Source: Bacteroidales bacterium
GTDB taxonomy: Bacteria > Bacteroidota > Bacteroidia > Bacteroidales > Tenuifilaceae
NCBI GenBank assembly: GCA_017524185.1
Contig: JAFWUG010000018.1
Coordinates: 1 to 64,000 of the forward strand
Direction: 5' to 3'
Length of the DNA stretch: 64,000 nt
Part shown: piece after piece, positions 1 to 64,000 of the stretch
Layout: the number at the start of each line of letters is the position of its first letter
How positions within the stretch are numbered: position 1 is the stretch's first letter
Program-made: the position numbers and the translations under genes
The notes under the pieces: generated by a model
The model's database searches: none
What the model was told of the DNA's origin: nothing
The model's input: the letters and a program-made list of their open reading frames with translations, nothing else

Positions 1-171
1 AAGGATTTTTACGCGCAATACTACACCGACGACGAGTACGCGGTGAACCCCGAATCGTACCTGATGGGCATAAGCCGCGCCAACGCTGTGGAACTATTTT
101 TCACGGCTTTATCGCTGCTTATATGCGCTGTGGGCGGCGCGGTAGCGTGCATCGCCAACCTGCGGAGGTAG
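1..171 (+). CDS. C-terminal end of an unrecognised membrane protein (partial)
   Basis: An open frame runs in from the left edge and stops at TAG 169-171, giving the last 56 residues of a protein that begins outside the window. The visible part is a polar, Tyr/Asp-rich stretch (residues about 1-30) followed by one strongly hydrophobic segment of about 20 residues and a short basic tail (NLRR), so the C-terminus probably ends just inside a membrane. It converges on the export operon that starts at 284 on the other strand. I do not recognise the family from this fragment. The reading frame rests on clean codon use and the hydrophobic segment; there is no independent start to see. Confidence 0.55.
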   Translation, partial: KDFYAQYYTDDEYAVNPESYLMGISRANAVELFFTALSLLICAVGGAVACIANLRR

Positions 172-283
172 CAGATATTGGGCAGCATAGGCGCATCAGC
201 GCAAAACCACACCTCTCACGGCACACGCGCTGTGTCGCCGTTGCGGCGCGATGCTATCACCGCCCAACATCCTGCATGTGCCG

Positions 284-1597
284 CTACATCTCCAACGCCC
301 GCCCGCGATAGAAATCCACCAGGCGGGTCTGGAACAGGTACTCGCAACTGGCTTGGGCGGCGTCGGATTGGGCCTTCACCATGCGGCTGCGCGTCTCGTT
401 GAACTCGGTGAGCGTAGCCTTGCCGTTCTCGTACTTGGCCTGCTGCAGCTCAAACGCATCGCGGGCAGCCGCCTCGGCCTCGCGGGCGCTCTGCCACTTG
501 GCACCAGCCGCCTCGGCACCGTTCCACGCCTGCACAATCTCCCTGTAGAGCGCATTCTTGGCCTGCTGAACATGCAGCTCCTGCTGGCTGCGGTTGATTT
601 TGGCCACCTTAACCTGGTTGCGCACCCCAAAGCGGCTGAAAATGGGAATGTTAAGCGATAATCCAACATACTGGCTGAAATTGTTGCCCAGCTGCTCGCC
701 AAAGCCCTGCGACGCGAAGCTCGAGTAGTAGTTAGTTCCAAGGCCGCCCGAGAGGGTGAGCGTAGGGTAGTATTGCGCCCTGGCTATGCGCACCGACTGG
801 TCCATGCCCTCCAAACGGAGTTCTTCGGCCTGTATGGCGGGGCGGAGACCAACCGCCTCGGCGTAGATATCGTCGGGCGAGGGGAGCGCTACGGCCTCGG
901 GGGCACTGGCGGGCTGCTGCACGCTAAATCCATCCCACTGAGGAAGTTCCAGCAACTGCGCCATGTCGAGCACGGCACTGCGCACGTTGTTGCGGGCCTG
1001 CACCAGTGCCAGCTGACTCTGCGCCAGCGATGCCTTTTGCTGCGACACCTCAGCCGCCGATGCCTTACCGTTCTGTAGCATACCCTGCAACCGCTCCAGC
1101 TGCAACGAGTCGATGCTCACCTGCTCGCGGGCAACATCGAGTATTTGCTGGCTATAGAGAATCTGAACGTATGCCCTTGCCACAGATATGCTCACGTCGT
1201 CGCGCACCTTCTCCAGCTCCTTGGTGGCGGCCTCGAGGTTGAGCCGCGCCAGCTCCATGCGGGCGGGCGTGGCCAGACCGTCGAACAGCGTCATGCTTGC
1301 GCCCAGCGAGAACGAGGTGGAGGCCGTATTGCCGTACTCGTAGGTGTTGTTGCTGCCCAAACCGCGCCCAAAGTTCAGGTTTTCGCCCACCGAGGCGCTC
1401 ACACCGGGCAGCCAAGCCATGCGGGCGGTGTTCTGGTTCACCTCCTGCGTTTGCGCAACGCATTGCTGCGCGGCAACGCTCAGATTATGCTCGAGCGCCC
1501 ACTCGGTGCATTGGCGCAGCGTCCAAGGCTGCGAAAAATCGGGCAGGCTGTCGGGGGTGGCCTGCGTAAGGGCCAGCGCTATAAGTAGTGTTTTCAT
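284..1597 (-). CDS. TolC-family outer membrane efflux protein
   Basis: 437 residues, the usual length for TolC/OEP channel proteins. A short hydrophobic N-terminus (MKTLLIALALTQA) looks like a signal peptide. The protein has the two-fold repeated helical plan of the family: long Ala/Gln/Glu-rich helices (about 130-220 and 350-425) separated by beta segments with Gly-rich strand turns (about 60-110 and 275-320), including SLNIPIFSRFGVRNQ, typical of the second barrel segment. It should form the outer-membrane exit duct of the export system encoded just upstream on the same strand; the fusion-protein stop is only 3 bp before this start. It is the last gene of the operon. The substrate cannot be read from the sequence. 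Confidence 0.93.
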   Translation of the reverse strand: MKTLLIALALTQATPDSLPDFSQPWTLRQCTEWALEHNLSVAAQQCVAQTQEVNQNTARMAWLPGVSASVGENLNFGRGLGSNNTYEYGNTASTSFSLGASMTLFDGLATPARMELARLNLEAATKELEKVRDDVSISVARAYVQILYSQQILDVAREQVSIDSLQLERLQGMLQNGKASAAEVSQQKASLAQSQLALVQARNNVRSAVLDMAQLLELPQWDGFSVQQPASAPEAVALPSPDDIYAEAVGLRPAIQAEELRLEGMDQSVRIARAQYYPTLTLSGGLGTNYYSSFASQGFGEQLGNNFSQYVGLSLNIPIFSRFGVRNQVKVAKINRSQQELHVQQAKNALYREIVQAWNGAEAAGAKWQSAREAEAAARDAFELQQAKYENGKATLTEFNETRSRMVKAQSDAAQASCEYLFQTRLVDFYRGRALEM

Positions 1598-1600
1598 GGT

Positions 1601-2692
1601 TTATTTGCCGTTGATAATTTTAGGTCCACGAACGATTTCGCCCTCTTGGAGACCTTCTTTTATTTGGATATTCACGCCGTCGGAAAGGCCGGTTACCACG
1701 TCGCGGCGCACATACTCGGTGCCATTGTGTACGAAGACGTATGTCTGATCGCCCTCGTACTGGATGGCGCTCTCGGGCAATGTTAGCACATCCTTGGCCT
1801 GCTGCAGCACTATCTCGGCATTAGCACCGTAGCCGCTGCGTATGGTGATGGAGTCAGGAACCCGCACCGAGGCTTTAATCTCGAACAGATTGGTGCCGCC
1901 CTGCTCGTTGGCTTTGGGCGAGATATACTCCAGCGCGGCATCGAAATGCACGTCCTGCAAAGCGCCCACGCTGATGCGCACGGGCATACCCACACGCAGG
2001 CGGCCAACCTCGGTTTCGTCGATGTTGCCATCGAAAATAAGGTCGTTCATGTTGGCCACGGTGGCTATGGTAGTGCCATCGTTGAACGTGTTGGAGTTGA
2101 TAACCGAGTTGCCCACCTTCACGGGTACGTCCAGGATTAGGCCAGCAATGGTGGAGCGGATAAGCGTAGTGCTGCCGCTCTTGTTCGACGACGACACGCC
2201 ATCGCGCACAATCTCGAGCGTTTCCTGAGCAATGGCATGCTCCTCCTTGGCCTGCTGTAGGGCCTGGCTCACCCGCTCGTAGTCCTCGGTGCTCACCAGC
2301 TGCTTGTCGTAGAGCACCTTTTCGCGGTCGTAGTTGATCTGTGCCTGCTTTAGGTTGAGCTCCGACAGGCGCACACGGCTCTGGGCGCTCGAGAGCTGGC
2401 TCATGTCGGGAATCACCTTCACCTTGGCAATCACCTCGTTCTGCTGAACGGTTTGCCCCGCCTCTTTGTAGAGTTCGGCCACAATGCCGCTAATTTGGGG
2501 TTTAACATTCACCTCGTTGCGGGGCTGAATGCTGCCCGTAACCACGGTGCTCTTGGAGATGCTGCCAATTGTGGGCTTAAGCTCCTGATACTGAATTTCT
2601 TTAGGTTGAGAACGTTTGAATAAATACACAAAAGTTCCCAGAACAAGAAGCACCACCAGTGCTATCTTAACGATTTTGCCAATCTTCTTCAT
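1601..2692 (-). CDS. HlyD/MacA-type periplasmic adaptor (membrane fusion protein)
   Basis: 363 residues. One N-terminal membrane anchor (about residues 8-27, after KKIGKIVK) is followed by a barrel-sandwich lipoyl-type domain (about 55-90 and 180-215), an alpha-helical hairpin rich in Gln/Glu/Ala between them (about 95-165), and beta-barrel and membrane-proximal domains to the C-terminus. That order is the standard RND/MacA adaptor plan. It should bridge the MacB-like permeases in the inner membrane to the TolC-like channel. It lies 24 bp after the second permease gene and 3 bp before the outer-membrane gene, so all three are almost certainly cotranscribed. Confidence 0.93.
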   Translation of the reverse strand: MKKIGKIVKIALVVLLVLGTFVYLFKRSQPKEIQYQELKPTIGSISKSTVVTGSIQPRNEVNVKPQISGIVAELYKEAGQTVQQNEVIAKVKVIPDMSQLSSAQSRVRLSELNLKQAQINYDREKVLYDKQLVSTEDYERVSQALQQAKEEHAIAQETLEIVRDGVSSSNKSGSTTLIRSTIAGLILDVPVKVGNSVINSNTFNDGTTIATVANMNDLIFDGNIDETEVGRLRVGMPVRISVGALQDVHFDAALEYISPKANEQGGTNLFEIKASVRVPDSITIRSGYGANAEIVLQQAKDVLTLPESAIQYEGDQTYVFVHNGTEYVRRDVVTGLSDGVNIQIKEGLQEGEIVRGPKIINGK

Positions 2693-2716
2693 ATCTCAAT
2701 AGTTTATCATTATCAA

Positions 2717-3964
2717 TTATTTGTCTCTCATTGCATCTACGGGCTTGATGCCCATGGCACGGAGGGCAGGCATAATGCCAGCCGCCACGCCCAAAACGGT
2801 TAGCAGCGATGTGGCCAACACGGCAAGGCCAAAGCTTACCTGAAACGCTGCCTTCAGGATGCCCTCCTCAGTTAGGGCCATCTCCACACCGGCCAAAATA
2901 AGCACGCTGAGTACAATGGCACCCATGCCAGCAACCAGCGTAAGCACAATGCTTTCGGATATAATCTGCCCTAAAACCTGATTGGGCGTGGCACCAATGG
3001 CGCGGCGGATACCAATCTCGGTGGTGCGCTCCTTTACGCTCACCATCATGATGTTCGACACGCCAATAACTCCTGCTATCAGCGTTCCTAAGCCAATGAG
3101 CCAAACCAGGAAAGAGATGCCATTGAACAGGTTATCTATTATACCGAATATAAGCTGGGAGTCGAACATCATCACCCCCTGCTCGTCGGTTGGGTCCAAA
3201 TAGTGGGCGCGGGCAACCACCTCGCGCACTCGGGGCGTGATGTCGCTCATAACCACACCCTCTTTGCCCGTGAAGCACAGCAGGGTTATTTTGTTGCCCA
3301 TATTATAGGCCCTACGCGCTTGGTTTATGGGGATTACAACGCACTGCGACGTGTTGGCCATGATGCTTACGCTGCCCTCGTTCCAGTCCACACCAACCAC
3401 GGTGTAGTAGGCACCATCGACGCTGATGCGCTGCCCGCAGGGGTCGCCGCCGTTGGGGAATAGTTCGTTGTACACCCGCTTGCCAATCACGCACACCTTA
3501 CGCTCCTGAGCGTTATCGGCCTCGGTAATATATCGGCCATAGCGCATTTGGGGGCATTCTATTTGGGCATATTCAGACGTACACCCCCGCACCGAGAATG
3601 TTGCAACAATGTCGTCGCGCACAATTTTTCTGCTCCAGAGGTTCACGGTGCCAGTAACAAGTTCGAGCTCTGGAACCAGGTTGCGCAGACGTTCTACATC
3701 GGCAAGGTTGAGGTCCCAACTACGTCCCTTCTTGAATCCCTTGTAGGGCTTTGAGGTTTGGTTGGCGAATACAAAACCAGAATTCTGCGCAAAGCCTTCA
3801 AACTCTTTGGTTATCAAATTCTTGAACCCTTGACCGCCACCGCTCAGGAGCATGAGCATAAACACGCCCCAGAACACGCCGAAACCGGTGAGCAAACTCC
3901 TGCTCTTGTTTCGCGATATGCTATCGAGGATTTCCCTGAAAGTATCTTTATCGAACCATTTCAT
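2717..3964 (-). CDS. MacB-like ABC transporter permease (second of two)
   Basis: 415 residues with the MacB plan. It has one N-terminal transmembrane helix (about 23-45), a large periplasmic MacB_PCD domain (about 50-270), and a C-terminal FtsX-type block of three helices (about 285-405). The coupling motif before the second helix pair (ERTTEIGIRRAIGATPNQV) is the classic FtsX signature. The start codon overlaps the stop of the preceding permease gene by 4 bp (ATGA-type overlap), which indicates translational coupling. Two different permeases with one ATPase suggest a heterodimeric exporter. Macrolide or peptide export is known for the family; the substrate here is unknown. Confidence 0.92.
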   Translation of the reverse strand: MKWFDKDTFREILDSISRNKSRSLLTGFGVFWGVFMLMLLSGGGQGFKNLITKEFEGFAQNSGFVFANQTSKPYKGFKKGRSWDLNLADVERLRNLVPELELVTGTVNLWSRKIVRDDIVATFSVRGCTSEYAQIECPQMRYGRYITEADNAQERKVCVIGKRVYNELFPNGGDPCGQRISVDGAYYTVVGVDWNEGSVSIMANTSQCVVIPINQARRAYNMGNKITLLCFTGKEGVVMSDITPRVREVVARAHYLDPTDEQGVMMFDSQLIFGIIDNLFNGISFLVWLIGLGTLIAGVIGVSNIMMVSVKERTTEIGIRRAIGATPNQVLGQIISESIVLTLVAGMGAIVLSVLILAGVEMALTEEGILKAAFQVSFGLAVLATSLLTVLGVAAGIMPALRAMGIKPVDAMRDK

Positions 3965-5223
3965 TCTGCACGTAGAGCTTCTATGGGTTTAACACGGGCG
4001 GCTTTCCAGGCTGGGATAATCCCCGCCAGGGTGCCAGCAATAATCAAAACAAGGGTGGCCTTTATGGCAGTATCTACACCCACAAAAGGATTTTTGAGCA
4101 TATAGATGGTCTCAAAGCCTATGTTCACGCCCCGCTGCGCAACGGTGTGCTCCATCAACTCGCAGGCAAACATACCCAGCATCATGCCTAAGTATCCAAA
4201 AACGGCGGTAATCACAACGCTCTCGGCTATAATCAGGCTAAGCACATTGCGCGGTTTTGCGCCTATGGCCTTGCGGATGCCAAACTCGTGGGTGCGCTCC
4301 TTCACGGTGATGAGCATGATGTTCGACACGCCCACAATACCACTGACGAGCGTCAGCAAACCCAGTACCCACACGGCGGTGTTCAGCATGTTGGCAGAGT
4401 TGCTGCTGTTTATGTTGCGAACGTAGCCATTGTTAATCCAAACGCCACGCCTGTCGTCGGGGGCAACGCTGTGGATGCGTCGAATGGCATTGCCAAACTC
4501 CTTTTCGAACTTCTCGTAGTCGTCCAAGGTTTTGTAGCCATCAAGGTTGAACGAGATAGCCTCTATTTTGTCGGAGCGGTCGTAGATACCCTTATAGGTG
4601 GTGTAAGGAATGTGGCAGCTGCGGTAGTAGTCGTTCGGGTTGTGATAGTAGAGCCCCACCACAAGGTAGACCAAATTGCCGGCATTCACCCACTGGCCAA
4701 TAACGGCCTCAGGGTTGTTGGGCGAAAGCTCCCTGGCCTGCGATGTGCTCACCACCATCACCTTGCGCTGCTCCACAACATCCTGCGTGTTGATGAAACG
4801 CCCGGCGGTAATCTTTAACTTCTCCACCTCTTGGTGCTCGGGCATCTTGCCCACCAAGCTACCTTCGACAGTGTTGCCATTGAGCGAAAGCTTAGCGTTG
4901 ATGGTCGACGTTGCGCTGATAACGTTGCTAATCACACCCTGCCACTCGGCCCCGCTGGTATAATCTAAATCTCTCTTATCCAAATATATACGACGATTTT
5001 CTTTGTATCCAGCGTATGGCTTTGACGTGCGCCAGCCCTCCACGGTGATGCTTTTGCTTATATGCTCGCCGGTGCTGTTCATAAATGCGTTGCTAAGCCC
5101 GTTGCCAGCCCCCATCAGCGCGATGAGCAGGAATATGCCCCAGCCCACCGCAAAGCCCGTGAGGGCAGTGCGCAACTTGTTCTGCCGCAGCGAATTACCT
5201 ATTTCGTAGATTAACTCTCTCAT
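3961..5223 (-). CDS. MacB-like ABC transporter permease (first of two)
   Basis: 420 residues with the same arrangement as its downstream partner: N-terminal helix (about 20-45), periplasmic MacB_PCD domain, and a C-terminal three-helix FtsX domain preceded by [19 protein letters not shown]. The two permeases are clearly paralogous in the FtsX region but diverged in the periplasmic domain, as expected for a heterodimer. The start lies 6 bp after the stop of the ATPase gene. The product sits in the inner membrane and transmits ATP hydrolysis to the adaptor and outer-membrane channel rather than pumping through a classic channel (mechanotransmission model for MacB). Confidence 0.92.
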
Positions 5224-5229
5224 GGTAGT

Positions 5230-5946
5230 TTACTTAATTACGCTGCCTCCCCAGGCGTTGTGCGACGTGTTCTCCTCAATTTGGCCAATCATGCCGTCTT
5301 TGATGTGGATAATCTTGTCGGTTTCGTTGGCCACTCCGCCCTCGTGCGTAACCACAATAATGGTGATGCCCTGCTGCTTGTTGAGCTGCTTGAGCAGCTG
5401 CATCACCTCCACGCTGGTTTTGGAATCGAGGGCGCCGGTGGGCTCGTCGGCCAGAATAATCTCTGGCTTGGTGATTAGGGCGCGAGCAATGGCCACGCGC
5501 TGCTTCTGTCCGCCCGACATCTGGTTGGGGAAATGGTTGGCCCACTGGCCCAGCCCAAGCCGTTCGAGGTAGTCCATAGCCATCTCGTGGCGCTTCTTTC
5601 GGGGCACACCCTGATAGTATAGGGGCAGCTCCACGTTCTCCACCGCTGTTTTGAAGCTGATTAGGTTGAAGCTCTGGAAGATGAATCCAATCATACGGTT
5701 GCGGTAGTCGGCGGCCTGGGTTTCGGAGAGGTCCTTGATTAGGTTGCCGTTGAGCATGTAGGTGCCGGTGTCGTAGTTGTCGAGTATGCCCAGGATGTTC
5801 AGCAGGGTCGATTTGCCCGAGCCCGAAGCACCCATTATGGAAACAAACTCGCCCCTATCGATGTTGAGGTCGATGCCCTTTAGCACATGCAGCGGCTGTC
5901 CGTTGTTGTAGGTTTTGTTGATGCCTTGTAGTTCGATGAGCGTCAT
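5230..5946 (-). CDS. MacB/LolD-type ABC transporter ATPase
   Basis: 238 residues, a stand-alone nucleotide-binding subunit. Walker [10 protein letters not shown] lies at about 39-47, the Q-loop near FQSFNL (90-95), the signature MSGGQKQR at 143-150, Walker B ILADEPT at 164-170 and the switch histidine in VVTHEGG near 205. It is closest in pattern to the LolD/MacB/FtsE branch. It is the first gene of the operon and probably energises both downstream permeases. A consensus promoter lies about 35 bp upstream. The short C-terminal tail after the last beta strand (residues 215-238) shows no motif. Confidence 0.95.
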
Positions 5947-5979
5947 AATTCACGACTGTATTAGTGTTGTAATACACCG

Positions 5980-6011
5980 CAAAAATAGTACGATAAATTT
6001 TACCCACCAAA
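5980..6011 (-). promoter_or_regulatory. Bacteroidota-type promoter of the export operon
   Basis: On the minus strand a -33 TTTG and a -7 TATTTTTG (consensus TAnnTTTG) are separated by 20 nt, about 35 bp ahead of the ATPase start codon. Both tRNA promoters in this window use the same 20-nt spacing. Called from motif and position only. Confidence 0.7.
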
Positions 6012-6500
6012 TTTTTTGCGAAAAAATTTTTGGTCAGCACAATCTTAGCGAACACATTTGCGTCATAAACAATTAATTATCTGCACTTTACAACTAAAAC
6101 TCGCCAGGCGAATTTTTTTGGAGACCATGCGTAAGACGGCCGAGCGGGCTGGGAGTTACAGAAGATATGCGATAAGACGCGAAGTGCAGCGATTTTACTA
6201 ATAGTTATACGGATATTCTTTTGCGACACGAAAATTTCGTAGCGCATCATCACATACAACGATATGGTTATATGTGCTTTACAAAGCAAATACGCCAGGT
6301 ATTATTTCTGAAATCATGAGTATGATAGTTGTACACCATGATTGTTACACCCAAGGAGGTTTCAGAGGAGATGAAAACGAGTTTAAAAAAATAAACATTT
6401 GATAACCAATTGATTATACACATTCGATGAGCGAAGTTGAAAACCTCGCCTCATGGACGTATGTACGAACGCGATTTATCGCGTCCAGTATAAACATAAA
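6012..6500. other. Gene-free intergenic region with a diverged direct repeat and a palindrome
   Basis: No convincing gene in about 490 bp between the export-operon promoter and the rhomboid gene end. Two segments, 6086-6137 and 6277-6326, look like diverged copies of one sequence: both begin CTTTACAA, contain CGCCAGG about 16 nt later and CATG about 40 nt after the start. A 14-bp palindrome with a 2-nt loop (CGCGAT/ATCGCG, 6470-6483) sits just past the rhomboid stop and could stabilise that mRNA end. Nothing else was identified. Confidence 0.4.
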
Positions 6501-7196
6501 CTATTGAATACTAATGCGTTCGTTGCAATCTATGCTATCTACAAACACAGAGCCGTAGGGGTCGTTGTCATCATCATCGTCGTCGGGCTCTAACTCCCAC
6601 GACCAAACGCGCCGCTGCGGACCCTGATGACGGTAGGCGTAGGCGCACAACGCACCGCACATGGCACTATAGAGATGATACTCCCACGATATTTTGGGAT
6701 AGATTGGCAGCACACCCCAAACCATGCCACCATAGAGAAACACAACCAGCATCGATATGGCCATAAGGCGCGTATCGGCACGGATAATTCCGCTAAAGAA
6801 CAGAAATGCGGCCATGCCGTAGATTAGCCCGCTGGCTCCAATATGGAAACTGTCTCGCGCCCCCACCCACACCAGTAAACCACCGAGCAGCCAAACAACT
6901 GCCATCACCTTATAGGCGAGGTCGCGATAGAAATAGAGCATACCCGCTCCTAAAACTACAAGCGGTATGCTATTAGAAATGAGATGATTATATCCAGAAT
7001 GAATGAAAGGAGCAGTTAGCACGCCTACCAGCCCGCTAAGCTGGCGCGGCAGCACGCCCCAGTGGGCAAAACTATTGCCATCTAAATGCTCCACCAGCCT
7101 CACAACCCACAGCAACGCCACAAAAACTATCGGCACCAAGAAACTGTACCTAACCCGCTTGCGCTCGTTGCTGTGGGTGGAGCTGCTTTGGAGCAT
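6501..7196 (-). CDS. Rhomboid-family intramembrane serine protease
   Basis: 231 residues with six predicted membrane segments. The family core is intact: HSGYNHLISN in the second helix region (about 66-75), GASG at 120-123 giving catalytic Ser122, and EYHLYSAMCG (172-181) giving catalytic His174. Rhomboids cleave transmembrane helices of other membrane proteins inside the bilayer. The C-terminal 40 residues are a cytosolic tail with a run of acidic residues (EPDDDDDDND). The gene follows the peptidyl-prolyl isomerase gene by 11 bp and is probably cotranscribed with it from the promoter near 7700. The substrate is unknown. Confidence 0.9.
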   Translation of the reverse strand: MLQSSSTHSNERKRVRYSFLVPIVFVALLWVVRLVEHLDGNSFAHWGVLPRQLSGLVGVLTAPFIHSGYNHLISNSIPLVVLGAGMLYFYRDLAYKVMAVVWLLGGLLVWVGARDSFHIGASGLIYGMAAFLFFSGIIRADTRLMAISMLVVFLYGGMVWGVLPIYPKISWEYHLYSAMCGALCAYAYRHQGPQRRVWSWELEPDDDDDDNDPYGSVFVDSIDCNERISIQ

Positions 7197-7207
7197 GTGG
7201 CAGCCAC

Positions 7208-7666
7208 CTATTGCTCGGCAATCACAATGCGGTCGATGCGATCGCCAGCGCGAATGGCATCGACCACATCCAAACCCTCAGTTACACGACCAAAGCAGGT
7301 ATGATGACGGTCCAGATGCTGCGTGTTCTCGCGATTATGGCAGATAAAGAACTGCGAGCCTCCTGTGTCGCGGCCTGCATGAGCCATCGACAACACGCCA
7401 CGGTCGTGGTGCTGCATGTTGCCATCCACCTCGCACTTAATCTGATATCCAGGGCCGCCAGTACCCACACGCGGATCGCCTGGATTCTTAGAAAATGGGC
7501 AGCCGCCCTGAATTACGAAGTTGGGTATCACGCGATGAAAGGCAAGCCCGTCGTAGAAGCCCTCTTTGGCCAATTTCACAAAGTTCTCCACCGTGTTGGG
7601 AGCATCCTGCTCGTAGAGCTCAGCCCGCATAATCCCCTTGGGGGTGTGTATTTCTGCTATCTTCAT
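7208..7666 (-). CDS. Cyclophilin-type peptidyl-prolyl cis-trans isomerase
   Basis: 152 residues, a compact single-domain cyclophilin. Family landmarks are [13 protein letters not shown] (about 44-56, with the catalytic Arg), the GTGGPGY stretch (about 69-75), a BxxAxxxxxGSQFFI-type core seen as [15 protein letters not shown] (about 94-108), and [12 protein letters not shown] near 120. I start it at the ATG at 7664-7666 ([11 protein letters not shown]); a longer frame to 7699 would add 11 residues without homology. No signal peptide is seen, so it is probably cytoplasmic. It is the first gene of a two-gene unit with the rhomboid protease. Confidence 0.92.
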
Positions 7667-7696
7667 GGTTGATTTTTGATGATGCATTAGCAAACA

Positions 7697-7727
7697 CAAA
7701 GGTAATCAAAATTTCGCTACAGCTCAA
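7697..7727 (-). promoter_or_regulatory. Promoter of the isomerase-rhomboid unit
   Basis: Minus strand: TTG, 20-nt spacer, TACCTTTG, about 30 bp ahead of the ATG at 7666. This matches the Bacteroidota -33/-7 consensus and spacing. Confidence 0.65.
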
Positions 7728-7806
7728 TCGCTTCCCAAATTTGTAAGTTCTTTAACCCCGGAGCAGCATGCTACGGTTTTTTCGATTTTTAGGTAAACCC
7801 AAGCCA

Positions 7807-7835
7807 TTGCACACCGATGTTTTTTGCTACCTTTA
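7807..7835 (+). promoter_or_regulatory. Probable promoter of the 7863 gene
   Basis: TTG, 18-nt spacer, TACCTTTA (one mismatch to TAnnTTTG), 27 bp upstream of the chosen ATG at 7863. It overlaps an earlier in-frame ATG at 7824, which argues that the longer reading of that gene is not used. Confidence 0.5.
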
Positions 7836-7862
7836 TGCCCGAATAAATATGCTCAAGTGTTT

Positions 7863-8882
7863 ATGCGTAAACATCTGAAACACATATATTTATCGCTCGC
7901 GCTGATTATGCTATCGGGGACGATGGCCAACGCTCAGCTACGAACTACCATATCAGCTATGCGATGGGGAGCCGACTATAAGCTGCACGTGCGCATGGCC
8001 AACGATTCGGCCTATGTGCTCGACGTAAAGGGGCTATACCATACAGGCGACGACCTGTTCGCCGACACCACCAACCCAACCACCACATACTACCCCGTGC
8101 AACTCGACCCCGACTTTGTGGCGCACATCAAGCGCACTAATCTGTCGGCCAGCGAGCAAACACAGCCCGCCGAGTCGAGCGACCGCACCCTATGGTCGGC
8201 CATTCACGCCCGCATTGGAGGTGGATATGTACACTTTGTTAACTGTTTGGTTTACACGCTCGAAGCGCAGCCAGCCCTACTTAACGAACCAATATTCGAA
8301 CGTCCTGTCACCAAATGGAAGCCCAAGCCCATGACGCAATCGTATAAGCGCACCCGCAAATGGGCCTACTATTACCCATCGACCCAAAAAGCCGCCAAGC
8401 GCGAATATAAACTCCGCCTAAAAGAAAACGACCTGGCCGACCTGCACGGCGTTCCGCCTCGGTTCATCGAACTGTTTCTGCGTACATCGCAGTCGGCCTA
8501 CGAAAAACTGCGCAAGCAGGGCAAAGCCAATCAGGTGGCGCAGATAGACCTGGTGAGGCTTTTGCTTGGGGCTAAATATTTGGGCGAAGCCCAAATACGA
8601 ACCATGAGCAACGGCGTGGCCGAGGCCGTGCTGCGCTACAGCTCCAACACCATGCCATCGATCATAATATTCGACGACTATCACGCCGCAGTAGCCATGT
8701 CGCTGGGCCGCGACGGCTACAGAATCGACCGCATTGTGTATGCCGATTCGGAGCAAGCCAGCCGACACGAACTGGACGGCCGCACACAGATGATAGAGCA
8801 ACTCATACGCACCATCAACGAGGCCAACGAGCAGGTGTTCCGCAAACGGCTTCAGCAGTACTACCAGCGCAAACGAAAATAA
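7863..8882 (+). CDS. Unrecognised secreted protein, 339 residues
   Basis: The start at 7863 gives a clean signal peptide (basic MRKHLKH, hydrophobic YLSLALIMLSG, then ANAQ), so the product is probably periplasmic or surface-exposed. The body has a beta-rich first half (to about residue 150), a basic linker and a helical second half. A stretch with the pattern PSIIIFDDYHAAVAMSLGRDGYRIDR (in two parts, about 260-285) could be part of an alpha/beta domain. The C-terminus is strongly basic (QQYYQRKRK). It is followed 43 bp later by the YfhO gene on the same strand. I do not recognise a family. Confidence 0.75.
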   Translation: MRKHLKHIYLSLALIMLSGTMANAQLRTTISAMRWGADYKLHVRMANDSAYVLDVKGLYHTGDDLFADTTNPTTTYYPVQLDPDFVAHIKRTNLSASEQTQPAESSDRTLWSAIHARIGGGYVHFVNCLVYTLEAQPALLNEPIFERPVTKWKPKPMTQSYKRTRKWAYYYPSTQKAAKREYKLRLKENDLADLHGVPPRFIELFLRTSQSAYEKLRKQGKANQVAQIDLVRLLLGAKYLGEAQIRTMSNGVAEAVLRYSSNTMPSIIIFDDYHAAVAMSLGRDGYRIDRIVYADSEQASRHELDGRTQMIEQLIRTINEANEQVFRKRLQQYYQRKRK

Positions 8883-8925
8883 ACACAAACACCTAACAGC
8901 AAGCATTTTACACCCATATCAATAT

Positions 8926-11349
8926 ATGAGCAGGACAACTCTCAATCGGTTTTTACCGCACATTGCAGCAGTGCTAATCTATGCTGGCGTTGCGCTGGCT
9001 TTCTTTTACCCTCAACTGCAGGGCAAACAGCTCTCGCAGCACGACATCGACATGTGGCGCGGTAGCGCCCAAGAAAATCTCGACTTCAAGGCACAAACCG
9101 GCGAGCAGAGCCTATGGTGCGGCACAATGTTTTCGGGAATGCCCGCATATTTGGTGGGTGTAGTCTATCCTGGCTCACTGATACGCTACGTACATCGCGC
9201 CCTACATTTTCTTCAGCGTCCGGCCTCGTTCATTTTCGTAGCCATGCTGGGGTTCTACTTGCTGCTGCTCGTTATGGGTCTAAATCCCTGGCTGGCAATG
9301 GTGGGCGGACTTGCATACGGACTATCTACCTACTTTTTTATAATCATTGGGGCCGGACATAACGCAAAAATGATAGCCGTTGCCTATGTTCCACCAACCA
9401 TTGCGGGCATGGTGCTGGCTCTGCGCGGCAAGTTGCTGGCCGGTTTAGTAACCTTTGCCATTGCGCTCAGCCTAAACATTGTTGCAAGCCATCCGCAAAT
9501 ATCATACTATGGCCTATTTGTGATGGCCGCCATGGCCATAGCCATGTTCTACAATGCCCTGCGCGAAAAAACCGTCCCCATGTTCATGAAAGGGGTTGGC
9601 GTGCTGGCCGTTGGCACAATACTGGCCGTTGGCACAAACTTTAGCCGCCTATGGTTCACCTACGATTCGGGCAAAGATAGCATTCGCGGACGCTCCGAAC
9701 TTACAACAGACAGCCACAACCGCACATCGGGACTCGATAAAGACTACGCCTTGCAATGGAGCTATGGCAAAATGGAAACATTCAACCTGCTTATTCCCAA
9801 CCTGATGGGCGGTTCGTCGAGCATGGATATGGGCACAAAGAGCCATACCTACCAGTTTCTGCGCTCAAAAGGTGTACCCAACAACCAATGCCTTGCCTTT
9901 GTGAGCAGTATGCCCACCTATTGGGGGCCACAGCCCATGACGTCGGGACCTGTTTACATCGGTGCCATTGTGGTGTTCCTCTTCGTGCTGGGACTAATTT
10001 TGGTGAAAGGTGCTATGAAATGGGCACTAGCCGCTGTATCGCTGCTGAGCTTAATGCTGGCTTGGGGCAACAACCTCCTGCCGCTCTCGAACTTTTTTCT
10101 CGACTATTTCCCTGCCTACAACAAGTTCCGCACCGTGAGCATGATTCTCTACGTGGCCGAAATCACCATGCCCTTGCTCGGATTCATGGCTCTAAAAGGT
10201 GTAATCGATGGAACAACAACCAAACAACAGCTAATCCATGCGCTCAAATGGGCGCTGGGCATTGTTGGCGGCGTATGCCTACTTTTCGGACTTTTTGGCG
10301 GAACCATGTTCAATTTCGAGGCGTCATACGATGCCTCAATGGGACTTCCCGCCGAAATTCTTGATGCCTTGCGTACCGATCGCCGCGCCATGCTCCGAAC
10401 CGACGCATTCCGTTCGCTAGCCTTTGTGGCCATTGCGGCTGGCGCAATCTATGCCTTTGTGGTTAATAAACTAAAGCAAACGCACTTTGTGGCAGTGCTA
10501 TGCATCGCCGTGCTGGTGGACCTATGGGCCGTGAACAAGCGCTACATGAGCAACGACCAATTTGTGTCGCCCACCAAAGTGGATCAACCTTTTGTGGCCT
10601 CGGCAGCTGACAAGCAAATTATGGCCGACAAGTCGTATTTCCGCGTATTCAACCTCACGGTTAGCCCCTTCAACGATGCCTCCACATCGTATTTTCACCA
10701 TTCCATTGGCGGCTACCATGGCGCAAAACTGCGTCGCTATCAGGAACTTATAGATCAATACCTATCCAAATTCGACCGTGGAACACTCAATATGCTCAAC
10801 ACCAAATACATCATACAGCGCGGTGAGCAAGGACCTATGGCGCAGATAAATCCCGAAGCCAATGGCCCAGTGTGGTTTGCCGACTCGCTGGTGATGGTTT
10901 CCAGCGCCGACGAGGAATTAGCGCAGTTAGGCCAAATCAACACCAAAACCACAGCCGTGGTCGATGAGCGATTTGCCCAACACTTAGCCTCTTTCACCAA
11001 AGGTGCAGCCTCGCCTGCCGACACCATTGCTTTTGAGAGCTACGCCCCCAATCGTGTGTCATACACCTACCGCTCGCAAAATGCCCGTTTGGCAGTATTT
11101 TCTGAGATTTACTATCCCAAGGGATGGCAGGCACGCATCGATGGGCAGCCCGCCGAGCATTTCAGAGCCAACTACGTGCTACGCGCCATGATACTGCCCG
11201 CCGGCGAGCATAAGGTGGAATTCAACTTCGAGCCCTCAATGTGGAATATAGGCCTCACAATAGACTACGCCTCGTCAATAGCCATCTTCCTTCTAACAAT
11301 AGGCTCGGTGGCTTATGCAGTGATAAAGCACAGAAAATCAGAGGCCTAA
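8926..11349 (+). CDS. YfhO-family multispanning membrane protein
   Basis: 807 residues. Many transmembrane helices lie in the first 530 residues, then a large extracytoplasmic domain (about 540-770) and a final helix near the C-terminus. The N-terminal pattern (first helix, then a loop with HDIDMWRGSAQENLDF and SLWCGTMFSGMPAYL) is typical of Bacteroidota YfhO proteins, and the C-terminal region with YYPKGWQARIDGQPAEHFRA in two parts is the conserved YfhO tail. Members are related to GT-C glycosyltransferases and have been linked to glycosylation of teichoic acids in Firmicutes; the Bacteroidota role is unclear. The last 12 bp overlap the convergent methyltransferase gene. Confidence 0.85.
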   Translation: MSRTTLNRFLPHIAAVLIYAGVALAFFYPQLQGKQLSQHDIDMWRGSAQENLDFKAQTGEQSLWCGTMFSGMPAYLVGVVYPGSLIRYVHRALHFLQRPASFIFVAMLGFYLLLLVMGLNPWLAMVGGLAYGLSTYFFIIIGAGHNAKMIAVAYVPPTIAGMVLALRGKLLAGLVTFAIALSLNIVASHPQISYYGLFVMAAMAIAMFYNALREKTVPMFMKGVGVLAVGTILAVGTNFSRLWFTYDSGKDSIRGRSELTTDSHNRTSGLDKDYALQWSYGKMETFNLLIPNLMGGSSSMDMGTKSHTYQFLRSKGVPNNQCLAFVSSMPTYWGPQPMTSGPVYIGAIVVFLFVLGLILVKGAMKWALAAVSLLSLMLAWGNNLLPLSNFFLDYFPAYNKFRTVSMILYVAEITMPLLGFMALKGVIDGTTTKQQLIHALKWALGIVGGVCLLFGLFGGTMFNFEASYDASMGLPAEILDALRTDRRAMLRTDAFRSLAFVAIAAGAIYAFVVNKLKQTHFVAVLCIAVLVDLWAVNKRYMSNDQFVSPTKVDQPFVASAADKQIMADKSYFRVFNLTVSPFNDASTSYFHHSIGGYHGAKLRRYQELIDQYLSKFDRGTLNMLNTKYIIQRGEQGPMAQINPEANGPVWFADSLVMVSSADEELAQLGQINTKTTAVVDERFAQHLASFTKGAASPADTIAFESYAPNRVSYTYRSQNARLAVFSEIYYPKGWQARIDGQPAEHFRANYVLRAMILPAGEHKVEFNFEPSMWNIGLTIDYASSIAIFLLTIGSVAYAVIKHRKSEA

Positions 11350-12282
11350 TCCATCGCCCTGCAACACGGCATCAATCCTATGCGCCACCATGCGAATCAT
11401 GGGGACAGCCACCGAATTGCCCGTCTGTCGCCTGATTTGCTGTGGCGACACCACAATTTTAAACGAATCGGGAAAACCCTGCAAACGGAGCAATTCACGC
11501 GATGACAGACGACGCTTGCCGTTCACCAGCAAGTAGTTATACGATGCACCTGAACGCAATGCGCACGCGTGGTCGAGCACCGATATGTTGCCCGATTTAT
11601 TCTCGTGCCATATCGATGGATAGAACAGCGTTTTGCCCTCAACGCTCATTTTCCGTTTTTGCTCTATATTTTTGCTCACAAACAACGACTCATCAACCGC
11701 ATCGTCGCTTTCAATCACGTCCGAAAGTCTATATGGCTGTCGCTCAAAATCAAAGCTAAACCTATCACAGTTCGATTTCTTAATAAATCCAACAATAATA
11801 ACCCTTTCGCGCTTCTGCGGAAGACCAAAATCCAGAGCGTTTAGCACCGCCCACTTCAAGTAGTATCCCAATTCCGACAATTTTTGCATAATCACTGCAA
11901 ATGTACGCCCGTAATCGTGCGACACCAACTGCTTCACATTTTCCAGCAGAATTGCCTGCGGCCTATGATGCCGCAATATGCGCTCAATCTCAAAAAACAT
12001 GGTGCCTCGCGTGTCGGCAAAGCCCCGCCGCTTTCCCATAATGCTGAACGCCTGACACGGGAAACCTGCCAGTAATAGATTGTGCGGGGGGATAGCCTCA
12101 CTGGCTATGGCCGTAATATCGCCCGCTGGCGTTTCGCCAAAATTAGCCCGATAGGTGGTGGCTGCGGCTTGGTCGAACTCCGACGAAAAAACGCATCTGT
12201 AGCCCAGCTCATCGAAAGGCAACCTGATGCCCCCAATCCCCGCAAACAGGTCGATGAATGCAATTGGAGGCGTGGCTGTCAT
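11338..12282 (-). CDS. C5 cytosine DNA methyltransferase (orphan)
   Basis: 314 residues with all key Dcm motifs: I FIDLFAGIGG near the N-terminus, IV GFPCQAFS (catalytic Cys in PCQ), VI ENVKQL, VIII QKRERVIIVGF, IX RELLRLQGFP and X QTGNSVAVPMI. The target-recognition region between VIII and IX is only about 100 residues, so a short recognition site is likely, but I cannot read the site. A frame to 12363 exists, but a TATATTTG box at 12318-12325 lies inside it, so I start at the ATG at 12280-12282. No restriction enzyme, Vsr or other methyltransferase adjoins it. Its 3' end overlaps the YfhO gene by 12 bp. Confidence 0.93.
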   Translation of the reverse strand: MTATPPIAFIDLFAGIGGIRLPFDELGYRCVFSSEFDQAAATTYRANFGETPAGDITAIASEAIPPHNLLLAGFPCQAFSIMGKRRGFADTRGTMFFEIERILRHHRPQAILLENVKQLVSHDYGRTFAVIMQKLSELGYYLKWAVLNALDFGLPQKRERVIIVGFIKKSNCDRFSFDFERQPYRLSDVIESDDAVDESLFVSKNIEQKRKMSVEGKTLFYPSIWHENKSGNISVLDHACALRSGASYNYLLVNGKRRLSSRELLRLQGFPDSFKIVVSPQQIRRQTGNSVAVPMIRMVAHRIDAVLQGDGLGL

Positions 12283-12317
12283 GCACAAAATGGGATTAGG
12301 CGAATCGATACACAGCG

Positions 12318-12325
12318 CAAATATA
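12318..12325 (-). promoter_or_regulatory. -7 box of the methyltransferase gene
   Basis: Minus-strand TATATTTG about 36 bp ahead of the chosen start at 12282. No good -33 TTG at the usual distance. It helps decide the start codon. Confidence 0.5.
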
Positions 12326-12437
12326 CGCAATGTTTCAACACCATTTTCATGCTCCCAAAACACGCATGCCTAACTCCAAAACAAACAACATCGATGCTGT
12401 TCTCGTATATATGTAATCCTAAACAATAATTTTGAAT

Positions 12438-13241
12438 ATGACTGATTTACTGATACTTTTAGGTGTTTCGCTTGCTGTTTCGGCTGTAGGATGGATATAC
12501 TTCATCTACTTCTTCAGCCTGGGCTATGGCTACGGCGTGGCTGCATTGGCCATAGCAATGCTAATTATGCATAGCGAAGCAGCAACGCCTCCCACAATTG
12601 TGCTTTGCGCGTTGCTTGTGGTTTTTGGCTGTAGGCTGGGCTCCTATCTGCTCGTACGCGAACGCAGAGCCGCTGCCTATCGCAAGATACTATACGACCC
12701 ACAACTACAGCAAAAGAAACCGCTCAGCGTGATGCTCACCGTGTGGATTTTTTGCGCTGTGCTATACGTGTTGCAGGTTAGTCCCGTGGCTTTCAGGCTT
12801 GCCAATGCCAAAGCGGGTATAATGCATGACAGCCTTTGGGCTTGGATTGGCGCAGGCGTAATACTCGCGGGCATACTGCTCGAATCAATTAGCGATGCCC
12901 AAAAAGCGACGGCCAAACGGAGCAATACCAAACGTTTCGTCGATACAGGTTTATACCGCATTGTGCGATGCCCCAACTATTTGGGTGAGGTGGTTATATG
13001 GAGCGGTGTGCTGCTCAGCGGTGTGGGGGCCAACCTTGCGCCATGGCAATGGACAGTGGCCATCTTAGGCTACGCAGGCATAATCTACGTTATGTTCAGC
13101 GGAGCCCGACGGCTCGAACTTAGGCAGAACCAAGTGTATGGCAACGACCCAGAATATCAGCACTATGCTAAGCACACGCCCATACTCATACCGCTGCTGC
13201 CCATCTATAGCCTTGCGCGGCACAAATGGCTACAAGCATAG
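12438..13241 (+). CDS. DUF1295-family membrane protein (isoprenylcysteine methyltransferase / steroid reductase-like)
   Basis: 267 residues with six or seven membrane segments. The C-terminal third carries the conserved cytosolic-face motifs of the DUF1295/ICMT-like superfamily: [20 protein letters not shown] (about 173-192) and [16 protein letters not shown] near the end. Known relatives bind S-adenosylmethionine or NADPH and act on lipid substrates, but the substrate for this bacterial branch is not established. I choose ATG 12438; a TTG two codons earlier is possible. It starts about 155 bp from the methyltransferase start on the other strand, so the two genes are divergent. Confidence 0.82.
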
Positions 13242-13265
13242 CGCAGCCTAAATCGCAAACTTTGC

Positions 13266-13273
13266 TATCTTTG
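13266..13273 (+). promoter_or_regulatory. -7 box ahead of the YbjQ-like gene
   Basis: TATCTTTG 33 bp upstream of ATG 13307. Its position rules against the longer reading frame that would begin at 13226 inside the previous gene. Confidence 0.55.
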
Positions 13274-13306
13274 CAACAAATCATAACTCAACACCCAAAA
13301 ATCAAC

Positions 13307-13624
13307 ATGATTCTTACCACCACCCCAACCATCGAAGGTCAGCCCATCAAATCATACCACGGAGTGGTATCTGGCGAAGTCATTGCAGGCGTAAACTTCG
13401 TGAAAGACACATTTGCGAGTCTTCGCAACTTTGTAGGCGGACGTTCAAACACCTACGAAGCGGAAATTATCAACGCCCGCAAACAGGCTCTGAGCGAGAT
13501 AGAACTGCAAGCGCAACGCATTGGAGCAAATGCCATTGTGGGCATCGATTTCGACTACGAAGTGTTGGGGGCTAACAACGGTATGCTAATGGTTACGGTA
13601 AGCGGTACGGCTGTTACCATATAA
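13307..13624 (+). CDS. YbjQ/UPF0145-family protein
   Basis: 105 residues. The whole length fits the YbjQ (UPF0145) family: an opening strand [12 protein letters not shown], then [16 protein letters not shown] (about 18-33), a helix with [20 protein letters not shown] and the closing [14 protein letters not shown] and MVTVSGTAV strands. Family members are small, probably oligomeric cytosolic proteins with a heavy-metal-binding-like fold and no firmly known function. It is a single-gene unit with its own -7 box and a strong terminator 22 bp after the stop. Confidence 0.88.
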
Positions 13625-13645
13625 GCGCATAGTAACCACACACTT

Positions 13646-13678
13646 AAAAGGCCGTACTCGCGTGAGTACGGCCTTTTT
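13646..13678. terminator. Bidirectional intrinsic terminator between the YbjQ-like gene and kbl
   Basis: A perfect stem (AAAAGGCCGTACTC paired with GAGTACGGCCTTTT, loop GCGT) with A-tract on one side and T-tract on the other. It can stop transcription of both convergent genes. Confidence 0.9.
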
Positions 13679-13699
13679 CTAATTTTGGCAAATGCGAAT

Positions 13700-14896
13700 T
13701 TAGATGACGCCCAACTTTTTGCCCACCTTGCTGAACTTGTCGATAGCAAAATCGATGTCGGCGGTGGAGTGTGCGGCGCTGATTTGTACGCGAATGCGAG
13801 CTTTACCCTTGGGCACCACGGGGTAGTAGAAGCCCGTAACGTAGATGCCCTCGTCGAGCAGCTGGGCGGCAAAATCCTGCGACAGCTTAGCATCGTTGGG
13901 CAGATGGCCCAACTGGATGGGGGTGATGGGGTGTATGCCCGGCGTGATGGTGAAACCAGCCTCGGTCATGCCCTTGCGGAACTGAGCGGTGTTGGCCCAC
14001 AGCTTATCGCGCAGCTCGGTGGTTTGGGTGAGCGTGTTGAGCACGGCCAGCGTAGCACCAGTGATGGCGGGCATCAACGAATTGGAGAATAGGTAGGGGC
14101 GCGAGCGCTGACGCAGCATATCAACAATCTCGCGACGTCCCGAAATGCAGCCACCCGAAGCACCACCCAGCGCCTTGCCGAAGGTGGTCGATATTATATC
14201 GACACGCCCCATGGCATTGCAATGCTCGTGGGTGCCACGACCAGTTTTGCCCACAAAGCCCGTGGCGTGCGAGTCATCAACCATCACCAAAGCGTCGTAC
14301 TTCTCGGCCAGATCGCAAACCTTATCCACCTGGGCAATGATGCCGTCCATGGAGAACACGCCGTCGGTAACAATCATGCGATAGCGGCAGCCAGCAGCCT
14401 CCTTCAGCACGCGCTCAAGGTCGGCCATATCGTTGTTTTTGTAACGAAAACGCTGAGCCTTGCAAAGGCGCACACCGTCGATGATTGAGGCGTGGTTGAG
14501 CTCATCGGAGATAATGGCATCCTGCTCGGTGAGGATTGGCTCGAAAATGCCGCCATTGGCGTCAAAAGCCGACGAGTAGAGAATGGTGTCCTCGGTGCCG
14601 AGGAACTCGGTTAGCTTAGCCTCAAGGTCCTTGTGAACCTGCTGCGTACCGCAGATGAAGCGCACCGACGACATGCCAAAGCCCCAGTCTTTCAGGGCTT
14701 TCTCGCCAGCCTCCATCACAATCTTGTGCGATGATAGACCGAGGTAGTTGTTGGCGCAGAAGTTTTTCACCTTCTTGCCATTAGCAACAATGTCAACGCC
14801 CTGCTGGGTGCTGATTATGCGCTCGTTCTTATAGAGGCCATCGCGCTTGATGCCCTCGAGCTGCTGCTGCAGATCCTCTTTCAGTTTTCCGTACAT
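13700..14896 (-). CDS. kbl: Glycine C-acetyltransferase (2-amino-3-ketobutyrate CoA ligase)
   Basis: 398 residues from the ATG at 14894-14896 ([17 protein letters not shown]), the standard KBL length and N-terminus; the longer frame to 15007 adds residues without homology. It is a PLP enzyme of the alpha-oxoamine synthase family. Visible landmarks are NYLGLSSH near the start, [15 protein letters not shown] and the PLP-lysine context [14 protein letters not shown]. It cleaves 2-amino-3-oxobutyrate with CoA to glycine and acetyl-CoA, the second step of threonine catabolism. The likely partner dehydrogenase lies 46 kb away at 60572. Relatives such as serine palmitoyltransferase share the fold, but motif pattern and length favour KBL. 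It follows miaB by 55 bp. Confidence 0.92.
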
Positions 14897-14951
14897 AACG
14901 CAATCTATTTTGTTTGGTAAGATTCTGTTTGCGCTGATTTTTGGGGGGACT

Positions 14952-16403
14952 TTATTCTCCCGAACACTGTTTTTTGAGCAAAGGTGTGGCGGTTTGTTCA
15001 TCCACAATGTGGCCCAACAGCGTGGCCGATGTACATGTGGTTATCTTCACATAGACAAACTCGCCCACACGATGCCCCTCGCCAGGGAAAACCACCGCCT
15101 TGTTGCCCATGGTGCGTCCCATGAGATACGATGGGTCTTTTCGCGACGGGCTCTCGATTAGCACCTCAAAACAACGACCCACATCGTTGCGATTGCTCTG
15201 CTCCGAAAGTTCGTTCTGCAAGGCTATTATCTCCTGCAATCGGCGCGTTTTAACGCTGTCGGGAACATCGTCGGCGTAGTGGCGGGCGGCCTTAGTGTTT
15301 GGCCGCTCGGAGTATTTGAACATAAAAGCCGAATCGAAGCCCACCTCGCGCATCAGGCTCAGCGTTTGGTCGTGATCCAGCTCGGTTTCGGTGCAAAAGC
15401 CCGCAATCATGTCGGTGGTAATCACGCAGTCGGGCAGTATATCGCGTATGGCCGCCACGCGGTTCAGGTAGCCCTGACGGGTGTAGTGGCGGTTCATCAG
15501 TTTGAGCATACGATCAGAACCCGATTGCACTGGCAAATGTATGTGGTTGCAGATATTCTCATACATGGCCATGGTGTACACCACCTCGCGGCTCAAATCC
15601 TTGGGATGCGAGGTGGCAAAGCGCACACGCATGTGCGAGTCCACCTGGGCAACGCGCTCCAGCAGATCGGCAAAGCTCACCGCCTGTCGGTCGGGCGTTC
15701 CTTCGGGCTGCCAGCGATACGAATCGACATTCTGCCCAAGCAGGGTTACCTCCTTGTAGCCCATGTGCGAGAGGCGTTGCACCTCGTTCACAATGGTTTG
15801 CGGATCGCGGCTGCGCTCAGCACCACGGGTGTAGGGCACCACGCAGTAGGCGCATACGTTGTTGCAGCCACGCATTATCGACACAAAGGCACTCACACCG
15901 TAGCGATCGAGGCGTATGGGACTGATATCAGCATAGGTTTCTTCACGCGAGAGCAGCACATTCACCCCGCGCTGTCCCAGTTCGGCTTCGCGCAGCAGGT
16001 GGGGCAAATCGCGATAGGCATCGGGGCCCACCACCACATCTACCACCTCGCGCCGCTCGAGCAGGTCGGCTTTAAGCCTTTCGGCCATACACCCCAAAAC
16101 GCCCACCAGCACACCCTTACGTCGCCGCTTGAGTTGCTCAAACACATCGAGCCTACCCCAAATGCGCGTCTCTGCATTCTCACGTATGGCGCAGGTGTTT
16201 ATAAGCACCACATTGGCCTGCTCCATATCGTCGGTTAGGCCATACCCCGCATCAGCCAATATTGAGGCCACCACCTCGCTGTCGTTCACATTCATCTGAC
16301 AGCCGTAAGTCTCAATGTAAACCTTGGGGCCTCTACCAGCACCCTCAGGCGTGAATCCGCCAAGGACGGTAGCTTCGGGGGGTGCATTATGCTCAATTTC
16401 CAT
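14952..16403 (-). CDS. miaB: tRNA-2-methylthio-N6-dimethylallyladenosine synthase
   Basis: 483 residues. The N-terminal UPF0004 domain starts at about 27 ([10 protein letters not shown], with the first auxiliary-cluster Cys), followed by a radical-SAM domain with CNNVCAYC at about 178-185 and a C-terminal TRAM domain (about 400-470). The context MNxxDSE after the first Cys and the [13 protein letters not shown] segment are typical of MiaB rather than MtaB or RimO. The enzyme adds a methylthio group to i6A37 of tRNAs reading UNN codons, using two Fe-S clusters. The first 25 residues are extra and Pro/Gly-rich. It is the first gene of a pair with kbl. Confidence 0.95.
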
Positions 16404-16426
16404 ACCTACCTGCTTGTTATTCGGTG

Positions 16427-16434
16427 CAAATATA
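16427..16434 (-). promoter_or_regulatory. -7 box of miaB
   Basis: Minus-strand TATATTTG 24 bp ahead of the miaB start. No clear -33 element. Confidence 0.5.
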
Positions 16435-16507
16435 CAAAAAAACGGGGTTATGGCTTTTTAGATATAATCTGTATTGAAAATGATATGGTAGTTACAAGCC
16501 AAATTGC

Positions 16508-16515
16508 TATATTTG
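16508..16515 (+). promoter_or_regulatory. -7 box of nfeD-floA
   Basis: TATATTTG followed by CAG, 23 bp ahead of ATG 16538. It is divergent from the miaB box across a 134-bp gap. Confidence 0.5.
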
Positions 16516-16537
16516 CAGAGTTCAAAGGGCTAACCAA

Positions 16538-16996
16538 ATGACACTCATCATCATTCTAATCGCGCTGGGACTTCTGCTTATGCTGGTGGAATTATTGCTA
16601 CTGCCTGGCATCAATGTGGCTGGTATTGTGGGACTTGCATTCTGCGCAGGCGGCGTAATAGTAGGTTTTCAGCAGGGTACAACACAGGGAATCACCGCCC
16701 TTGCCGTAGTAGTGATTGGTTCAGTGGTAATGCTAATCTACGCCCTACGGGCAAGCACTTGGCGGCGCGTGGCTCTCAACGAGCAAATCGACTCGCAGGC
16801 TGGCCCCAACGTGGGACAGACCGTCAAGGTGGGAGATAATGGTATAACTATCAGCCGTTTAGCCCCTATGGGCAAGGCCAACATTGGTGGTCAAACGGTA
16901 GAGGTGAGCACCATTGGCGAACTGATTGACCCCCAACAGCCCGTAGTGGTAATAAAGGTAGAAGCCAACCTTATTATTGTGAAACCCCAAAACTAA
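16538..16996 (+). CDS. NfeD-like membrane protein
   Basis: 152 residues, the short (1b) NfeD type without a protease domain. Three hydrophobic segments (about 2-22, 25-45, 47-68) precede a C-terminal OB-fold domain (about 85-150) with G-x-x-V strands such as [11 protein letters not shown] and [12 protein letters not shown]. NfeD proteins partner with flotillin-like proteins, and here the floA gene starts 10 bp later. The pair probably acts in organising membrane domains. Tiny intergenic distance and a shared upstream -7 box indicate one transcript. Confidence 0.88.
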
Positions 16997-17006
16997 CAGA
17001 ACATAT

Positions 17007-18017
17007 ATGGAGCAAATTGGATCTGGGATGGGCGTAGGCATACTTATGATTATCATAGCTGCCTGTGTTATTGGCCTTTGGCTCATCCTCTATTTTGTGC
17101 CTGTGGGACTATGGTTCCAGGCATTGGTGTCAAACGTTCGCATATCGCTGCTGCAGCTGGTGTTCATGCGCTGGCGTAAAGTGCCACCCAAAATTATTGT
17201 AGGTGCAATGATTGAGGGAACCAAGGCTGGCCTAACCCTCAACCGCAACGAGATGGAAGCGCACTACCTGGCAGGCGGACGCGTTCCCAAGGTAGTACAT
17301 GCGCTGGTATCGGCCCAAAAGGCCAACATACCGCTCGACTTCAAGATGGCCACCGCCATCGACCTGGCAGGTCGCGATGTATTTGAGGCCGTACAGATGT
17401 CGGTGAACCCCAAAGTGATTAACACACCCCCCGTTACCGCCGTGGCAAAAGACGGCATACAGCTTATCACTAAAGCCCGTGTAACCGTGCGTGCCAACAT
17501 CAAACAGCTGGTTGGCGGCGCAGGCGAAGAGACCGTTCTGGCTCGCGTGGGCGAGGGCATCGTAACCGCCATCGGCTCGTCGGTGAGCCACAAGGAGGTA
17601 CTCGAAAACCCCGACCGTATCTCCAAAACCGTGCTCAACAAGGGTCTCGACGCTGGCACCGCCTTCGAGATTCTGTCCATCGACATTGCCGACATCGACA
17701 TTGGCCGCAACATTGGCGCAGTGCTGCAAATTGACCAGGCCAACGCCGACAAAAACATAGCCCAGGCCAAGGCCGAGGAGCGCCGCGCCATGGCTGTAGC
17801 CCTAGAGCAGGAAATGATTGCCAAGGCACAAGAAGCACGCGCCAAGGTGATTGAAGCCGAGGCCGAGATTCCACAAGCCATGGCCGAAGCCTTCCGCACG
17901 GGCAATCTGGGCATAATGGATTACTACCGCATGAAGAACATCGAGTCGGACACCTCCATGCGCGAGAAAATTGCTCGCACCCCAGCTGCCCCCTCGGGCA
18001 ACGAGACCAAGAAATAA
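17007..18017 (+). CDS. floA: Flotillin-like protein FloA
   Basis: 336 residues, standard FloA (UPF0365) length. An N-terminal hydrophobic hairpin (about 8-45) anchors it. A prohibitin/SPFH-like domain follows, with [19 protein letters not shown] and the strongly conserved [20 protein letters not shown] (about 143-162). The C-terminal coiled coil is rich in Ala/Glu/Lys ([20 protein letters not shown]) and ends with a helix containing MDYYRMKN. FloA oligomerises into membrane microdomain scaffolds. It is coupled to the NfeD-like gene upstream. Confidence 0.95.
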
Positions 18018-18040
18018 AAACATAGACCTACAACACACAT

Positions 18041-18079
18041 AACCCCGCCCTTTCGCACGCACTGCATTTGGGCGGGGTT
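18041..18079 (+). terminator. Strong hairpin after floA (no T-tract)
   Basis: Perfect 10-bp stem AACCCCGCCC/GGGCGGGGTT with a 19-nt loop, 23 bp after the floA stop. No T-run follows on either strand, so it may stabilise the mRNA end or act with a factor rather than as a classic intrinsic terminator. Confidence 0.45.
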
Positions 18080-18170
18080 GCTGCTGTTTACATCTATACC
18101 GCCCAAAATTGGCACTACAGGATGAAATAAAAACGCCCACTTTGCCGTTATTGCACAAAACAACAAACTC

Positions 18171-19565
18171 TTGAAAGAGACAAAGCAGATAGTCCGCTAC
18201 GTGCTGCTCGATTTGGTGGGCAGCACAGCGGCATGGATATGCCTAAACCACTGCAACACCGCGATTTGGCCAACCATATCGCCTACCTCCTTATATTGCT
18301 GGGGGGCAGGATATGTGTTGCTATGGCTTATGCTTTCGCTATTTGCGGGGTTCTATCACGCCCCTTTCAAACGCGCCAGGCTCAACGACCTGATTAGCAC
18401 CATCAAAGCCAACACCATTGGTAGCCTTGTGGTGCTGCTGGTTCTATACAGCCACGAACATGTTGAATCGATGCGATCTGCGCTCTCACTGCTGGGGCTA
18501 ACATTTGGCCTACAAACGCTTTGCACCTACCCGTTCCGCCTATTGCTACTATCGCACACAATTGGGCGCATCAACCGCAGAAAAATCACCTTCCCCACAC
18601 TGGTGGTTGGTATGCCCATGGCCATATACCTTAAAAAGCAATCAATTGCCGCCTATCCTGGCCTCAACATTATTGGCACGCTCGACATTAGCAACCCCAA
18701 CCCACATCGGCCCGCTCCACCTTGCGACCCTGCATTTCCTCCCATTCTGGGCAAATCGTTCGACGAACTCCCTGAACTGGTAACAAAACACAACATAACC
18801 AACATAATCATTACATCGCTCACAGCCGGCCCCCCCCTAAGCACAAGCGGTAGAGTTAACCAACAACTGCTTAAATTAAAACACGTACAACTCTACACAA
18901 CCGCACATCAGGGCAACATACGCACATCGAGCATACAGCAACCTCTGCTGCACACAATTGGAGCCAATCCCATGCCCTACTGGCAACGGCTCGTAAAACG
19001 CATAGCCGACTATCTGCTATCGCTGCTGACCCTTGCCGTGCTTAGCCCGTTGCTACTGGTTATGATGCTGCTGGTACGCCTCAGTTCGCCTGGACCAGTA
19101 ATCTACAAGCAGGAACGTGTAGGTCTGCGCGGGCGCCCCTTCACCATCTACAAGCTTCGCTCCATGTATATCAACGCCGAGCAAGAAGGCCCGGCCCTTT
19201 CGAGCAGCACCGATAGCCGCGTAACGCCCATAGGGCGATTCATGCGCCGCACCCACATCGACGAAATTCCCAACTTTGTGAACGTGCTCAAGGGCGACAT
19301 GTCGCTGGTGGGTCCACGCCCCGAACGACAGTTCTACATCGACCAGATTTTGGAGCACGCCCCCGCCTACTCGCTGCTCCTCACCATGCGTCCGGGCATC
19401 ACCTCGTGGGGGCAAGTAAAGTTTGGCTACGCCGAAAATGTGCGACAAATGCAGCAACGCATGCATTTCGACATGCTCTACCTGAATAACCGCTCGCTAC
19501 TGGTGGATGCCAAAATACTGATATACACCATAATAACCGTACTAAAAGGCTCGTGGCATAGATAG
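18171..19565 (+). CDS. Undecaprenyl-phosphate sugar phosphotransferase (WbaP/WcaJ-like)
   Basis: 464 residues. Four hydrophobic helices lie in the first 130 residues, then a Rossmann-like CoA-binding-type domain (about 140-260), then one more membrane helix leading into the bacterial sugar transferase domain (about 280-464). That domain shows SPGPVIYKQERVGLRGRPF, YKLRSM, a DEIPNFVNVLKGDMSLVGPRPE segment and PGITSWGQV. The enzyme starts a glycan by moving a sugar-1-phosphate from a UDP-sugar to undecaprenyl phosphate. It is a plausible initiator for the polysaccharide locus at 31.5-54 kb, which has none of its own. The start is TTG at 18171; no ATG gives a complete first helix. Confidence 0.9.
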   Translation: MKETKQIVRYVLLDLVGSTAAWICLNHCNTAIWPTISPTSLYCWGAGYVLLWLMLSLFAGFYHAPFKRARLNDLISTIKANTIGSLVVLLVLYSHEHVESMRSALSLLGLTFGLQTLCTYPFRLLLLSHTIGRINRRKITFPTLVVGMPMAIYLKKQSIAAYPGLNIIGTLDISNPNPHRPAPPCDPAFPPILGKSFDELPELVTKHNITNIIITSLTAGPPLSTSGRVNQQLLKLKHVQLYTTAHQGNIRTSSIQQPLLHTIGANPMPYWQRLVKRIADYLLSLLTLAVLSPLLLVMMLLVRLSSPGPVIYKQERVGLRGRPFTIYKLRSMYINAEQEGPALSSSTDSRVTPIGRFMRRTHIDEIPNFVNVLKGDMSLVGPRPERQFYIDQILEHAPAYSLLLTMRPGITSWGQVKFGYAENVRQMQQRMHFDMLYLNNRSLLVDAKILIYTIITVLKGSWHR

Positions 19566-19678
19566 CCCAGCACCACAACCAGCATCTTACCACCAAACAT
19601 AAGCAACAGACACAACAAAACATAACTTACAGAATATCAATCCAAAAAGGTTTTTTTAAAAAATTTTTTACAAAAATA

Positions 19679-19710
19679 TTTGGTGGGGGCAGAAAAACGT
19701 ATTAACTTTG
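19679..19710 (+). promoter_or_regulatory. Promoter of tRNA-Gly
   Basis: TTTG, 20-nt spacer, TAACTTTG, 25 bp ahead of the mature tRNA 5' end. It matches consensus and spacing exactly and is one of the clearest promoters in the window. Confidence 0.8.
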
Positions 19711-19735
19711 CGCCACGTTTCAACGGAGACGTTTT

Positions 19736-19811
19736 GCGGAAATAGCTCAGTTGGTAGAGCACAACCTTGCCAAGGTTGGGGTCGCGAGTTCGAGTCTCGT
19801 TTTCCGCTCCA
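19736..19811 (+). tRNA. tRNA-Gly (anticodon GCC)
   Basis: Full cloverleaf: acceptor GCGGAAA/TTTCCGC perfect, D-loop TAGCTCAGTTGGTAGAGC, anticodon stem CAACC/GGTTG with loop TTGCCAA (GCC), T-arm GCGAG-TTCGAGT-CTCGT, discriminator T, CCA encoded. It reads GGC/GGU codons. Confidence 0.97.
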
Positions 19812-19815
19812 CTCA

Positions 19816-19846
19816 ATCCCCGTAGGGTTTCCCTGCGGGGATTTTT
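19816..19846 (+). terminator. Intrinsic terminator of tRNA-Gly
   Basis: Stem ATCCCCGTAGGG/CCCTGCGGGGAT with a TTT loop, followed by TTTTT. Confidence 0.85.
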
Positions 19847-19916
19847 ATATATGCCGCCCCAAACCACGTTGAAAAAACTTTAGGAACGGCCTAGCAACAT
19901 TTAGGCTCAAAAGCAC

Positions 19917-19924
19917 TACCTTTG
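19917..19924 (+). promoter_or_regulatory. -7 box of the MATE gene
   Basis: TACCTTTG 25 bp ahead of ATG 19949. The in-frame TTG at 19922 lies inside this box and so cannot be the start of the normal transcript. Confidence 0.55.
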
Positions 19925-19948
19925 CGAGATTTTCTCCACACCACCAGA

Positions 19949-21325
19949 ATGGAAGAAGACAAAAAGCACGAACTTGGGCAGACGCCCATACGCAAACTGG
20001 CCATGCGTTACTTCTGGCCCGCACTCATAGGCACCATGGCCAACACGCTGTATAACATCGTGGATCGCATATTCATTGGCCGCGTGGTGGGAGCCGAAGC
20101 ATTGGGTGGCCTAACCGCAGTGTTCCCCGTGATGACGGTGATGACCGCCTTTGGGATGCTCATCGGGCTGGGGTCGGGTGTGCAGCTGTCCATTGCCCTG
20201 GGCAAGGGCAACATGCGCCTGGCCAAAATGGTACTGGGCAATGCCGTGGTGATGGTTACGCTAATATCGGCCACCATCATGCTACTAGGGTTCGCCCTGA
20301 AACAGCCCATGCTCGAGATGTTCGGTGCGTCAGACAGCACGCTGGCCTACGCCAGCGACTACCTCGACATAATTCTGTGGGGCGTGGTTTTCCACGAGTT
20401 CGGATTCAGCATCAATGCGCTCATCCGCTCCGAGGGCAACGCTCGGGTGGCCATGATGAGCATGCTCATAAGCGCGGGGATTAACATACCGCTCGACGCG
20501 CTATTCATCATGGGCTTTGGCTGGGGTGTGAAAGGTGCAGCCTGGGCCACCATCATCTCAATGCTTGTGCTATGCCTATGGGTGCTGGCGCACTTCCGTG
20601 GATCCAAATGCGTGGTAAGGCTCGAAGGGCGATACATAAAGGTGTGGCGTGCTGTGCTTGGTCCTGTGCTGGCCGTGGGCATATCACCATTCCTACAGCA
20701 AGCTGCCCACAGCGTGGTTCAAGCATTGTTCAACTTCAACCTCATCCGCCAAGGAGGCGATTTGGCCGTATCGGCCATGGGCATAATAAACAGCGTGATT
20801 GTTGTGGCCATCACCTTCATCACTTCGCTCAACATGGCCCTTCAGCCCATCATCGGATTCAATCTTGGGGCGGGCAACTACACGCGCGTTAAATCGTCGC
20901 TCAAATTCGGTATAGTTGTATCCACGGCCATCTGCGTAGTGATGTGGGCGGCAGTGCAGCTGTTCCCAGCCGCCACAGTAAGGGTATTCAACGCCGACAC
21001 TCCCAAACTGGTGGAAATAGGCGTTCACGGCTTACGCCTGATGACGCTAATGCTGCCCGTGGTAGGTTTTCAGATTATAGCAGGAAACTATTTCCAATCG
21101 GTGAATAAGGCCAAAATGTCCATTTTCCTCTCCATGCTCCGTCAGGTTATCATACTAATACCCATTTTGCTAATACTCCCGCCAATTTACGGTGTCGATG
21201 GGGTTTGGTTCTCGATGCCCATTGCCGACACCATATCGGCCTGCGTAACAGCCTACTTCCTAATGCGCGAATGGCGATACCTGCGGGGGTACGAAAGCGG
21301 TATAATACAAATATCTAAGCAATAG
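19949..21325 (+). CDS. MATE-family multidrug/cation antiporter
   Basis: 458 residues, 12 membrane helices in two related bundles, the usual MatE length. The N-terminal signature appears as PIRKLAMRYFWPALIGTMAN and the first helix pair as YNIVDRIFIGRVVGAEALGG. The second half repeats with SVVQALFNFNLIRQGG and NMALQPIIGFNLGAGNY. It most resembles the DinF/NorM-like branch that expels cationic drugs or metabolites using Na+ or H+ gradients; the substrate is unknown. I start at ATG 19949 because the longer frame begins inside the -7 box. It is a single-gene unit. Confidence 0.92.
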   Translation: MEEDKKHELGQTPIRKLAMRYFWPALIGTMANTLYNIVDRIFIGRVVGAEALGGLTAVFPVMTVMTAFGMLIGLGSGVQLSIALGKGNMRLAKMVLGNAVVMVTLISATIMLLGFALKQPMLEMFGASDSTLAYASDYLDIILWGVVFHEFGFSINALIRSEGNARVAMMSMLISAGINIPLDALFIMGFGWGVKGAAWATIISMLVLCLWVLAHFRGSKCVVRLEGRYIKVWRAVLGPVLAVGISPFLQQAAHSVVQALFNFNLIRQGGDLAVSAMGIINSVIVVAITFITSLNMALQPIIGFNLGAGNYTRVKSSLKFGIVVSTAICVVMWAAVQLFPAATVRVFNADTPKLVEIGVHGLRLMTLMLPVVGFQIIAGNYFQSVNKAKMSIFLSMLRQVIILIPILLILPPIYGVDGVWFSMPIADTISACVTAYFLMREWRYLRGYESGIIQISKQ

Positions 21326-21516
21326 GACACGCAAATATACGTCTATATAACTAAAACACAGCTGTTTACATGGTTATGTTGTTTGATGTAATCGCAAACC
21401 CAATTGAAGAGTTGACAGCAAATTAATCTATCTAAACTAAAACCGATGGTTATTGCGTGTTGGCTCAACTAAACATAATAAATCAGCAAAAATGCACACA
21501 TTTGCCGCTCAATATG

Positions 21517-21524
21517 TATCTTTG
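21517..21524 (+). promoter_or_regulatory. -7 box immediately upstream of truB
   Basis: TATCTTTG ends only 8 bp before the GTG start at 21533, so the transcript would begin at or a few nt before the start codon. Confidence 0.5.
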
Positions 21525-21532
21525 CATCTATT

Positions 21533-22258
21533 GTGAATATTGATACCAACACCAACTTCAAACAGGGCGTAGTTCTGCTCATCGACAAGCCCTACACCTG
21601 GACCTCGTTCAACGTGGTGAGCAAAGTGCGATGGCTATTACGCCGCCACACAGGCGATAAACACATCAAAGTGGGGCATGCTGGCACCCTCGACCCGCTG
21701 GCCACTGGGCTATTGGTAGTTTGCGTGGGCAAAGCCACCAAGCAAGTGCCATCCCTCACCGCCGACAGCAAGGTGTATGAGGCCACCCTGCGCCTGGGTC
21801 AAACCACCCCCTCGTTCGACCTCGAAACCGAGGTGGATGCCACATTCCCCATCGATCACATCGACCGAGCACTGGTAGAACAGGTGCTACTGCAATTCGT
21901 TGGCCCCCAGCAGCAAGTGCCCCCGCTGTTCTCGGCCAAATTCATCAACGGCAAACGCGCCTACGAATACGCCCGCAAGGGTATCGAAAAGGAACTACCG
22001 CCCGCAAACATTGTAATTTCGAGCATCGATTTGCTCTCGTTCGAGCCGCCGCACCTTACCCTACGCATAGCGTGCAGCAAGGGCACATACATACGCTCGC
22101 TTGCCCGCGACATTGGACAAGCACTGCACTCAGGAGCGCACCTCACCCAGTTGCGGCGTACTGCCAGCGGCAATTTCAGCATAACCGATGCTCTTACCGT
22201 AGAGGATTTTGAAAAAATTTTGCGTTCAACGCAACCTGCCGCCAACCACTCCGTATAA
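21533..22258 (+). CDS. truB: tRNA pseudouridine(55) synthase
   Basis: 241 residues, the short TruB form. The catalytic motif is GHAGTLDPLATGLL with Asp54; the entry motif is VVLLIDKPYTWTSFNVVSKVR; the KGTYIRSLARDIG segment near residue 184 is also conserved. It modifies U55 in the T-loop of elongator tRNAs. The start is GTG, with a -7 box so close upstream that the mRNA may be leaderless. It is the first gene of a same-strand run through queA and mqnC to an EamA transporter. Confidence 0.95.
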   Translation: MNIDTNTNFKQGVVLLIDKPYTWTSFNVVSKVRWLLRRHTGDKHIKVGHAGTLDPLATGLLVVCVGKATKQVPSLTADSKVYEATLRLGQTTPSFDLETEVDATFPIDHIDRALVEQVLLQFVGPQQQVPPLFSAKFINGKRAYEYARKGIEKELPPANIVISSIDLLSFEPPHLTLRIACSKGTYIRSLARDIGQALHSGAHLTQLRRTASGNFSITDALTVEDFEKILRSTQPAANHSV

Positions 22259-22333
22259 GCCGCAAGGCTGCCGATGGGAAGAGCAGCATATAGTTATCAC
22301 AAAGTAACCAATAAAATTTAGGCTCAAACAGCA

Positions 22334-23383
22334 ATGAAACTATCGCAGTTCAAATACAGCCTACCGCAAGAACTTATAGCGCAATACCCCACCGAGGAGC
22401 GCGAAGAGTCGAGGCTACTCGTGCTCAACCGAACCACCAAGAAGATAGAGCACCGCTTGTTTAGAGACATCCTCGAATATATTAACGAGGACGACGCGGT
22501 GGTTTTTAACAACACCAAAGTGTTCCCCGCCCGCCTGTTTGGCAACAAAGAGAAAACTGGAGCCGAGATAGAAGTATTTTTGCTGCGCGAGCTCAACCGT
22601 GAACAACGACTATGGGACGTGCTGGTAGACCCAGCCCGCAAAATACGCATCGGCAACAAACTCTACTTCGGCGAAGACGATGCGCTGGTGGCCGAAGTGA
22701 TCGACAACACCACCAGCCGTGGGCGCACCCTGCGATTCCTATTCGACGGAACCTACGACGAATTTAAAACCACCCTCTACCGTCTCGGACAAACGCCATT
22801 GCCCAAAACCATACAGCGTTCGGCCACCGACGAAGACCGCGAACGCTATCAAACCGTATATGCCAAATACGAAGGTGCCGTGGCCGCCCCAACAGCAGGC
22901 CTACATTTCAGCAAACAACTGCTGAAACGGCTTGAAATTAAAGGAGCTCGCTTTGCCGAGATAACCCTACATGTTGGGCTGGGTAACTTCCGCAGCGTTG
23001 ATGTGGAAGACCTCACCAAGCACAAGATGGACTCCGAGCAAATAATTATACCCGATTCGGCAGTTCAAGTGGTGAACCATGCCAAAGAACAGCAACGCCG
23101 TATTTGCGCCGTGGGTACAACCGTGCTACGCACCTTGGAGAGCAGCGTATCGACCGAGGGATTCCTGAAACCATTCGACGGCTGGACCAACAAGTTTATA
23201 TTCCCGCCCTACGAATTTCGTATCCCCAACATGCTAATCACCAACTTCCACCTCCCCTACTCCACCCTGCTGATGATGGTTTGCGCCTTTGCGGGTTACC
23301 AAACCACCATGGATGCCTACAAGGTGGCCATAAAGGAGCGATATAGGTTCGATACCTATGGCGATGCAATGCTGGTGATATAG
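22334..23383 (+). CDS. queA: S-adenosylmethionine:tRNA ribosyltransferase-isomerase
   Basis: 349 residues, standard QueA length. It begins [19 protein letters not shown] and contains the family blocks [57 protein letters not shown] and [18 protein letters not shown]. It transfers the ribosyl group of S-adenosylmethionine to preQ1 in tRNA to make epoxyqueuosine. It lies 75 bp after truB and 17 bp before mqnC. No other queuosine genes are in the window. Confidence 0.96.
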
Positions 23384-23400
23384 CCCCTCTGCCTGCACCC

Positions 23401-24561
23401 ATGAACCTCGAAGCGCTATACAGCCATGCGCTCGATGACCAGCCGCTCAGCCCCGAACAAGGGCTGACACTCTACCAATATGCGCCCACCCCGATGCTAA
23501 TGCACATTGCCCACCAACTCCGATGCCGCCGAACATCGAGCAGCATGGTTACATGGCAAATAGACCGCAACGTAAACATCACCAACGTATGCATATCGGG
23601 CTGCAAATTCTGCAACTTCCACTGCGGTGCAAACTCCCAACGGGCGTTTGTTACCACCATGGAACAATATCGGCAGAAGATTGATGAACTGCTCAGCTAC
23701 GGCGGCAATCAGTTGCTACTGCAAGGCGGATTACATCCCAAACTGGGACTAAAATTCTACTGCGACCTATTCCAACAGCTCAAAGCCTACTGCCCAAACC
23801 TCACGCTCCATGCCCTTGGCCCACCAGAAATTGCGCACATAGCACGTTTAGAACGATGCTCGCGCCGCCAAGTGCTGGAAACACTCATAAAAGCTGGCCT
23901 CGACAGTCTGCCTGGAGCAGGAGCCGAAATACTCGTACCCGAAATACGCCAGCAAATATCTCCCGCCAAGCCCAGCGTTGAGGAGTGGATAGAGGTGATG
24001 CGAGTGGCACACCAGCTCAACATGCTCACCTCGGCCACCATGATGGTGGGACACATAGAAACACCCGCCCACCGCATCGAGCACCTTCACCGCCTACGCC
24101 AACTACAAGCGCAGCGACCCGCCAATGCAATCGGATTTATGAACTTTGCCCTATGGACATTTCAGGGGCAAGGCACAGCGCTGGCCAAGCACCCCAACTA
24201 CCGCCCCATGCAGGCCGAAGAATATATCCGCACGGTGGCCATTAGCCGCATTATGCTGCACAATATCAACAACATACAGGCTTCGTGGCTCACTGTGGGC
24301 CGCCAAACGGCCCAAATTTGCCTGCACGCTGGCGCAAACGATCTGGGCTCCATAATGATAGAAGAAAACGTGGTTTCGTCGGCAGGCGCACAGCACCGCA
24401 TGGACGCCTTCGCCATACAGCAAACCATTGCCGAAGCAGGCTTCGCGCCTCAGCTCCGCAATCAACGCTATCAGCCCATAGAACTTCCACCATGCCCCAA
24501 TAGCCGCATCTATGCCCGCCATGAACTTAGGCTACGCGCAGCCACGCCCATAATGCCATAG
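23401..24561 (+). CDS. mqnC: Cyclic dehypoxanthinylfutalosine synthase (radical SAM)
   Basis: 386 residues. The radical-SAM cluster is NVCISGCKFCNF with Cys64, Cys68 and Cys71 (CX3CX2C). LLLQGGLHPKL, HALGPPEIAHIA, SLPGAGAEIL and ATMMVGHIET follow the MqnC pattern. The C-terminal NIQASWLTVG with GANDLGSIMIEENVVS distinguishes it from MqnE and from CofH. The enzyme acts in the futalosine route to menaquinone, turning dehypoxanthine futalosine into its cyclic form. No other mqn gene is visible here. It begins 17 bp after queA. Confidence 0.88.
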   Translation: MNLEALYSHALDDQPLSPEQGLTLYQYAPTPMLMHIAHQLRCRRTSSSMVTWQIDRNVNITNVCISGCKFCNFHCGANSQRAFVTTMEQYRQKIDELLSYGGNQLLLQGGLHPKLGLKFYCDLFQQLKAYCPNLTLHALGPPEIAHIARLERCSRRQVLETLIKAGLDSLPGAGAEILVPEIRQQISPAKPSVEEWIEVMRVAHQLNMLTSATMMVGHIETPAHRIEHLHRLRQLQAQRPANAIGFMNFALWTFQGQGTALAKHPNYRPMQAEEYIRTVAISRIMLHNINNIQASWLTVGRQTAQICLHAGANDLGSIMIEENVVSSAGAQHRMDAFAIQQTIAEAGFAPQLRNQRYQPIELPPCPNSRIYARHELRLRAATPIMP

Positions 24562-24585
24562 AAACTACACTTCAAACACCTCAGG

Positions 24586-25998
24586 ATGAATATTTTAGGC
24601 ACAAAAAACACATCCAATGTTGCGTGGCATGGATTGGCCATAACCTTGCTTTTGGCCATAACCTTTGTGCTTAGATTTATCCACATGGGCAAAGCCGATA
24701 TAGGCAACGATGAGTCCTTTTCGAGTTTCTACGCCCATAGCCCTATTAGGCTCATAATAAGCGTATTATCACAAAGCGACAATCCCCCATTATGGGAAAT
24801 ATTGCTGCACTTTTGGCAAATAGTTTTTGGAAATAGCGAGATGGCTATCCGCAGCCTTTCGGGGATTTTCAGTGCGCTCACAGTAGTTCCCATATACTTG
24901 GCAGGGCTACGTGTTGGCGGCAAAGCAGTAGCAATTTGTTCGGCAGCTCTTTATGTGCTTTCACCGCTATCGCTATTTTTGGCCCACGAAGGCAGAGTTT
25001 ATAGCCTTATAGGGTTTCTTTCTGCTGTGTCGATGCTGCAATTTATACGCTTGGCTACGGCCAACGAAGATAAATCCCGAATATGCCGACTGGTTGTGCT
25101 AACCCTCTGCAACACGCTCCTAATCTACGGACACTACATTGCTGTTTGGGTACCAATTGTTCAGGGTAGTTTGTGGCTGCTATGGCCACGCGTGCGTCGC
25201 ACAATAGGCAACGGAATGCTTTGGAGTGTGGCGGCTACAGCATTGCTATTTGCCCCCATGCTTCCCATAGTATATGCACGTTTTCTCGACTCGGGCATCA
25301 ACGGTACATGGATTCCAAAAGCGGGAAGCATTGCTGAACTGCCCATCATGCTCGACTCATTCTTCCGACGTCCATACATCACCATACCAGTACTGCTGAT
25401 ATGCATAGCAAGTTTTGCGCTACACATACGCCAACGACGACAAAAACATGCGGCAGAAAGCTGTGCAATAGTAGAAACCACCATGCTTACAGCCATGTGG
25501 GCAGTGCCTCTCATTGTTTCGTTTGCACTATCGCATATCACCGGATTCTTTTTGAACCGCTATTTCTATTTCGTAGCACCGCCTCTCTATGTGGCCACTG
25601 CATGCTATTTGACAATGCTTCCGAACCGTCGAATTGGTTTGATTTTGGGCATACTGATTATAGGTTTGATGTCTGTTAATTTTAGAACCGATAGCGTAGA
25701 ACTGTGCTATGCACCGCGAAGCACACAAACCAAACAATTGGTTCGACAAGCAATACAGATGTCGGACAGCCTAAGAATGCCTATAGTGGTTAACCCAGGA
25801 CATTTAAATTTACGCGTGATTTACTACTATGACGAGCAACACGAACTATTCGCTCAACTCGGGACGCAAGCACAGGAGAATTACTCTGCAAGTCCGATGT
25901 TAGCACGTTTCCGCACACCAGAAGAGCAAACTCCACCGCCGTACATAGAATTGCTTGAAATTGGACGCGAACTAAGCATCGTAGTTCATAATGAATAA
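24586..25998 (+). CDS. GT39/PMT-like membrane glycosyltransferase
   Basis: 470 residues with about ten membrane helices. The first extracytoplasmic loop has the catalytic acidic pattern of the GT-C/PMT_2 superfamily: HMGKADIGNDESFSSFYA, with Asp-Glu after the first helix, and SQSDNPPLWEILLHFW further on. Such enzymes use polyprenyl-phosphate sugars to glycosylate lipid A, proteins or glycans in the periplasm; the acceptor is unknown. It starts 24 bp after mqnC and is somewhat richer in A+T than its neighbours, which may mean a different history. No signature separates an ArnT-like from a protein-glycosylating role. Confidence 0.82.
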   Translation: MNILGTKNTSNVAWHGLAITLLLAITFVLRFIHMGKADIGNDESFSSFYAHSPIRLIISVLSQSDNPPLWEILLHFWQIVFGNSEMAIRSLSGIFSALTVVPIYLAGLRVGGKAVAICSAALYVLSPLSLFLAHEGRVYSLIGFLSAVSMLQFIRLATANEDKSRICRLVVLTLCNTLLIYGHYIAVWVPIVQGSLWLLWPRVRRTIGNGMLWSVAATALLFAPMLPIVYARFLDSGINGTWIPKAGSIAELPIMLDSFFRRPYITIPVLLICIASFALHIRQRRQKHAAESCAIVETTMLTAMWAVPLIVSFALSHITGFFLNRYFYFVAPPLYVATACYLTMLPNRRIGLILGILIIGLMSVNFRTDSVELCYAPRSTQTKQLVRQAIQMSDSLRMPIVVNPGHLNLRVIYYYDEQHELFAQLGTQAQENYSASPMLARFRTPEEQTPPPYIELLEIGRELSIVVHNE

Positions 25999-26036
25999 TC
26001 TACAAGTAACTAACTATCAACAAACTACCAACACAA

Positions 26037-26426
26037 ATGCGCCATTTTTGTTCCCTTCTACTATTAACCGCATTGATTGCCATAGGTGGATGCCAAAGCG
26101 CATCGTACCAAACAGTTAGTCCTGAAGAGTTTTCGCAGATAATATCGTCTCAAAATGATGTGCAACTGCTCGACGTGCGTACACCAGCTGAATACGCTGA
26201 GGGGCATTTGCCTGAAGCTATGCTCATCGACATCAAAGCGGGCAAATTTGCGGAACAAGCTGCTCAGCAACTACACCACTCCCACCCCGTGGCCGTGTAT
26301 TGCCGTAGCGGCAAGCGCAGCGCAATGGCTGCCGACACACTCGCCGCGCTCGGATTCAAGGTGCTTAACCTCAACGGCGGCATCACAGCCTGGCAGGAAC
26401 AGGGACTACCCATTGTTATCGAATAA
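26037..26426 (+). CDS. Rhodanese-domain lipoprotein
   Basis: 129 residues. A lipoprotein signal peptide ends at IAIGGCQ (Cys19). The rest is one rhodanese domain with LLDVRTPAEYAEGHLPEA (about 44-61), the active-site loop YCRSGKRS (Cys89) and a closing GGITAWQEQGLP. The Cys and six-residue loop are intact, so sulfur transfer or redox activity is plausible in the periplasm. It sits between the glycosyltransferase and EamA genes, same strand, 38 and 16 bp apart. Confidence 0.9.
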   Translation: MRHFCSLLLLTALIAIGGCQSASYQTVSPEEFSQIISSQNDVQLLDVRTPAEYAEGHLPEAMLIDIKAGKFAEQAAQQLHHSHPVAVYCRSGKRSAMAADTLAALGFKVLNLNGGITAWQEQGLPIVIE

Positions 26427-26442
26427 GCCAAACAAGTCCACA

Positions 26443-27372
26443 ATGCCCGCCAACAAAACGCTAATAGGCCATTTAGCCTGCTTTGGAGCTTACTTCATAT
26501 TTGGGCTCAACATTGTGTTCTGCAAGGACATAGCCAACTCTGGGCTAATATCGCCCCTTGAGCTATTCGCCCTGCGTTCGTTGGTGGCGGCAGGCCTATT
26601 CTGGTTGGTGTCGGCATTGGCACCACGCCAACACGTACCGTGGCCGGACCTACTTCGCATGGCGGCAGCATCGTCTCTGGGCATTGTTGTAACCCAACTA
26701 TCGTTCCTCAAAGCCATCACCATCACTCGCAGCATCGACCTGTCGATTGTGGGCTCCAGCACCCCAATAATGACCATGTTTGTGGCCGCCTTGGTGCTCA
26801 AAGAGCCGCTTTCGCTCAAAAAGGTGGGCGGCGTACTGCTCAGTCTATCTGGAGTTATCATCCTGATACTCAACACAACAGGCTCAACAAACGGCGTAGA
26901 TAGCACATCGCCGCTGGGCATAGGGCTGGTGCTGCTAAACTGCCTATCGTTTGCCCTCTACCTGGGCATTTTCCGCCCGTTAATAGCCCGCTATAGCGCA
27001 ATTACGCTCATGAAATGGATGTTCACCACAGCGGCTATTCTCTCGGTGCCATTCGCGGCCTACGACCTAAGCAAAATAAGTTGGAATGCTTTCCCCACAT
27101 CGGTGCTATGGCAAATCGGCTTTCTGATAGCCATGGCCACCTTCGTGGCCTACCTGCTCATTCCCATCGGCCAAAAACACCTTCGCCCAACGGTGGTGAG
27201 CATGTACTCCTACATACAACCAGTTATAGCCGTGGTGATAAGCATAGCCATAGGCATGGACAAACTCACCTGGCCCAAAATGATGGCTGCTGCCCTTGTG
27301 TTCACCGGCGTGTGGCTAGTGAACCGAAGCAGAGCAGCAGTGCAAAAAACGGCGGAAAAACAAACTGCGTAA
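26443..27372 (+). CDS. EamA/DMT-family transporter
   Basis: 309 residues with ten helices as two EamA repeats, first at about 10-140 and second at about 155-295, the second ending PVIAVVISIAIGMDKLTWPK. The start is ATG 26443 (MPANKTLIGHLACFGAYFIFG); the frame stays open back to 26155 across the rhodanese gene but that extension shows no homology. DMT proteins export amino acids, nucleobases or other metabolites; the substrate is unknown. The last 109 bp have a second, decayed copy downstream of the HigBA pair at 28117. Confidence 0.9.
   Translation: MPANKTLIGHLACFGAYFIFGLNIVFCKDIANSGLISPLELFALRSLVAAGLFWLVSALAPRQHVPWPDLLRMAAASSLGIVVTQLSFLKAITITRSIDLSIVGSSTPIMTMFVAALVLKEPLSLKKVGGVLLSLSGVIILILNTTGSTNGVDSTSPLGIGLVLLNCLSFALYLGIFRPLIARYSAITLMKWMFTTAAILSVPFAAYDLSKISWNAFPTSVLWQIGFLIAMATFVAYLLIPIGQKHLRPTVVSMYSYIQPVIAVVISIAIGMDKLTWPKMMAAALVFTGVWLVNRSRAAVQKTAEKQTA
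27245..27353 (+). repeat. 109-bp direct repeat, copy 1 (3' end of the EamA gene)
   Basis: Matches 28117-28225 without gaps and with 6 mismatches (103/109). This copy forms the C-terminus of the intact EamA transporter. The two copies bracket the HigBA genes. Confidence 0.9.
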
Positions 27373-27387
27373 CGAGCCGAATATCGC

Positions 27388-27699
27388 TCATAATGCCGCA
27401 GCAACCTTTCTAATACGCTTAAGAACGCTAAGCACCGTTTTATCGCTACGCGTTATCTGCATATTATAGCGCGTTTGTAAGTACATAAGCGTATCGGCAG
27501 GCACATCAAGAGCCGCTTCAAACATTAGCGCAGTTTTGGCAGTAAGTGAACGGCGACCATTTAAAATTTCGTTAACCACTGAATAGGCTAACCCAACGCT
27601 TTCAGCCAACTGCCTTTGGCTAATGCCCCGCGCCTCAATTTCATCCTTAAGCACTTCGCCTGGATGTGTGGGGAAAGCCCCATACCCTAAATTTCCCAT
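27388..27699 (-). CDS. higA: HigA-type antitoxin (HTH/XRE)
   Basis: 103 residues. The opening HPGEVLKDEIEARGISQRQLAE and the following SVVNEILNGRRSLTAKTALMFEAAL form the HigA helix-turn-helix (about 13-75). HigA binds its own promoter and neutralises the ribosome-dependent RNase HigB. It starts 7 bp after the toxin stop; toxin-first order is usual for higBA and unusual among other type II systems. It converges on the EamA gene with a 15-bp gap. The pair lies between two copies of the EamA gene end. Confidence 0.9.
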   Translation of the reverse strand: MGNLGYGAFPTHPGEVLKDEIEARGISQRQLAESVGLAYSVVNEILNGRRSLTAKTALMFEAALDVPADTLMYLQTRYNMQITRSDKTVLSVLKRIRKVAAAL

Positions 27700-27706
27700 G
27701 GTGAAC

Positions 27707-28021
27707 TTATTTATAATGTTTCGACAACTCGACTATGCTGCAAATAGTAACAGTCTTTTCTGATTCATGCAGTGTTTTAAACTCTATTCGATATTGATCA
27801 TTAACGCGTACCGATTCTAACCCAAGTTTATCGCCACCCAATTTCTCATAATGCAAAGCGTTGAAGCGGTATAAATCCTCAATCCTTTCAACAGCGTCAA
27901 GAATATTGATTACACGAACATACTTCTTGACTATCTGCGGCTGAAAACGATACTGCTTAGTGCTTGTTTTGCCGTAATAGTATAGCTCACGCAGATAATC
28001 CTTATCAAATAGAACCTCCAT
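27707..28021 (-). CDS. higB: HigB/RelE-superfamily toxin
   Basis: 104 residues. RelE-fold pattern: an N-terminal strand and helix (MEVLFDKDYLRELYY), a second helix, and C-terminal strands with GLESVRVNDQYRIEF and VTICSIVELSKHYK; the SVRVNDQYRIEF and final H-Y contexts are typical of the HigB branch. It is expected to cleave mRNA on the ribosome. It lies first in the operon with higA after it. A minus-strand -7 box lies at 28043-28050. No frameshift or truncation is seen, so the pair looks functional. Confidence 0.88.
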   Translation of the reverse strand: MEVLFDKDYLRELYYYGKTSTKQYRFQPQIVKKYVRVINILDAVERIEDLYRFNALHYEKLGGDKLGLESVRVNDQYRIEFKTLHESEKTVTICSIVELSKHYK

Positions 28022-28042
28022 ATAGCATCACTCTATCAAATG

Positions 28043-28050
28043 CAAAAATA
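28043..28050 (-). promoter_or_regulatory. -7 box of higBA
   Basis: Minus-strand TATTTTTG about 22 bp ahead of the higB start. An operator for HigA would be expected here, but I could not identify a clear inverted repeat. Confidence 0.45.
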
Positions 28051-28116
28051 ATATTTTCAGCATTCACATTCGCTTTTTTTGCGAACTTTTTTATCTTAGA
28101 CTACACCCGTGCAAAT

Positions 28117-28256
28117 TAGCCATAGGCATGGACAAACTCACCTGGTCCAAAATGATAGCTGCTGCCTTTGTATTCACCAGCGTGTGGATAGTGAACCGAA
28201 GCAGAGCAGCAGTGCAAAAAACGGCAGCTCAGAAACCTTGCCAACACTTTGATTGA
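28117..28256 (+). pseudogene. Decayed copy of the EamA gene 3' end (repeat copy 2)
   Basis: 28117-28225 repeats 27245-27353 with 6 substitutions in 109 bp. In the transporter frame they change Pro to Ser, Met to Ile, Leu to Phe, Gly to Ser and Leu to Ile, with one silent change, so the copy is not under selection. After the repeat the frame continues for about 10 different codons to TGA 28254-28256. There is no start codon or upstream part. It is a relic left by whatever placed HigBA here. Confidence 0.85.
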
Positions 28257-28271
28257 CAACAAATTGTCCCA

Positions 28272-29255
28272 CTACACCTTTCGGCCAGCCATTTTTTGGA
28301 GTATCGACTGTAGCACAACCTTGCGGTCGTCGGGTACGTTCACGCGGGCCAACGCAGCCTGCGATAGCCCAAAATGCTCATTCACCAAAGCCTCCACCGC
28401 CTGACGCGCGTTGGTACGGGTGTAGAACTCCACAACCTGCGACACCTTTTGCGCACGGGTTAGCACGGTGTTGGCCATCAGCGCATCGAACTGCTGACAA
28501 TCGGCCGGCGACAGAGCCTCGCGGGTTAGCACGGTGAGCATGGTTTTCTTCTGCGCCATGATGTCGCCCCCCGTTTGCTTGCCAAACACGGCCTCATCGC
28601 CGTACACATCGAGCAGGTCGTCTTGCAACTGGAATGCGATGCCCATGTGCCGACCATAATCCACCAGCGCAACAATATCGGGCTGCGAGGCACCGCTTGC
28701 CAACGCGCCCAGTTCAAGCGCACCCATGAGCAACGCCGAAGTCTTGAGCTCAATCATGCGAACATACTGCTGGCGGCTCACTGCGGTTAGCTGCTCAAAT
28801 TCCATGTCGTATTGCTGCCCCTGGCACACGCCCAGGGCCAAACGATTGAACGCCCCCAACAGAGCGGACAACACGGTAGCGGGCGACTGCGCCAATAGCT
28901 CGTAGGCCATCACCGACATGGCATCACCCGACAAAATGGCCGCATTTGCACCCCACTGCCTATGCACCGTAGGGCGACCGCGCCTAAGGTCGGCGTTGTC
29001 CATGATGTCATCGTGAAGCAGGGTGAAGTTATGGAACACCTCAACGGCCATGGCAGCGGGCATGGCAGCATCTAACTGATCGACAAACAGATTGCAAGCT
29101 GCCAGCACCAGTGTTGGTCGTATACGCTTGCCGCCCGTTTCGAGGGCATAAGCAATGGGCCTATAAAGCCCTTGCGGCTCGGTGTTGAGCGAAAGCCGGT
29201 GCAGATGCTCTTCGACCATGTGGCTAAGCTGGTCTATGGTATAGATTGTTGCCAT
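28272..29255 (-). CDS. Polyprenyl synthetase (trans-isoprenyl diphosphate synthase)
   Basis: 327 residues with both aspartate-rich motifs: FARM LLHDDIMDNADLRRG (about 94-108) and SARM FQLQDDLLDVYGD (about 213-225), plus TGGKRIRPTLVL near residue 37. It condenses isopentenyl diphosphate with allylic diphosphates. The residues before the FARM (NFTL) do not let me fix the chain length; farnesyl, geranylgeranyl or longer are all possible. It is a single gene whose 3' end stops 15 bp from the EamA relic. Confidence 0.92.
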   Translation of the reverse strand: MATIYTIDQLSHMVEEHLHRLSLNTEPQGLYRPIAYALETGGKRIRPTLVLAACNLFVDQLDAAMPAAMAVEVFHNFTLLHDDIMDNADLRRGRPTVHRQWGANAAILSGDAMSVMAYELLAQSPATVLSALLGAFNRLALGVCQGQQYDMEFEQLTAVSRQQYVRMIELKTSALLMGALELGALASGASQPDIVALVDYGRHMGIAFQLQDDLLDVYGDEAVFGKQTGGDIMAQKKTMLTVLTREALSPADCQQFDALMANTVLTRAQKVSQVVEFYTRTNARQAVEALVNEHFGLSQAALARVNVPDDRKVVLQSILQKMAGRKV

Positions 29256-29418
29256 GCGTAACGTATTATTTTGGGCGAAAATAGCAAAAAATCAAACGCT
29301 GACCAAACCTCAGCGGGCAATGTTGCGTTATAGTGTACGGTCAACAGGATGTAAAAAGGGGATTCGCATCCTAGCGGCCAACTCAAACGAATCCCCAACC
29401 CTACTAACCTAACCATCT

Positions 29419-29826
29419 ATGGCATACAAAGTTATCGACATTGAAGGAGTTGGCGATGTGTTCGCCGAGAAGTTGAACGCTGCAGGCATCAAAACCGATG
29501 CCGAGTTACTAACCAAATGTTCTAAACCTGCTGGTCGTAAGGAATTGGCCGAGCAAACTGGCATCAGCTCCAAACTGATTATGAAATGGACCAACCACTG
29601 CGACCTCTACCGTATCAATGGCGTAGGCCCTCAGTTTGCCGAGCTGCTCGAGGCAGCTGGCGTTGATACCGTGAAGGAGTTGCGCCACCGCGTCCCCGAG
29701 AACCTTCAGAAAAAACTCGAAGAGGTGAACGCCCAAAAAAATTTGGTGAGCCGTGTTCCCGCTGTGGCCGAAGTGCAGAAAATGGTGGACAAGGCCAAAG
29801 ACCTACCCCCCATGGTTGAATACTAA
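29419..29826 (+). CDS. DUF4332-type helix-hairpin-helix protein
   Basis: 135 residues containing two helix-hairpin-helix repeats: VIDIEGVGDVFAEKLNAAGI (about 5-24) and YRINGVGPQFAELLEAAGV (about 63-81), each followed by helices. This matches DUF4332, a family of stand-alone HhH proteins presumed to bind nucleic acid without sequence specificity. No catalytic domain or signal peptide is seen. The gene is monocistronic and ends in a clear terminator. Its exact role is unknown. Confidence 0.85.
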   Translation: MAYKVIDIEGVGDVFAEKLNAAGIKTDAELLTKCSKPAGRKELAEQTGISSKLIMKWTNHCDLYRINGVGPQFAELLEAAGVDTVKELRHRVPENLQKKLEEVNAQKNLVSRVPAVAEVQKMVDKAKDLPPMVEY

Positions 29827-29849
29827 AGCACACACATATCAACAAGCAA

Positions 29850-29881
29850 GGGCTGTTCCGCAAATCGGAGCAGCCCTTTTT
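29850..29881 (+). terminator. Intrinsic terminator after the DUF4332 gene
   Basis: Stem GGGCTGTTCCG/CGGAGCAGCCC (one T-G pair), loop CAAAT, then TTTTT. Confidence 0.9.
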
Positions 29882-29888
29882 GCAAATG

Positions 29889-29933
29889 CACACACACAAC
29901 CATTCTCAAAACTTACGGTTAACAACATGAAGT
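29889..29933 (+). repeat. 45-bp direct repeat, left copy (flanks the AAA_14 gene)
   Basis: Matches 31309-31353 with 3 mismatches in 45 bp, and a weaker match continues about 30 bp further right in both copies. It lies 8 bp after the terminator of the previous gene. Confidence 0.85.
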
Positions 29934-30001
29934 CAACACTAAATTTCCGATTAGAAACCGAAACTTTTGGTGATTTCTTCAGTTTATAATCGCAAATATT
30001 G

Positions 30002-30009
30002 TATATTTG
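30002..30009 (+). promoter_or_regulatory. -7 box of the AAA_14 gene
   Basis: TATATTTG 20 bp ahead of ATG 30030; no -33 TTG at the usual distance. Confidence 0.5.
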
Positions 30010-30029
30010 CATTCAAATAGAGGTAGACC

Positions 30030-31292
30030 ATGATAAGCAAAGAAACGCTCTTACAAGTAATCTACGAACAACGAAATTATCCCGCTGGCGAAACCATTCT
30101 GCGCAAAATAGATACAAACCTAATAAACAGCCCCGAGGTGCTGATTATCACAGGCATACGCCGATGCGGAAAATCCACCCTGCTACGACAAATACAGCAG
30201 CAACTCACAGAGCGCGACTACTACCTAAACTTCGACGATGAAAGGTTGATTAACTTCACAACCGACGATTTTCAGGCACTAAACCAAGTACTACACACCG
30301 AGTTCGGCGAACAGCACACCTACTATTTCGACGAAATACAGAACATAAGGGGCTGGGAGCGATTTATAAGCAGGCTATACAATGCTGGCAATAAAATATT
30401 TATAACCGGTAGCAATGCAAACATGCTCAGCCGCGAATTGGGCACATTACTCACGGGACGCCATATAACAAAGGAACTCTATCCTTTCTCGTTCGCCGAG
30501 TTTTTGGAGCAGAAACAACACACTATCAAAAGCAGCAATCTGCACACCACAAACGGACGAGCGCAATTGAACAAACTATTCACCGAATATCTCCGCACGG
30601 GCGGAATCCCACAGTACACCAACAGCCTCAACACAGCTTTCCTCAAATCGCTATACACCGACATACTATACCGAGATGTGATTGTACGCCACAACATTAG
30701 CTCCGAAAACGCTTTGCGTGAAATGATATACTACCTCGCCAGCAATGTTACGCACCCGTTCACATTCAACTCCGTGGCCAAGCACATCGGAATCAAAAGC
30801 ATGGAAACCGTTCGCGACTGGGTAACATACCTGGAACAAACCTACCTCATTCGCTGCCTAAACAAATACGCACCCAAAGTTGGCGTACAGCTTCGAAGCC
30901 CCAAAAAAGTATACTTCATCGACAATGCCCTGGCGGGCCAGGTGGGGTTCAATCTCAGCCAGAACCTAGGAGCGTGGCTCGAAAATGCCGTGGCAATAGA
31001 ACTTGAACGACGCGGAGCCGATTTCTACTACCACAGCAATAAACACGAATGCGATTTTATTATACGCAAAGGCTACAGCGTAAAACAAGCATTGCAGGTT
31101 ACAGCAGCAATGGACGATCCCAAAACACGCAAACGCGAACTCAATGGCATACTGGACGCCATGGATGCCTACAACCTACAGCAAGGGCTAATTGTAACAA
31201 TAGATAGCCGCGAAACAATTAAACTTGAAGATGGCAGAACCGTAGAGGTTGTGCCGTGCTGGCAGTGGATGCTCAATCACAACATGCCATAG
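30030..31292 (+). CDS. AAA_14/DUF4143 ATPase
   Basis: 420 residues. An N-terminal AAA_14 domain has Walker A GIRRCGKSTLL (42-52) and Walker B YYFDEIQN (98-105), then sensor-like FITGSNANML. The C-terminal DUF4143 domain (about 215-400) includes a winged-helix-like SVAKHIGIKSMETVRDW and a nuclease-like core ECDFIIRKGYSVKQALQVT. The D-x(n)-V/Q-T core resembles PD-(D/E)XK enzymes, but I cannot confirm activity. Such proteins are common, often mobile orphans in Bacteroidota with no settled function. The gene is monocistronic and bounded by 45-bp direct repeats. Confidence 0.9.
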   Translation: MISKETLLQVIYEQRNYPAGETILRKIDTNLINSPEVLIITGIRRCGKSTLLRQIQQQLTERDYYLNFDDERLINFTTDDFQALNQVLHTEFGEQHTYYFDEIQNIRGWERFISRLYNAGNKIFITGSNANMLSRELGTLLTGRHITKELYPFSFAEFLEQKQHTIKSSNLHTTNGRAQLNKLFTEYLRTGGIPQYTNSLNTAFLKSLYTDILYRDVIVRHNISSENALREMIYYLASNVTHPFTFNSVAKHIGIKSMETVRDWVTYLEQTYLIRCLNKYAPKVGVQLRSPKKVYFIDNALAGQVGFNLSQNLGAWLENAVAIELERRGADFYYHSNKHECDFIIRKGYSVKQALQVTAAMDDPKTRKRELNGILDAMDAYNLQQGLIVTIDSRETIKLEDGRTVEVVPCWQWMLNHNMP

Positions 31293-31308
31293 CCCCAACC
31301 AGATGAAC

Positions 31309-31353
31309 CACACACACAACCAATCTCAAAACTTGCGGTTGACAACATGAAGT
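31309..31353 (+). repeat. 45-bp direct repeat, right copy (flanks the AAA_14 gene)
   Basis: Second copy of 29889-29933, starting 17 bp after the ATPase stop. The two copies are 1420 bp apart and in the same orientation. Confidence 0.85.
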
Positions 31354-31567
31354 TTTTCTTATATTTACAGTTAGCAACTGGAAATCGACTAAAACGTAAG
31401 CCTAATGGCAAATTTTACAATCAGTACCATACATTGCACAACAGAAGCCAAACGCAACCTATTAGCACTAACTACGTAGAAACGTATTTGTTGCGTTAAT
31501 AATGACTAAATTTGAAAATAAAAGCAGCCTAACCCTATTTATTGACACTTTGAAATATAAGTTCCAA

Positions 31568-32347
31568 ATGCCTATTATTAAACATATTGCGCCAACTTTT
31601 GTTGTGGCATTGCTTCTCCTTTTTGCGTCGTGCAACCGCCGCTCGCAGTTGTTGTATATGTCTGACGTGCAGCGCGACACATTGAGCCAGGCAGGAATGC
31701 CGCGCTACCAATTGAGGGCAGGAGATTTGCTGAGCGTGAATGTGTTCACGCAGGATGAGCTTACCTCAAAGTTGTTCAATGTAAACAGCAGTTCATACAG
31801 CTATAACTCCTATGGCTCAGACATGCTAGCCTACGTGAACGGCTACATGGTGTCCGACTCGGGGTGCATAAGTTTACCCGTGGTTGGCGAGGTTCCCGTT
31901 GCCGGACTCACCGTGCGCCAAGCTCAAGACGTGGTGCAGGCCAAGGTGAATAGCTACCTGAGCGATGCGTTGGTGTTTGTAAAAATATTGAGTTTTAAGG
32001 TAACGGTGATTGGCGAGGTGAAACGCCCCGGCACCTACACCAACTACAAAGAGAACCTAAACATATTTGAGGCATTGGCTCTGGCGGGCGATTTCTCCGA
32101 CTATGGCGAGCGTTCCAACGTATTGGTGCTACGCCAAACCGAAAGCGGCACACAGACCTATCGCCTTAACCTACACGATAAGGATGTGCTTAGCTCCGAG
32201 GCATTCTACCTGCTCCCCAACGACACAGTGATTGTGGAACCACGGAGAGGAAAGGTGTTCGCGCTCAATGCGCCAAATATCAGCATTTTCCTATCAATAA
32301 TCACCACGGCTGTGCTTATAGCCAACCTAATTGTGAAAGCAAACTAG
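31568..32347 (+). CDS. Wza-like polysaccharide export lipoprotein
   Basis: 259 residues from ATG 31568, which gives a lipoprotein signal peptide (MPIIKHIAP, hydrophobic FVVALLLLFA, SC with Cys22). An in-frame ATG at 31502 would put 22 polar residues ahead of it and is less likely. Poly_export domain: YQLRAGDLLSVNVFTQDEL (about 50-68), then SLBB-like strands with VTVIGEVKRPGTYTNYKENL (about 142-161). One C-terminal hydrophobic helix (about 235-255) follows, as in Wza. The product should form the outer-membrane polysaccharide channel. The Wzc-like gene follows 6 bp later. Confidence 0.92.
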   Translation: MPIIKHIAPTFVVALLLLFASCNRRSQLLYMSDVQRDTLSQAGMPRYQLRAGDLLSVNVFTQDELTSKLFNVNSSSYSYNSYGSDMLAYVNGYMVSDSGCISLPVVGEVPVAGLTVRQAQDVVQAKVNSYLSDALVFVKILSFKVTVIGEVKRPGTYTNYKENLNIFEALALAGDFSDYGERSNVLVLRQTESGTQTYRLNLHDKDVLSSEAFYLLPNDTVIVEPRRGKVFALNAPNISIFLSIITTAVLIANLIVKAN

Positions 32348-32353
32348 CCCACC

Positions 32354-34780
32354 ATGGAAGAACAACAGCACCAAGTACCAGCGTCCGACATCAGCGTTGC
32401 CGATGTGGTTGCCTTTCTGCATCAGCTACTCTCCAAATGGTATTGGTTTGCCATATCGGTGGCTGTGTGCATGGCCACGGCCTATTTGGTGAATCACTAC
32501 TCCGACCGCATGTACAGCGCATCGGGCAGCGTGCTGGTTAAAAACAACCAACCAATGGTTGGCACCGAGCAGTTCATCAACGGCATGGTGCTATCGCAGA
32601 TGAGCAACAAGGTGCAGAACGAGGTGAGCATACTCAAATCGTACACCCTGGCACGGCGAGCCATTGAATCTATCCCCTCGCTTTGCGTAACCTGCGTGGG
32701 TCAGGGCAAACGTAAGATAGCCGAACGTGTGGTTTATGAGCGTATGCCATTCACAGTTGCCCTGGACACTGCATACGCCAACAAACCAAATGTACCCATA
32801 GAAATAAAGGTGCTAAACGCTCACGAATACAGAGTAAAAATAAACAACGGACATAATATAAGTGCAACCGCGCTATTCGGTGAGCCTTTTAGAACTGAGC
32901 AATGGGGATTTATCCTGAATTGGCGTAACGGATTCTCTACCGACAACATATACGATAGCTACACTATTACTATAAACGACATTAACGAACTCACGCAACA
33001 GTGCCAGAAAAATCTAAAAGTTGAACTTAACGACAAAAATGGCTCGTTGCTTCTCCTATCGTTTTCGGCTGCTGAGCCCCGTTTGGCCACCGACTATCTC
33101 AACGCGCTTATGGATAAATACATACAGCGGGGGCTGGACGAAAAAAACCAGATGGCGGCAAATACCGTATCTTTTATTGAACAGCAATTACGTAGTATTA
33201 CAGATTCACTTATAAGAGCTGAGCAAAATCTACAAAATTTCAAACAAAGCCGCAATGTAGATATATCACGCGAAGGGGCTATTCTTTTTGAGCAAATGAA
33301 AAATGCTCAAAATCAGCGAGGAGACCTGGAATTACGTGCACGATACTATGCTTATCTGCGCGAATATCTCGACCAGCGCAAAGACATGAACACAGTGGTG
33401 GCACCATCGGCCATGGGCGTAGAAGATGAACAGTTAGCATATTTGTTTAACGAGATTAACAAAACATACATTGAGCGCGAGCATTTGCGTACCTCTGTGA
33501 AAGGCGTATCTTTATCTATTGTTTCACAATTAGATGTAAAATTAGACAATCTTCTTAAATCGCTCAACGAGAAAGTAAATAGTTTGATAGAGGCTAACAA
33601 TATAGCTATAAGTGAGATAGAACAGAAATTGCAGCATTTAGAAAAGGTTGTGCGACAGTTGCCCGCAAATGAACGCATGTTGCTTAATTTCGAACGCGAC
33701 TTCGGGCTGATCAACACCATGTACACCTACATGCAGCAAAAACGCGCTGAAGCCGCTATAGCGCAGGCTTCTAATGTATCGGACAACAGCATACTCGATT
33801 ATGCCATAGCCGAAAACGCTGTAATGGTGCGTCCACGCGTGCTTATAAACTACATCTTGGCCATGCTAATAGCCCTGGTTGTGCCGCTGTTCATCATCAT
33901 AATAATGAACCTGCTGCGCGACAAAATAGTCGATCTCGATGCTATTGGCAAGCGCACCAGCGTACCAGTGCTAGCAACAGTGGGACACAACACCCGTCCA
34001 GAACTGGTTATCCCCGTGGTAGAACGGCCATCGTCAATGCTGGCAGAATCGTTTAGAGGATTACGCACCAATCTGCAATATTTGCTACGCGAGCCGCACC
34101 AAAAAGTGGTGTCCATCACCTCCATGGTGAGTGGCGAGGGCAAAACATTCGTCTCGCTCAACCTGGCCGCCATACTGGCCATGATGGGCAAAAAGGTGCT
34201 GGTGATGGGTCTCGACCTCCGCAAACCCAAGATGCAGGAAGACCTTGGATACGTTGCCGACAAGGGCATTAGCACCTATCTGATTGGCCAACACGAAGCC
34301 GCCGACATCATAGTGCGCACCACAACCGACAACCTCACGTTTGTGCCCACTGGGGCAATTCCGCCCAACCCTGCCGAACTGATAGAAACCGAGCGCATGT
34401 CCCAACTATTTGAATGGGCCCGCCAGAACTACGACTATGTGGTGGTGGACACCCCTCCAATAGGCGTAGTTGCCGACGCTCAGCTGCTTGCACGCTACAG
34501 CGATGCGAACATTTTTGTAGTACGCTACAACCACAGCCAACTGGATGCTCTCAACCTGGCTGAAGATTTGCGCATATCGCGCAAGATGGAGCATATAAAT
34601 ATTGTGGTAAACGATGTACAAACCGAAAAGGGCTACGGTAGCAAGCATTATGGCTACGGGTACGGCTATGGGTATGGAAAAAATGGATCGGGATATTATC
34701 ACGATGATGACGTTGAGCCAACACGCATTGGTAAACTTATGACGCTTACCAAGCGAATGATTCAATTTTTAAAGAAATAG
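32354..34780 (+). CDS. Wzc-like chain-length regulator / tyrosine autokinase
   Basis: 808 residues. The Wzz domain has membrane helices near residues 28-48 and 500-522, with a long periplasmic coiled coil between (about 260-460) and a GNVR-type element near YTYMQQKRAEAAIAQAS. The cytoplasmic BY-kinase domain has Walker A SGEGKTFVSLN (about 592), Walker A' VLVMGLDLRKP (about 616) and Walker B YVVVDTPPIG (about 694). The C-terminus carries a Tyr cluster with alternating Gly-Tyr (HYGYGYGYGYGKNG), the autophosphorylation tail that controls Wzc oligomerisation. It should act with the Wza-like protein next door. No cognate phosphatase gene is visible nearby. Confidence 0.95.
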   Translation: MEEQQHQVPASDISVADVVAFLHQLLSKWYWFAISVAVCMATAYLVNHYSDRMYSASGSVLVKNNQPMVGTEQFINGMVLSQMSNKVQNEVSILKSYTLARRAIESIPSLCVTCVGQGKRKIAERVVYERMPFTVALDTAYANKPNVPIEIKVLNAHEYRVKINNGHNISATALFGEPFRTEQWGFILNWRNGFSTDNIYDSYTITINDINELTQQCQKNLKVELNDKNGSLLLLSFSAAEPRLATDYLNALMDKYIQRGLDEKNQMAANTVSFIEQQLRSITDSLIRAEQNLQNFKQSRNVDISREGAILFEQMKNAQNQRGDLELRARYYAYLREYLDQRKDMNTVVAPSAMGVEDEQLAYLFNEINKTYIEREHLRTSVKGVSLSIVSQLDVKLDNLLKSLNEKVNSLIEANNIAISEIEQKLQHLEKVVRQLPANERMLLNFERDFGLINTMYTYMQQKRAEAAIAQASNVSDNSILDYAIAENAVMVRPRVLINYILAMLIALVVPLFIIIIMNLLRDKIVDLDAIGKRTSVPVLATVGHNTRPELVIPVVERPSSMLAESFRGLRTNLQYLLREPHQKVVSITSMVSGEGKTFVSLNLAAILAMMGKKVLVMGLDLRKPKMQEDLGYVADKGISTYLIGQHEAADIIVRTTTDNLTFVPTGAIPPNPAELIETERMSQLFEWARQNYDYVVVDTPPIGVVADAQLLARYSDANIFVVRYNHSQLDALNLAEDLRISRKMEHINIVVNDVQTEKGYGSKHYGYGYGYGYGKNGSGYYHDDDVEPTRIGKLMTLTKRMIQFLKK

Positions 34781-34804
34781 AACTCGTTGCATTTTTTTTG
34801 AACC

Positions 34805-36073
34805 ATGCTAAGCCGAGCCGATAAGATATTCATAGCACTGATAGGACTTGGACTGCTATCCATCTACGTAGGCGTGGTGAGCATGTATCTGTGGCTAGGG
34901 TTAATGCTAGTGCGATTGTTCTTTCTAAATCGGGTGGAATTGGGTATTTTTTCGTTATTATTTGGTTCAAGCCTATTTGGTCGTCTTTTTGTATCAGACA
35001 TGTTGGTTGTTGTGTTGACAACCATATTCCTAATTTTGGGCTATGTGCTGTTATTTAAGGAAATGCTGGCAGTTTTAGTACGATATAAGATGGTATATAT
35101 TGTATTTGCATTGTTAGTGTTGTATTTTGTTGTTATGTACCTGTTAGGGCCTATGAACCCGTATGCTACAGGGAAAATCGCCCGACTTGTTGTTCGAGCA
35201 ATTACATGGATGTTTATGTTTCAAATATATGTGCAAAACAAAAATATAAATAATGTTCATTTTGCTATACTTTATGCTCTACTTTCAATATTTTATCTTT
35301 CACAAGCTTTTGAACTTTATGGAGTCCGTCCAAGCGGTCTGTTTGATATTACATATTTTCGAGATGGTGCTGAAGTGATTGGTCGTAACGAAAAAAACAC
35401 ATTAATAGTAAATCCACATACTATGGGATATTTAGCATTAGGACCACTAACATTTTATCTAGCGAGAGACAAAATAGAACTAAAATCAATATGGAATCTT
35501 TTATTTGTTACTATTTTGGTTTTATTAGTTTTTACTTCAGGTGCGCGTCAAACTATGGTGTGTATGGCCGGAATATTTGCACTGCGTGTAATGCAAGTAA
35601 AAGGAAATATAGCAAAAAACGCCCTTTTGGCAATTTTGTGTGTAGGAATGTTAGCTATTATTGCTCTTAATTCAGGTTCGAGTGCAATAGAACGTTCTTT
35701 AACAGGCAATAATGCAGGTGAAGTCTTACATCGCGATATTGATACCCCTTTTGAAGTTATAAAGATTAATCCAGTTTTTGGTGTTGGTTTTGGGGGGTAT
35801 ATAGATTTCGGTAATAAAGAATACCCACATAATATTTTTTTAGAAATAATTGCTGAATTAGGATTGATTGGTTGTATTATTTTAAGTACATTCTTAGTCT
35901 TATCACTATCAGTTTCATGTATTGGTTTTAAATATAAAACGGCAAATGGTACGTTTTTTTTTCTTTTTCTTGTTGTATATTTTTTTAAATCAATGATTAG
36001 TGGTGATTTATCAGGTAATATAGTTGTTTTTATTTTAATATTAAGCTTTATTGATTATTCAAAATTTAAATAA
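34805..36073 (+). CDS. O-antigen/exopolysaccharide polymerase-like membrane protein (Wzy/O-antigen ligase family)
   Basis: 422 residues with about eleven membrane helices and one long extracytoplasmic loop (about 295-345). The loop region FGVGFGGYIDFGNKEYPHNIFLEIIAELG has the H-N-x-F/Y-L-E pattern of the O-antigen ligase/Wzy superfamily. It probably polymerises repeat units on the periplasmic side; a WaaL-type ligase is the alternative. It starts 24 bp after wzc, and from here on the DNA is markedly richer in A+T than the two export genes. Confidence 0.85.
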   Translation: MLSRADKIFIALIGLGLLSIYVGVVSMYLWLGLMLVRLFFLNRVELGIFSLLFGSSLFGRLFVSDMLVVVLTTIFLILGYVLLFKEMLAVLVRYKMVYIVFALLVLYFVVMYLLGPMNPYATGKIARLVVRAITWMFMFQIYVQNKNINNVHFAILYALLSIFYLSQAFELYGVRPSGLFDITYFRDGAEVIGRNEKNTLIVNPHTMGYLALGPLTFYLARDKIELKSIWNLLFVTILVLLVFTSGARQTMVCMAGIFALRVMQVKGNIAKNALLAILCVGMLAIIALNSGSSAIERSLTGNNAGEVLHRDIDTPFEVIKINPVFGVGFGGYIDFGNKEYPHNIFLEIIAELGLIGCIILSTFLVLSLSVSCIGFKYKTANGTFFFLFLVVYFFKSMISGDLSGNIVVFILILSFIDYSKFK

Positions 36074-36085
36074 ACTATTACTGCC

Positions 36086-37546
36086 ATGTCGTCAAGTTCT
36101 AATAGTGTTAGTGTTAATTTTATATGGAGTGGAGTACAGCGTTTTGGCTCTCGCATATTACTATTTATAGCCAATATGGTTCTCGCGCGTCTTCTATCGC
36201 CTGCCGATTTTGGGTGTGTAGGACTGATAACTGTTTTTATAAATTTTTCTGATGATTTCATTAATGGAGGATTTGCTTCGGCACTTATTCAAAAAAAATC
36301 TCCTACGCAAGCAGATTATTCTTCCGTATTTTATCTCAATTTATCTATAGCCTTAATTTGTTATGCTATTTTGTTTGTATTTTCCCCTGCAATTGCAGAA
36401 TTTTATCATATTCCCATTCTTTGTGATATACTAAGAGTTCAAGGAATAGTAATGATTTTTAATGCGTTCGGTGTTGTTCAGACTAATATATTACAAAAAC
36501 AACTCTACATTAAACATCTTGCTATCGCTGATAACATATCAAGCTTATTGGGAAGCATTGCTGGTATAATTGCAGCTTATAAAGGCCTTGGAGTATGGAG
36601 TTTGGTTATTAGATATCTGGGGGTCTATTTTTTTTATGTTTTATTTATATGGATTATAGACTCGTGGAAACCGAGCCTAACTTTTAGTTTTAAATCCATT
36701 CGTGAACTATTTAAATTTGGCGGATTCATGTTGCTGTCAAATATAACAGATACCGTATATAATAATATTCAATCTTTAATTATTGGACGTGTTTTTTCAG
36801 ATAGTGATTTAGGCCAATTTACACAAGCGCGTAAATTGGAAGAGATTCCAGTAATGGGCTTAGCGAGCGTAGTAAGTACTGTATCTTTTCCACTTTATTC
36901 AAAAATGCAAGATGACAAGGAAAATCTTTTGTGTTTATTGCATCGAAATAATAAGACTATTACATACCTAAGCTTCCCGCTTATGGTACTGCTTTTTTTA
37001 ATTTCAGAACCTCTTATCATTTTGCTATTCAGCGACAAATGGCTCCCTGCAGTTCCTTATTTTAGAATCTTATGTATTTCTGGACTAATAACTACTATTA
37101 ACGTTACGAATAAAGATTTAATAACGGCTTTGGGTTATTCTAGTTTATATTTTTATTCGCAATTAATTTATAAAATTATTGGGGTGTTATTTATTTTGTT
37201 TGGGTTACGATGGGGTATAGAAGGGATGATATGGGGACGTGTTTTTGCATATTATTTGCTATTCCTTATGAATGCTTTTATAGCTGAGCGGATAATTAAT
37301 TATGGTCTTTATTCGCAAATAAAAGATGTATTTCCTAATCTTATTATTGCTTTTATTTCTGGTGCGACTATATTTTGTGGTATCGAGTATGTTAAGATAT
37401 TGAATGTTTTTATTCAGGTAGCATGTATTTCTACATGTTATTCATTGTTGTATATGCTTTTATCTGCCCTTACGCGAAATGAAAGTTTTAATTATTATTG
37501 GAAATTCGCGCATGATTTCGCAACTCGAATGTTTAGATCAAAATAA
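36086..37546 (+). CDS. Wzx-like polysaccharide flippase
   Basis: 486 residues with about fourteen membrane helices. The first helix region WSGVQRFGSRILLFIANMVLA and LLSPADFGCVGLITVFINF is typical of the Polysacc_synt (Wzx/RfbX, MOP superfamily) family. It should flip undecaprenyl-linked repeat units across the inner membrane. AT-rich, with many TTT/TTA/AAT codons. It follows the polymerase by 12 bp, so both are in one transcript. Confidence 0.9.
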   Translation: MSSSSNSVSVNFIWSGVQRFGSRILLFIANMVLARLLSPADFGCVGLITVFINFSDDFINGGFASALIQKKSPTQADYSSVFYLNLSIALICYAILFVFSPAIAEFYHIPILCDILRVQGIVMIFNAFGVVQTNILQKQLYIKHLAIADNISSLLGSIAGIIAAYKGLGVWSLVIRYLGVYFFYVLFIWIIDSWKPSLTFSFKSIRELFKFGGFMLLSNITDTVYNNIQSLIIGRVFSDSDLGQFTQARKLEEIPVMGLASVVSTVSFPLYSKMQDDKENLLCLLHRNNKTITYLSFPLMVLLFLISEPLIILLFSDKWLPAVPYFRILCISGLITTINVTNKDLITALGYSSLYFYSQLIYKIIGVLFILFGLRWGIEGMIWGRVFAYYLLFLMNAFIAERIINYGLYSQIKDVFPNLIIAFISGATIFCGIEYVKILNVFIQVACISTCYSLLYMLLSALTRNESFNYYWKFAHDFATRMFRSK

Positions 37547-37659
37547 AATCAAAACTAATAGCTTTTAATGTTTGTATGAAACCTAATGTACCGAGTTGCG
37601 TACAATGTAAATTAGTTTGTGAGAAATATGATTATCTATACTTTTAAGATGTTAGATAT

Positions 37660-38568
37660 ATGTACACTAACTCGTTATTTCAAGAATCGTGGTGGTTAGA
37701 CGCCATTGCTCCAGGACAATGGATTGAACTTAAAGTCGAGGAAAACGGCATAGTTCTTGCACGATGGGCTATTATCTATGCAAATAAAAAAATAGCCCTG
37801 CCGCGTTACACTCCAAGTGCAGCAATATGGCTTAATAAAGACTATATTCAAACAACTGCAGATGAGGAAAAAGTTTATCTCAAACTCATAGAACAGTTGC
37901 CCAAAACTTCTAGCATAGAAATATGTCTTTCCCCTGAAAATCATTTTTATTTGCCATTTTTATGGAACGACTTTGATGTTACTCCGGTAGCGACATATAT
38001 AATTGATGATTTATCAGATTTGGATGCTGTCTTTCATCGTATGTCAAAGAGCATACAGCGCGATATTAAACAAGCCTCGAAAAAAGTTGAGGTAAAAATA
38101 ACAAATGATATTTTAAAATTGATCAAGATGACTTCTGATACGTATGCGCGACAGGGACGGTCTTATATCGTAAATGAAGACAATCTGAAACGCTTATATG
38201 CAGCCGCGTATGAGCGTGGAGCATGCACTCTATTAGAGGCTGTTGACTCTGAAGGTCATACGCATTCGATGACATTGTTTGTGTACGACAGCAATAGATG
38301 CTACTACTTAGTGGGCGCTAGCGACCCTGTTCTTAATGCAAAAAGTTGCGCTAATACGCTTTTGATATGGGAGGGTATAAAAATCGCCTCACAACATTCA
38401 AAGATTTTCGATTTTGAGGGATCGTCAATTCATGGTATTGGAACTTTTTTTCGTAGATTTGGTGCAAAATTTTCGTTTTCATTTAGAATAAGTAAGCATA
38501 ATTTGAAAGGCAATCTATATAAAGTTATCAAACCTCGTGTAAAAAAAATATTAGGCCATAAAAAATAA
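37660..38568 (+). CDS. FemAB/GNAT-fold acyl- or aminoacyltransferase-like protein (first)
   Basis: 302 residues. The second half has the BioF2/FemAB-like GNAT pattern: MSKSIQRDIKQASKKVEVKI (about 128-147), YARQGRSYIVNEDNLKRLY, and FDFEGSSIHGIGTFFRRFGA (about 254-273), the conserved end of FemAB-like transferases. No signal peptide or membrane helix. Members transfer acyl or aminoacyl groups to sugars or peptides. It sits after the flippase gene and before the T9SS cargo gene, with 113 bp and 159 bp gaps. The acceptor is unknown. Confidence 0.75.
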   Translation: MYTNSLFQESWWLDAIAPGQWIELKVEENGIVLARWAIIYANKKIALPRYTPSAAIWLNKDYIQTTADEEKVYLKLIEQLPKTSSIEICLSPENHFYLPFLWNDFDVTPVATYIIDDLSDLDAVFHRMSKSIQRDIKQASKKVEVKITNDILKLIKMTSDTYARQGRSYIVNEDNLKRLYAAAYERGACTLLEAVDSEGHTHSMTLFVYDSNRCYYLVGASDPVLNAKSCANTLLIWEGIKIASQHSKIFDFEGSSIHGIGTFFRRFGAKFSFSFRISKHNLKGNLYKVIKPRVKKILGHKK

Positions 38569-38727
38569 TAACATTGCCTTCTTTTATTGTTACTATTTTT
38601 TTTCTAATATTAGAGTATGTATTTTAGGGAACTATATACATCATTTTTTTGAGAACATAACGTTAGGTTGGTGAAACAAAAAATGCACAAGTTCGTATAA
38701 GCCAAATATGTGTTTAAAGTTTTGATT

Positions 38728-41700
38728 ATGAGAAGATTATTTTATCTTATAGTATTGCTGATTGCATCTCAGATGCTAAGTTTTGCACAGGGTTGGTCTT
38801 ATGTTGAAGGGCTTTTCCCATCATCAGGTAACGAAAATATTGAACCTTCTGTTACCATAAACCATGTTCAAGATTTGAATGGCAACAAGCTTATAGTAGG
38901 TTCTTTTTATAACAGATTAGAATATAAAGGACACAAGGTGATGTCAGTAGGAGTTGGTATATTTGTTATGAAAATGGATTCCTATGGCGATGTAATTTCT
39001 TTAAGAAGCCACTCACTTGGCGGCACAACAGCGGATTTAAAAAACACAAGGATAATTTTTGATGAAAACGAAAATTTGTTTTTTGTTGTAACGGTTAAAT
39101 CTAAAACACAAACCGAATTTGGATATTATAACAGCACAGATTCTGATCATGTTGTAATAATAAAATTCAATAAAAATTTAGAATTTCAATGGGCAAATAA
39201 AATTATTGATGGAAAAGAGGTATATGTTAGCGGTATTACAATAGGCGACGACAATAGATTATACATTATTGGCAGAGGAGGTATTAATGATGAAGAAGTT
39301 TCTTTAAAGAATTACTATCCAGAATGTAGTACTGCAAGTGGTAATCTTGATCCAGTAAGTTTTAATCCAAAATTGAATAATATAATAACTCATATTGATA
39401 ATAAATATAATTATAATATTGACACAATTCGTAAATATTATATTAAAAATCCCAATAATCACGATTTAAAAAACATTCTTGCATGTACTGCTAATACAAT
39501 TGACTTGTTCAACATTGACACATTAAATAAGTATAAAGATTTTTTTAACTCAACATATAAAAATATAGCACAAAACCGTATAAATCGCATAAAATGCATA
39601 AATTCATTATCTATAGATTCTAAACTGAAGGAATCCTACACTAAAAAAAACACAAAACCTGGGACAACAGTAAATGTAGGGGATTATACTTTTAACTCCT
39701 CAATACACTACGTTTATATTGTAGCAAGTGTGAATTCTGTGGACGGAGTTGTTGAATGGGCAAATGGTTTTCCATCATTACCCAATACTGTGATTAAAGC
39801 TAGTGATGTGTATGTAAGAAGTGTCGCGACCACAACACAGCAGTTTGACGATTTATTGTATTTTGATGGGGCGTTGTTTGTTGTTGGGTCACATGAAGGG
39901 TTGATTATTGATGGAAAAAAATATTTTGCACTTCAAAGTTATACGGTAAATGGAGATTTGTCTGTAAGTGGAGGATTGTCTCCTGATTTAATAATGCTTC
40001 GTTTGTCAGCTTCAAATGGCAAAGTAGAATGGGTTCAGACTGGTGGCGGAAGAGGTGCCGATAGATATATTAAAATTTTACGTGAAGATAATTTCCTTAA
40101 AGTTATTGGCCGTGTTGACCCTCATAAGGATTCTGAATATAATAAATATAAATCAGGAAAAATGAGTAAGGAGGGTATTATGCTTGATAGTATGGTTAAT
40201 ATGCAGCCAGACACTATCAAAACATGGGCTAATCGTAAACAATCCTCCCGTTTTGGATGCAATAGCGTGAGTGGAGTATTATATGCTAAGTACAATACCG
40301 AGGGGCGACTTATTTCTAAAAGTTTTAGCCCTGGGCTAAATCTACCCGACGAATTAATAAATGGTTCAGGTTATATAGTAACCGCTACAGCTATAGAAAG
40401 TGGTAATAACATAGAGGAAAAAATAACGTTCAACACAGATACTATCATTGTTGCTCCACAATCTGCAGGTAAAATAGTTATTTGTGTTTATGATGACGAT
40501 GGTGTACCTGTACGGGCATTATCCTATGAGGATTCACTGTGTAATATGATTGATATAAAGATGTCTATTGATGATAATAACAAAAGGCTTACTGTAGCAG
40601 GAAGATCTTTTTCTGATAAAGTAACGTTCGATATGGTAGGCAATCAGAAAAAATTTATTAAAAATCGAGGATACCATGACATAACGTATTATGAGTCAGA
40701 TGCTTATATGCAAAACTATAGAAATACTTACAAAAAGAAAGAAAGTGAGGGCTTCTATAACTATCATGCAGCAAATTCAGGCTATATAGCTCAAATCGAT
40801 TTAGATTTTTCAATAGCATTTACAGAAATAGATCATGCAAAATGTTATGGAGACAAAAATGGAAAACTTAAAGTTGGGACTTTTTTCAAAATAGATGATA
40901 AATGTACCTACAAATGGAAAAAAATTGACGATGAGAACTATGAATTTAGCTATGAAAAAGATGAGAAAGGCAATATCGATTCTTCTGTTGTGTACATGCT
41001 ACCAGCTGGCAAATATTCCGTTACCGTACGGAATGGCGACGTTGAGCGCGTTTTGACCCAAGAAATTCTTCAGCCAGAAAAAATAGAATTAAACGGGATA
41101 GTAACTGACACTAAATGGTGTGAAGACACAGGCGAAATATTGCTGAATGTTACTGGCGGCACAGGTAACTATACTTATTTTTGGCATCAAGGCAATACTT
41201 CTGCGTTAATACAGGCAAGCCAAACCAACTCACCTCATCTAAATCAATTGGGAAAAGGAAAATACCAAGTAAAAGTTACTGATGCAAATGGTTGTAGTAT
41301 GCCTGCAGAGTTTGAAGTTAAAAATCTATCGGAAAAAATAAATATTGAAAACAGCCAATTAACATGGGATTATAGTACTCATACGCTCACATTCAAACCA
41401 ACTGAAAATGACAAAATATCAGAATGCAAATGGTACAACGGTATCAAAAACGGTTCATTCAATAAAATATCATCTAATCCATATATTTTTGAAGCCAAAA
41501 ATTTAGATGCAGGCCAATACACTATAGAAATAACTACTACAGATTGCTGTCCGCAAACAATTACCGAACATTTAGTAAATCAAACGGAATTCTATGTTAA
41601 AGCAACGGTACAAAAACACGTAACTTGTTATGGATATACAGATGGTGAAATCTCTTTCCAATATAGCGATAATAAAAATGGAAATGAGTATATTTCAGAA

Positions 41701-43938
41701 TGGAAAGTGGACGGAAACAAATTGAACCCAATACCAACACAACAAGATGGTATTTATAAAAATCTACCTGCTGGGCTACATACCATCACATTCCATCACG
41801 ATGGAGGCGATTACCAATTAACGGCAATGATTAATCAGCCAAAAAAACTTGAAGTTTCCATGCATTCTATAAACGTAACATGTGCAGAAAGTGCCGATGG
41901 TCAAATTTCTGTAGATGTAAAAGGCGGCACAGAACCATACACATATGATTGGGGCGATGGAAATACATATCAAACCCGAAACAATCTGAGCGCAACCACT
42001 CCAATGGACGACGCAAAATATGCCTACAAGGATGTATATACAGTTACAGTTAAAGATGATAATGGATGTACGGCTAATGGTGAGGCAATAATTAAAAAGC
42101 CTAAACAAATTACAGCAGAAATAACCCTCTATTCCTTATCTTGCGCTGGATATAACGACGGTAGGCTGGAGATAAAAAACATAAACGGAGGAAACGGATA
42201 CGCTTATCATATATGGTCCAATACGCTTATGGCCGACGAGATACATGGTCTTAAGGACGGCAAGTACAATGTTACTATTTACGATAGCTTGGGGTGCTCT
42301 CGGAGGATTATTAATGATAAAAATAATGATGACTTAGAGATTAGTAGAGGTTACGAAATCAACATCAACGAAGACATAGTACAGCCAACATGTGCCGAAA
42401 TTGCTGACGGAAGCATCACTATAACCGCCACTAAGATAAATTCAGATTCGGAAAAATTTAAATATAGATGGAATGGATCAATACCTGCCAATATAATAGA
42501 TACACTAAAAACATTACCCTATGTACCATCTGGCATATATGAGCTTACTGTAATAGATCCGTCCGACAATTGCGAGACCAAAAAAACATACGACCTACGC
42601 GCGGAAAACAAAGCTCCGCAAGTTAACCTAACGCTAAGCGAATGGGAGGTTTGCGACGGCGAACGGCTAAAAATTTACGTTGAGAAAGAGGGCAAAGGCA
42701 TATACGACTATTATGTAAACGATGAATTTAAAGCACAATCGCGTGGAAAATTTTCGGAAAGCACAAATACGTACATGGACACGCTTGAGGTTGCTCTCAA
42801 TGGGGCGGGCGAATATACCCTAAGCGTAATCGACTATTCCGAGGCAAACGACCAGGGCAAACAATGCCAGGGCAAAGCCTCGGCACCGCTTACTATTAAA
42901 TACACCCCCTCGGCCAAAATTGATGACAACACATTGGCATGGTGTCCTGGCGCTGAAATAAACCTCAATCTAACGGTTGCCGACCAGCCCAAAACCAATT
43001 TTGTTTGGATGAAAGGAATAGACACACTTTCGCTAACACAAAACCTATTCATCGACAACGCTTTAGGCGTAGGCAAATACATCCTGCACGCCGAGAGCAA
43101 TGGCTGCCACAGCAAAGACTCCGTGGAGGTAGCAAGACTTGATGAAGAAAAAATGCAACTCAATGTTGAGCCTTCCGATCCAAACAAAGGCTTTCTTCCC
43201 TCAGATACGTTATGGTGCTATGGCGAAGGGCACATTGCAACCTTAGAAGCCTCACGCTACGACGCGCGCAGCTACCTTTGGTTCCGCAATGGTGATACGC
43301 TTATATTGGGAAATGGCGCATTGCTTAACTCGCCCGTACTAATGACCAACATCCCTGGTGAATACTATATTATAGGAAAATTTGGTGGTTGCGAAGTATA
43401 TTCAGATACCATGAAGATAGGTCCGCGCCAGCGCATAGAGCTCAATATAGTGAAAGACACCACAATTATTGCAGGCGAACCTTTCATCCTCGATTTAGGC
43501 GAGAACCCAGCCATAAAATCCTACAAATGGACAGAGAAAGGGAGCCAAACCTCGCTTTCAGACACCCATTATATGGAGTGGGAAACCCGCTACGCACAGA
43601 ATGGCGATGTAAAAAACTTTCAGATAATGGTGGAAGACGAAAACGGATGCCATGCCATAGCACAAACTAAAGTACGGATTCGCCGCGATGCTGTACAAAC
43701 CACTGGGCTAACCAATGCGTCAACCGAACCGCTAACCCTCTACCCCAACCCAGCCCACAGCGGCTTCTACGTTGAGGCACCCGCCAGCGATCGCACACTG
43801 CACATATATGGCGCAAGCGGCCAATTGGTGCTGGAGCAATCCGTAAACGGAAAAACTTGGGTATCCACAGCGCATCTAACCGCTGGCTTCTACCTTGTAC
43901 GCACCGAAACGGCAGCCGCTAAGCTGGTGGTGGAATAA
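38728..43938 (+). CDS. Giant SprB-repeat surface protein with type IX secretion sorting domain
   Basis: 1736 residues. ATG 38728 gives a signal peptide (MRRLFYLIVLLIASQMLSFAQ); a GTG six codons earlier is less likely. Residues 25-330 contain beta-propeller-like strands interrupted by an Asn-rich helical insert (about 205-300). Residues about 330-690 are more beta-rich sequence. Six SprB-like repeats follow (about 700-1290) with patterns such as CYGYTDGEISF and CAESADGQISVDVKGG. Ig-like domains run from about 1290 to 1655. The C-terminal 70 residues form a type A T9SS sorting domain (LTLYPNPAHSGFYVE, then AHLTAGFYLVRTET). It should cross the outer membrane by the T9SS and be anchored outside. 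The first two thirds are AT-rich and the end is not. Confidence 0.9.
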   Translation: MRRLFYLIVLLIASQMLSFAQGWSYVEGLFPSSGNENIEPSVTINHVQDLNGNKLIVGSFYNRLEYKGHKVMSVGVGIFVMKMDSYGDVISLRSHSLGGTTADLKNTRIIFDENENLFFVVTVKSKTQTEFGYYNSTDSDHVVIIKFNKNLEFQWANKIIDGKEVYVSGITIGDDNRLYIIGRGGINDEEVSLKNYYPECSTASGNLDPVSFNPKLNNIITHIDNKYNYNIDTIRKYYIKNPNNHDLKNILACTANTIDLFNIDTLNKYKDFFNSTYKNIAQNRINRIKCINSLSIDSKLKESYTKKNTKPGTTVNVGDYTFNSSIHYVYIVASVNSVDGVVEWANGFPSLPNTVIKASDVYVRSVATTTQQFDDLLYFDGALFVVGSHEGLIIDGKKYFALQSYTVNGDLSVSGGLSPDLIMLRLSASNGKVEWVQTGGGRGADRYIKILREDNFLKVIGRVDPHKDSEYNKYKSGKMSKEGIMLDSMVNMQPDTIKTWANRKQSSRFGCNSVSGVLYAKYNTEGRLISKSFSPGLNLPDELINGSGYIVTATAIESGNNIEEKITFNTDTIIVAPQSAGKIVICVYDDDGVPVRALSYEDSLCNMIDIKMSIDDNNKRLTVAGRSFSDKVTFDMVGNQKKFIKNRGYHDITYYESDAYMQNYRNTYKKKESEGFYNYHAANSGYIAQIDLDFSIAFTEIDHAKCYGDKNGKLKVGTFFKIDDKCTYKWKKIDDENYEFSYEKDEKGNIDSSVVYMLPAGKYSVTVRNGDVERVLTQEILQPEKIELNGIVTDTKWCEDTGEILLNVTGGTGNYTYFWHQGNTSALIQASQTNSPHLNQLGKGKYQVKVTDANGCSMPAEFEVKNLSEKINIENSQLTWDYSTHTLTFKPTENDKISECKWYNGIKNGSFNKISSNPYIFEAKNLDAGQYTIEITTTDCCPQTITEHLVNQTEFYVKATVQKHVTCYGYTDGEISFQYSDNKNGNEYISEWKVDGNKLNPIPTQQDGIYKNLPAGLHTITFHHDGGDYQLTAMINQPKKLEVSMHSINVTCAESADGQISVDVKGGTEPYTYDWGDGNTYQTRNNLSATTPMDDAKYAYKDVYTVTVKDDNGCTANGEAIIKKPKQITAEITLYSLSCAGYNDGRLEIKNINGGNGYAYHIWSNTLMADEIHGLKDGKYNVTIYDSLGCSRRIINDKNNDDLEISRGYEININEDIVQPTCAEIADGSITITATKINSDSEKFKYRWNGSIPANIIDTLKTLPYVPSGIYELTVIDPSDNCETKKTYDLRAENKAPQVNLTLSEWEVCDGERLKIYVEKEGKGIYDYYVNDEFKAQSRGKFSESTNTYMDTLEVALNGAGEYTLSVIDYSEANDQGKQCQGKASAPLTIKYTPSAKIDDNTLAWCPGAEINLNLTVADQPKTNFVWMKGIDTLSLTQNLFIDNALGVGKYILHAESNGCHSKDSVEVARLDEEKMQLNVEPSDPNKGFLPSDTLWCYGEGHIATLEASRYDARSYLWFRNGDTLILGNGALLNSPVLMTNIPGEYYIIGKFGGCEVYSDTMKIGPRQRIELNIVKDTTIIAGEPFILDLGENPAIKSYKWTEKGSQTSLSDTHYMEWETRYAQNGDVKNFQIMVEDENGCHAIAQTKVRIRRDAVQTTGLTNASTEPLTLYPNPAHSGFYVEAPASDRTLHIYGASGQLVLEQSVNGKTWVSTAHLTAGFYLVRTETAAAKLVVE

Positions 43939-43961
43939 AACACATAGTTGAGTTACTGTAT

Positions 43962-43997
43962 CAAAGCCCTGCCCATCGGCGGGGCTTTGATTTTTTT
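43962..43997 (+). terminator. Intrinsic terminator after the T9SS cargo gene
   Basis: Stem CAAAGCCC/GGGCTTTG, then A and seven T. It separates the cargo gene from the deacetylase-like genes downstream. Confidence 0.9.
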
Positions 43998-44061
43998 GAC
44001 AACCGAGGTGAAACAAGATGCCATTATAGCCGTTAAATTGATGACTTGAGGTCTGCAACGC

Positions 44062-44907
44062 ATGATACACGTTTGCCTAACACACGACATTGACCGTATT
44101 GACAAAACCTATCAGTACTTAACCAAGCCACTTGCTGCGCTAAAAACGGGCAACATAGGGCTTGCCCTGCGACGTGCATTCTCGCCACAAACTGTCCGTC
44201 GCCCATACTGGGGATTTGACAAAATAATGCAGATAGAGGAAAAATATAGGGTTCGGTCAACGTGCTTTTTCCTAAACGAAAGCATAAAATGCAAACTCAC
44301 CAAACCCAAGACCTGGAAATTGGCCTTGGGACGCTACGACATTCACGACAAACGAATTGTATCCATTATAAAGGAGTTGGACGCAAATGGCTGGGAAATA
44401 GGTGTTCATGGGTCGTATAACTCCTACAACAACTACGACCTATTGAAGCACGAAAAGGAAACCTTAGAGGCAATAGTAGGGCACGAGGTGATAGGAATTA
44501 GACAGCATTACCTCAACTTCTGTGATAACACCTGGCAGGTACAACATCAAGCAGGATTTAAATACGATTCAACCTGGGGGCTAACTCGTGGCATTGGGTT
44601 CAAAAACGAAAAAGTAAAACCGTTTTTTCCTATAGCAAATGCCGACTATTGCGAAATACCAATGACCATAATGGATGGTTCATTTGCGTCAACACCCGAA
44701 CGTTGGAAAAAATTTGATAAGATAGCAGAAGAAATAGATAAGCAAAACGCCTATTTGGTGATAAACTATCATAATAATAATTTTGACAAGTTCGACTTCC
44801 CTTCCTACGTGGAAGACTATGAGAGAATGATAGCAACAATGAAAAACGCTGGCGCATTGTTTATGACAATGGGAGAGGCGTGTCGTATGATATTAGATTC
44901 AATGTAA
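44062..44907 (+). CDS. NodB-fold polysaccharide deacetylase-like protein (first)
   Basis: 281 residues. The N-terminus has the NodB motif 1 CLTHDIDR with Asp9 and Asp11; motif 2-like IGVHGSYNSYNNY supplies metal-binding His; IRQHYLNF and later YLVINYHNNNF are like motifs 3-5. Known relatives deacetylate N-acetyl sugars using a divalent metal held by Asp-His-His. The pattern is of the variant branch found in surface-glycan loci. No signal peptide, so it would act on cytosolic sugar nucleotides or lipid-linked precursors. It is followed 6 bp later by a second NodB-fold gene. Confidence 0.78.
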   Translation: MIHVCLTHDIDRIDKTYQYLTKPLAALKTGNIGLALRRAFSPQTVRRPYWGFDKIMQIEEKYRVRSTCFFLNESIKCKLTKPKTWKLALGRYDIHDKRIVSIIKELDANGWEIGVHGSYNSYNNYDLLKHEKETLEAIVGHEVIGIRQHYLNFCDNTWQVQHQAGFKYDSTWGLTRGIGFKNEKVKPFFPIANADYCEIPMTIMDGSFASTPERWKKFDKIAEEIDKQNAYLVINYHNNNFDKFDFPSYVEDYERMIATMKNAGALFMTMGEACRMILDSM

Positions 44908-44913
44908 TATATC

Positions 44914-45702
44914 ATGGAAAGAGACTTTACTATAGATATATATCAAAAACTGTTAGTGTCTTTTAAAGATAAGGGATATGCTTTAATTGCATTCGAAGAT
45001 TATTTATTAAAGGACAATCTTCCGCATCAATACGTAATCTTGCGACATGACATCGACAAACAAGCATCTCAAGCCATAGCAGTAGCCAAAATCGAAAAAG
45101 AAATAAAAGCACGTGCTTCATATTACTTTAGAGTAGTTCCTGAGAGTAACCAGCCAGATATAATGAAACAAATTGTTGATATGGGTTTTGAACTGGGTTA
45201 TCACTACGAGGACATGTCGCTCTGTCATGGAGATATAGATAAGGCAAAAACGCATTTTGAACACTGGTTGGCCCACTTCCGAGAGTTCTACCCTGTTAGA
45301 ACAATATGCATGCACGGTGCACCACAGTCGAAATGGGACAGCCGAGCATTGTGGGACAAGTACAACTATAAAGACATGGGAATAATTGGAGAGCCTTATT
45401 TCGATGTCGATTTTAACTCTATATTTTATCTCACAGATACCGGACGAAGATGGGATGGATACAAGGTGTCAGTGCGAGACAAAATCCCCGTCCACCAGGA
45501 ACGTTGGACAGCCAATGGGTGGGTTTTTCATAGTACGAAGGATATTATCAACGCAGCAATATCAGGCGTATTACCCGACAAGATAATGATGACCACACAC
45601 CCACAGCGTTGGCATAATGATTTATTGCCATGGACCTATGAATATGGACGTCAGAGGCTTGTGAATATTTTAAAATTTACAAAGCTGCTTATTAATAAAT
45701 AG
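44914..45702 (+). CDS. NodB-fold deacetylase-like protein (second)
   Basis: 262 residues. VILRHDIDKQAS (about 41-52) is a NodB motif 1 with Asp46 and Asp48, and LGYHYEDMSLC (about 91-101) carries the His of motif 2. It lacks an N-terminal signal and is only distantly like the preceding protein. A deacetylase role is inferred from the fold motifs alone. The FemAB-like gene starts 2 bp after its stop, so the two are very likely translated together. This deacetylase/FemAB pairing is reminiscent of VimE/VimA in Porphyromonas. Confidence 0.7.
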   Translation: MERDFTIDIYQKLLVSFKDKGYALIAFEDYLLKDNLPHQYVILRHDIDKQASQAIAVAKIEKEIKARASYYFRVVPESNQPDIMKQIVDMGFELGYHYEDMSLCHGDIDKAKTHFEHWLAHFREFYPVRTICMHGAPQSKWDSRALWDKYNYKDMGIIGEPYFDVDFNSIFYLTDTGRRWDGYKVSVRDKIPVHQERWTANGWVFHSTKDIINAAISGVLPDKIMMTTHPQRWHNDLLPWTYEYGRQRLVNILKFTKLLINK

Positions 45703-45704
45703 TT

Positions 45705-46709
45705 ATGAAGATAATAGATGACATTTCTAAAGTTGATATAGAGCAGTGGAATGCTCTACTTCAATCCTCATCAACTAAAAATATCTTTCAAACACAAATG
45801 TGGTTTGACTTTTGTGCAAAACAAGCCCTGTTTGAAACTTTCATATATGGTATAGTTGATGACAATGATATTCTAAAGGGTGTAATAGTTGGATATGTGC
45901 AAAAAGAGGGAAGAGGTATTAAAGGAATACTTACACGAAGAGCTATAATCATTGGAGGACCTCTTTTTTCAAATAATATTTCAGATTATGAAGTCTCCAC
46001 CTTGTTTAAAAGTTTAATAAATGGACTAAAAAATAAGGTTATTTATATTGAAATAAGAAATTTATTAGATTATTCAATTTATAAAAAAACTATTATTGAT
46101 AGCGGATTTACATATGTACCTCATCTTAATTTTCATATAGATACAAGTTCTTCGGAGGTGGTTACGAAGAACTTGCATCGTAACAAGAAAAGGCAAATTA
46201 AATCTTCAGAAAATCAAGGTGTTATCATTGAGCCTGCATTATCTAAAAATGATGTAGAAACCTTCTATAAAATGTTGAAAAGAATGTATATAGAAAGGGT
46301 CAAAACCCCATTACCTTCATACTCATTTTTTGAGAGTTTGTATAATGAAAAGTTTGCTAAGTTTTTGATAGTAAAAAAGGATTCAAAAATAATAGGTGGT
46401 CTTGTTGTATTGACGCTTGAAAAGGATACCATTTATCAATATTATATGTGCGGAGAAGATGGTATTTATCCTAATGTTTATCCTTCTGTTATGGCAACAT
46501 ATGCTGGTATTAATTATGCAATAACAAATGGATGTGCCAAATGTGATCTAATGGGGGCAGGTAGGCCTGACGAAGATTATGGGGTGAGAAATTTTAAAGC
46601 TGGATTTGGTGGTCAATTGGTAGAACATGGGAGGTATTGTTTTGTGTATAGACCGTTATTGTACGAATTTGGTAAGTTAGGAGTGAAGTTGCTAAGGAAA
46701 TTTAAGTAG
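45705..46709 (+). CDS. FemAB/GNAT-fold acyl- or aminoacyltransferase-like protein (second)
   Basis: 334 residues with the FemAB two-GNAT-domain plan. First half: FQTQMWFDFCAKQALFE (about 29-45) and KNLHRNKKRQIKSSENQGV (about 157-175). Second half: YKMLKRMYIERVKTPLPSYSF and the closing CDLMGAGRPDEDYGVRNFKAGFGG (in two parts, about 286-309). The closing Y-G-x-x-x-F-K-x-x-F-G element is the family hallmark. It is longer than the FemAB-like protein at 37660. It probably attaches an acyl or aminoacyl group to an amino sugar. AT-rich. Confidence 0.82.
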   Translation: MKIIDDISKVDIEQWNALLQSSSTKNIFQTQMWFDFCAKQALFETFIYGIVDDNDILKGVIVGYVQKEGRGIKGILTRRAIIIGGPLFSNNISDYEVSTLFKSLINGLKNKVIYIEIRNLLDYSIYKKTIIDSGFTYVPHLNFHIDTSSSEVVTKNLHRNKKRQIKSSENQGVIIEPALSKNDVETFYKMLKRMYIERVKTPLPSYSFFESLYNEKFAKFLIVKKDSKIIGGLVVLTLEKDTIYQYYMCGEDGIYPNVYPSVMATYAGINYAITNGCAKCDLMGAGRPDEDYGVRNFKAGFGGQLVEHGRYCFVYRPLLYEFGKLGVKLLRKFK

Positions 46710-46745
46710 TATTTTTGTGTTCAACAAGTTTAATATTTAGAAACT

Positions 46746-47219
46746 ATGGGCATTATAAGATTTTTGAAACGGGCAAAGTATGCTATTATATATAAGCGCG
46801 GAGTACATTTCCCGTACAGCAAAATAAGAATAAGGGCTTTGAGAAAATTGGGATATAAGGTAGGGCGTGATGTATATGTTGCTCCTGATTTGCAAATAAC
46901 TATGAATTATGTAGGAAATCACGGAGATTTGCGCATAGGCGATAGGGTTGCTATTGGTCCAGGTGTTATATTGGTTCTTACTTCACATGCAAATTATTCA
47001 AAGGTGAGAGGAGTCATGAACGAAAAAAAACGTTCTATTATTTTGCATAATGATGTGTGGATAGGTTCAGGAGTAATTGTCATGCAAGGGGTAACGATAG
47101 GAGAAGGGGCTGTTATAGGGGCAGGTTCGGTTGTTACAAAAGATATACCTCCATATAGTATTGCCGTAGGAAATCCATGTAAGGTAATTAAGACTATAAA
47201 TCATGAGAATATTGATTGA
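46746..47219 (+). CDS. Hexapeptide-repeat O/N-acetyltransferase
   Basis: 157 residues with left-handed beta-helix hexapeptides from about residue 40: [44 protein letters not shown] and the closing [15 protein letters not shown]. This is the maltose/galactoside acetyltransferase-like class that uses acetyl-CoA on sugars. The N-terminus is basic and without a signal. Its 3' end overlaps the next gene by 17 bp, so the two are translationally linked. Confidence 0.88.
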
Positions 47220-48258
47220 CATCGGACATCCTGCTCATATTCATTTATTAAGATATACTAGTGAAGAGTTAAAAAAGCGTGGTCATAATGTATTCTTCTC
47301 AGTTAGAGATATTCCAGTGGCTAAAAGGTTGATGGATTATTATGAAATGAAATATTTTGATTTGGGAAAAAAAAGAAATTCAATCATAGGTAAATTATGG
47401 ACAATCATTAGTCAAGACATAAAGTTGCTTTTTTTCGTATGGAAAAACAAAATTGATATTGGTTTAAGTTCAGGAATAGTTCTTCCTCATGTGTCTAAAT
47501 TGTCCAAGATGAAATCATTTGTTTTTGACGACGATGATGATGCAGTAGAGCCATTAGTAGTAAAATACGCGCACCCATTTTCCGATATTGTATTCACACC
47601 ATCTGCAATAAAGAGAAAAACACCACACGCTCTATACTACAACGGATGCCACGAATTAGCATACCTGCATCCAAATTATTTCACCCCCGATGTAATGGTC
47701 TTAAAAAAAGCAGGCCTGACAGAAAATGAAATTTTTTTTATTCTTCGTTTTGTTGCTTTTAATGGTCATCATGATGTTGGACAAAGTGGTATATCTTTGG
47801 AACAGAAAAAAAATTTGATTAGTCTTCTATCACAATATGGTAGAGTAATCATTACTTCGGAAAAACCAATTGAATCCGATTTTGAACAATACCGCTTACC
47901 AGTCCCCCCAGAAGAGATTCATTCGCTGATGTATTATGCAACGATGTTTATTGGTGATAGCCAAACAATGACATCAGAGGCTGCTATCATGGGCGTACCA
48001 GCACTGAAATGCAACACTTTTGCTGGTAAATTATCTGTCCCCAATGAATTAGAATATAAATACGGTCTTTGCTATGCATATCATCCAAATGAGTTTGAAA
48101 AGTTTTACAAACACATAGAGATGCTTTTAAAACAACCTAATATTAAGAAAGAATGGTGCGATAAAAAAGAAAAATTTTTACAGGACAATATAGATGTAAC
48201 TGCCTTTTTCACAGACTATATTAACAACTATTCAAATACCAACAAAAAAATAAACTAA
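47203..48258 (+). CDS. DUF354 family GT-B-like glycosyltransferase
   Basis: 351 residues. DUF354 landmarks: [18 protein letters not shown] at the start, [18 protein letters not shown] and [10 protein letters not shown] in the first half, [13 protein letters not shown] near 183 and the C-terminal [20 protein letters not shown]. The fold resembles WecB and MurG-type GT-B enzymes, and the gene is often next to a WecB-type epimerase, as here (11 bp). It is the only glycosyltransferase-like gene in the locus. The sugar is unknown. Confidence 0.85.
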
Positions 48259-48268
48259 ATCCTCCCCC

Positions 48269-49414
48269 ATGCTCAACATCCTCACCATCATCGGGGCGCG
48301 GCCCCAGATAATCAAAGCAGCGGCATTGTCGCGGACCATCGGTAACCGATTTGCCCAAACCGTAACGGAGAAAATTCTGCACACCGGGCAGCACTACGAC
48401 GAGAACATGTCGGGCGGATTCTTCGGCGAGCTGGGTATTCCCGCGCCACACTACAACCTACATGTGGGCAGCGGCAAACACGGCGAACAAACAGCCAAGA
48501 TGATCCAGGGCATAGAGCAGGTGCTGTGCAACGAACACTTCGATGGCATGGTGCTCTACGGCGACACCAACTCCACGCTGGCTGGTGCCGTGGCTGCCAG
48601 CAAAATGCACGTGCCTGTTTTCCACATCGAGGCAGGACTGCGCTCGTTCAACATGGCCATGCCCGAGGAGGTGAACCGCATTGTGTGCGACCAACTCTCA
48701 TCGGTGCTATTCGCTCCCACCCAAACGGCAATCGACAACCTCAAGCGCGAGGGATTTACCAACTCACAGGCAACATTCCGCAACGGCAAGGAACGCAGGG
48801 TGATACAGAGCGGCGATGTGATGTACGACAATAGCATGCACTTTGCCACCATGGCCGAGGAACGTAGCCAGGTGCTGGAGCGGCTCGGCGTGCAACGGGG
48901 CAAATTCATTCTATGCACCATACACCGCGACAACAACACCGACAGCCCCGAACGGCTTTCGGCAATTGTATCGGCCTTGCTACGTATAGCCGAGGACCAG
49001 CAGCAAACCATTGTGCTACCGCTACATCCGCGTACAAAAAAATTGCTGCCACAAAATCTAAATAAAACTTTACACGATAGTTTTATAGCTTCGCCGTACA
49101 TCAAAATTGTGGAGCCTGTACCGTTTTTCGACATCATCATGCTCGAACGCCACGCCAGCATGGTGCTCACCGACTCGGGCGGCGTACAGAAAGAGGCCTT
49201 CTTCTTCGAAACGCCCTGCGTTATTCTGCGCCCCGAAACCGAGTGGGTAGAAATTGTCGATGCAGGTGCGGGCATCATCGCCGATGCCAATGAGGAGCGC
49301 ATTGTAGCCGCCTACAATAAGCTGGCCGGACGCAAGGTGCACTTCCCGCCGCTCTTTGGCGATGCACATGCGGCTGAAAAGATAATGGCCGAAATCATTG
49401 ACTATCTGAAATAG
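48269..49414 (+). CDS. wecB: Non-hydrolysing UDP-GlcNAc 2-epimerase (or related 2-epimerase)
   Basis: 381 residues. Family blocks are IGARPQIIKAAALSR, HTGQHYDENMS, LYGDTNSTLAGAVAAS, FHIEAGLRSFN, MPEEVNRIVCDQLS and the C-terminal LTDSGGVQKEAFFFETPCV. It makes UDP-ManNAc from UDP-GlcNAc. WbpI-type epimerases acting on diacetamido-uronic acids share these motifs, so the substrate is not certain. Base composition returns to the genomic norm at exactly this gene, marking the right edge of the AT-rich segment. Confidence 0.9.
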   Translation: MLNILTIIGARPQIIKAAALSRTIGNRFAQTVTEKILHTGQHYDENMSGGFFGELGIPAPHYNLHVGSGKHGEQTAKMIQGIEQVLCNEHFDGMVLYGDTNSTLAGAVAASKMHVPVFHIEAGLRSFNMAMPEEVNRIVCDQLSSVLFAPTQTAIDNLKREGFTNSQATFRNGKERRVIQSGDVMYDNSMHFATMAEERSQVLERLGVQRGKFILCTIHRDNNTDSPERLSAIVSALLRIAEDQQQTIVLPLHPRTKKLLPQNLNKTLHDSFIASPYIKIVEPVPFFDIIMLERHASMVLTDSGGVQKEAFFFETPCVILRPETEWVEIVDAGAGIIADANEERIVAAYNKLAGRKVHFPPLFGDAHAAEKIMAEIIDYLK

Positions 49415-49419
49415 CTACC

Positions 49420-49833
49420 TTGTCCCATCACACCCACATCATAGCCCGCCTTGCGCTGCTGCTCTACCTCGTAGGCATGGCCGTAGCTATGCTGCTGCCT
49501 TTGGGCGGGTTGTCCGTTTCGCTCAACCGCATCAGGCTGCTGGGCTTCAGGGGCGACCATGTGGTACACGCAGCTATGTTTGTGGGCTTGCTGTTGATAA
49601 TGGGCTACAACCGCCGCGTGTCTGCTGCGCGATGGTGGCGGAGCCTATGGCCGTGTCTGCTGCTGGCCGTGCTGCTGGCTGTGGGCTCGGAGCTGCTGCA
49701 GGGGTTGCTCCACATCCGCCGCTTCAGCCCCAGCGACATGCAGGCCAACCTCGTGGGCATAGCCCTCGGCCTGCTGCCGTTTTTGATGGTGAGCAGAAAC
49801 AGACAGATAAAGCACCGCCATGAGAATGGATAA
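49420..49833 (+). CDS. VanZ-like membrane protein
   Basis: 137 residues with four membrane helices. The VanZ/YwnJ pattern is visible as DHVVHAAMFVGLLLIMGY (about 47-64) and the later E-x-x-Q (SELLQGLLHIRRFSPSDMQANLVG, in two parts, about 89-112). The start is TTG at 49420, 5 bp after the epimerase stop; there is no suitable ATG upstream. Its function in Bacteroidota is unknown; VanZ-like proteins in Gram-positives affect glycopeptide tolerance. Last recognisable gene before the gene-poor stretch. Confidence 0.82.
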   Translation: MSHHTHIIARLALLLYLVGMAVAMLLPLGGLSVSLNRIRLLGFRGDHVVHAAMFVGLLLIMGYNRRVSAARWWRSLWPCLLLAVLLAVGSELLQGLLHIRRFSPSDMQANLVGIALGLLPFLMVSRNRQIKHRHENG

Positions 49834-50021
49834 TTTTTCAGGCCTCCGCTGCAACTTTTTCTTATCCTGTACAGTATTATAAAAGTTAAGCCGCACATTT
49901 TTTTGTGGCATCATCATTTTTTTGTAAGTAATTATAAACTAAACCTGTTCGTTATCGACATAAACAACTGACATTCACACATATAAACCAAACGGTAGCG
50001 TTTGCTATTTATTCGACATTT

Positions 50022-50164
50022 GCCTTGAAACCTGAGAAATTTTAAGCAATGAAAGTCCCGATAAGTCAGCGAACGCCTGTGCGTTAGCGCGGGCGTGGAC
50101 TTGTCGACTTTCATGGGCTTCTCAGGGCCTCAAGGCGTGGATAAGGAAACATCCGCGCTTTTTT
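50022..50164 (+). ncRNA. Candidate structured RNA with intrinsic terminator (unassigned)
   Basis: Four stacked stems fold the region into one long rod: 50022-50028 with 50130-50136 (7 bp), 50031-50038 with 50119-50126 (8 bp), 50049-50057 with 50106-50114 (9 bp) and 50060-50067 with 50098-50105 (8 bp, one G-U), capped by a GC-rich 30-nt end loop that can itself pair. An 8-bp terminator hairpin (50135-50142 with 50151-50158) and six T follow and share 2 nt with the base of the rod. A weak -7 box (GACATTTG) ends at 50022. No family was recognised; a 6S-like RNA, a small regulatory RNA or a mobile-element end are possible. Confidence 0.4.
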
Positions 50165-50246
50165 GTTGGCCGCTGAGCAGCCCGTGAAGCCAGAATACCA
50201 TAGGACACGCGCTTCCGCGAGTGGAGCATGTGTTTAGGTGCTGTGA

Positions 50247-50501
50247 GCAGGGTCTGCACGGGATGAGCAAGAGGAGCGAATGGAAATCGACTTTCTAACT
50301 GCCAAAAGCAAGCTAACTACACGGCACAATATCAGCCCAATAAAAGTGAAATCGTCGCAGCGATATACGCTAACATCCTTACGGAAATGCATGAATAAAT
50401 TTGGCGAATATCTCTCCACGCCCATTGTGCTGCATACGGCCGACCTAAAAACCGACAACGGTATCTTATTCCTACCCATCTACATGGCCGCGCAGATTTG
50501 A
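50247..50501 (+). pseudogene. Relic of a DUF4143-type ATPase (C-terminal end only)
   Basis: The frame ending at TGA 50499-50501 reads EIDFLTAKSKL, then ISPIKVKSSQRYTLTSLRKC, then LHTADLKTDNGILFLPIYMA. This is the familiar C-terminal block of AAA_14/DUF4143 proteins (E-I-D-F-L, P-I-x-V-K-S, L-P-x-Y-M-A). The frame opens at 50247 after a stop and has no ATPase domain upstream. It is a different subfamily from the intact protein at 30030. An ATG at 50280 could give a 73-residue peptide, but I consider it a remnant. Confidence 0.7.
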
Positions 50502-50547
50502 TACGCTGAGGGGAGCATAATCTCTGATACAAGATTTGCGACAAAAA

Positions 50548-50761
50548 ATGCTTCCCGACTTCCAAATAGTGTCACCACTGGTGTCAAAATTGTCGTGGAA
50601 TCTTCTTGTTGTTGCTTTGCATCGTGGGTGGCGAGGAACAGATAGAACTGCTGCAACTCGACAAGGTCGGCATCAAGGTGGCCAAATACATAACAGTGTT
50701 ACCGCCTCGTGAGGTCTTACAGCACCAGATACAGAAATCCTTAGAAGCTGCCAAGGCGTAA
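50548..50761 (+). pseudogene. Relic of a YhcG/DUF1016-type PD-(D/E)XK nuclease
   Basis: Two pieces in different frames. 50548-50601 reads LPDFQIVSPLVSKLSWN, like the N-terminal DUF1016 domain. 50627-50761 reads GGEEQIELLQLDKVGIKVAK and then YITVLPPREVLQHQIQKSLEAA to a stop, the C-terminal tail of the same family. The catalytic nuclease core between them is missing (only about 25 bp instead of several hundred), so the gene is dead by internal deletion plus frameshift. Confidence 0.65.
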
Positions 50762-50944
50762 CCATCAATAGTTCAAGAATCTCCGTGGTCGCATTAAGAT
50801 GATTCCACAAAAAATGCACGAATGACGTAACATTTCTGAAAAAACAACGTCTATACCAAAACTATAGCAACACAGCCATGCAGCAACACATAAACCACAT
50901 AGAGCGCAATAAACACCGCAAACAGCGGCTGTGTTTGGGTTTTA

Positions 50945-50956
50945 CCCCCCCCCCCC
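50945..50956 (+). repeat. Homopolymeric C12 tract
   Basis: Twelve consecutive C, 183 bp ahead of the first orphan gene at 51140, in otherwise AT-rich DNA. Such tracts change length by slippage. No gene reads through it convincingly. Confidence 0.95.
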
Positions 50957-51139
50957 ATTGTTAAAAAACATTAAAACCTACATCTCTGTTTTATCCTCAT
51001 CACATAGTGCAAATGAGGATAAGCAGTCATGGGCAATAACCAAGTTTAGTTCAAAAGCGTGGCATAAGGTAATATGTTGCACGATGCGGAGCTATTTCCA
51101 AGTATATGACGAACAATGTGACTTTAACTACTATTATCT

Positions 51140-51532
51140 ATGACACAGAGAGAATTTTATGACAAGGATGATGACAAGGATGCTTTGATAAAGGCACTTA
51201 AATCATTAATTCTTCAAGGAGACGAACAAGATTCTGAGCGGATTAAGGAAATCGATAGTTTTGTGGATTCTATTGATTTCGACATGTCTGCTAAAACAAA
51301 AAAACAAATTAATACTCTAAGAGATTTATTCAAAGATGTCTACACGGACTATCCAACAGAAATTGACCATAGATATAACCCAGAGATGTTTATGATATTT
51401 ACCAAATTAAACCATACAAGCAATAATAATATACAAAAACTTGACCATGTGCTTGGCAAGGAAGGGTACTATTTATCTGGAATCCACACAGGAGAGACAG
51501 GTTTAGTCTTTATAGTAAGAGAATCAGTTTAA
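51140..51532 (+). CDS. Unrecognised acidic protein, 130 residues
   Basis: Soluble, acidic at the N-terminus (DKDDDKDALIKALKSLILQG), mainly helical to about residue 75, then beta-like to the end (GYYLSGIHTGETGLVFIVRE). No signal peptide. Start ATG 51140. AT-rich codon use unlike the neighbouring wecB and wzi genes. The next gene begins 12 bp after its stop. I do not recognise the family. Position and composition suggest a transferred accessory module, for example an effector-immunity or phage-defence cargo, but no motif supports either. Confidence 0.65.
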   Translation: MTQREFYDKDDDKDALIKALKSLILQGDEQDSERIKEIDSFVDSIDFDMSAKTKKQINTLRDLFKDVYTDYPTEIDHRYNPEMFMIFTKLNHTSNNNIQKLDHVLGKEGYYLSGIHTGETGLVFIVRESV

Positions 51533-51544
51533 TTAAAGATTTCT

Positions 51545-51964
51545 GTGATGACACTCAAAAAAATAGGGCAAATTCTTACAACTATTGTGTATACTCCAAT
51601 ATACATCGGTATTTTATATCTCGCAGCGAGTTTACCTTTGTCATGGATACTGAGCCTATCCATATGGAAGATGATATTTATATTGTTTTTTTTAGGATTA
51701 ATAATATATGGTATAAGTATTGCCGTAGTAGCCTTAGGAATAATACCTTATCGCTGGATTGTCAAAGATAACCGTATAGCATATGGACTTTCTATTGGTT
51801 TAAGTATTTTATTGACAATATTATACATTAAAAATTTGTGGATAATTTCGTTAGATTATGGCAATAGAGGAATATTTGCTGCTATACTTATAACAGGTTT
51901 AATTTTGAAGTTTGTTTACGAATCGATTTTCGCATTGTACATATTTTTTTATAAAGGTGAATAA
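51545..51964 (+). CDS. Unrecognised four-helix membrane protein, 139 residues
   Basis: About four hydrophobic helices: residues 8-32, 37-62, 75-95 and 105-135, with short loops and few charges. No signal peptide cleavage site. It sits 12 bp after the previous orphan gene and 2 bp before the next, so the three form one transcript. No motif recognised. Such small polytopic proteins next to small soluble ones can be immunity proteins or pore components; this is a guess from the architecture only. Confidence 0.65.
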   Translation: MMTLKKIGQILTTIVYTPIYIGILYLAASLPLSWILSLSIWKMIFILFFLGLIIYGISIAVVALGIIPYRWIVKDNRIAYGLSIGLSILLTILYIKNLWIISLDYGNRGIFAAILITGLILKFVYESIFALYIFFYKGE

Positions 51965-51966
51965 CT

Positions 51967-52362
51967 ATGTTGAAGGTAATCATTGCAATCGTTTTGCTAC
52001 TAATATTTAAATTTATTCTTGATTCTTATAAACAGAGAATCAAAGTAGTAAATGAAGGTGGTATGCAAAAAAAATATTCCACCATTGTTGATTGGCTACT
52101 AAATTCACATCAACATGCAAAAATATTTAATGAAACAACCACATCAATTATGATTGGTGTCTCGAGTGATTTGGGGCTTGTCACTTTTGATCTTAACCAA
52201 ACATACGGAACAGTTACAATTCTATACAATGTTAATAGTATCGCGGGTAAACTTAATTTAGAATTTAATTTTTACGAATATGAAGATCAAAATAAAATGA
52301 TAAAAAAAATGGAAAATGACATAATCGCAAATGGTATGAAAAATATATGGAATTTCTTTTGA
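51967..52362 (+). CDS. Unrecognised single-anchor protein, 131 residues
   Basis: A hydrophobic N-terminal helix (about 2-18, LKVIIAIVLLLIFKFIL) followed by a basic stretch and a mixed alpha/beta domain (about 40-131) with alternating strands such as TSIMIGVSSDLGLVTFDLN and YGTVTILYNV. It looks like a signal anchor rather than a cleaved signal. It is the last of three AT-rich genes. Its 3' end overlaps the nominal long frame of wzi by 16 bp, but the wzi start I favour is 167 bp further on. Family unknown. Confidence 0.65.
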   Translation: MLKVIIAIVLLLIFKFILDSYKQRIKVVNEGGMQKKYSTIVDWLLNSHQHAKIFNETTTSIMIGVSSDLGLVTFDLNQTYGTVTILYNVNSIAGKLNLEFNFYEYEDQNKMIKKMENDIIANGMKNIWNFF

Positions 52363-52529
52363 ATCCACTCAATATAATCGTTGGCAGGCTGGTTGCCTTG
52401 CAGCGTTTGGCCATGAATTACACGCTCGCAGCAAAACTACCAACTATAGCTGCCATCCTGAAAAAAAATCGCGAATTTCTCGGCCTAATTCCGTTTTTTC
52501 TCGTAAACAGCACCAAAAAAGGCATCAAC

Positions 52530-54230
52530 GTGAGAGCATACGCATACATACTGCTGACCATAACCCTAACAGCGGCTACGGTTGCGCTGCGGGCGCAGGA
52601 TACGCCCATCGGGTTCCGCAACGAGGGCATCTACGACTTTTTGGATGAGCTGGCCACCTGTGGCCACATCAACCTCAACTCGGCCGTGAAGCCCTATCCC
52701 GCCCGCCACATAGCCGCCCAGCTGCGGCAGGCCGAAGCATCGGCTGAGCGCATGAGCCCGCGCCAGCGCAAGGAGCTGGAGTTCTACCTGCGGCAGTACG
52801 CCATATTCGAGCCCACGCCCAACAACCCCTACACCGCCGAGCGCAGGCTCGACCTGCTCAGCTTTGCGCCGCGGTTCAACTTCGGCTTTCTGCCGCCGGG
52901 CTTGCACTATAAGGATTCGCTCACCCACATCAGTATACGCCCCATCTGGGGAGCTCGCTACCACATTGGCGGTGCCAACAAGGTGCTGCACACCTGGGGC
53001 GGCGCCGAGGTGCTGGGCAACGTGGGACCCGTTACGGCCTACGCCAGCCTGCGCGACAACCACATGAGCGAATGCCTAACCGCGCCCAACTACTTCACGT
53101 TGAGCGAGGTGGGCAACTATAAAATTAACGTGCAGGGGCAGGGCGGTGCCGATTTCTCCGAGATGCGCGGCGGCATAATCTACGGCTGGCGCTGGGGTTC
53201 GTTCGGGCTGGTGAAGGATCAGCTGCAATGGGGTTCGGGCTACCATGGCACCACCATATTCGGTGGCAACAACCCATCGTTTGCCATGATTAAGCTGCAG
53301 GTGAAGCCCGTGCGCTGGTTCGAGCTCAACTACATCCACGGCTGGCTGGTGAGCGAGGTGGAGGATACCACGCGCTCCTATACCCTCGACGATGGCCGAC
53401 AGCGCAAGGTATTCAGGGATAAATATATAGCGGCCAACTTCGTAACTTTTACGCCATATCGGGGCATCAACCTATCGGTGGGCAATTCCATCGTTTATTC
53501 CGACATCAAGGTGCAGCCGGCCTACCTCATCCCGGTGATGTTCTACAAATCGATAGACCACACCGTGAACCATGGCATCGAGAACCAGAACTCGCAGATG
53601 TTCGCCGACATCAGCGTGCGCACCTTGCGCCATCTGCATGTTTATGGTACGGTGTATTGCGATGAGCTGTCGCTGCGGCGCATTGGCAACCCCGACAGGC
53701 ACAACTTCCTATCGTGGAAGGGTGGGGCGCAGCTTTCGGGTTGGCCTGTGGCCAATCTGGCCATCAGGGGTGAGCTTACATACGTGTATCCACTTGTGTA
53801 TAAGCACCGTGTGCCAGCCACAACATTTGCTACCAATAAGGCCAACCTGGGCTACTACCTGCGCGACAATTCCCGCGAAATCTACGCTGCCATCGACTAC
53901 CGTCCGCTGCGCGGGTTGCTCGTGCGAGCCGAGGCGTTCTGCGCCCAGCACGGCAACGAGTACGACTATCTCACGAAATACGGTAGCGGAATAAAAGGCG
54001 ATGAATTGCCTGTAATGCAAGATATTGTATGGCAGAATATTAGCATGAGCCTAACGGCCCGCTGGGAATTTTTCCACGATTGGTGGTTGGTGGCCAGCTA
54101 CACGCTGAGCGATATACAAGGCTTTGAGGCCGATGGACGCACGGCCCAAGAGCATCTCGACATGTTCACGCCCAAGGCGTTTCAGGGACGCAACAATGTG
54201 CTAACCATGGGGCTCAACATGGGCTGGTAG
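52530..54230 (+). CDS. Wzi-like capsule assembly protein
   Basis: 566 residues from GTG 52530, which gives a signal peptide (RAYAYILLTITLTAATVALRAQ). The frame is open back to 52347 but that part overlaps the previous gene and would bury the signal. The mature protein starts with a helical region (about 25-90, TPIGFRNEGIYDFLDELAT) and continues as an outer-membrane beta-barrel with many aromatic strand ends, including WGWG-like GWRWGSFGLVKDQLQWGSGY (about 225-244). Wzi-family proteins help attach capsule to the cell surface. Base composition is back to the norm. The terminal residues MGLNMGW fit a barrel end. Confidence 0.85.
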   Translation: MRAYAYILLTITLTAATVALRAQDTPIGFRNEGIYDFLDELATCGHINLNSAVKPYPARHIAAQLRQAEASAERMSPRQRKELEFYLRQYAIFEPTPNNPYTAERRLDLLSFAPRFNFGFLPPGLHYKDSLTHISIRPIWGARYHIGGANKVLHTWGGAEVLGNVGPVTAYASLRDNHMSECLTAPNYFTLSEVGNYKINVQGQGGADFSEMRGGIIYGWRWGSFGLVKDQLQWGSGYHGTTIFGGNNPSFAMIKLQVKPVRWFELNYIHGWLVSEVEDTTRSYTLDDGRQRKVFRDKYIAANFVTFTPYRGINLSVGNSIVYSDIKVQPAYLIPVMFYKSIDHTVNHGIENQNSQMFADISVRTLRHLHVYGTVYCDELSLRRIGNPDRHNFLSWKGGAQLSGWPVANLAIRGELTYVYPLVYKHRVPATTFATNKANLGYYLRDNSREIYAAIDYRPLRGLLVRAEAFCAQHGNEYDYLTKYGSGIKGDELPVMQDIVWQNISMSLTARWEFFHDWWLVASYTLSDIQGFEADGRTAQEHLDMFTPKAFQGRNNVLTMGLNMGW

Positions 54231-54241
54231 AGGCGGTAGAG

Positions 54242-54874
54242 CTATTGCTTTTTACCGCCCAGCAGCAGGTCAATTTGCCCCGACTCCATGTAGCCGCGCA
54301 GCATCTGGGTGATGTACTTGCCCACGATGTCGAACTCCAGGTTCACCCGTGTGCCCACCGCTATGCGGTGGAAGTTGGTGTGCTCGTAGGTGTAGGGGAT
54401 AATGGCCACCTGAAACGAGCCGCGCTGCGAGTTCACCACCGTCAGGCTCACGCCGTTCACGGCCACCGAGCCCTTCTCCACCGTGATGTTGCCCCGCGAG
54501 GGGTCGTACTCGAAGGTGTAGTACCAGCTGCCCTCGGCCTCATCGACGCAGGTGCATACCGCTGTTTGGTCCACGTGGCCCTGCACCATGTGGCCGTCGA
54601 GCAGCGCGTCCATGCGCATGCTGCGCTCTAAGTTCACCAGGTCGCCCACCTGTAGGCCGCCTAGGTTGCTCTTCTCAAGCGTCTCGCGGATGGCTGTAAC
54701 CGTGTAGCAATCGCCCTCCTGGCGCACCACCGTAAGGCAAACGCCGTTGTGCGCCACGCTTTGGTCTATTTTGAGTTCGCGGGCAAACGAGCAGCGCAAC
54801 GTGAGGTGTAGGTTGTCCTGCTCCTGCTCAAGGGCTACCACCGTGGCGGCCTCCTCAACAATACCTGAAAACAT
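54242..54874 (-). CDS. ribE: Riboflavin synthase alpha subunit
   Basis: 210 residues with the two internally similar lumazine-binding domains: MFSGIVEEAATVVALE at the start with SVAHNGVCLTVV (about 39-50), and a second copy with GHVDQTAVC (about 99-107) and GSVAVNGVSLTVV (about 135-147). It converts two 6,7-dimethyl-8-ribityllumazine into riboflavin and a pyrimidine. It is a single gene with a -7 box 36 bp upstream, converging on wzi with an 11-bp gap. No other rib genes in the window. Confidence 0.95.
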   Translation of the reverse strand: MFSGIVEEAATVVALEQEQDNLHLTLRCSFARELKIDQSVAHNGVCLTVVRQEGDCYTVTAIRETLEKSNLGGLQVGDLVNLERSMRMDALLDGHMVQGHVDQTAVCTCVDEAEGSWYYTFEYDPSRGNITVEKGSVAVNGVSLTVVNSQRGSFQVAIIPYTYEHTNFHRIAVGTRVNLEFDIVGKYITQMLRGYMESGQIDLLLGGKKQ

Positions 54875-54909
54875 AGATTTTTATGGGTTTATATAGACAT
54901 TGACATCCG

Positions 54910-54917
54910 CAAAGGTA
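54910..54917 (-). promoter_or_regulatory. -7 box of ribE
   Basis: Minus-strand TACCTTTG, 36 bp before the ribE start. No FMN riboswitch-like structure fits in the short leader. Confidence 0.5.
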
Positions 54918-55086
54918 GTTAAAATTTTACTTATCTTACACGATTATCGACACAACTTATAGAGCATAAGGCGACACCTTTCCTCAAATAAAGGAAACTT
55001 TTCCAGTTTATTGGAGGCAGAATACAGCAAGTGTGCACGCCCGTGAAGCAAAGAGCATACCGCCTTGTCATTTGCCGCGTACAAAG

Positions 55087-55117
55087 TTGCCGCAATATGC
55101 GTAAAAAACTATATTTG
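55087..55117 (+). promoter_or_regulatory. Promoter of the DUF3267 gene
   Basis: TTG, 20-nt spacer, TATATTTG, 19 bp before ATG 55137. It decides the start: the longer frame from 55065 would begin upstream of the promoter. Confidence 0.65.
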
Positions 55118-55136
55118 CAGCAAATACATCCCCCGC

Positions 55137-55694
55137 ATGGAAACCCCTACACCCAACCAACGCGAATACACATTTAGCATTTCGTTAGCCAATCTGTTGG
55201 CCCTACCATTTGGCGCAATCATAGCTGTGATTCTATTGTTCCCTTTCATGACATTTTGGCACCCCACGCTCACCGATAGCAAAATAATCACCACCATGGC
55301 TGGCAGCACGTGGGCTTTCTTTGCTATATCACTCAGCCTGATTGTTGCCCACGAACTACTGCACGGCATAACCGCTGCCCACTACTCCGTAAACGGCTGG
55401 AAAAGTGTAAGTTTCGGTGTTAAATGGCGCTACCTATGCCCCTATTGCCATTGCTGCGAACCGCTCAAACTACAACACTTCAGACACGTTTGTCTAATGC
55501 CTCTATGGGTACTGGGCCTACTCCCCATCGTTATAGCGTTTGCCACCGGATTTCTCCCCCTGCTGATGTGGGGCATACTGCTCACCACAGGCTCTATTGG
55601 CGACATCATAGCGGTGCTAATGACCCGCAAAGTGCCTCGCGATGCCCGAATAATCGACCATCCACACGCGCTAGGATTCTACGTAGAGCAATAG
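55137..55694 (+). CDS. DUF3267-family membrane protein (putative zincin metallopeptidase)
   Basis: 185 residues with four or five membrane helices. HELLHG (about residues 77-82) is an HExxH zinc motif inside a helix, the hallmark of DUF3267. A loop or helix later carries YLCPYCHCCEPL (about 101-112), four Cys and a His that could hold a second metal or disulfides. Catalysis is predicted but not shown for the family as far as I know. It converges on hflX with a 5-bp gap. Alternative: a non-catalytic membrane zinc protein. Confidence 0.83.
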   Translation: METPTPNQREYTFSISLANLLALPFGAIIAVILLFPFMTFWHPTLTDSKIITTMAGSTWAFFAISLSLIVAHELLHGITAAHYSVNGWKSVSFGVKWRYLCPYCHCCEPLKLQHFRHVCLMPLWVLGLLPIVIAFATGFLPLLMWGILLTTGSIGDIIAVLMTRKVPRDARIIDHPHALGFYVEQ

Positions 55695-55699
55695 CTCCG

Positions 55700-56941
55700 T
55701 TATTCGGCCACCTCGGCAGCGGGCAAATCGGGATAGAGAAAATTGTCGTAGGGATAGCGCGCCACATGCGCATTGCGCACAGCGGTATAAAGCATCTGGC
55801 GTAAACTATCGATATTTATGCGCTCACGAGCCGAAATGAACACAGTGCTTGTGCCGCTGCGAGCCATCCAGCTACGCTGAAGCTCGTCGAGCGAGGGGCG
55901 CATGGCAATCCATTCAGCATCAGTAGAATCAGCGGCAACGTACCCATCAACCTTGTTAAACACCATGATTGTGGGCTTATCGGCTGCGCCAATCTCGCGC
56001 AGCGTTTGCTCAACCACATGTACCTGGTCCTCGAACAGCGGATGCGATATGTCCACCACATGCAACAATATATCGGCCTCGCGCACCTCATCGAGCGTCG
56101 ATTTGAACGATTCCACCAGCAAATGGGGCAATTTGCGAATGAATCCCACGGTGTCGGACAACAAAAAGGGCAAATTGCCCACCACCACCTTGCGCACAGT
56201 GGTGTCGAGAGTGGCAAACAACTTATTCTCGGCAAAAATATCCGACTTGCTCAGCAGGTTCATCAACGTTGATTTACCCACATTGGTGTAGCCCACCAAT
56301 GCCACTCGCACAATACTACTACGGCTCTTGCGCTGCACAGCCATCTGACGGTCAATCTGAGCCAAATCGGCCTTGAGTTTGGCAATGCGGTCGCGCACAA
56401 TACGGCGGTCGGTCTCTATCTCGCGCTCACCTGCACCACCACGAGTTCCAGTGCCACCGCGCTGCCGTTCCAGGTGAGTCCACATACCGCTCAAGCGGGG
56501 AAGCAAATACTGAAGCTTGGCCAACTGCACCTGCGTTTTGGCATAGGCCGTTTGTGCCCGCTGCACAAATATGTCGAGTATTAGATTAGTGCGGTCCAGT
56601 ATCTTTATCTGCAATTCGCGCTCCAAATTACGCTGCTGCGTGGGCGTTAGTTCATCATCAAAAATAATGACATTTATACCATTTTCCTCAGCAAAATCAA
56701 CTATCTCGCGAATTTTTCCCGTACCTATAAACGTACCCGTATGCGGCCTATCAAGACGCTGCACAAAACGACGCTGCACGGCTATATTGGCTGTTTGCGC
56801 CAAAAATTCGAGTTCATCGAGATAATCGGCCACCTGACGGTCGGTTTGTCCCTGCTGAGCCACAGCCACCAGCACGGCCTGCTCCTGAATATTGTTGTTG
56901 GTTGATGCGTCGCTCACTGTATCGATTCTATGATTAGCCAT
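55700..56941 (-). CDS. hflX: GTPase HflX
   Basis: 413 residues from the ATG at 56939-56941 (MANHRIDTVSDAS); the frame stays open to 57052 but crosses the promoter. The N-terminal HflX domain shows RPHTGTFIGTGKIREI, VIFDDELTPTQQRNLE and the Gly-rich RGGTGTRGGAGERE. The G domain has G1 GYTNVGKST, G3 DTVGFIRKLP and G4 FNKVD. HflX binds 50S subunits and splits stalled or heat-damaged 70S ribosomes. Monocistronic, divergent from tRNA-Glu. Confidence 0.95.
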   Translation of the reverse strand: MANHRIDTVSDASTNNNIQEQAVLVAVAQQGQTDRQVADYLDELEFLAQTANIAVQRRFVQRLDRPHTGTFIGTGKIREIVDFAEENGINVIIFDDELTPTQQRNLERELQIKILDRTNLILDIFVQRAQTAYAKTQVQLAKLQYLLPRLSGMWTHLERQRGGTGTRGGAGEREIETDRRIVRDRIAKLKADLAQIDRQMAVQRKSRSSIVRVALVGYTNVGKSTLMNLLSKSDIFAENKLFATLDTTVRKVVVGNLPFLLSDTVGFIRKLPHLLVESFKSTLDEVREADILLHVVDISHPLFEDQVHVVEQTLREIGAADKPTIMVFNKVDGYVAADSTDAEWIAMRPSLDELQRSWMARSGTSTVFISARERINIDSLRQMLYTAVRNAHVARYPYDNFLYPDLPAAEVAE

Positions 56942-56958
56942 AGGCGGTCTATCAACCG

Positions 56959-56966
56959 CAAAGGTA
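56959..56966 (-). promoter_or_regulatory. -7 box of hflX
   Basis: Minus-strand TACCTTTG 18 bp ahead of the hflX start; a CTG lies 20 nt further upstream where TTG is expected. Confidence 0.5.
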
Positions 56967-57027
56967 GTTTTTTTTGCCCATAAATTCAGGGGTATGGAGA
57001 TATTTACAAAAAATTTTTGCCAAAAGT

Positions 57028-57059
57028 TTTGGTGATTACAAAAAAACATCATACCTTTG
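57028..57059 (+). promoter_or_regulatory. Promoter of tRNA-Glu
   Basis: TTTG, 20-nt spacer, TACCTTTG, 28 bp ahead of the tRNA. Same architecture as the tRNA-Gly promoter. Confidence 0.8.
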
Positions 57060-57087
57060 CGGCGTCTTTTTGAGACAAACTTTTACT

Positions 57088-57162
57088 GGCCGATTCGTCT
57101 AACGGTTAGGACGACAGATTCTCAATCTGTAAATAGGAGTTCGATTCTCCTATCGGCTGCCA
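57088..57162 (+). tRNA. tRNA-Glu (anticodon CTC)
   Basis: Acceptor GGCCGAT/ATCGGCT (one G-U), D-arm TTCGTCTAACGGTTAGGAC, anticodon stem ACAGA/TCTGT with loop TTCTCAA (CTC), T-arm TAGGAG-TTCGATT-CTCCTA region, discriminator G, CCA encoded. It reads GAG codons; a TTC tRNA-Glu must exist elsewhere. gltX, encoding the charging enzyme, is the next gene, 65 bp on. Confidence 0.95.
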
Positions 57163-57166
57163 AAAT

Positions 57167-57197
57167 AGCTACCACTACTCACGGGGTAGCTTTTTTT
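57167..57197 (+). terminator. Intrinsic terminator of tRNA-Glu
   Basis: Stem AGCTACC/GGTAGCT followed by TTTTTT, between the tRNA and gltX. Read-through into gltX is possible. Confidence 0.85.
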
Positions 57198-57227
57198 GTA
57201 TAACAAAACGCTTAATATCAGCCACTT

Positions 57228-58769
57228 ATGTCAAATCGCCGCGTTAGGGTACGCTTTGCACCCAGCCCCACAGGACCACTCCACATAGGCGGTGTTCGCA
57301 CTGCCCTCTACAACTATCTGTTCGCCCGCCAGCATGGTGGCGACTTTATTGTACGCATAGAGGACACCGACTCGCAGCGCTTTGTTCCTGGAGCCGAGCA
57401 ATACATTTTCGAAGCACTGAAATGGTGCGGCATCAATGCCAACGAAGGCGTTGAACAGGGTGGTCCACACGCCCCATACCGCCAAAGCGAGCGCCGCGAC
57501 ATCTACTTGCGCTACGCCCTACAGTTAGTTGAGAACGGAAACGCTTACTACGCCTTCGATTCAGCTCAAACACTAGACACGCTACGCCGCGAAGCCGAGG
57601 CCAACGGATCGGCTTTTGCCTATAACTACCAAGTACGCAACAAGTTAGAGACATCACTACGCCTTTCAGCCGACGAGGTGCAGCAACGCATCAAACGTGG
57701 CGACAACTGGGTTATACGCTTCAAAATGCCCGAAAACGAAGATGTAGAGATGGACGACCTAATTCGCGGCCACATCACCACCAACACTGCCTCGCTCGAC
57801 GATAAAGTGCTATACAAATCGGCCGACAGCCTGCCAACCTACCATCTGGCCAACATTGTCGACGACCATTTGATGGAGATTTCGCACGTGATACGAGGCG
57901 AAGAATGGCTACCCTCGCTGCCGCTACACTATCTGCTCTACCGCGCCTTTGGCTGGACCAACACCCAACCACAATTCGCACATCTGCCCCTGCTGCTCAA
58001 ACCACAGGGCCAAGGCAAACTGAGCAAACGCGATGGCGACAAAATGGGATTCCCCGTGTTCCCACTACATTGGAAAAGCCCCGAGGGCGAAGAGGCACGC
58101 GGCTACCGCGAGGATGGCTATCTGCCAGAGGCTTTCATTAACATGCTAGCACTGCTGGGCTGGAACCCTGGCACCGAACAGGAATTATTCAGCATGGACC
58201 AACTCATTGCCGCTTTCACGCTCGACCGCGTGGGCAAATCTGGTGCTCGATTCAACCCCGACAAAGCCCGTTGGTTCAACGCTCAATATCTACATCGCTG
58301 CACCAACGAACAACTAGCTCCCGAACTGATGGCCATGCTGGCCTCAATTGGCGTTAGCACCACACCCGACCGCGCCGCCAAGGCCATTGGCCTAATCAAA
58401 GAGCGGGCAACGCTGCTACCCGACTTGCTGCCCCTCACCGAACGCTTGTTTGTTGCTCCATCGGCATACGACCAAAAATCGACCGACAAATTTTGGAAAG
58501 CCGACAATGTTCGCCTGCTCAACGAGTTAAAGGCCAAATTTGATGCCGAAACGCAGCTGATTGCCGCCAACATTGAGCCAAAAATTCACGAGTGGGTGAA
58601 AGGCAACCAACTACCCATGGGTCAAATAATGAACACGTTGCGTTTGGCCATCATTGGCGTAAGCCAAGGCCCAAGTATTTTGGATATTTGCGAGTTTATT
58701 GGCAAAGCCGAAACGCTAAAACGCATCGAGGCGGCCTTAGCCACACTGGGCGAAGGACGAACGGCCTAA
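57228..58769 (+). CDS. gltX: Glutamyl-tRNA synthetase
   Basis: 513 residues, class I. The HIGH motif is PTGPLHIGGVRTALYNYLFA (about 14-33) and KMSKS is KLSKRDG (about 264-270). IRGEEWLPSLPLHYLLYRAF lies between them, and the C-terminal helical anticodon-binding domain follows from about 330. Discriminating versus non-discriminating charging cannot be told by eye. It sits directly after tRNA-Glu. The last 4 bp overlap folA on the opposite strand. Confidence 0.97.
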   Translation: MSNRRVRVRFAPSPTGPLHIGGVRTALYNYLFARQHGGDFIVRIEDTDSQRFVPGAEQYIFEALKWCGINANEGVEQGGPHAPYRQSERRDIYLRYALQLVENGNAYYAFDSAQTLDTLRREAEANGSAFAYNYQVRNKLETSLRLSADEVQQRIKRGDNWVIRFKMPENEDVEMDDLIRGHITTNTASLDDKVLYKSADSLPTYHLANIVDDHLMEISHVIRGEEWLPSLPLHYLLYRAFGWTNTQPQFAHLPLLLKPQGQGKLSKRDGDKMGFPVFPLHWKSPEGEEARGYREDGYLPEAFINMLALLGWNPGTEQELFSMDQLIAAFTLDRVGKSGARFNPDKARWFNAQYLHRCTNEQLAPELMAMLASIGVSTTPDRAAKAIGLIKERATLLPDLLPLTERLFVAPSAYDQKSTDKFWKADNVRLLNELKAKFDAETQLIAANIEPKIHEWVKGNQLPMGQIMNTLRLAIIGVSQGPSILDICEFIGKAETLKRIEAALATLGEGRTA

Positions 58770-59248
58770 ATTCGCTCTAGGTCGATAAACGTATAGTCGA
58801 GCCCATCCGACTCTGATTCGGCCTCCTCGCTAGCAACGGTACGCCATTGGTGCTTGTCGATGGCTGGGAAGAACGTGTCGCCCTCAAAATCGGCGTGCAC
58901 CTGTGTGATATATAGCCGCTGCGCAAAGGGCAACGCCTGCTCGTAGAGCTGTCCGCCACCAATCACGAACACCTCGTCGTCGGCCTCGCACAGCCCAAAG
59001 GCTGCGCTGAGCGATGCCACCACAATGCACCCCGGAGCCACAAAGTTAGGATTGCGACTCACCACAATGTTGCGCCTATTGGGCAACGGACGACCTATGC
59101 TCTCATAGGTACGCCGCCCCATAATTATTGTATGGCCGCTGGTGATTGCCTTGAAACGACGCAAATCGGCAGATATATGCCACAGCAACTTGTTGTCGCG
59201 CCCAATGGCACGATTCTTTGCCATGGCCACTATGATGGAGAGAATCAT
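58766..59248 (-). CDS. folA: Dihydrofolate reductase
   Basis: 160 residues, standard DHFR size. Motifs: MILSIIVAMAKNRAIGRDNK with LLWHISADLRRFK (the substrate Asp is in ADLRRFK), IMGRRTYESIGRPLPNRRNIV for NADPH binding and VFVIGGGQLYEQAL. It reduces dihydrofolate to tetrahydrofolate. No thymidylate synthase gene nearby. Third gene of the hpt-adk-folA operon, 6 bp after adk. Confidence 0.95.
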   Translation of the reverse strand: MILSIIVAMAKNRAIGRDNKLLWHISADLRRFKAITSGHTIIMGRRTYESIGRPLPNRRNIVVSRNPNFVAPGCIVVASLSAAFGLCEADDEVFVIGGGQLYEQALPFAQRLYITQVHADFEGDTFFPAIDKHQWRTVASEEAESESDGLDYTFIDLERI

Positions 59249-59254
59249 TACAAA

Positions 59255-59848
59255 CTAGCGATTTTTGTTAACGTTTATATACGCATCGATGGTTTGTGCC
59301 ACCCGATTGGCTATGTCGTCGATGCTACCCATACCCGCCACACCGTGATACTTGCCCTGCTGTCGATAGTGATCCATAACGGGAAGCGTTGTACGCTCAT
59401 AAACCTCAATGCGATTGCGGATAATATCTTCGCTCTGGTCGTCGGAGCGATTGCTGGTTAAACCACGATTAAGCAGTCGAGCCACCAACTCGTCCTCCTC
59501 AACCTCAAGGGCTAAAAGCATCGACACCGGGTAGCCATGGTTCTGAAGCATAACATCGAGAGCCTGCGCCTGCGCCACATTACGCGGAAATCCGTCGAAA
59601 ATATAGCCAGGCACATCGGGATGCGTTTCCAACTCGCGAGCAATCAGGTCGATAACCAACGCATCGGGAACCAAATGACCTTGATCTATATACCGCTGCG
59701 CCTCAATCCCCATAGGCGTTTGCGCCTCAATAGCCTCGCGCAACATGCTGCCTGTGGATAGATGACGTAGTCCGTAGCGCTCAATGATGCGCTCCGATTG
59801 GGTTCCCTTTCCGGCTCCTGGAGCCCCAAAGATAATGATGTTGAACAT
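59255..59848 (-). CDS. adk: Adenylate kinase
   Basis: 197 residues, the short-lid form without a zinc finger. P-loop GAPGAGKGTQ (about 8-17), FDGFPRNVAQAQAL (about 83-96) and the Arg-rich LLNRGLTSNRSDDQ LID region are typical. It interconverts ATP, ADP and AMP. Between hpt (38 bp upstream) and folA in one nucleotide-metabolism operon. Confidence 0.95.
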   Translation of the reverse strand: MFNIIIFGAPGAGKGTQSERIIERYGLRHLSTGSMLREAIEAQTPMGIEAQRYIDQGHLVPDALVIDLIARELETHPDVPGYIFDGFPRNVAQAQALDVMLQNHGYPVSMLLALEVEEDELVARLLNRGLTSNRSDDQSEDIIRNRIEVYERTTLPVMDHYRQQGKYHGVAGMGSIDDIANRVAQTIDAYINVNKNR

Positions 59849-59886
59849 GATGTGGGGTGTATGTATTTAACTCCCTGAATGTTAGG

Positions 59887-60438
59887 TTATACTAGTGTGT
59901 AGATATTTGCCAAATTGCGCCCTAAGCCATCGTAGTCGAGGCCATAGCCCACGATAAAATCGTCGGGGATACGACGACCCACATACTGCACCTCAACCGA
60001 ACCCTTATAGCAATTAGGTTTAAGCAGCAACGACGCTATACGTACATCGCCAGCCCCCATGCGCCCCAACTCATGGCAAAGGGCGGTGAGGGTTGTTCCT
60101 GTTTCCACAATATCCTCAACCACAATTATTTGCCTGCCACCAACATCGCTATTTAGGCCTATCACCTGCTTCACCTCGCCCGTTGACTGCGTACCCTGAT
60201 AGGAACTGAATTTTACGAACTGCACCTCACATGCAAACTCAATGCGTTTAAGCAAATCGGCAGCAAACATAAATGCGCCGTTTAGCATGCAAAGGAATAG
60301 AGGGGGATTTTCCGCTTGAGCATAGTCGCGGTTAATCTGCGCAGCCACCACATCGATGTCGTGCTGAATATCGGCCTCGGGGTAGCTCAGCTCAAACACT
60401 TTATCCTTGAGCCTTACCTGCTTGGGGTGTGTAGACAT
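59887..60438 (-). CDS. hpt: Hypoxanthine phosphoribosyltransferase
   Basis: 183 residues. The PRPP-binding loop is IIVVEDIVETGTTLTAL (about 103-119); the hood region is GYGLDYDGLGRNLANIYTLV at the C-terminus; FMFAADLLKRI lies in the first half. It salvages hypoxanthine (and guanine) to nucleotides. First gene of the hpt-adk-folA operon, with a -7 box about 30 bp upstream, divergent from the SDR gene. Confidence 0.94.
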   Translation of the reverse strand: MSTHPKQVRLKDKVFELSYPEADIQHDIDVVAAQINRDYAQAENPPLFLCMLNGAFMFAADLLKRIEFACEVQFVKFSSYQGTQSTGEVKQVIGLNSDVGGRQIIVVEDIVETGTTLTALCHELGRMGAGDVRIASLLLKPNCYKGSVEVQYVGRRIPDDFIVGYGLDYDGLGRNLANIYTLV

Positions 60439-60468
60439 GGCGCGGTCTAAAGTTTTATATCAACGCGG

Positions 60469-60476
60469 CAAATTTA
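60469..60476 (-). promoter_or_regulatory. -7 box of hpt-adk-folA
   Basis: Minus-strand TAAATTTG 31 bp before the hpt start. Confidence 0.45.
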
Positions 60477-60510
60477 CGCAAAAAAGTATCGCAATTAAAC
60501 CCAAAAGCTA

Positions 60511-60518
60511 TACTTTTG
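60511..60518 (+). promoter_or_regulatory. -7 box of the threonine dehydrogenase gene
   Basis: TACTTTTG 54 bp before ATG 60572. The longer open frame from 60407 would start upstream of this box and inside hpt, so it is rejected. Confidence 0.45.
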
Positions 60519-60571
60519 CTCCCTGTTATCATTTTTATATACACACTGACTATCCACTAAACACACTGGGC

Positions 60572-61531
60572 ATGAAGAACATACTGATAATTGGCTCTGG
60601 CGGACAAATTGGCACAGAGTTAGTGAAAAAGCTACGCTCCACCTATGGCAACAACAACGTGGTGGCCTCGGATTTGCGCCAACTAACCGGCGAGGTGGCC
60701 GAAAGCGGACCATTCGAGCGCATCGATTCCACGCAAATTATGCAGATTGTTGAGGTGGTGAAACGCTACAACATCGACACCATCTACAACCTAGCGGCCA
60801 TACTTTCGGCCACTGCAGAGAAAAACCCCATGCTGGGATGGAACGTGGGCATAGGCTCACTAGTGAACTGCCTTGAGGTGGCCCGCATATTCAACTGCGC
60901 CGTGTTCACTCCCTCGTCAATCGGCGCGTTTGGCGCATCTACCCCCCACGACAACACACCTCAGGACACCATTCAGCGCCCCAACACCATCTACGGTGTA
61001 ACCAAGGTTACGGGCGAGCTGCTGAGCGACTACTACTTCACCCGCTTTGGTGTCGACACGCGCAGCGTACGATTCCCTGGACTAATATCGAACCTCACAC
61101 TTCCTGGCGGCGGCACCACCGACTACGCTGTGGAGATTTACTACGCCGCCGTAAAAGGCGAAAAATTCTATTGCCCCATAAACAAAGGCACCTACATGGA
61201 CATGATGTATATGCCCGATGCTTTAGACGCCATGGTGGACATAATGGAGGCCGACCCCAGCAAACTAATACACCGTAACTCGTTCAACGTTACGTCCATG
61301 AGCTTCGACCCCGAGATCATATACAACGCCATAAAGCAGCGTTGCCCCAATTTTGAGATGGAATACAAGTTCGACCCCATCCGCCAGGCCATTGCCGACA
61401 GCTGGCCCAACAAGATGGACGACTCGTGTGCCCGCAACGAATGGGGCTGGAATCCCAAATGGAATTTAGACTCCATGACCGACGATATGCTACGCGTTAT
61501 TGCCGATAAACATGCCAAAGGTTTGATTTAA
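60572..61531 (+). CDS. tdh: SDR-type NAD-dependent L-threonine 3-dehydrogenase
   Basis: 319 residues. Rossmann motif MKNILIIGSGGQIGTELVKK, an extended-SDR NIDTIYNLAAILSA, catalytic YGVTKVTGE (Y-x-x-x-K) and the RFPGLISNLTLPGGGTTDYA block that is characteristic of GalE-like threonine dehydrogenases. It oxidises threonine to 2-amino-3-oxobutyrate, which Kbl (13700-14896) would split to glycine and acetyl-CoA. Generic NAD-dependent epimerase is the alternative, but the TTDYAVEIYYAAVKG stretch and length favour TDH. Confidence 0.88.
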   Translation: MKNILIIGSGGQIGTELVKKLRSTYGNNNVVASDLRQLTGEVAESGPFERIDSTQIMQIVEVVKRYNIDTIYNLAAILSATAEKNPMLGWNVGIGSLVNCLEVARIFNCAVFTPSSIGAFGASTPHDNTPQDTIQRPNTIYGVTKVTGELLSDYYFTRFGVDTRSVRFPGLISNLTLPGGGTTDYAVEIYYAAVKGEKFYCPINKGTYMDMMYMPDALDAMVDIMEADPSKLIHRNSFNVTSMSFDPEIIYNAIKQRCPNFEMEYKFDPIRQAIADSWPNKMDDSCARNEWGWNPKWNLDSMTDDMLRVIADKHAKGLI

Positions 61532-61635
61532 AACCTTTGTACATCATACTACGTATTAAACTATAAATCTGCATTATATTGGCATATTTCTTGCTATAAA
61601 GCAGAATAATATTTACACTCTAAAACGAAAAAGCT

Positions 61636-62076
61636 ATGAGACTACTTTCATTTTTGTTTGGAGCGATGTTTTCGCTTAACGCAGCCGCGTATGCCGATCA
61701 CGAAGTGGTTGTGGCACCAGAAAATCTGCCTGCTAAAATAACCGCCTACGTTAGCACCAACTTTCCTCAAAGCACCATAACCCATGCCACCAAAGAGCGC
61801 GAAGGGTTGGGCTGGGAGCACAAGGTATGGCTAAACCAAGGCTTTGTGCTTGAGTTTAATAAAAAGGACAACGTGGTGGACATAAAGGGCAGCACCGAAC
61901 TGCCCGCTAGCGTTATCTTGCAGCAAATTCGCGACGATGTGGCCACTCGCTACCCCGGTTGCCAAATAATGGAATGGGAGCTCAACGAACGTACCGCCAC
62001 CCAAGACGTGAAGCTGAGCAACGGCATTGAACTCAAATACAACATGGCAGGCGTATTCCTTGGTATCGACGACTAA
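61636..62076 (+). CDS. PepSY-like secreted protein (PF11396 type), copy 1
   Basis: 146 residues. Signal peptide MRLLSFLFGAMFSLNAAAYA, then a domain with LPAKITAYVSTNFPQSTIT, WLNQGFVLEFNKKDNVVDI and a second LPASVILQQIRDDVATRYPG half, the two-lobed plan of Bacteroidota PepSY-like (beta-lactamase-inhibitor-like) periplasmic proteins. Function unknown in general. Residue 19 is Tyr, so the product should be soluble after cleavage. It has its own leader and terminator. Confidence 0.85.
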   Translation: MRLLSFLFGAMFSLNAAAYADHEVVVAPENLPAKITAYVSTNFPQSTITHATKEREGLGWEHKVWLNQGFVLEFNKKDNVVDIKGSTELPASVILQQIRDDVATRYPGCQIMEWELNERTATQDVKLSNGIELKYNMAGVFLGIDD

Positions 62077-62099
62077 CCAATCAACAAAGCCAAAACCAA

Positions 62100-62132
62100 G
62101 GGCAGGTGGTTGCAACATTTCCCTGCCCTTTT
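62100..62132 (+). terminator. Intrinsic terminator after PepSY-like copy 1
   Basis: Stem GGGCAGG/CCTGCCC followed by TTTT. Confidence 0.8.
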
Positions 62133-62190
62133 ATTGGCATATTTTTTGGCCTTAAAGCAGAATTTATTTACACTCTAAAACGAAAACGCT

Positions 62191-62631
62191 ATGAGACTAC
62201 TTTCATTTTTGTTTGGAGCGATGTTTTCGCTTAGCGCAGCCGCGTGTACCGATCACGAAGTGGTTGTGGCACCAGAAAATCTGCCTGCTAAAGTAACCGC
62301 CTATGTTAGCACCAACTTTCCTCAAAGCACCATAACCCATGCCACCAAAGAGCGCGAAGGGTTGGGCTGGGAGCACAAGGTGTGGCTAAACCAAGGCTTT
62401 GTGCTTGAGTTTAATAAAAAGGACAACGTGGTGAACATAAAGGGCAGCACCGAACTGCCCGCTAGCGTTATCTTGCAGCAAATTCGCGACGATGTGGCCA
62501 CTCGCTACCCCGGTTGCCAAATAATGGAATGGGAACTCAACGAGCCTATCGCCACCCAAGACGTGAAGCTGAGCAACGGCATTGAACTCAAATACAACAT
62601 GGCTGGCGTATTCCTTGGTATCGATGACTAA
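62191..62631 (+). CDS. PepSY-like secreted protein, copy 2
   Basis: 146 residues, same plan as copy 1, with seven replacements: N15S, Y19C, A20T, I35V, D82N, R119P and T120I, against six silent changes. Y19C puts a Cys at the end of the signal peptide (FSLSAAAC), which may create a lipoprotein signal, although Ala at -3 is not the usual Leu. If so, copy 2 would be membrane-anchored and copy 1 free. Own leader and terminator. Confidence 0.85.
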   Translation: MRLLSFLFGAMFSLSAAACTDHEVVVAPENLPAKVTAYVSTNFPQSTITHATKEREGLGWEHKVWLNQGFVLEFNKKDNVVNIKGSTELPASVILQQIRDDVATRYPGCQIMEWELNEPIATQDVKLSNGIELKYNMAGVFLGIDD

Positions 62632-62655
62632 CCTATCAACAAAGCCAAAGCCCAA

Positions 62656-62691
62656 GGGCAGGGAGAAGCAACATTCCCCTGCCCTTTTTTT
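62656..62691 (+). terminator. Intrinsic terminator after PepSY-like copy 2
   Basis: Stem GGGCAGGG/CCCTGCCC followed by seven T. Confidence 0.9.
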
Positions 62692-62712
62692 GCGACCATC
62701 GCTGGCAAATTC

Positions 62713-63804
62713 CTATCGAAGATAGCGGCCAAACAATGCGCCGCTAAAACCCATGGTTAGGGTATAAAAATAGTCGATTTGGCCAACACTTGCAGCGTAA
62801 ACACCAGCACTAAAACGCAAATCAAAACCGCTAAGCACGCTATGAACGTATGCAGCCTGTAGGGTAAGCAAACGCCTACGCTGCTCATTATTCAACGAAC
62901 CTCGCGTTGATATGGATCCAAAAATTTCCTCACCACGAGGCGTAACAAAGCTATCGCCACGCCAAAATCCTGCCTCTGCCTGTAGCCCTTTGTAGCGCAG
63001 CCACAGGGTATATTGGGCTGCAAAACCACGTTTATAGTCGATATGCGGATTGGGCGATATGTCGGCCGAGAGATAAGCCGACACCTTGGAACCAAACACA
63101 AGCCCACTACCCAACGGCTGTCCATAGGCCAAATTCAAGCCCAGATTAGCTATAGATGTAACAGGCAAATTGGACGAATCGATTTGCCCACCGGCATGGG
63201 TAGCAACCGCATACAAACTCGCACTTAAACCGCTGGGCATCATCTCTTTCGCCTCACCCCTAAGACTGTAGCAACCGCTAAAAGCCACCATAAACTCCTC
63301 CTGAAACGGACTACCGCGCTCGATATATCGTTCCCAATTAAGCCACAGATTTGCAGCAACACACGGATGATTAAGCGCAAACTCAATACCCAACGGCGGG
63401 CGCTCGGCAAATACGCGCTCAGGCTTATAGAGCGGCTCGGGCATCCGCCGCGTACCGCGCGGAAGCGAACCCAATCGCATATCAAGAATAGGCACGGGAC
63501 TATAGGAGATCAGCAACGTAGGCTGTAGCCTATAGGTTGAATCGGCTCCTGCAAAATAAGCAGCATGTATGCCTGCCCGCAAATCAAAATTCCCAACGCT
63601 ATAGCTGAGAGAGGGGTCAATATAGAACCCAGGCAGTGTATAACCCTTTTTGATGCCATTGGTAAACTCCTTGTTGTCAAAAAATGCCATTGCATCGAGG
63701 TTCATGCCGATATATGCCGTATCGGACATTTGCTGTGCAAAAGCCGCTATTGCACTATTCGTCAATACAAATATAAGCAATATTCTGATGGTCTTCAACT
63801 TCAT
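62713..63804 (-). CDS. Unrecognised outer-membrane beta-barrel-like protein
   Basis: 363 residues. Signal peptide (KTIRILLIFVLTNSAIAAFAQQ) and then a series of alternating strands with aromatic ends and a final strand closing LTMGFSGALFGRYLR, which suggests a beta-barrel. Segments such as RLGSLPRGTRRMPEPLYKPE lie in a loop. I considered PorP/SprF (T9SS) but the sequence lacks its typical N-terminal region. It follows the membrane protein gene at 63820 on the same strand by 15 bp, so they may be cotranscribed. Confidence 0.65.
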   Translation of the reverse strand: MKLKTIRILLIFVLTNSAIAAFAQQMSDTAYIGMNLDAMAFFDNKEFTNGIKKGYTLPGFYIDPSLSYSVGNFDLRAGIHAAYFAGADSTYRLQPTLLISYSPVPILDMRLGSLPRGTRRMPEPLYKPERVFAERPPLGIEFALNHPCVAANLWLNWERYIERGSPFQEEFMVAFSGCYSLRGEAKEMMPSGLSASLYAVATHAGGQIDSSNLPVTSIANLGLNLAYGQPLGSGLVFGSKVSAYLSADISPNPHIDYKRGFAAQYTLWLRYKGLQAEAGFWRGDSFVTPRGEEIFGSISTRGSLNNEQRRRLLTLQAAYVHSVLSGFDLRFSAGVYAASVGQIDYFYTLTMGFSGALFGRYLR

Positions 63805-63819
63805 CTGTTCACCAATAAA

Positions 63820-64000
63820 TCACAGCAATAAAAACCCAACCAGCGGTCCAGCAAATATCGCCAAGTAGATAAACGTAATCCACGGCTGATAGTCGATATA
63901 AAACTCCCTAAAAGTCAAACTCCATGGGTGTTTCACCATAACCCAACCGAACAAATCGAACAAAATGCAAATTGCCGACCAAATCGCACCTGTTATCAGC
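63820..64000 (-). CDS. C-terminal end of an unrecognised membrane protein (partial)
   Basis: A minus-strand frame enters from the right edge and stops at 63820-63822, giving about 59 residues. It has a hydrophobic helix (TGAIWSAICILFDLFGWVMV), a charged loop (KHPWSLTFREFYIDYQPW) and a second helix (ITFIYLAIFAGPLVGFLLL) to the C-terminus. The gene starts outside the window. Family not recognised. Confidence 0.6.
   Translation of the reverse strand, partial: LITGAIWSAICILFDLFGWVMVKHPWSLTFREFYIDYQPWITFIYLAIFAGPLVGFLLL

Follow-up and report, generated by a model that had tools for sequence, protein, structure and literature searches.

The window analysed here is a stretch of 64,000 nucleotides from a Bacteroidales genome (G000). 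It holds an intergenic region between a VanZ-like ORF, which ends at 49833, and degraded ORFs that start after 50280, and in this region the initial annotation, made from the sequence alone, had placed a long rod-shaped RNA candidate with its own terminator. Refolding bears out both the placement and the two main features. RNAfold of 50022-50164 returns a single rod over 50022-50136, with stems of 7, 7, 3+9 and 8 bp and an apical helix of 10 bp. The MFE of this rod is -70.6 kcal/mol against -41.3 +/- 4.1 in 200 dinucleotide shuffles (z -7.1), which is 29 kcal/mol under the shuffle mean; none of the 200 shuffles folds as low, so that the earlier impression of pairing beyond chance holds. The terminator arms (50135-50142 and 50151-50158) form 8 bp, including one G-U, ahead of six T at 50159-50164, and the two nucleotides common to terminator and rod base are those already noted. 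Missing from that first anatomy were the apical hairpin, a conserved leader box upstream of the rod and, beyond the terminator, a strand able to pair with the rod 3' strand (Table 1). No Rfam model matched over the element in the window at gathering score, and lax thresholds gave chance-level matches only; the annotation had been unable to match it to tRNA, tmRNA, RNase P, SRP or a known riboswitch.

Table 1. Features of the element and of the DNA behind it in the window
Feature	Position	Strand	Basis or remark
Conserved leader box TAGCGTTTGCTATTTATTCG (segment 1, 20 nt): 5' mini-hairpin TAGC..GCTA plus TTATTCG	49996-50015	+	same or nearly same in paralogues
Rod: stems P1, P2, P3, inner stem and apical hairpin, with internal loops	50022-50136	+	z -7.1; covariation in 54 homologs
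Apical hairpin, 10 bp	50073-50096	+	helix 5 of the covariation alignment, 99.2% of cells paired
Apical 3' strand GCGCGGGCGT	50087-50096	+	also able to pair with the terminator 3' arm
Rod 3' strand, two possible partners (rod 5' strand or 50167-50186)	50113-50130	+	duplex energy
Intrinsic terminator, 8-bp stem and six T	50135-50164	+	50135-50136 common to rod base
Segment 4, post-terminator strand, able to pair in the alternative fold (P4) with the rod 3' strand	50167-50186	+	71-locus own versus swapped test
Departure from the sister genome G001; start codon of the restriction-modification (R-M) gene absent, short degraded ORFs instead	50219-50770	+	alignment

Homologs of the rod and the genes behind them

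This genome carries 4 copies of the element, and G001, the only other genome of the genus compared, carries 6. The G001 counterpart of the window copy is 99% identical to it. A second G001 copy (copy b), with 76-80% identity, lies between ribH- and clpB-like genes (named by reading their translations); between it and the window copy almost every rod pair is conserved, in two cases by two-sided changes. Copy b is probably decaying, because its fold is no better than that of its own shuffles and it is without a clean terminator. A covariance model made from these three sequences led to a third copy in both genomes (G000:C86 and G001:C111), which has the same 20-nt box and a rod of equal stability (z -7.9) whose letters are almost wholly different.

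Behind the counterpart of the window copy, at +223, G001 has an ORF with Mrr_cat_2 and ResIII domains (L238). The alignment of the window with G001 holds to about 50218 and then parts, some 20 nt short of the G001 start codon; the two short ORFs of the window that were scanned there (50280-50498 and 50606-50758) are without a Pfam match. By this alignment the window copy is an orphan that keeps box, rod, terminator and segment 4, and its gene would have been lost recently. Degraded ORFs with what reads as an ATPase-like end follow the element in the window (50280-50770) and precede it in G001 (L002, ~1925-1970). Since this remnant stands on opposite sides of the element in the two genomes, the spot has been rearranged.

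The box alone, used as a search pattern, recovers the rod family. With the box as the only query (TAGCGTTTGCNNNYTATTCG, rod excluded) and one genome per species, at least 119 stretches matched; 112 of the matches listed are Bacteroidota by record title, mostly rumen and hindgut Bacteroidales. Isolates with the element include Porphyromonas pasteri JCM 30531 (L192) and Bacteroidales bacterium KHT7 (L171). A rod with z < -3 follows within 130 nt of the box in 101 of the 115 foldable matches listed (4 were too short to fold), compared with 1 of 116 control stretches about 1 kb away. The 14 listed matches without a good rod comprise 7 non-Bacteroidota and 7 Bacteroidales. Among the latter, L126, L179 and L184 are truncated after the 5' strand, and L135 and L181 carry an insertion inside the rod. 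A T run occupies the terminator place in 88 of 95 homologs of this R-M subfamily, among the matches listed, and in 57 of 58 loci of the broad set described below. The strict box, with up to 3 mismatches, matched in the genus's two genomes only. Matches of a degenerate 1-mismatch box in all 27 family genomes were set aside as chance: a control pattern matched nearly equally often in several, and those examined outside the genus looked coding. No similar DNA was found on plasmids and phages, and the viral contigs held one exact box (L311:2558-2577, minus strand), without a rod after it. At gathering score, Rfam 15 had no match over the element in 39 further loci (sets of 19 and 20), and the element family is recognised by no Rfam 15 model. 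On Prevotella contig L145, two Acido-Lenti-1 RNA matches face each other near a tRNA, at 6790-6835 (-) and 6913-6960 (+).

A same-strand ORF lies behind the element in 98 of 111 Bacteroidales loci among the matches listed, counts that omit the 7 matches with non-Bacteroidota titles and L180; 12 loci end too soon and 1 has none. Of these 98 listed first ORFs, 59 contain a DNA-methyltransferase catalytic motif, and in the listed loci with this motif the distance from box to start codon is 191-226 nt (5th-95th percentile), about 210 nt. When 30 of the other 39 first ORFs were scanned singly by Pfam, 9 matched R-M families, for a total of 68 R-M first ORFs among the 98 listed; two of the 9, L127 and L139, fell just under the Pfam cut-off, and at least five more (L129, L144, L149, L178 and L187) share one BLAST cluster with these two. 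Pfam family counts over the same 98 first ORFs, which overlap, are 22 for N6_N4_Mtase, 14 for N6_Mtase, 10 for EcoRI_methylase, 8 for HSDR_N_2, 7 for MmeI_Mtase, 6 for Eco57I and 5 for DNA_methylase (C5). The subfamily thus precedes R-M genes of type I, IIG, III, EcoRI-like and Dcm kinds, and in the type III Mod clusters a Res-like gene lies behind Mod in several loci. At least 12 subfamily loci have a first gene other than R-M; such genes include HAD, XRE-HTH and fimbrillin-like genes and others without assigned function. Small XRE-type helix-turn-helix genes, possible regulators, stand right behind the element at the usual distance in L099, L224, L226 and L227.

Covariation and alternative pairings in the leader

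Homologs preserve the stems of the rod, where the initial annotation had looked to stem-breaking substitutions as the evidence against it. In the MAFFT alignment A10 of 54 sequences, the structure pairs 96.8% of 1343 cells, compared with 24.5-43.1% when partners are slid by 1-3 columns and 79.5% after shuffling, and 17 of 25 pairs show two-sided changes. A first consensus structure, with an alternative apical hairpin, was replaced once more homologs had been compared. Stem P3 was tested by arm exchange, since the alignment fails to hold it in register; in the 57 of 95 loci with both anchors, own arms reach -11.7 kcal/mol and exchanged arms -3.5, and the own arm is the best partner in 53 of 57. 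For tests of own against swapped partners, 71 of the 95 loci were kept as non-redundant, and all pairing tests omit L126, L135, L179, L181, L184 and L189 (Bacteroidales copies without a good rod). The lower stems give -23.0 with their own and -10.6 with swapped partners, the own partner being best in 60 of 71. Moreover, the fold is better on the sense than on the antisense strand in 92 of 95 R-M subfamily loci, among the matches listed, and in 56 of 58 of the broad set, and the apical helix is rich in G-U pairs. Both observations indicate that selection acts on the RNA.

The rod 3' strand has a second partner beyond the terminator. Post-terminator and rod 3' strands from the same locus pair at -24.4 kcal/mol, compared with -15.7 for swapped strands (0 of 2000 permutations as good; 71 loci), and the control pairing of the rod 5' strand with the post-terminator strand showed no such complementarity in this 71-locus test. 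In the window, the duplex of 50113-50130 with 50167-50186 amounts to -29.2 kcal/mol. The rod leaves a conserved GGGY of its 3' strand unpaired, and this alternative fold, P4, pairs it. Rod and P4 both exceed swapped partners and both use the rod 3' strand; they are mutually exclusive structures. A structured RNA with its own terminator and competing stems, as first proposed, is therefore supported, and the competition extends well past the two shared nucleotides in which it had been seen. In MFE folds of the full leader, the downstream partner takes the rod 3' strand in 68 of 77 loci among the matches listed, and the rod retains it in 9 of 77; when the G001 leader is ended at the T run, its fold is the rod. 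Judged from these full-leader and T-run-cut folds, the terminated RNA and the read-through mRNA would end with different structures. The median P4 energy is -19.4 in 12 loci without an R-M gene and -24.0 in 69 with one (p 0.010), which is suggestive of a weaker P4 where the R-M gene is absent, in a comparison that leaves out 14 loci and has the near-duplicates L096 and L206 among the 12.

Further pairings involve the apical helix and the box. The apical 3' strand pairs with the terminator 3' arm at -13.9 for own and -11.9 for swapped partners (0 of 2000), a signal that could be indirect, as the same sequence often recurs in the terminator 5' arm. The box in turn can pair with the 45 nt ahead of the start codon, and 68 of 69 loci among the matches listed lie below their own shuffles in this respect. 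Pairing of the leader with the inner rod is weak in the R-M set (-11.1 versus -10.0; 53 of 69 loci among the matches listed).

A sister subfamily and the signals upstream of the box

A model built from the 54 sequences, R3, matched in 114 of 393 Bacteroidales genomes, from 74 of 207 genera; scoring was limited to 8 candidates per genome, so that copy numbers are lower bounds. These searches, which are independent of the exact box, gave many genes other than R-M genes, and the idea that every downstream gene belongs to an R-M system was abandoned. From 59 further R3 matches, hand-chosen down the listed table, a sister subfamily with another box emerged, AAGC-GTTA-GCTT followed by TTATTCTT; L253, clipped at a contig end, was dropped from this broad set. 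The rod of the sister subfamily is built alike (own -22.4, swapped -8.2; the own partner is best in 57 of 58). The first genes behind it vary, with lipoproteins, secreted proteins, LytTR-like proteins, an acyltransferase and some R-M genes under labels assigned mostly by reading N-termini, and across the wider family the first genes are mostly not R-M. P4 is strong in the R-M subfamily only; the broad set shows it weakly (own -13.1, swapped -11.2). In 88 sequences including R-M-type copies, the second half of the box and the inner rod 5' strand covary, as in L258 with CTATTGTC/GACAATAG, and reach -9.5 for own and -6.7 for swapped partners (0 of 5000), a test inflated by the mixing of subfamilies, because its control, mini-hairpin with inner rod, is also significant. 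By eye, the terminator 3' arm has complementary GGGAATT-like sequences in several broad-set loci. In L252 a match to DUF805 RNA (RF03081) lies between terminator and ORF, at 1663-1731 on the minus strand. DUF805 RNA is likewise a candidate cis-regulatory RNA; unlike the element, it is a separate 68-nt motif, present in 1 of the 20 loci scanned for it.

Upstream of the box, a promoter-like motif, TAnnTTTG, occurs in 63 of 101 R-M subfamily loci among the matches listed and in 43 of 58 broad-set loci, compared with 5 and 4 loci for a control pattern. Because the motif is common at this place, the box is probably transcribed; before the window's box, no clear promoter is visible. From sequence evidence (T run and TAnnTTTG), an intrinsic terminator is present between promoter-like motif and gene. 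Start-stop mini-ORFs precede the box in 29 of 54 broad-set loci (shuffled mean 12.2, maximum 20) and might be a ribosome-dependent trigger there. Mini-ORF leader peptides are not enriched in the R-M subfamily, with 20 of 101 loci among the matches listed against a shuffled mean of 21.3. Mini-ORFs such as ATG ACA TAA, ATG GTA TAG and ATG TAA lie ~25-45 nt upstream of the box, for example in L249, L252, L255 and L263.

Probable attenuation and its alternatives

We consider it likely that the 5' leader of the gene, in this subfamily usually an R-M gene, holds a cis-acting transcription attenuator with the rod at its core; the element would then probably decide whether the gene behind it is transcribed. 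Four segments alternate in polarity: the box (1), the rod 5' strand (2), the rod 3' strand (3) and the post-terminator strand, which reaches to just before the start codon (4). Shown by comparison among homologs are the predicted pairings 2:3 (the rod), 3:4 (P4) and that of 1 with either the inner part of 2 or the end of 4. In the OFF state, 2:3 would form, polymerase would stop at the terminator and an RNA of ~150-200 nt would be released. The ON state would begin when segment 1, or a factor, holds the inner part of 2; the freed apical 3' strand would take the terminator 3' arm, polymerase would read through, and the transcript would finally settle into 3:4. P4 itself could not prevent termination, because segment 4 is made after the terminator. 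The antiterminator step would depend on the pairing of apical 3' strand and terminator 3' arm, the weaker of the signals. Pausing, a ribosome, a protein, a ligand or a second RNA are all possible kinds of trigger.

Trp-type four-segment attenuators combine alternating complementary segments, mutually exclusive hairpins and an intrinsic terminator before the gene, and the element resembles them in all three respects. It differs in that leader peptides are not enriched (in the R-M subfamily), that segment 4 lies past the terminator, and that one family serves many unrelated genes. In processive antitermination leaders of the put, EAR and LoaP/UpxY types, a structured 5' leader lets polymerase pass a terminator, as the element's leader would; unlike these, the element is without an Rfam match. 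NusG paralogues serve Bacteroides capsule loci. Matches to the NusG domain number two in G000 and one in G001, and a dedicated NusG paralogue is unlikely in G001 because that genome has 6 element copies but a single NusG-domain match.

It is unlikely that the element is instead an independent gene for a small RNA, 6S-like or trans-acting in another way, that ends in a terminator of its own and merely travels with R-M genes. Such a gene would account for the promoter-like motif upstream, the terminator at the end and the rod kept by orphan copies without an R-M gene, the window's among them, and its terminated RNA would be stable; but the start codon stands at a fixed distance, and the post-terminator strand coevolves with the rod. 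The initial annotation had seen a loose likeness to 6S RNA, which did not stand up. Both 6S RNA (RF00013) and 6S-Flavo (RF01685) are likewise rods with internal loops, 100-200 nt long, and PMC7366714 reports a validated 6S RNA in B. thetaiotaomicron. The two models gave 0 matches in the element's own genome at E <= 10 and none at gathering in the window. A large central single-stranded bubble of the 6S type is absent from the RNAfold structure, whose internal loops are small to medium, none of them symmetric and central. Unlike 6S RNA, moreover, the element has several copies, is linked to a downstream gene and has a terminator that overlaps the rod base. The lack of a 6S match, the multiple copies and the fixed distance upstream of genes all speak for an element of 5' leaders and against an RNA gene that stands alone.

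Less likely still, we think, is a riboswitch in which the rod and its conserved loops bind a small molecule and set the same terminator. SAM would suit the methyltransferases, most subfamily genes being SAM-dependent methyltransferases, and a two-state leader with conserved loop nucleotides is what such a switch would have. The wider family, however, precedes secreted proteins, regulators and acyltransferases, which have no common substrate; the stems are hypervariable, and most of the conserved letters belong to strands that are needed for pairing. Most improbable of the alternatives is a DNA-level element (a single-stranded recombination site of the integron attC type, a REP/MITE or an integration hot spot): the multiple copies, the hypervariable imperfect hairpin, the orphans and the different sequences adjoining the copy in G000 and G001 would fit, but the G-U pairs, the better fold of the sense strand, the T tract, and the fixed spacing and orientation to the gene speak against it, as does the single same-strand element per locus, without attC-type cassette arrays, among the matches listed from the box search, where the lone second match, on the other strand in L040, coincides with the rod already counted.

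Beyond the attenuator itself, we propose tentatively, as a possibility we hold to be somewhat short of even, an RNA-based regulon in Bacteroidales: one attenuator family, its stems kept mutually different, would gate unrelated R-M systems and, in the sister subfamily, genes for surface and secreted proteins, all of them answering to one trigger that recognises the near-invariant box. Passages in the open-licence papers PMC2864571, PMC8040213, PMC7160235 and PMC7366714 name no structured leader before R-M genes, and supplementary motif lists may hold one.

In an order of bacteria that dominate gut and rumen, a conserved RNA switch shared by R-M genes of at least five unrelated kinds would add a new level to the control of phage defence. 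R-M systems must be held back on entering a new host, yet not be lost later, and their known control is by proteins, namely C proteins and methylase repressors. Were the regulon reading true, all R-M types would come under RNA control, beyond that by C proteins or methylases. The same switch would also bear on how hard Bacteroidales are to transform.
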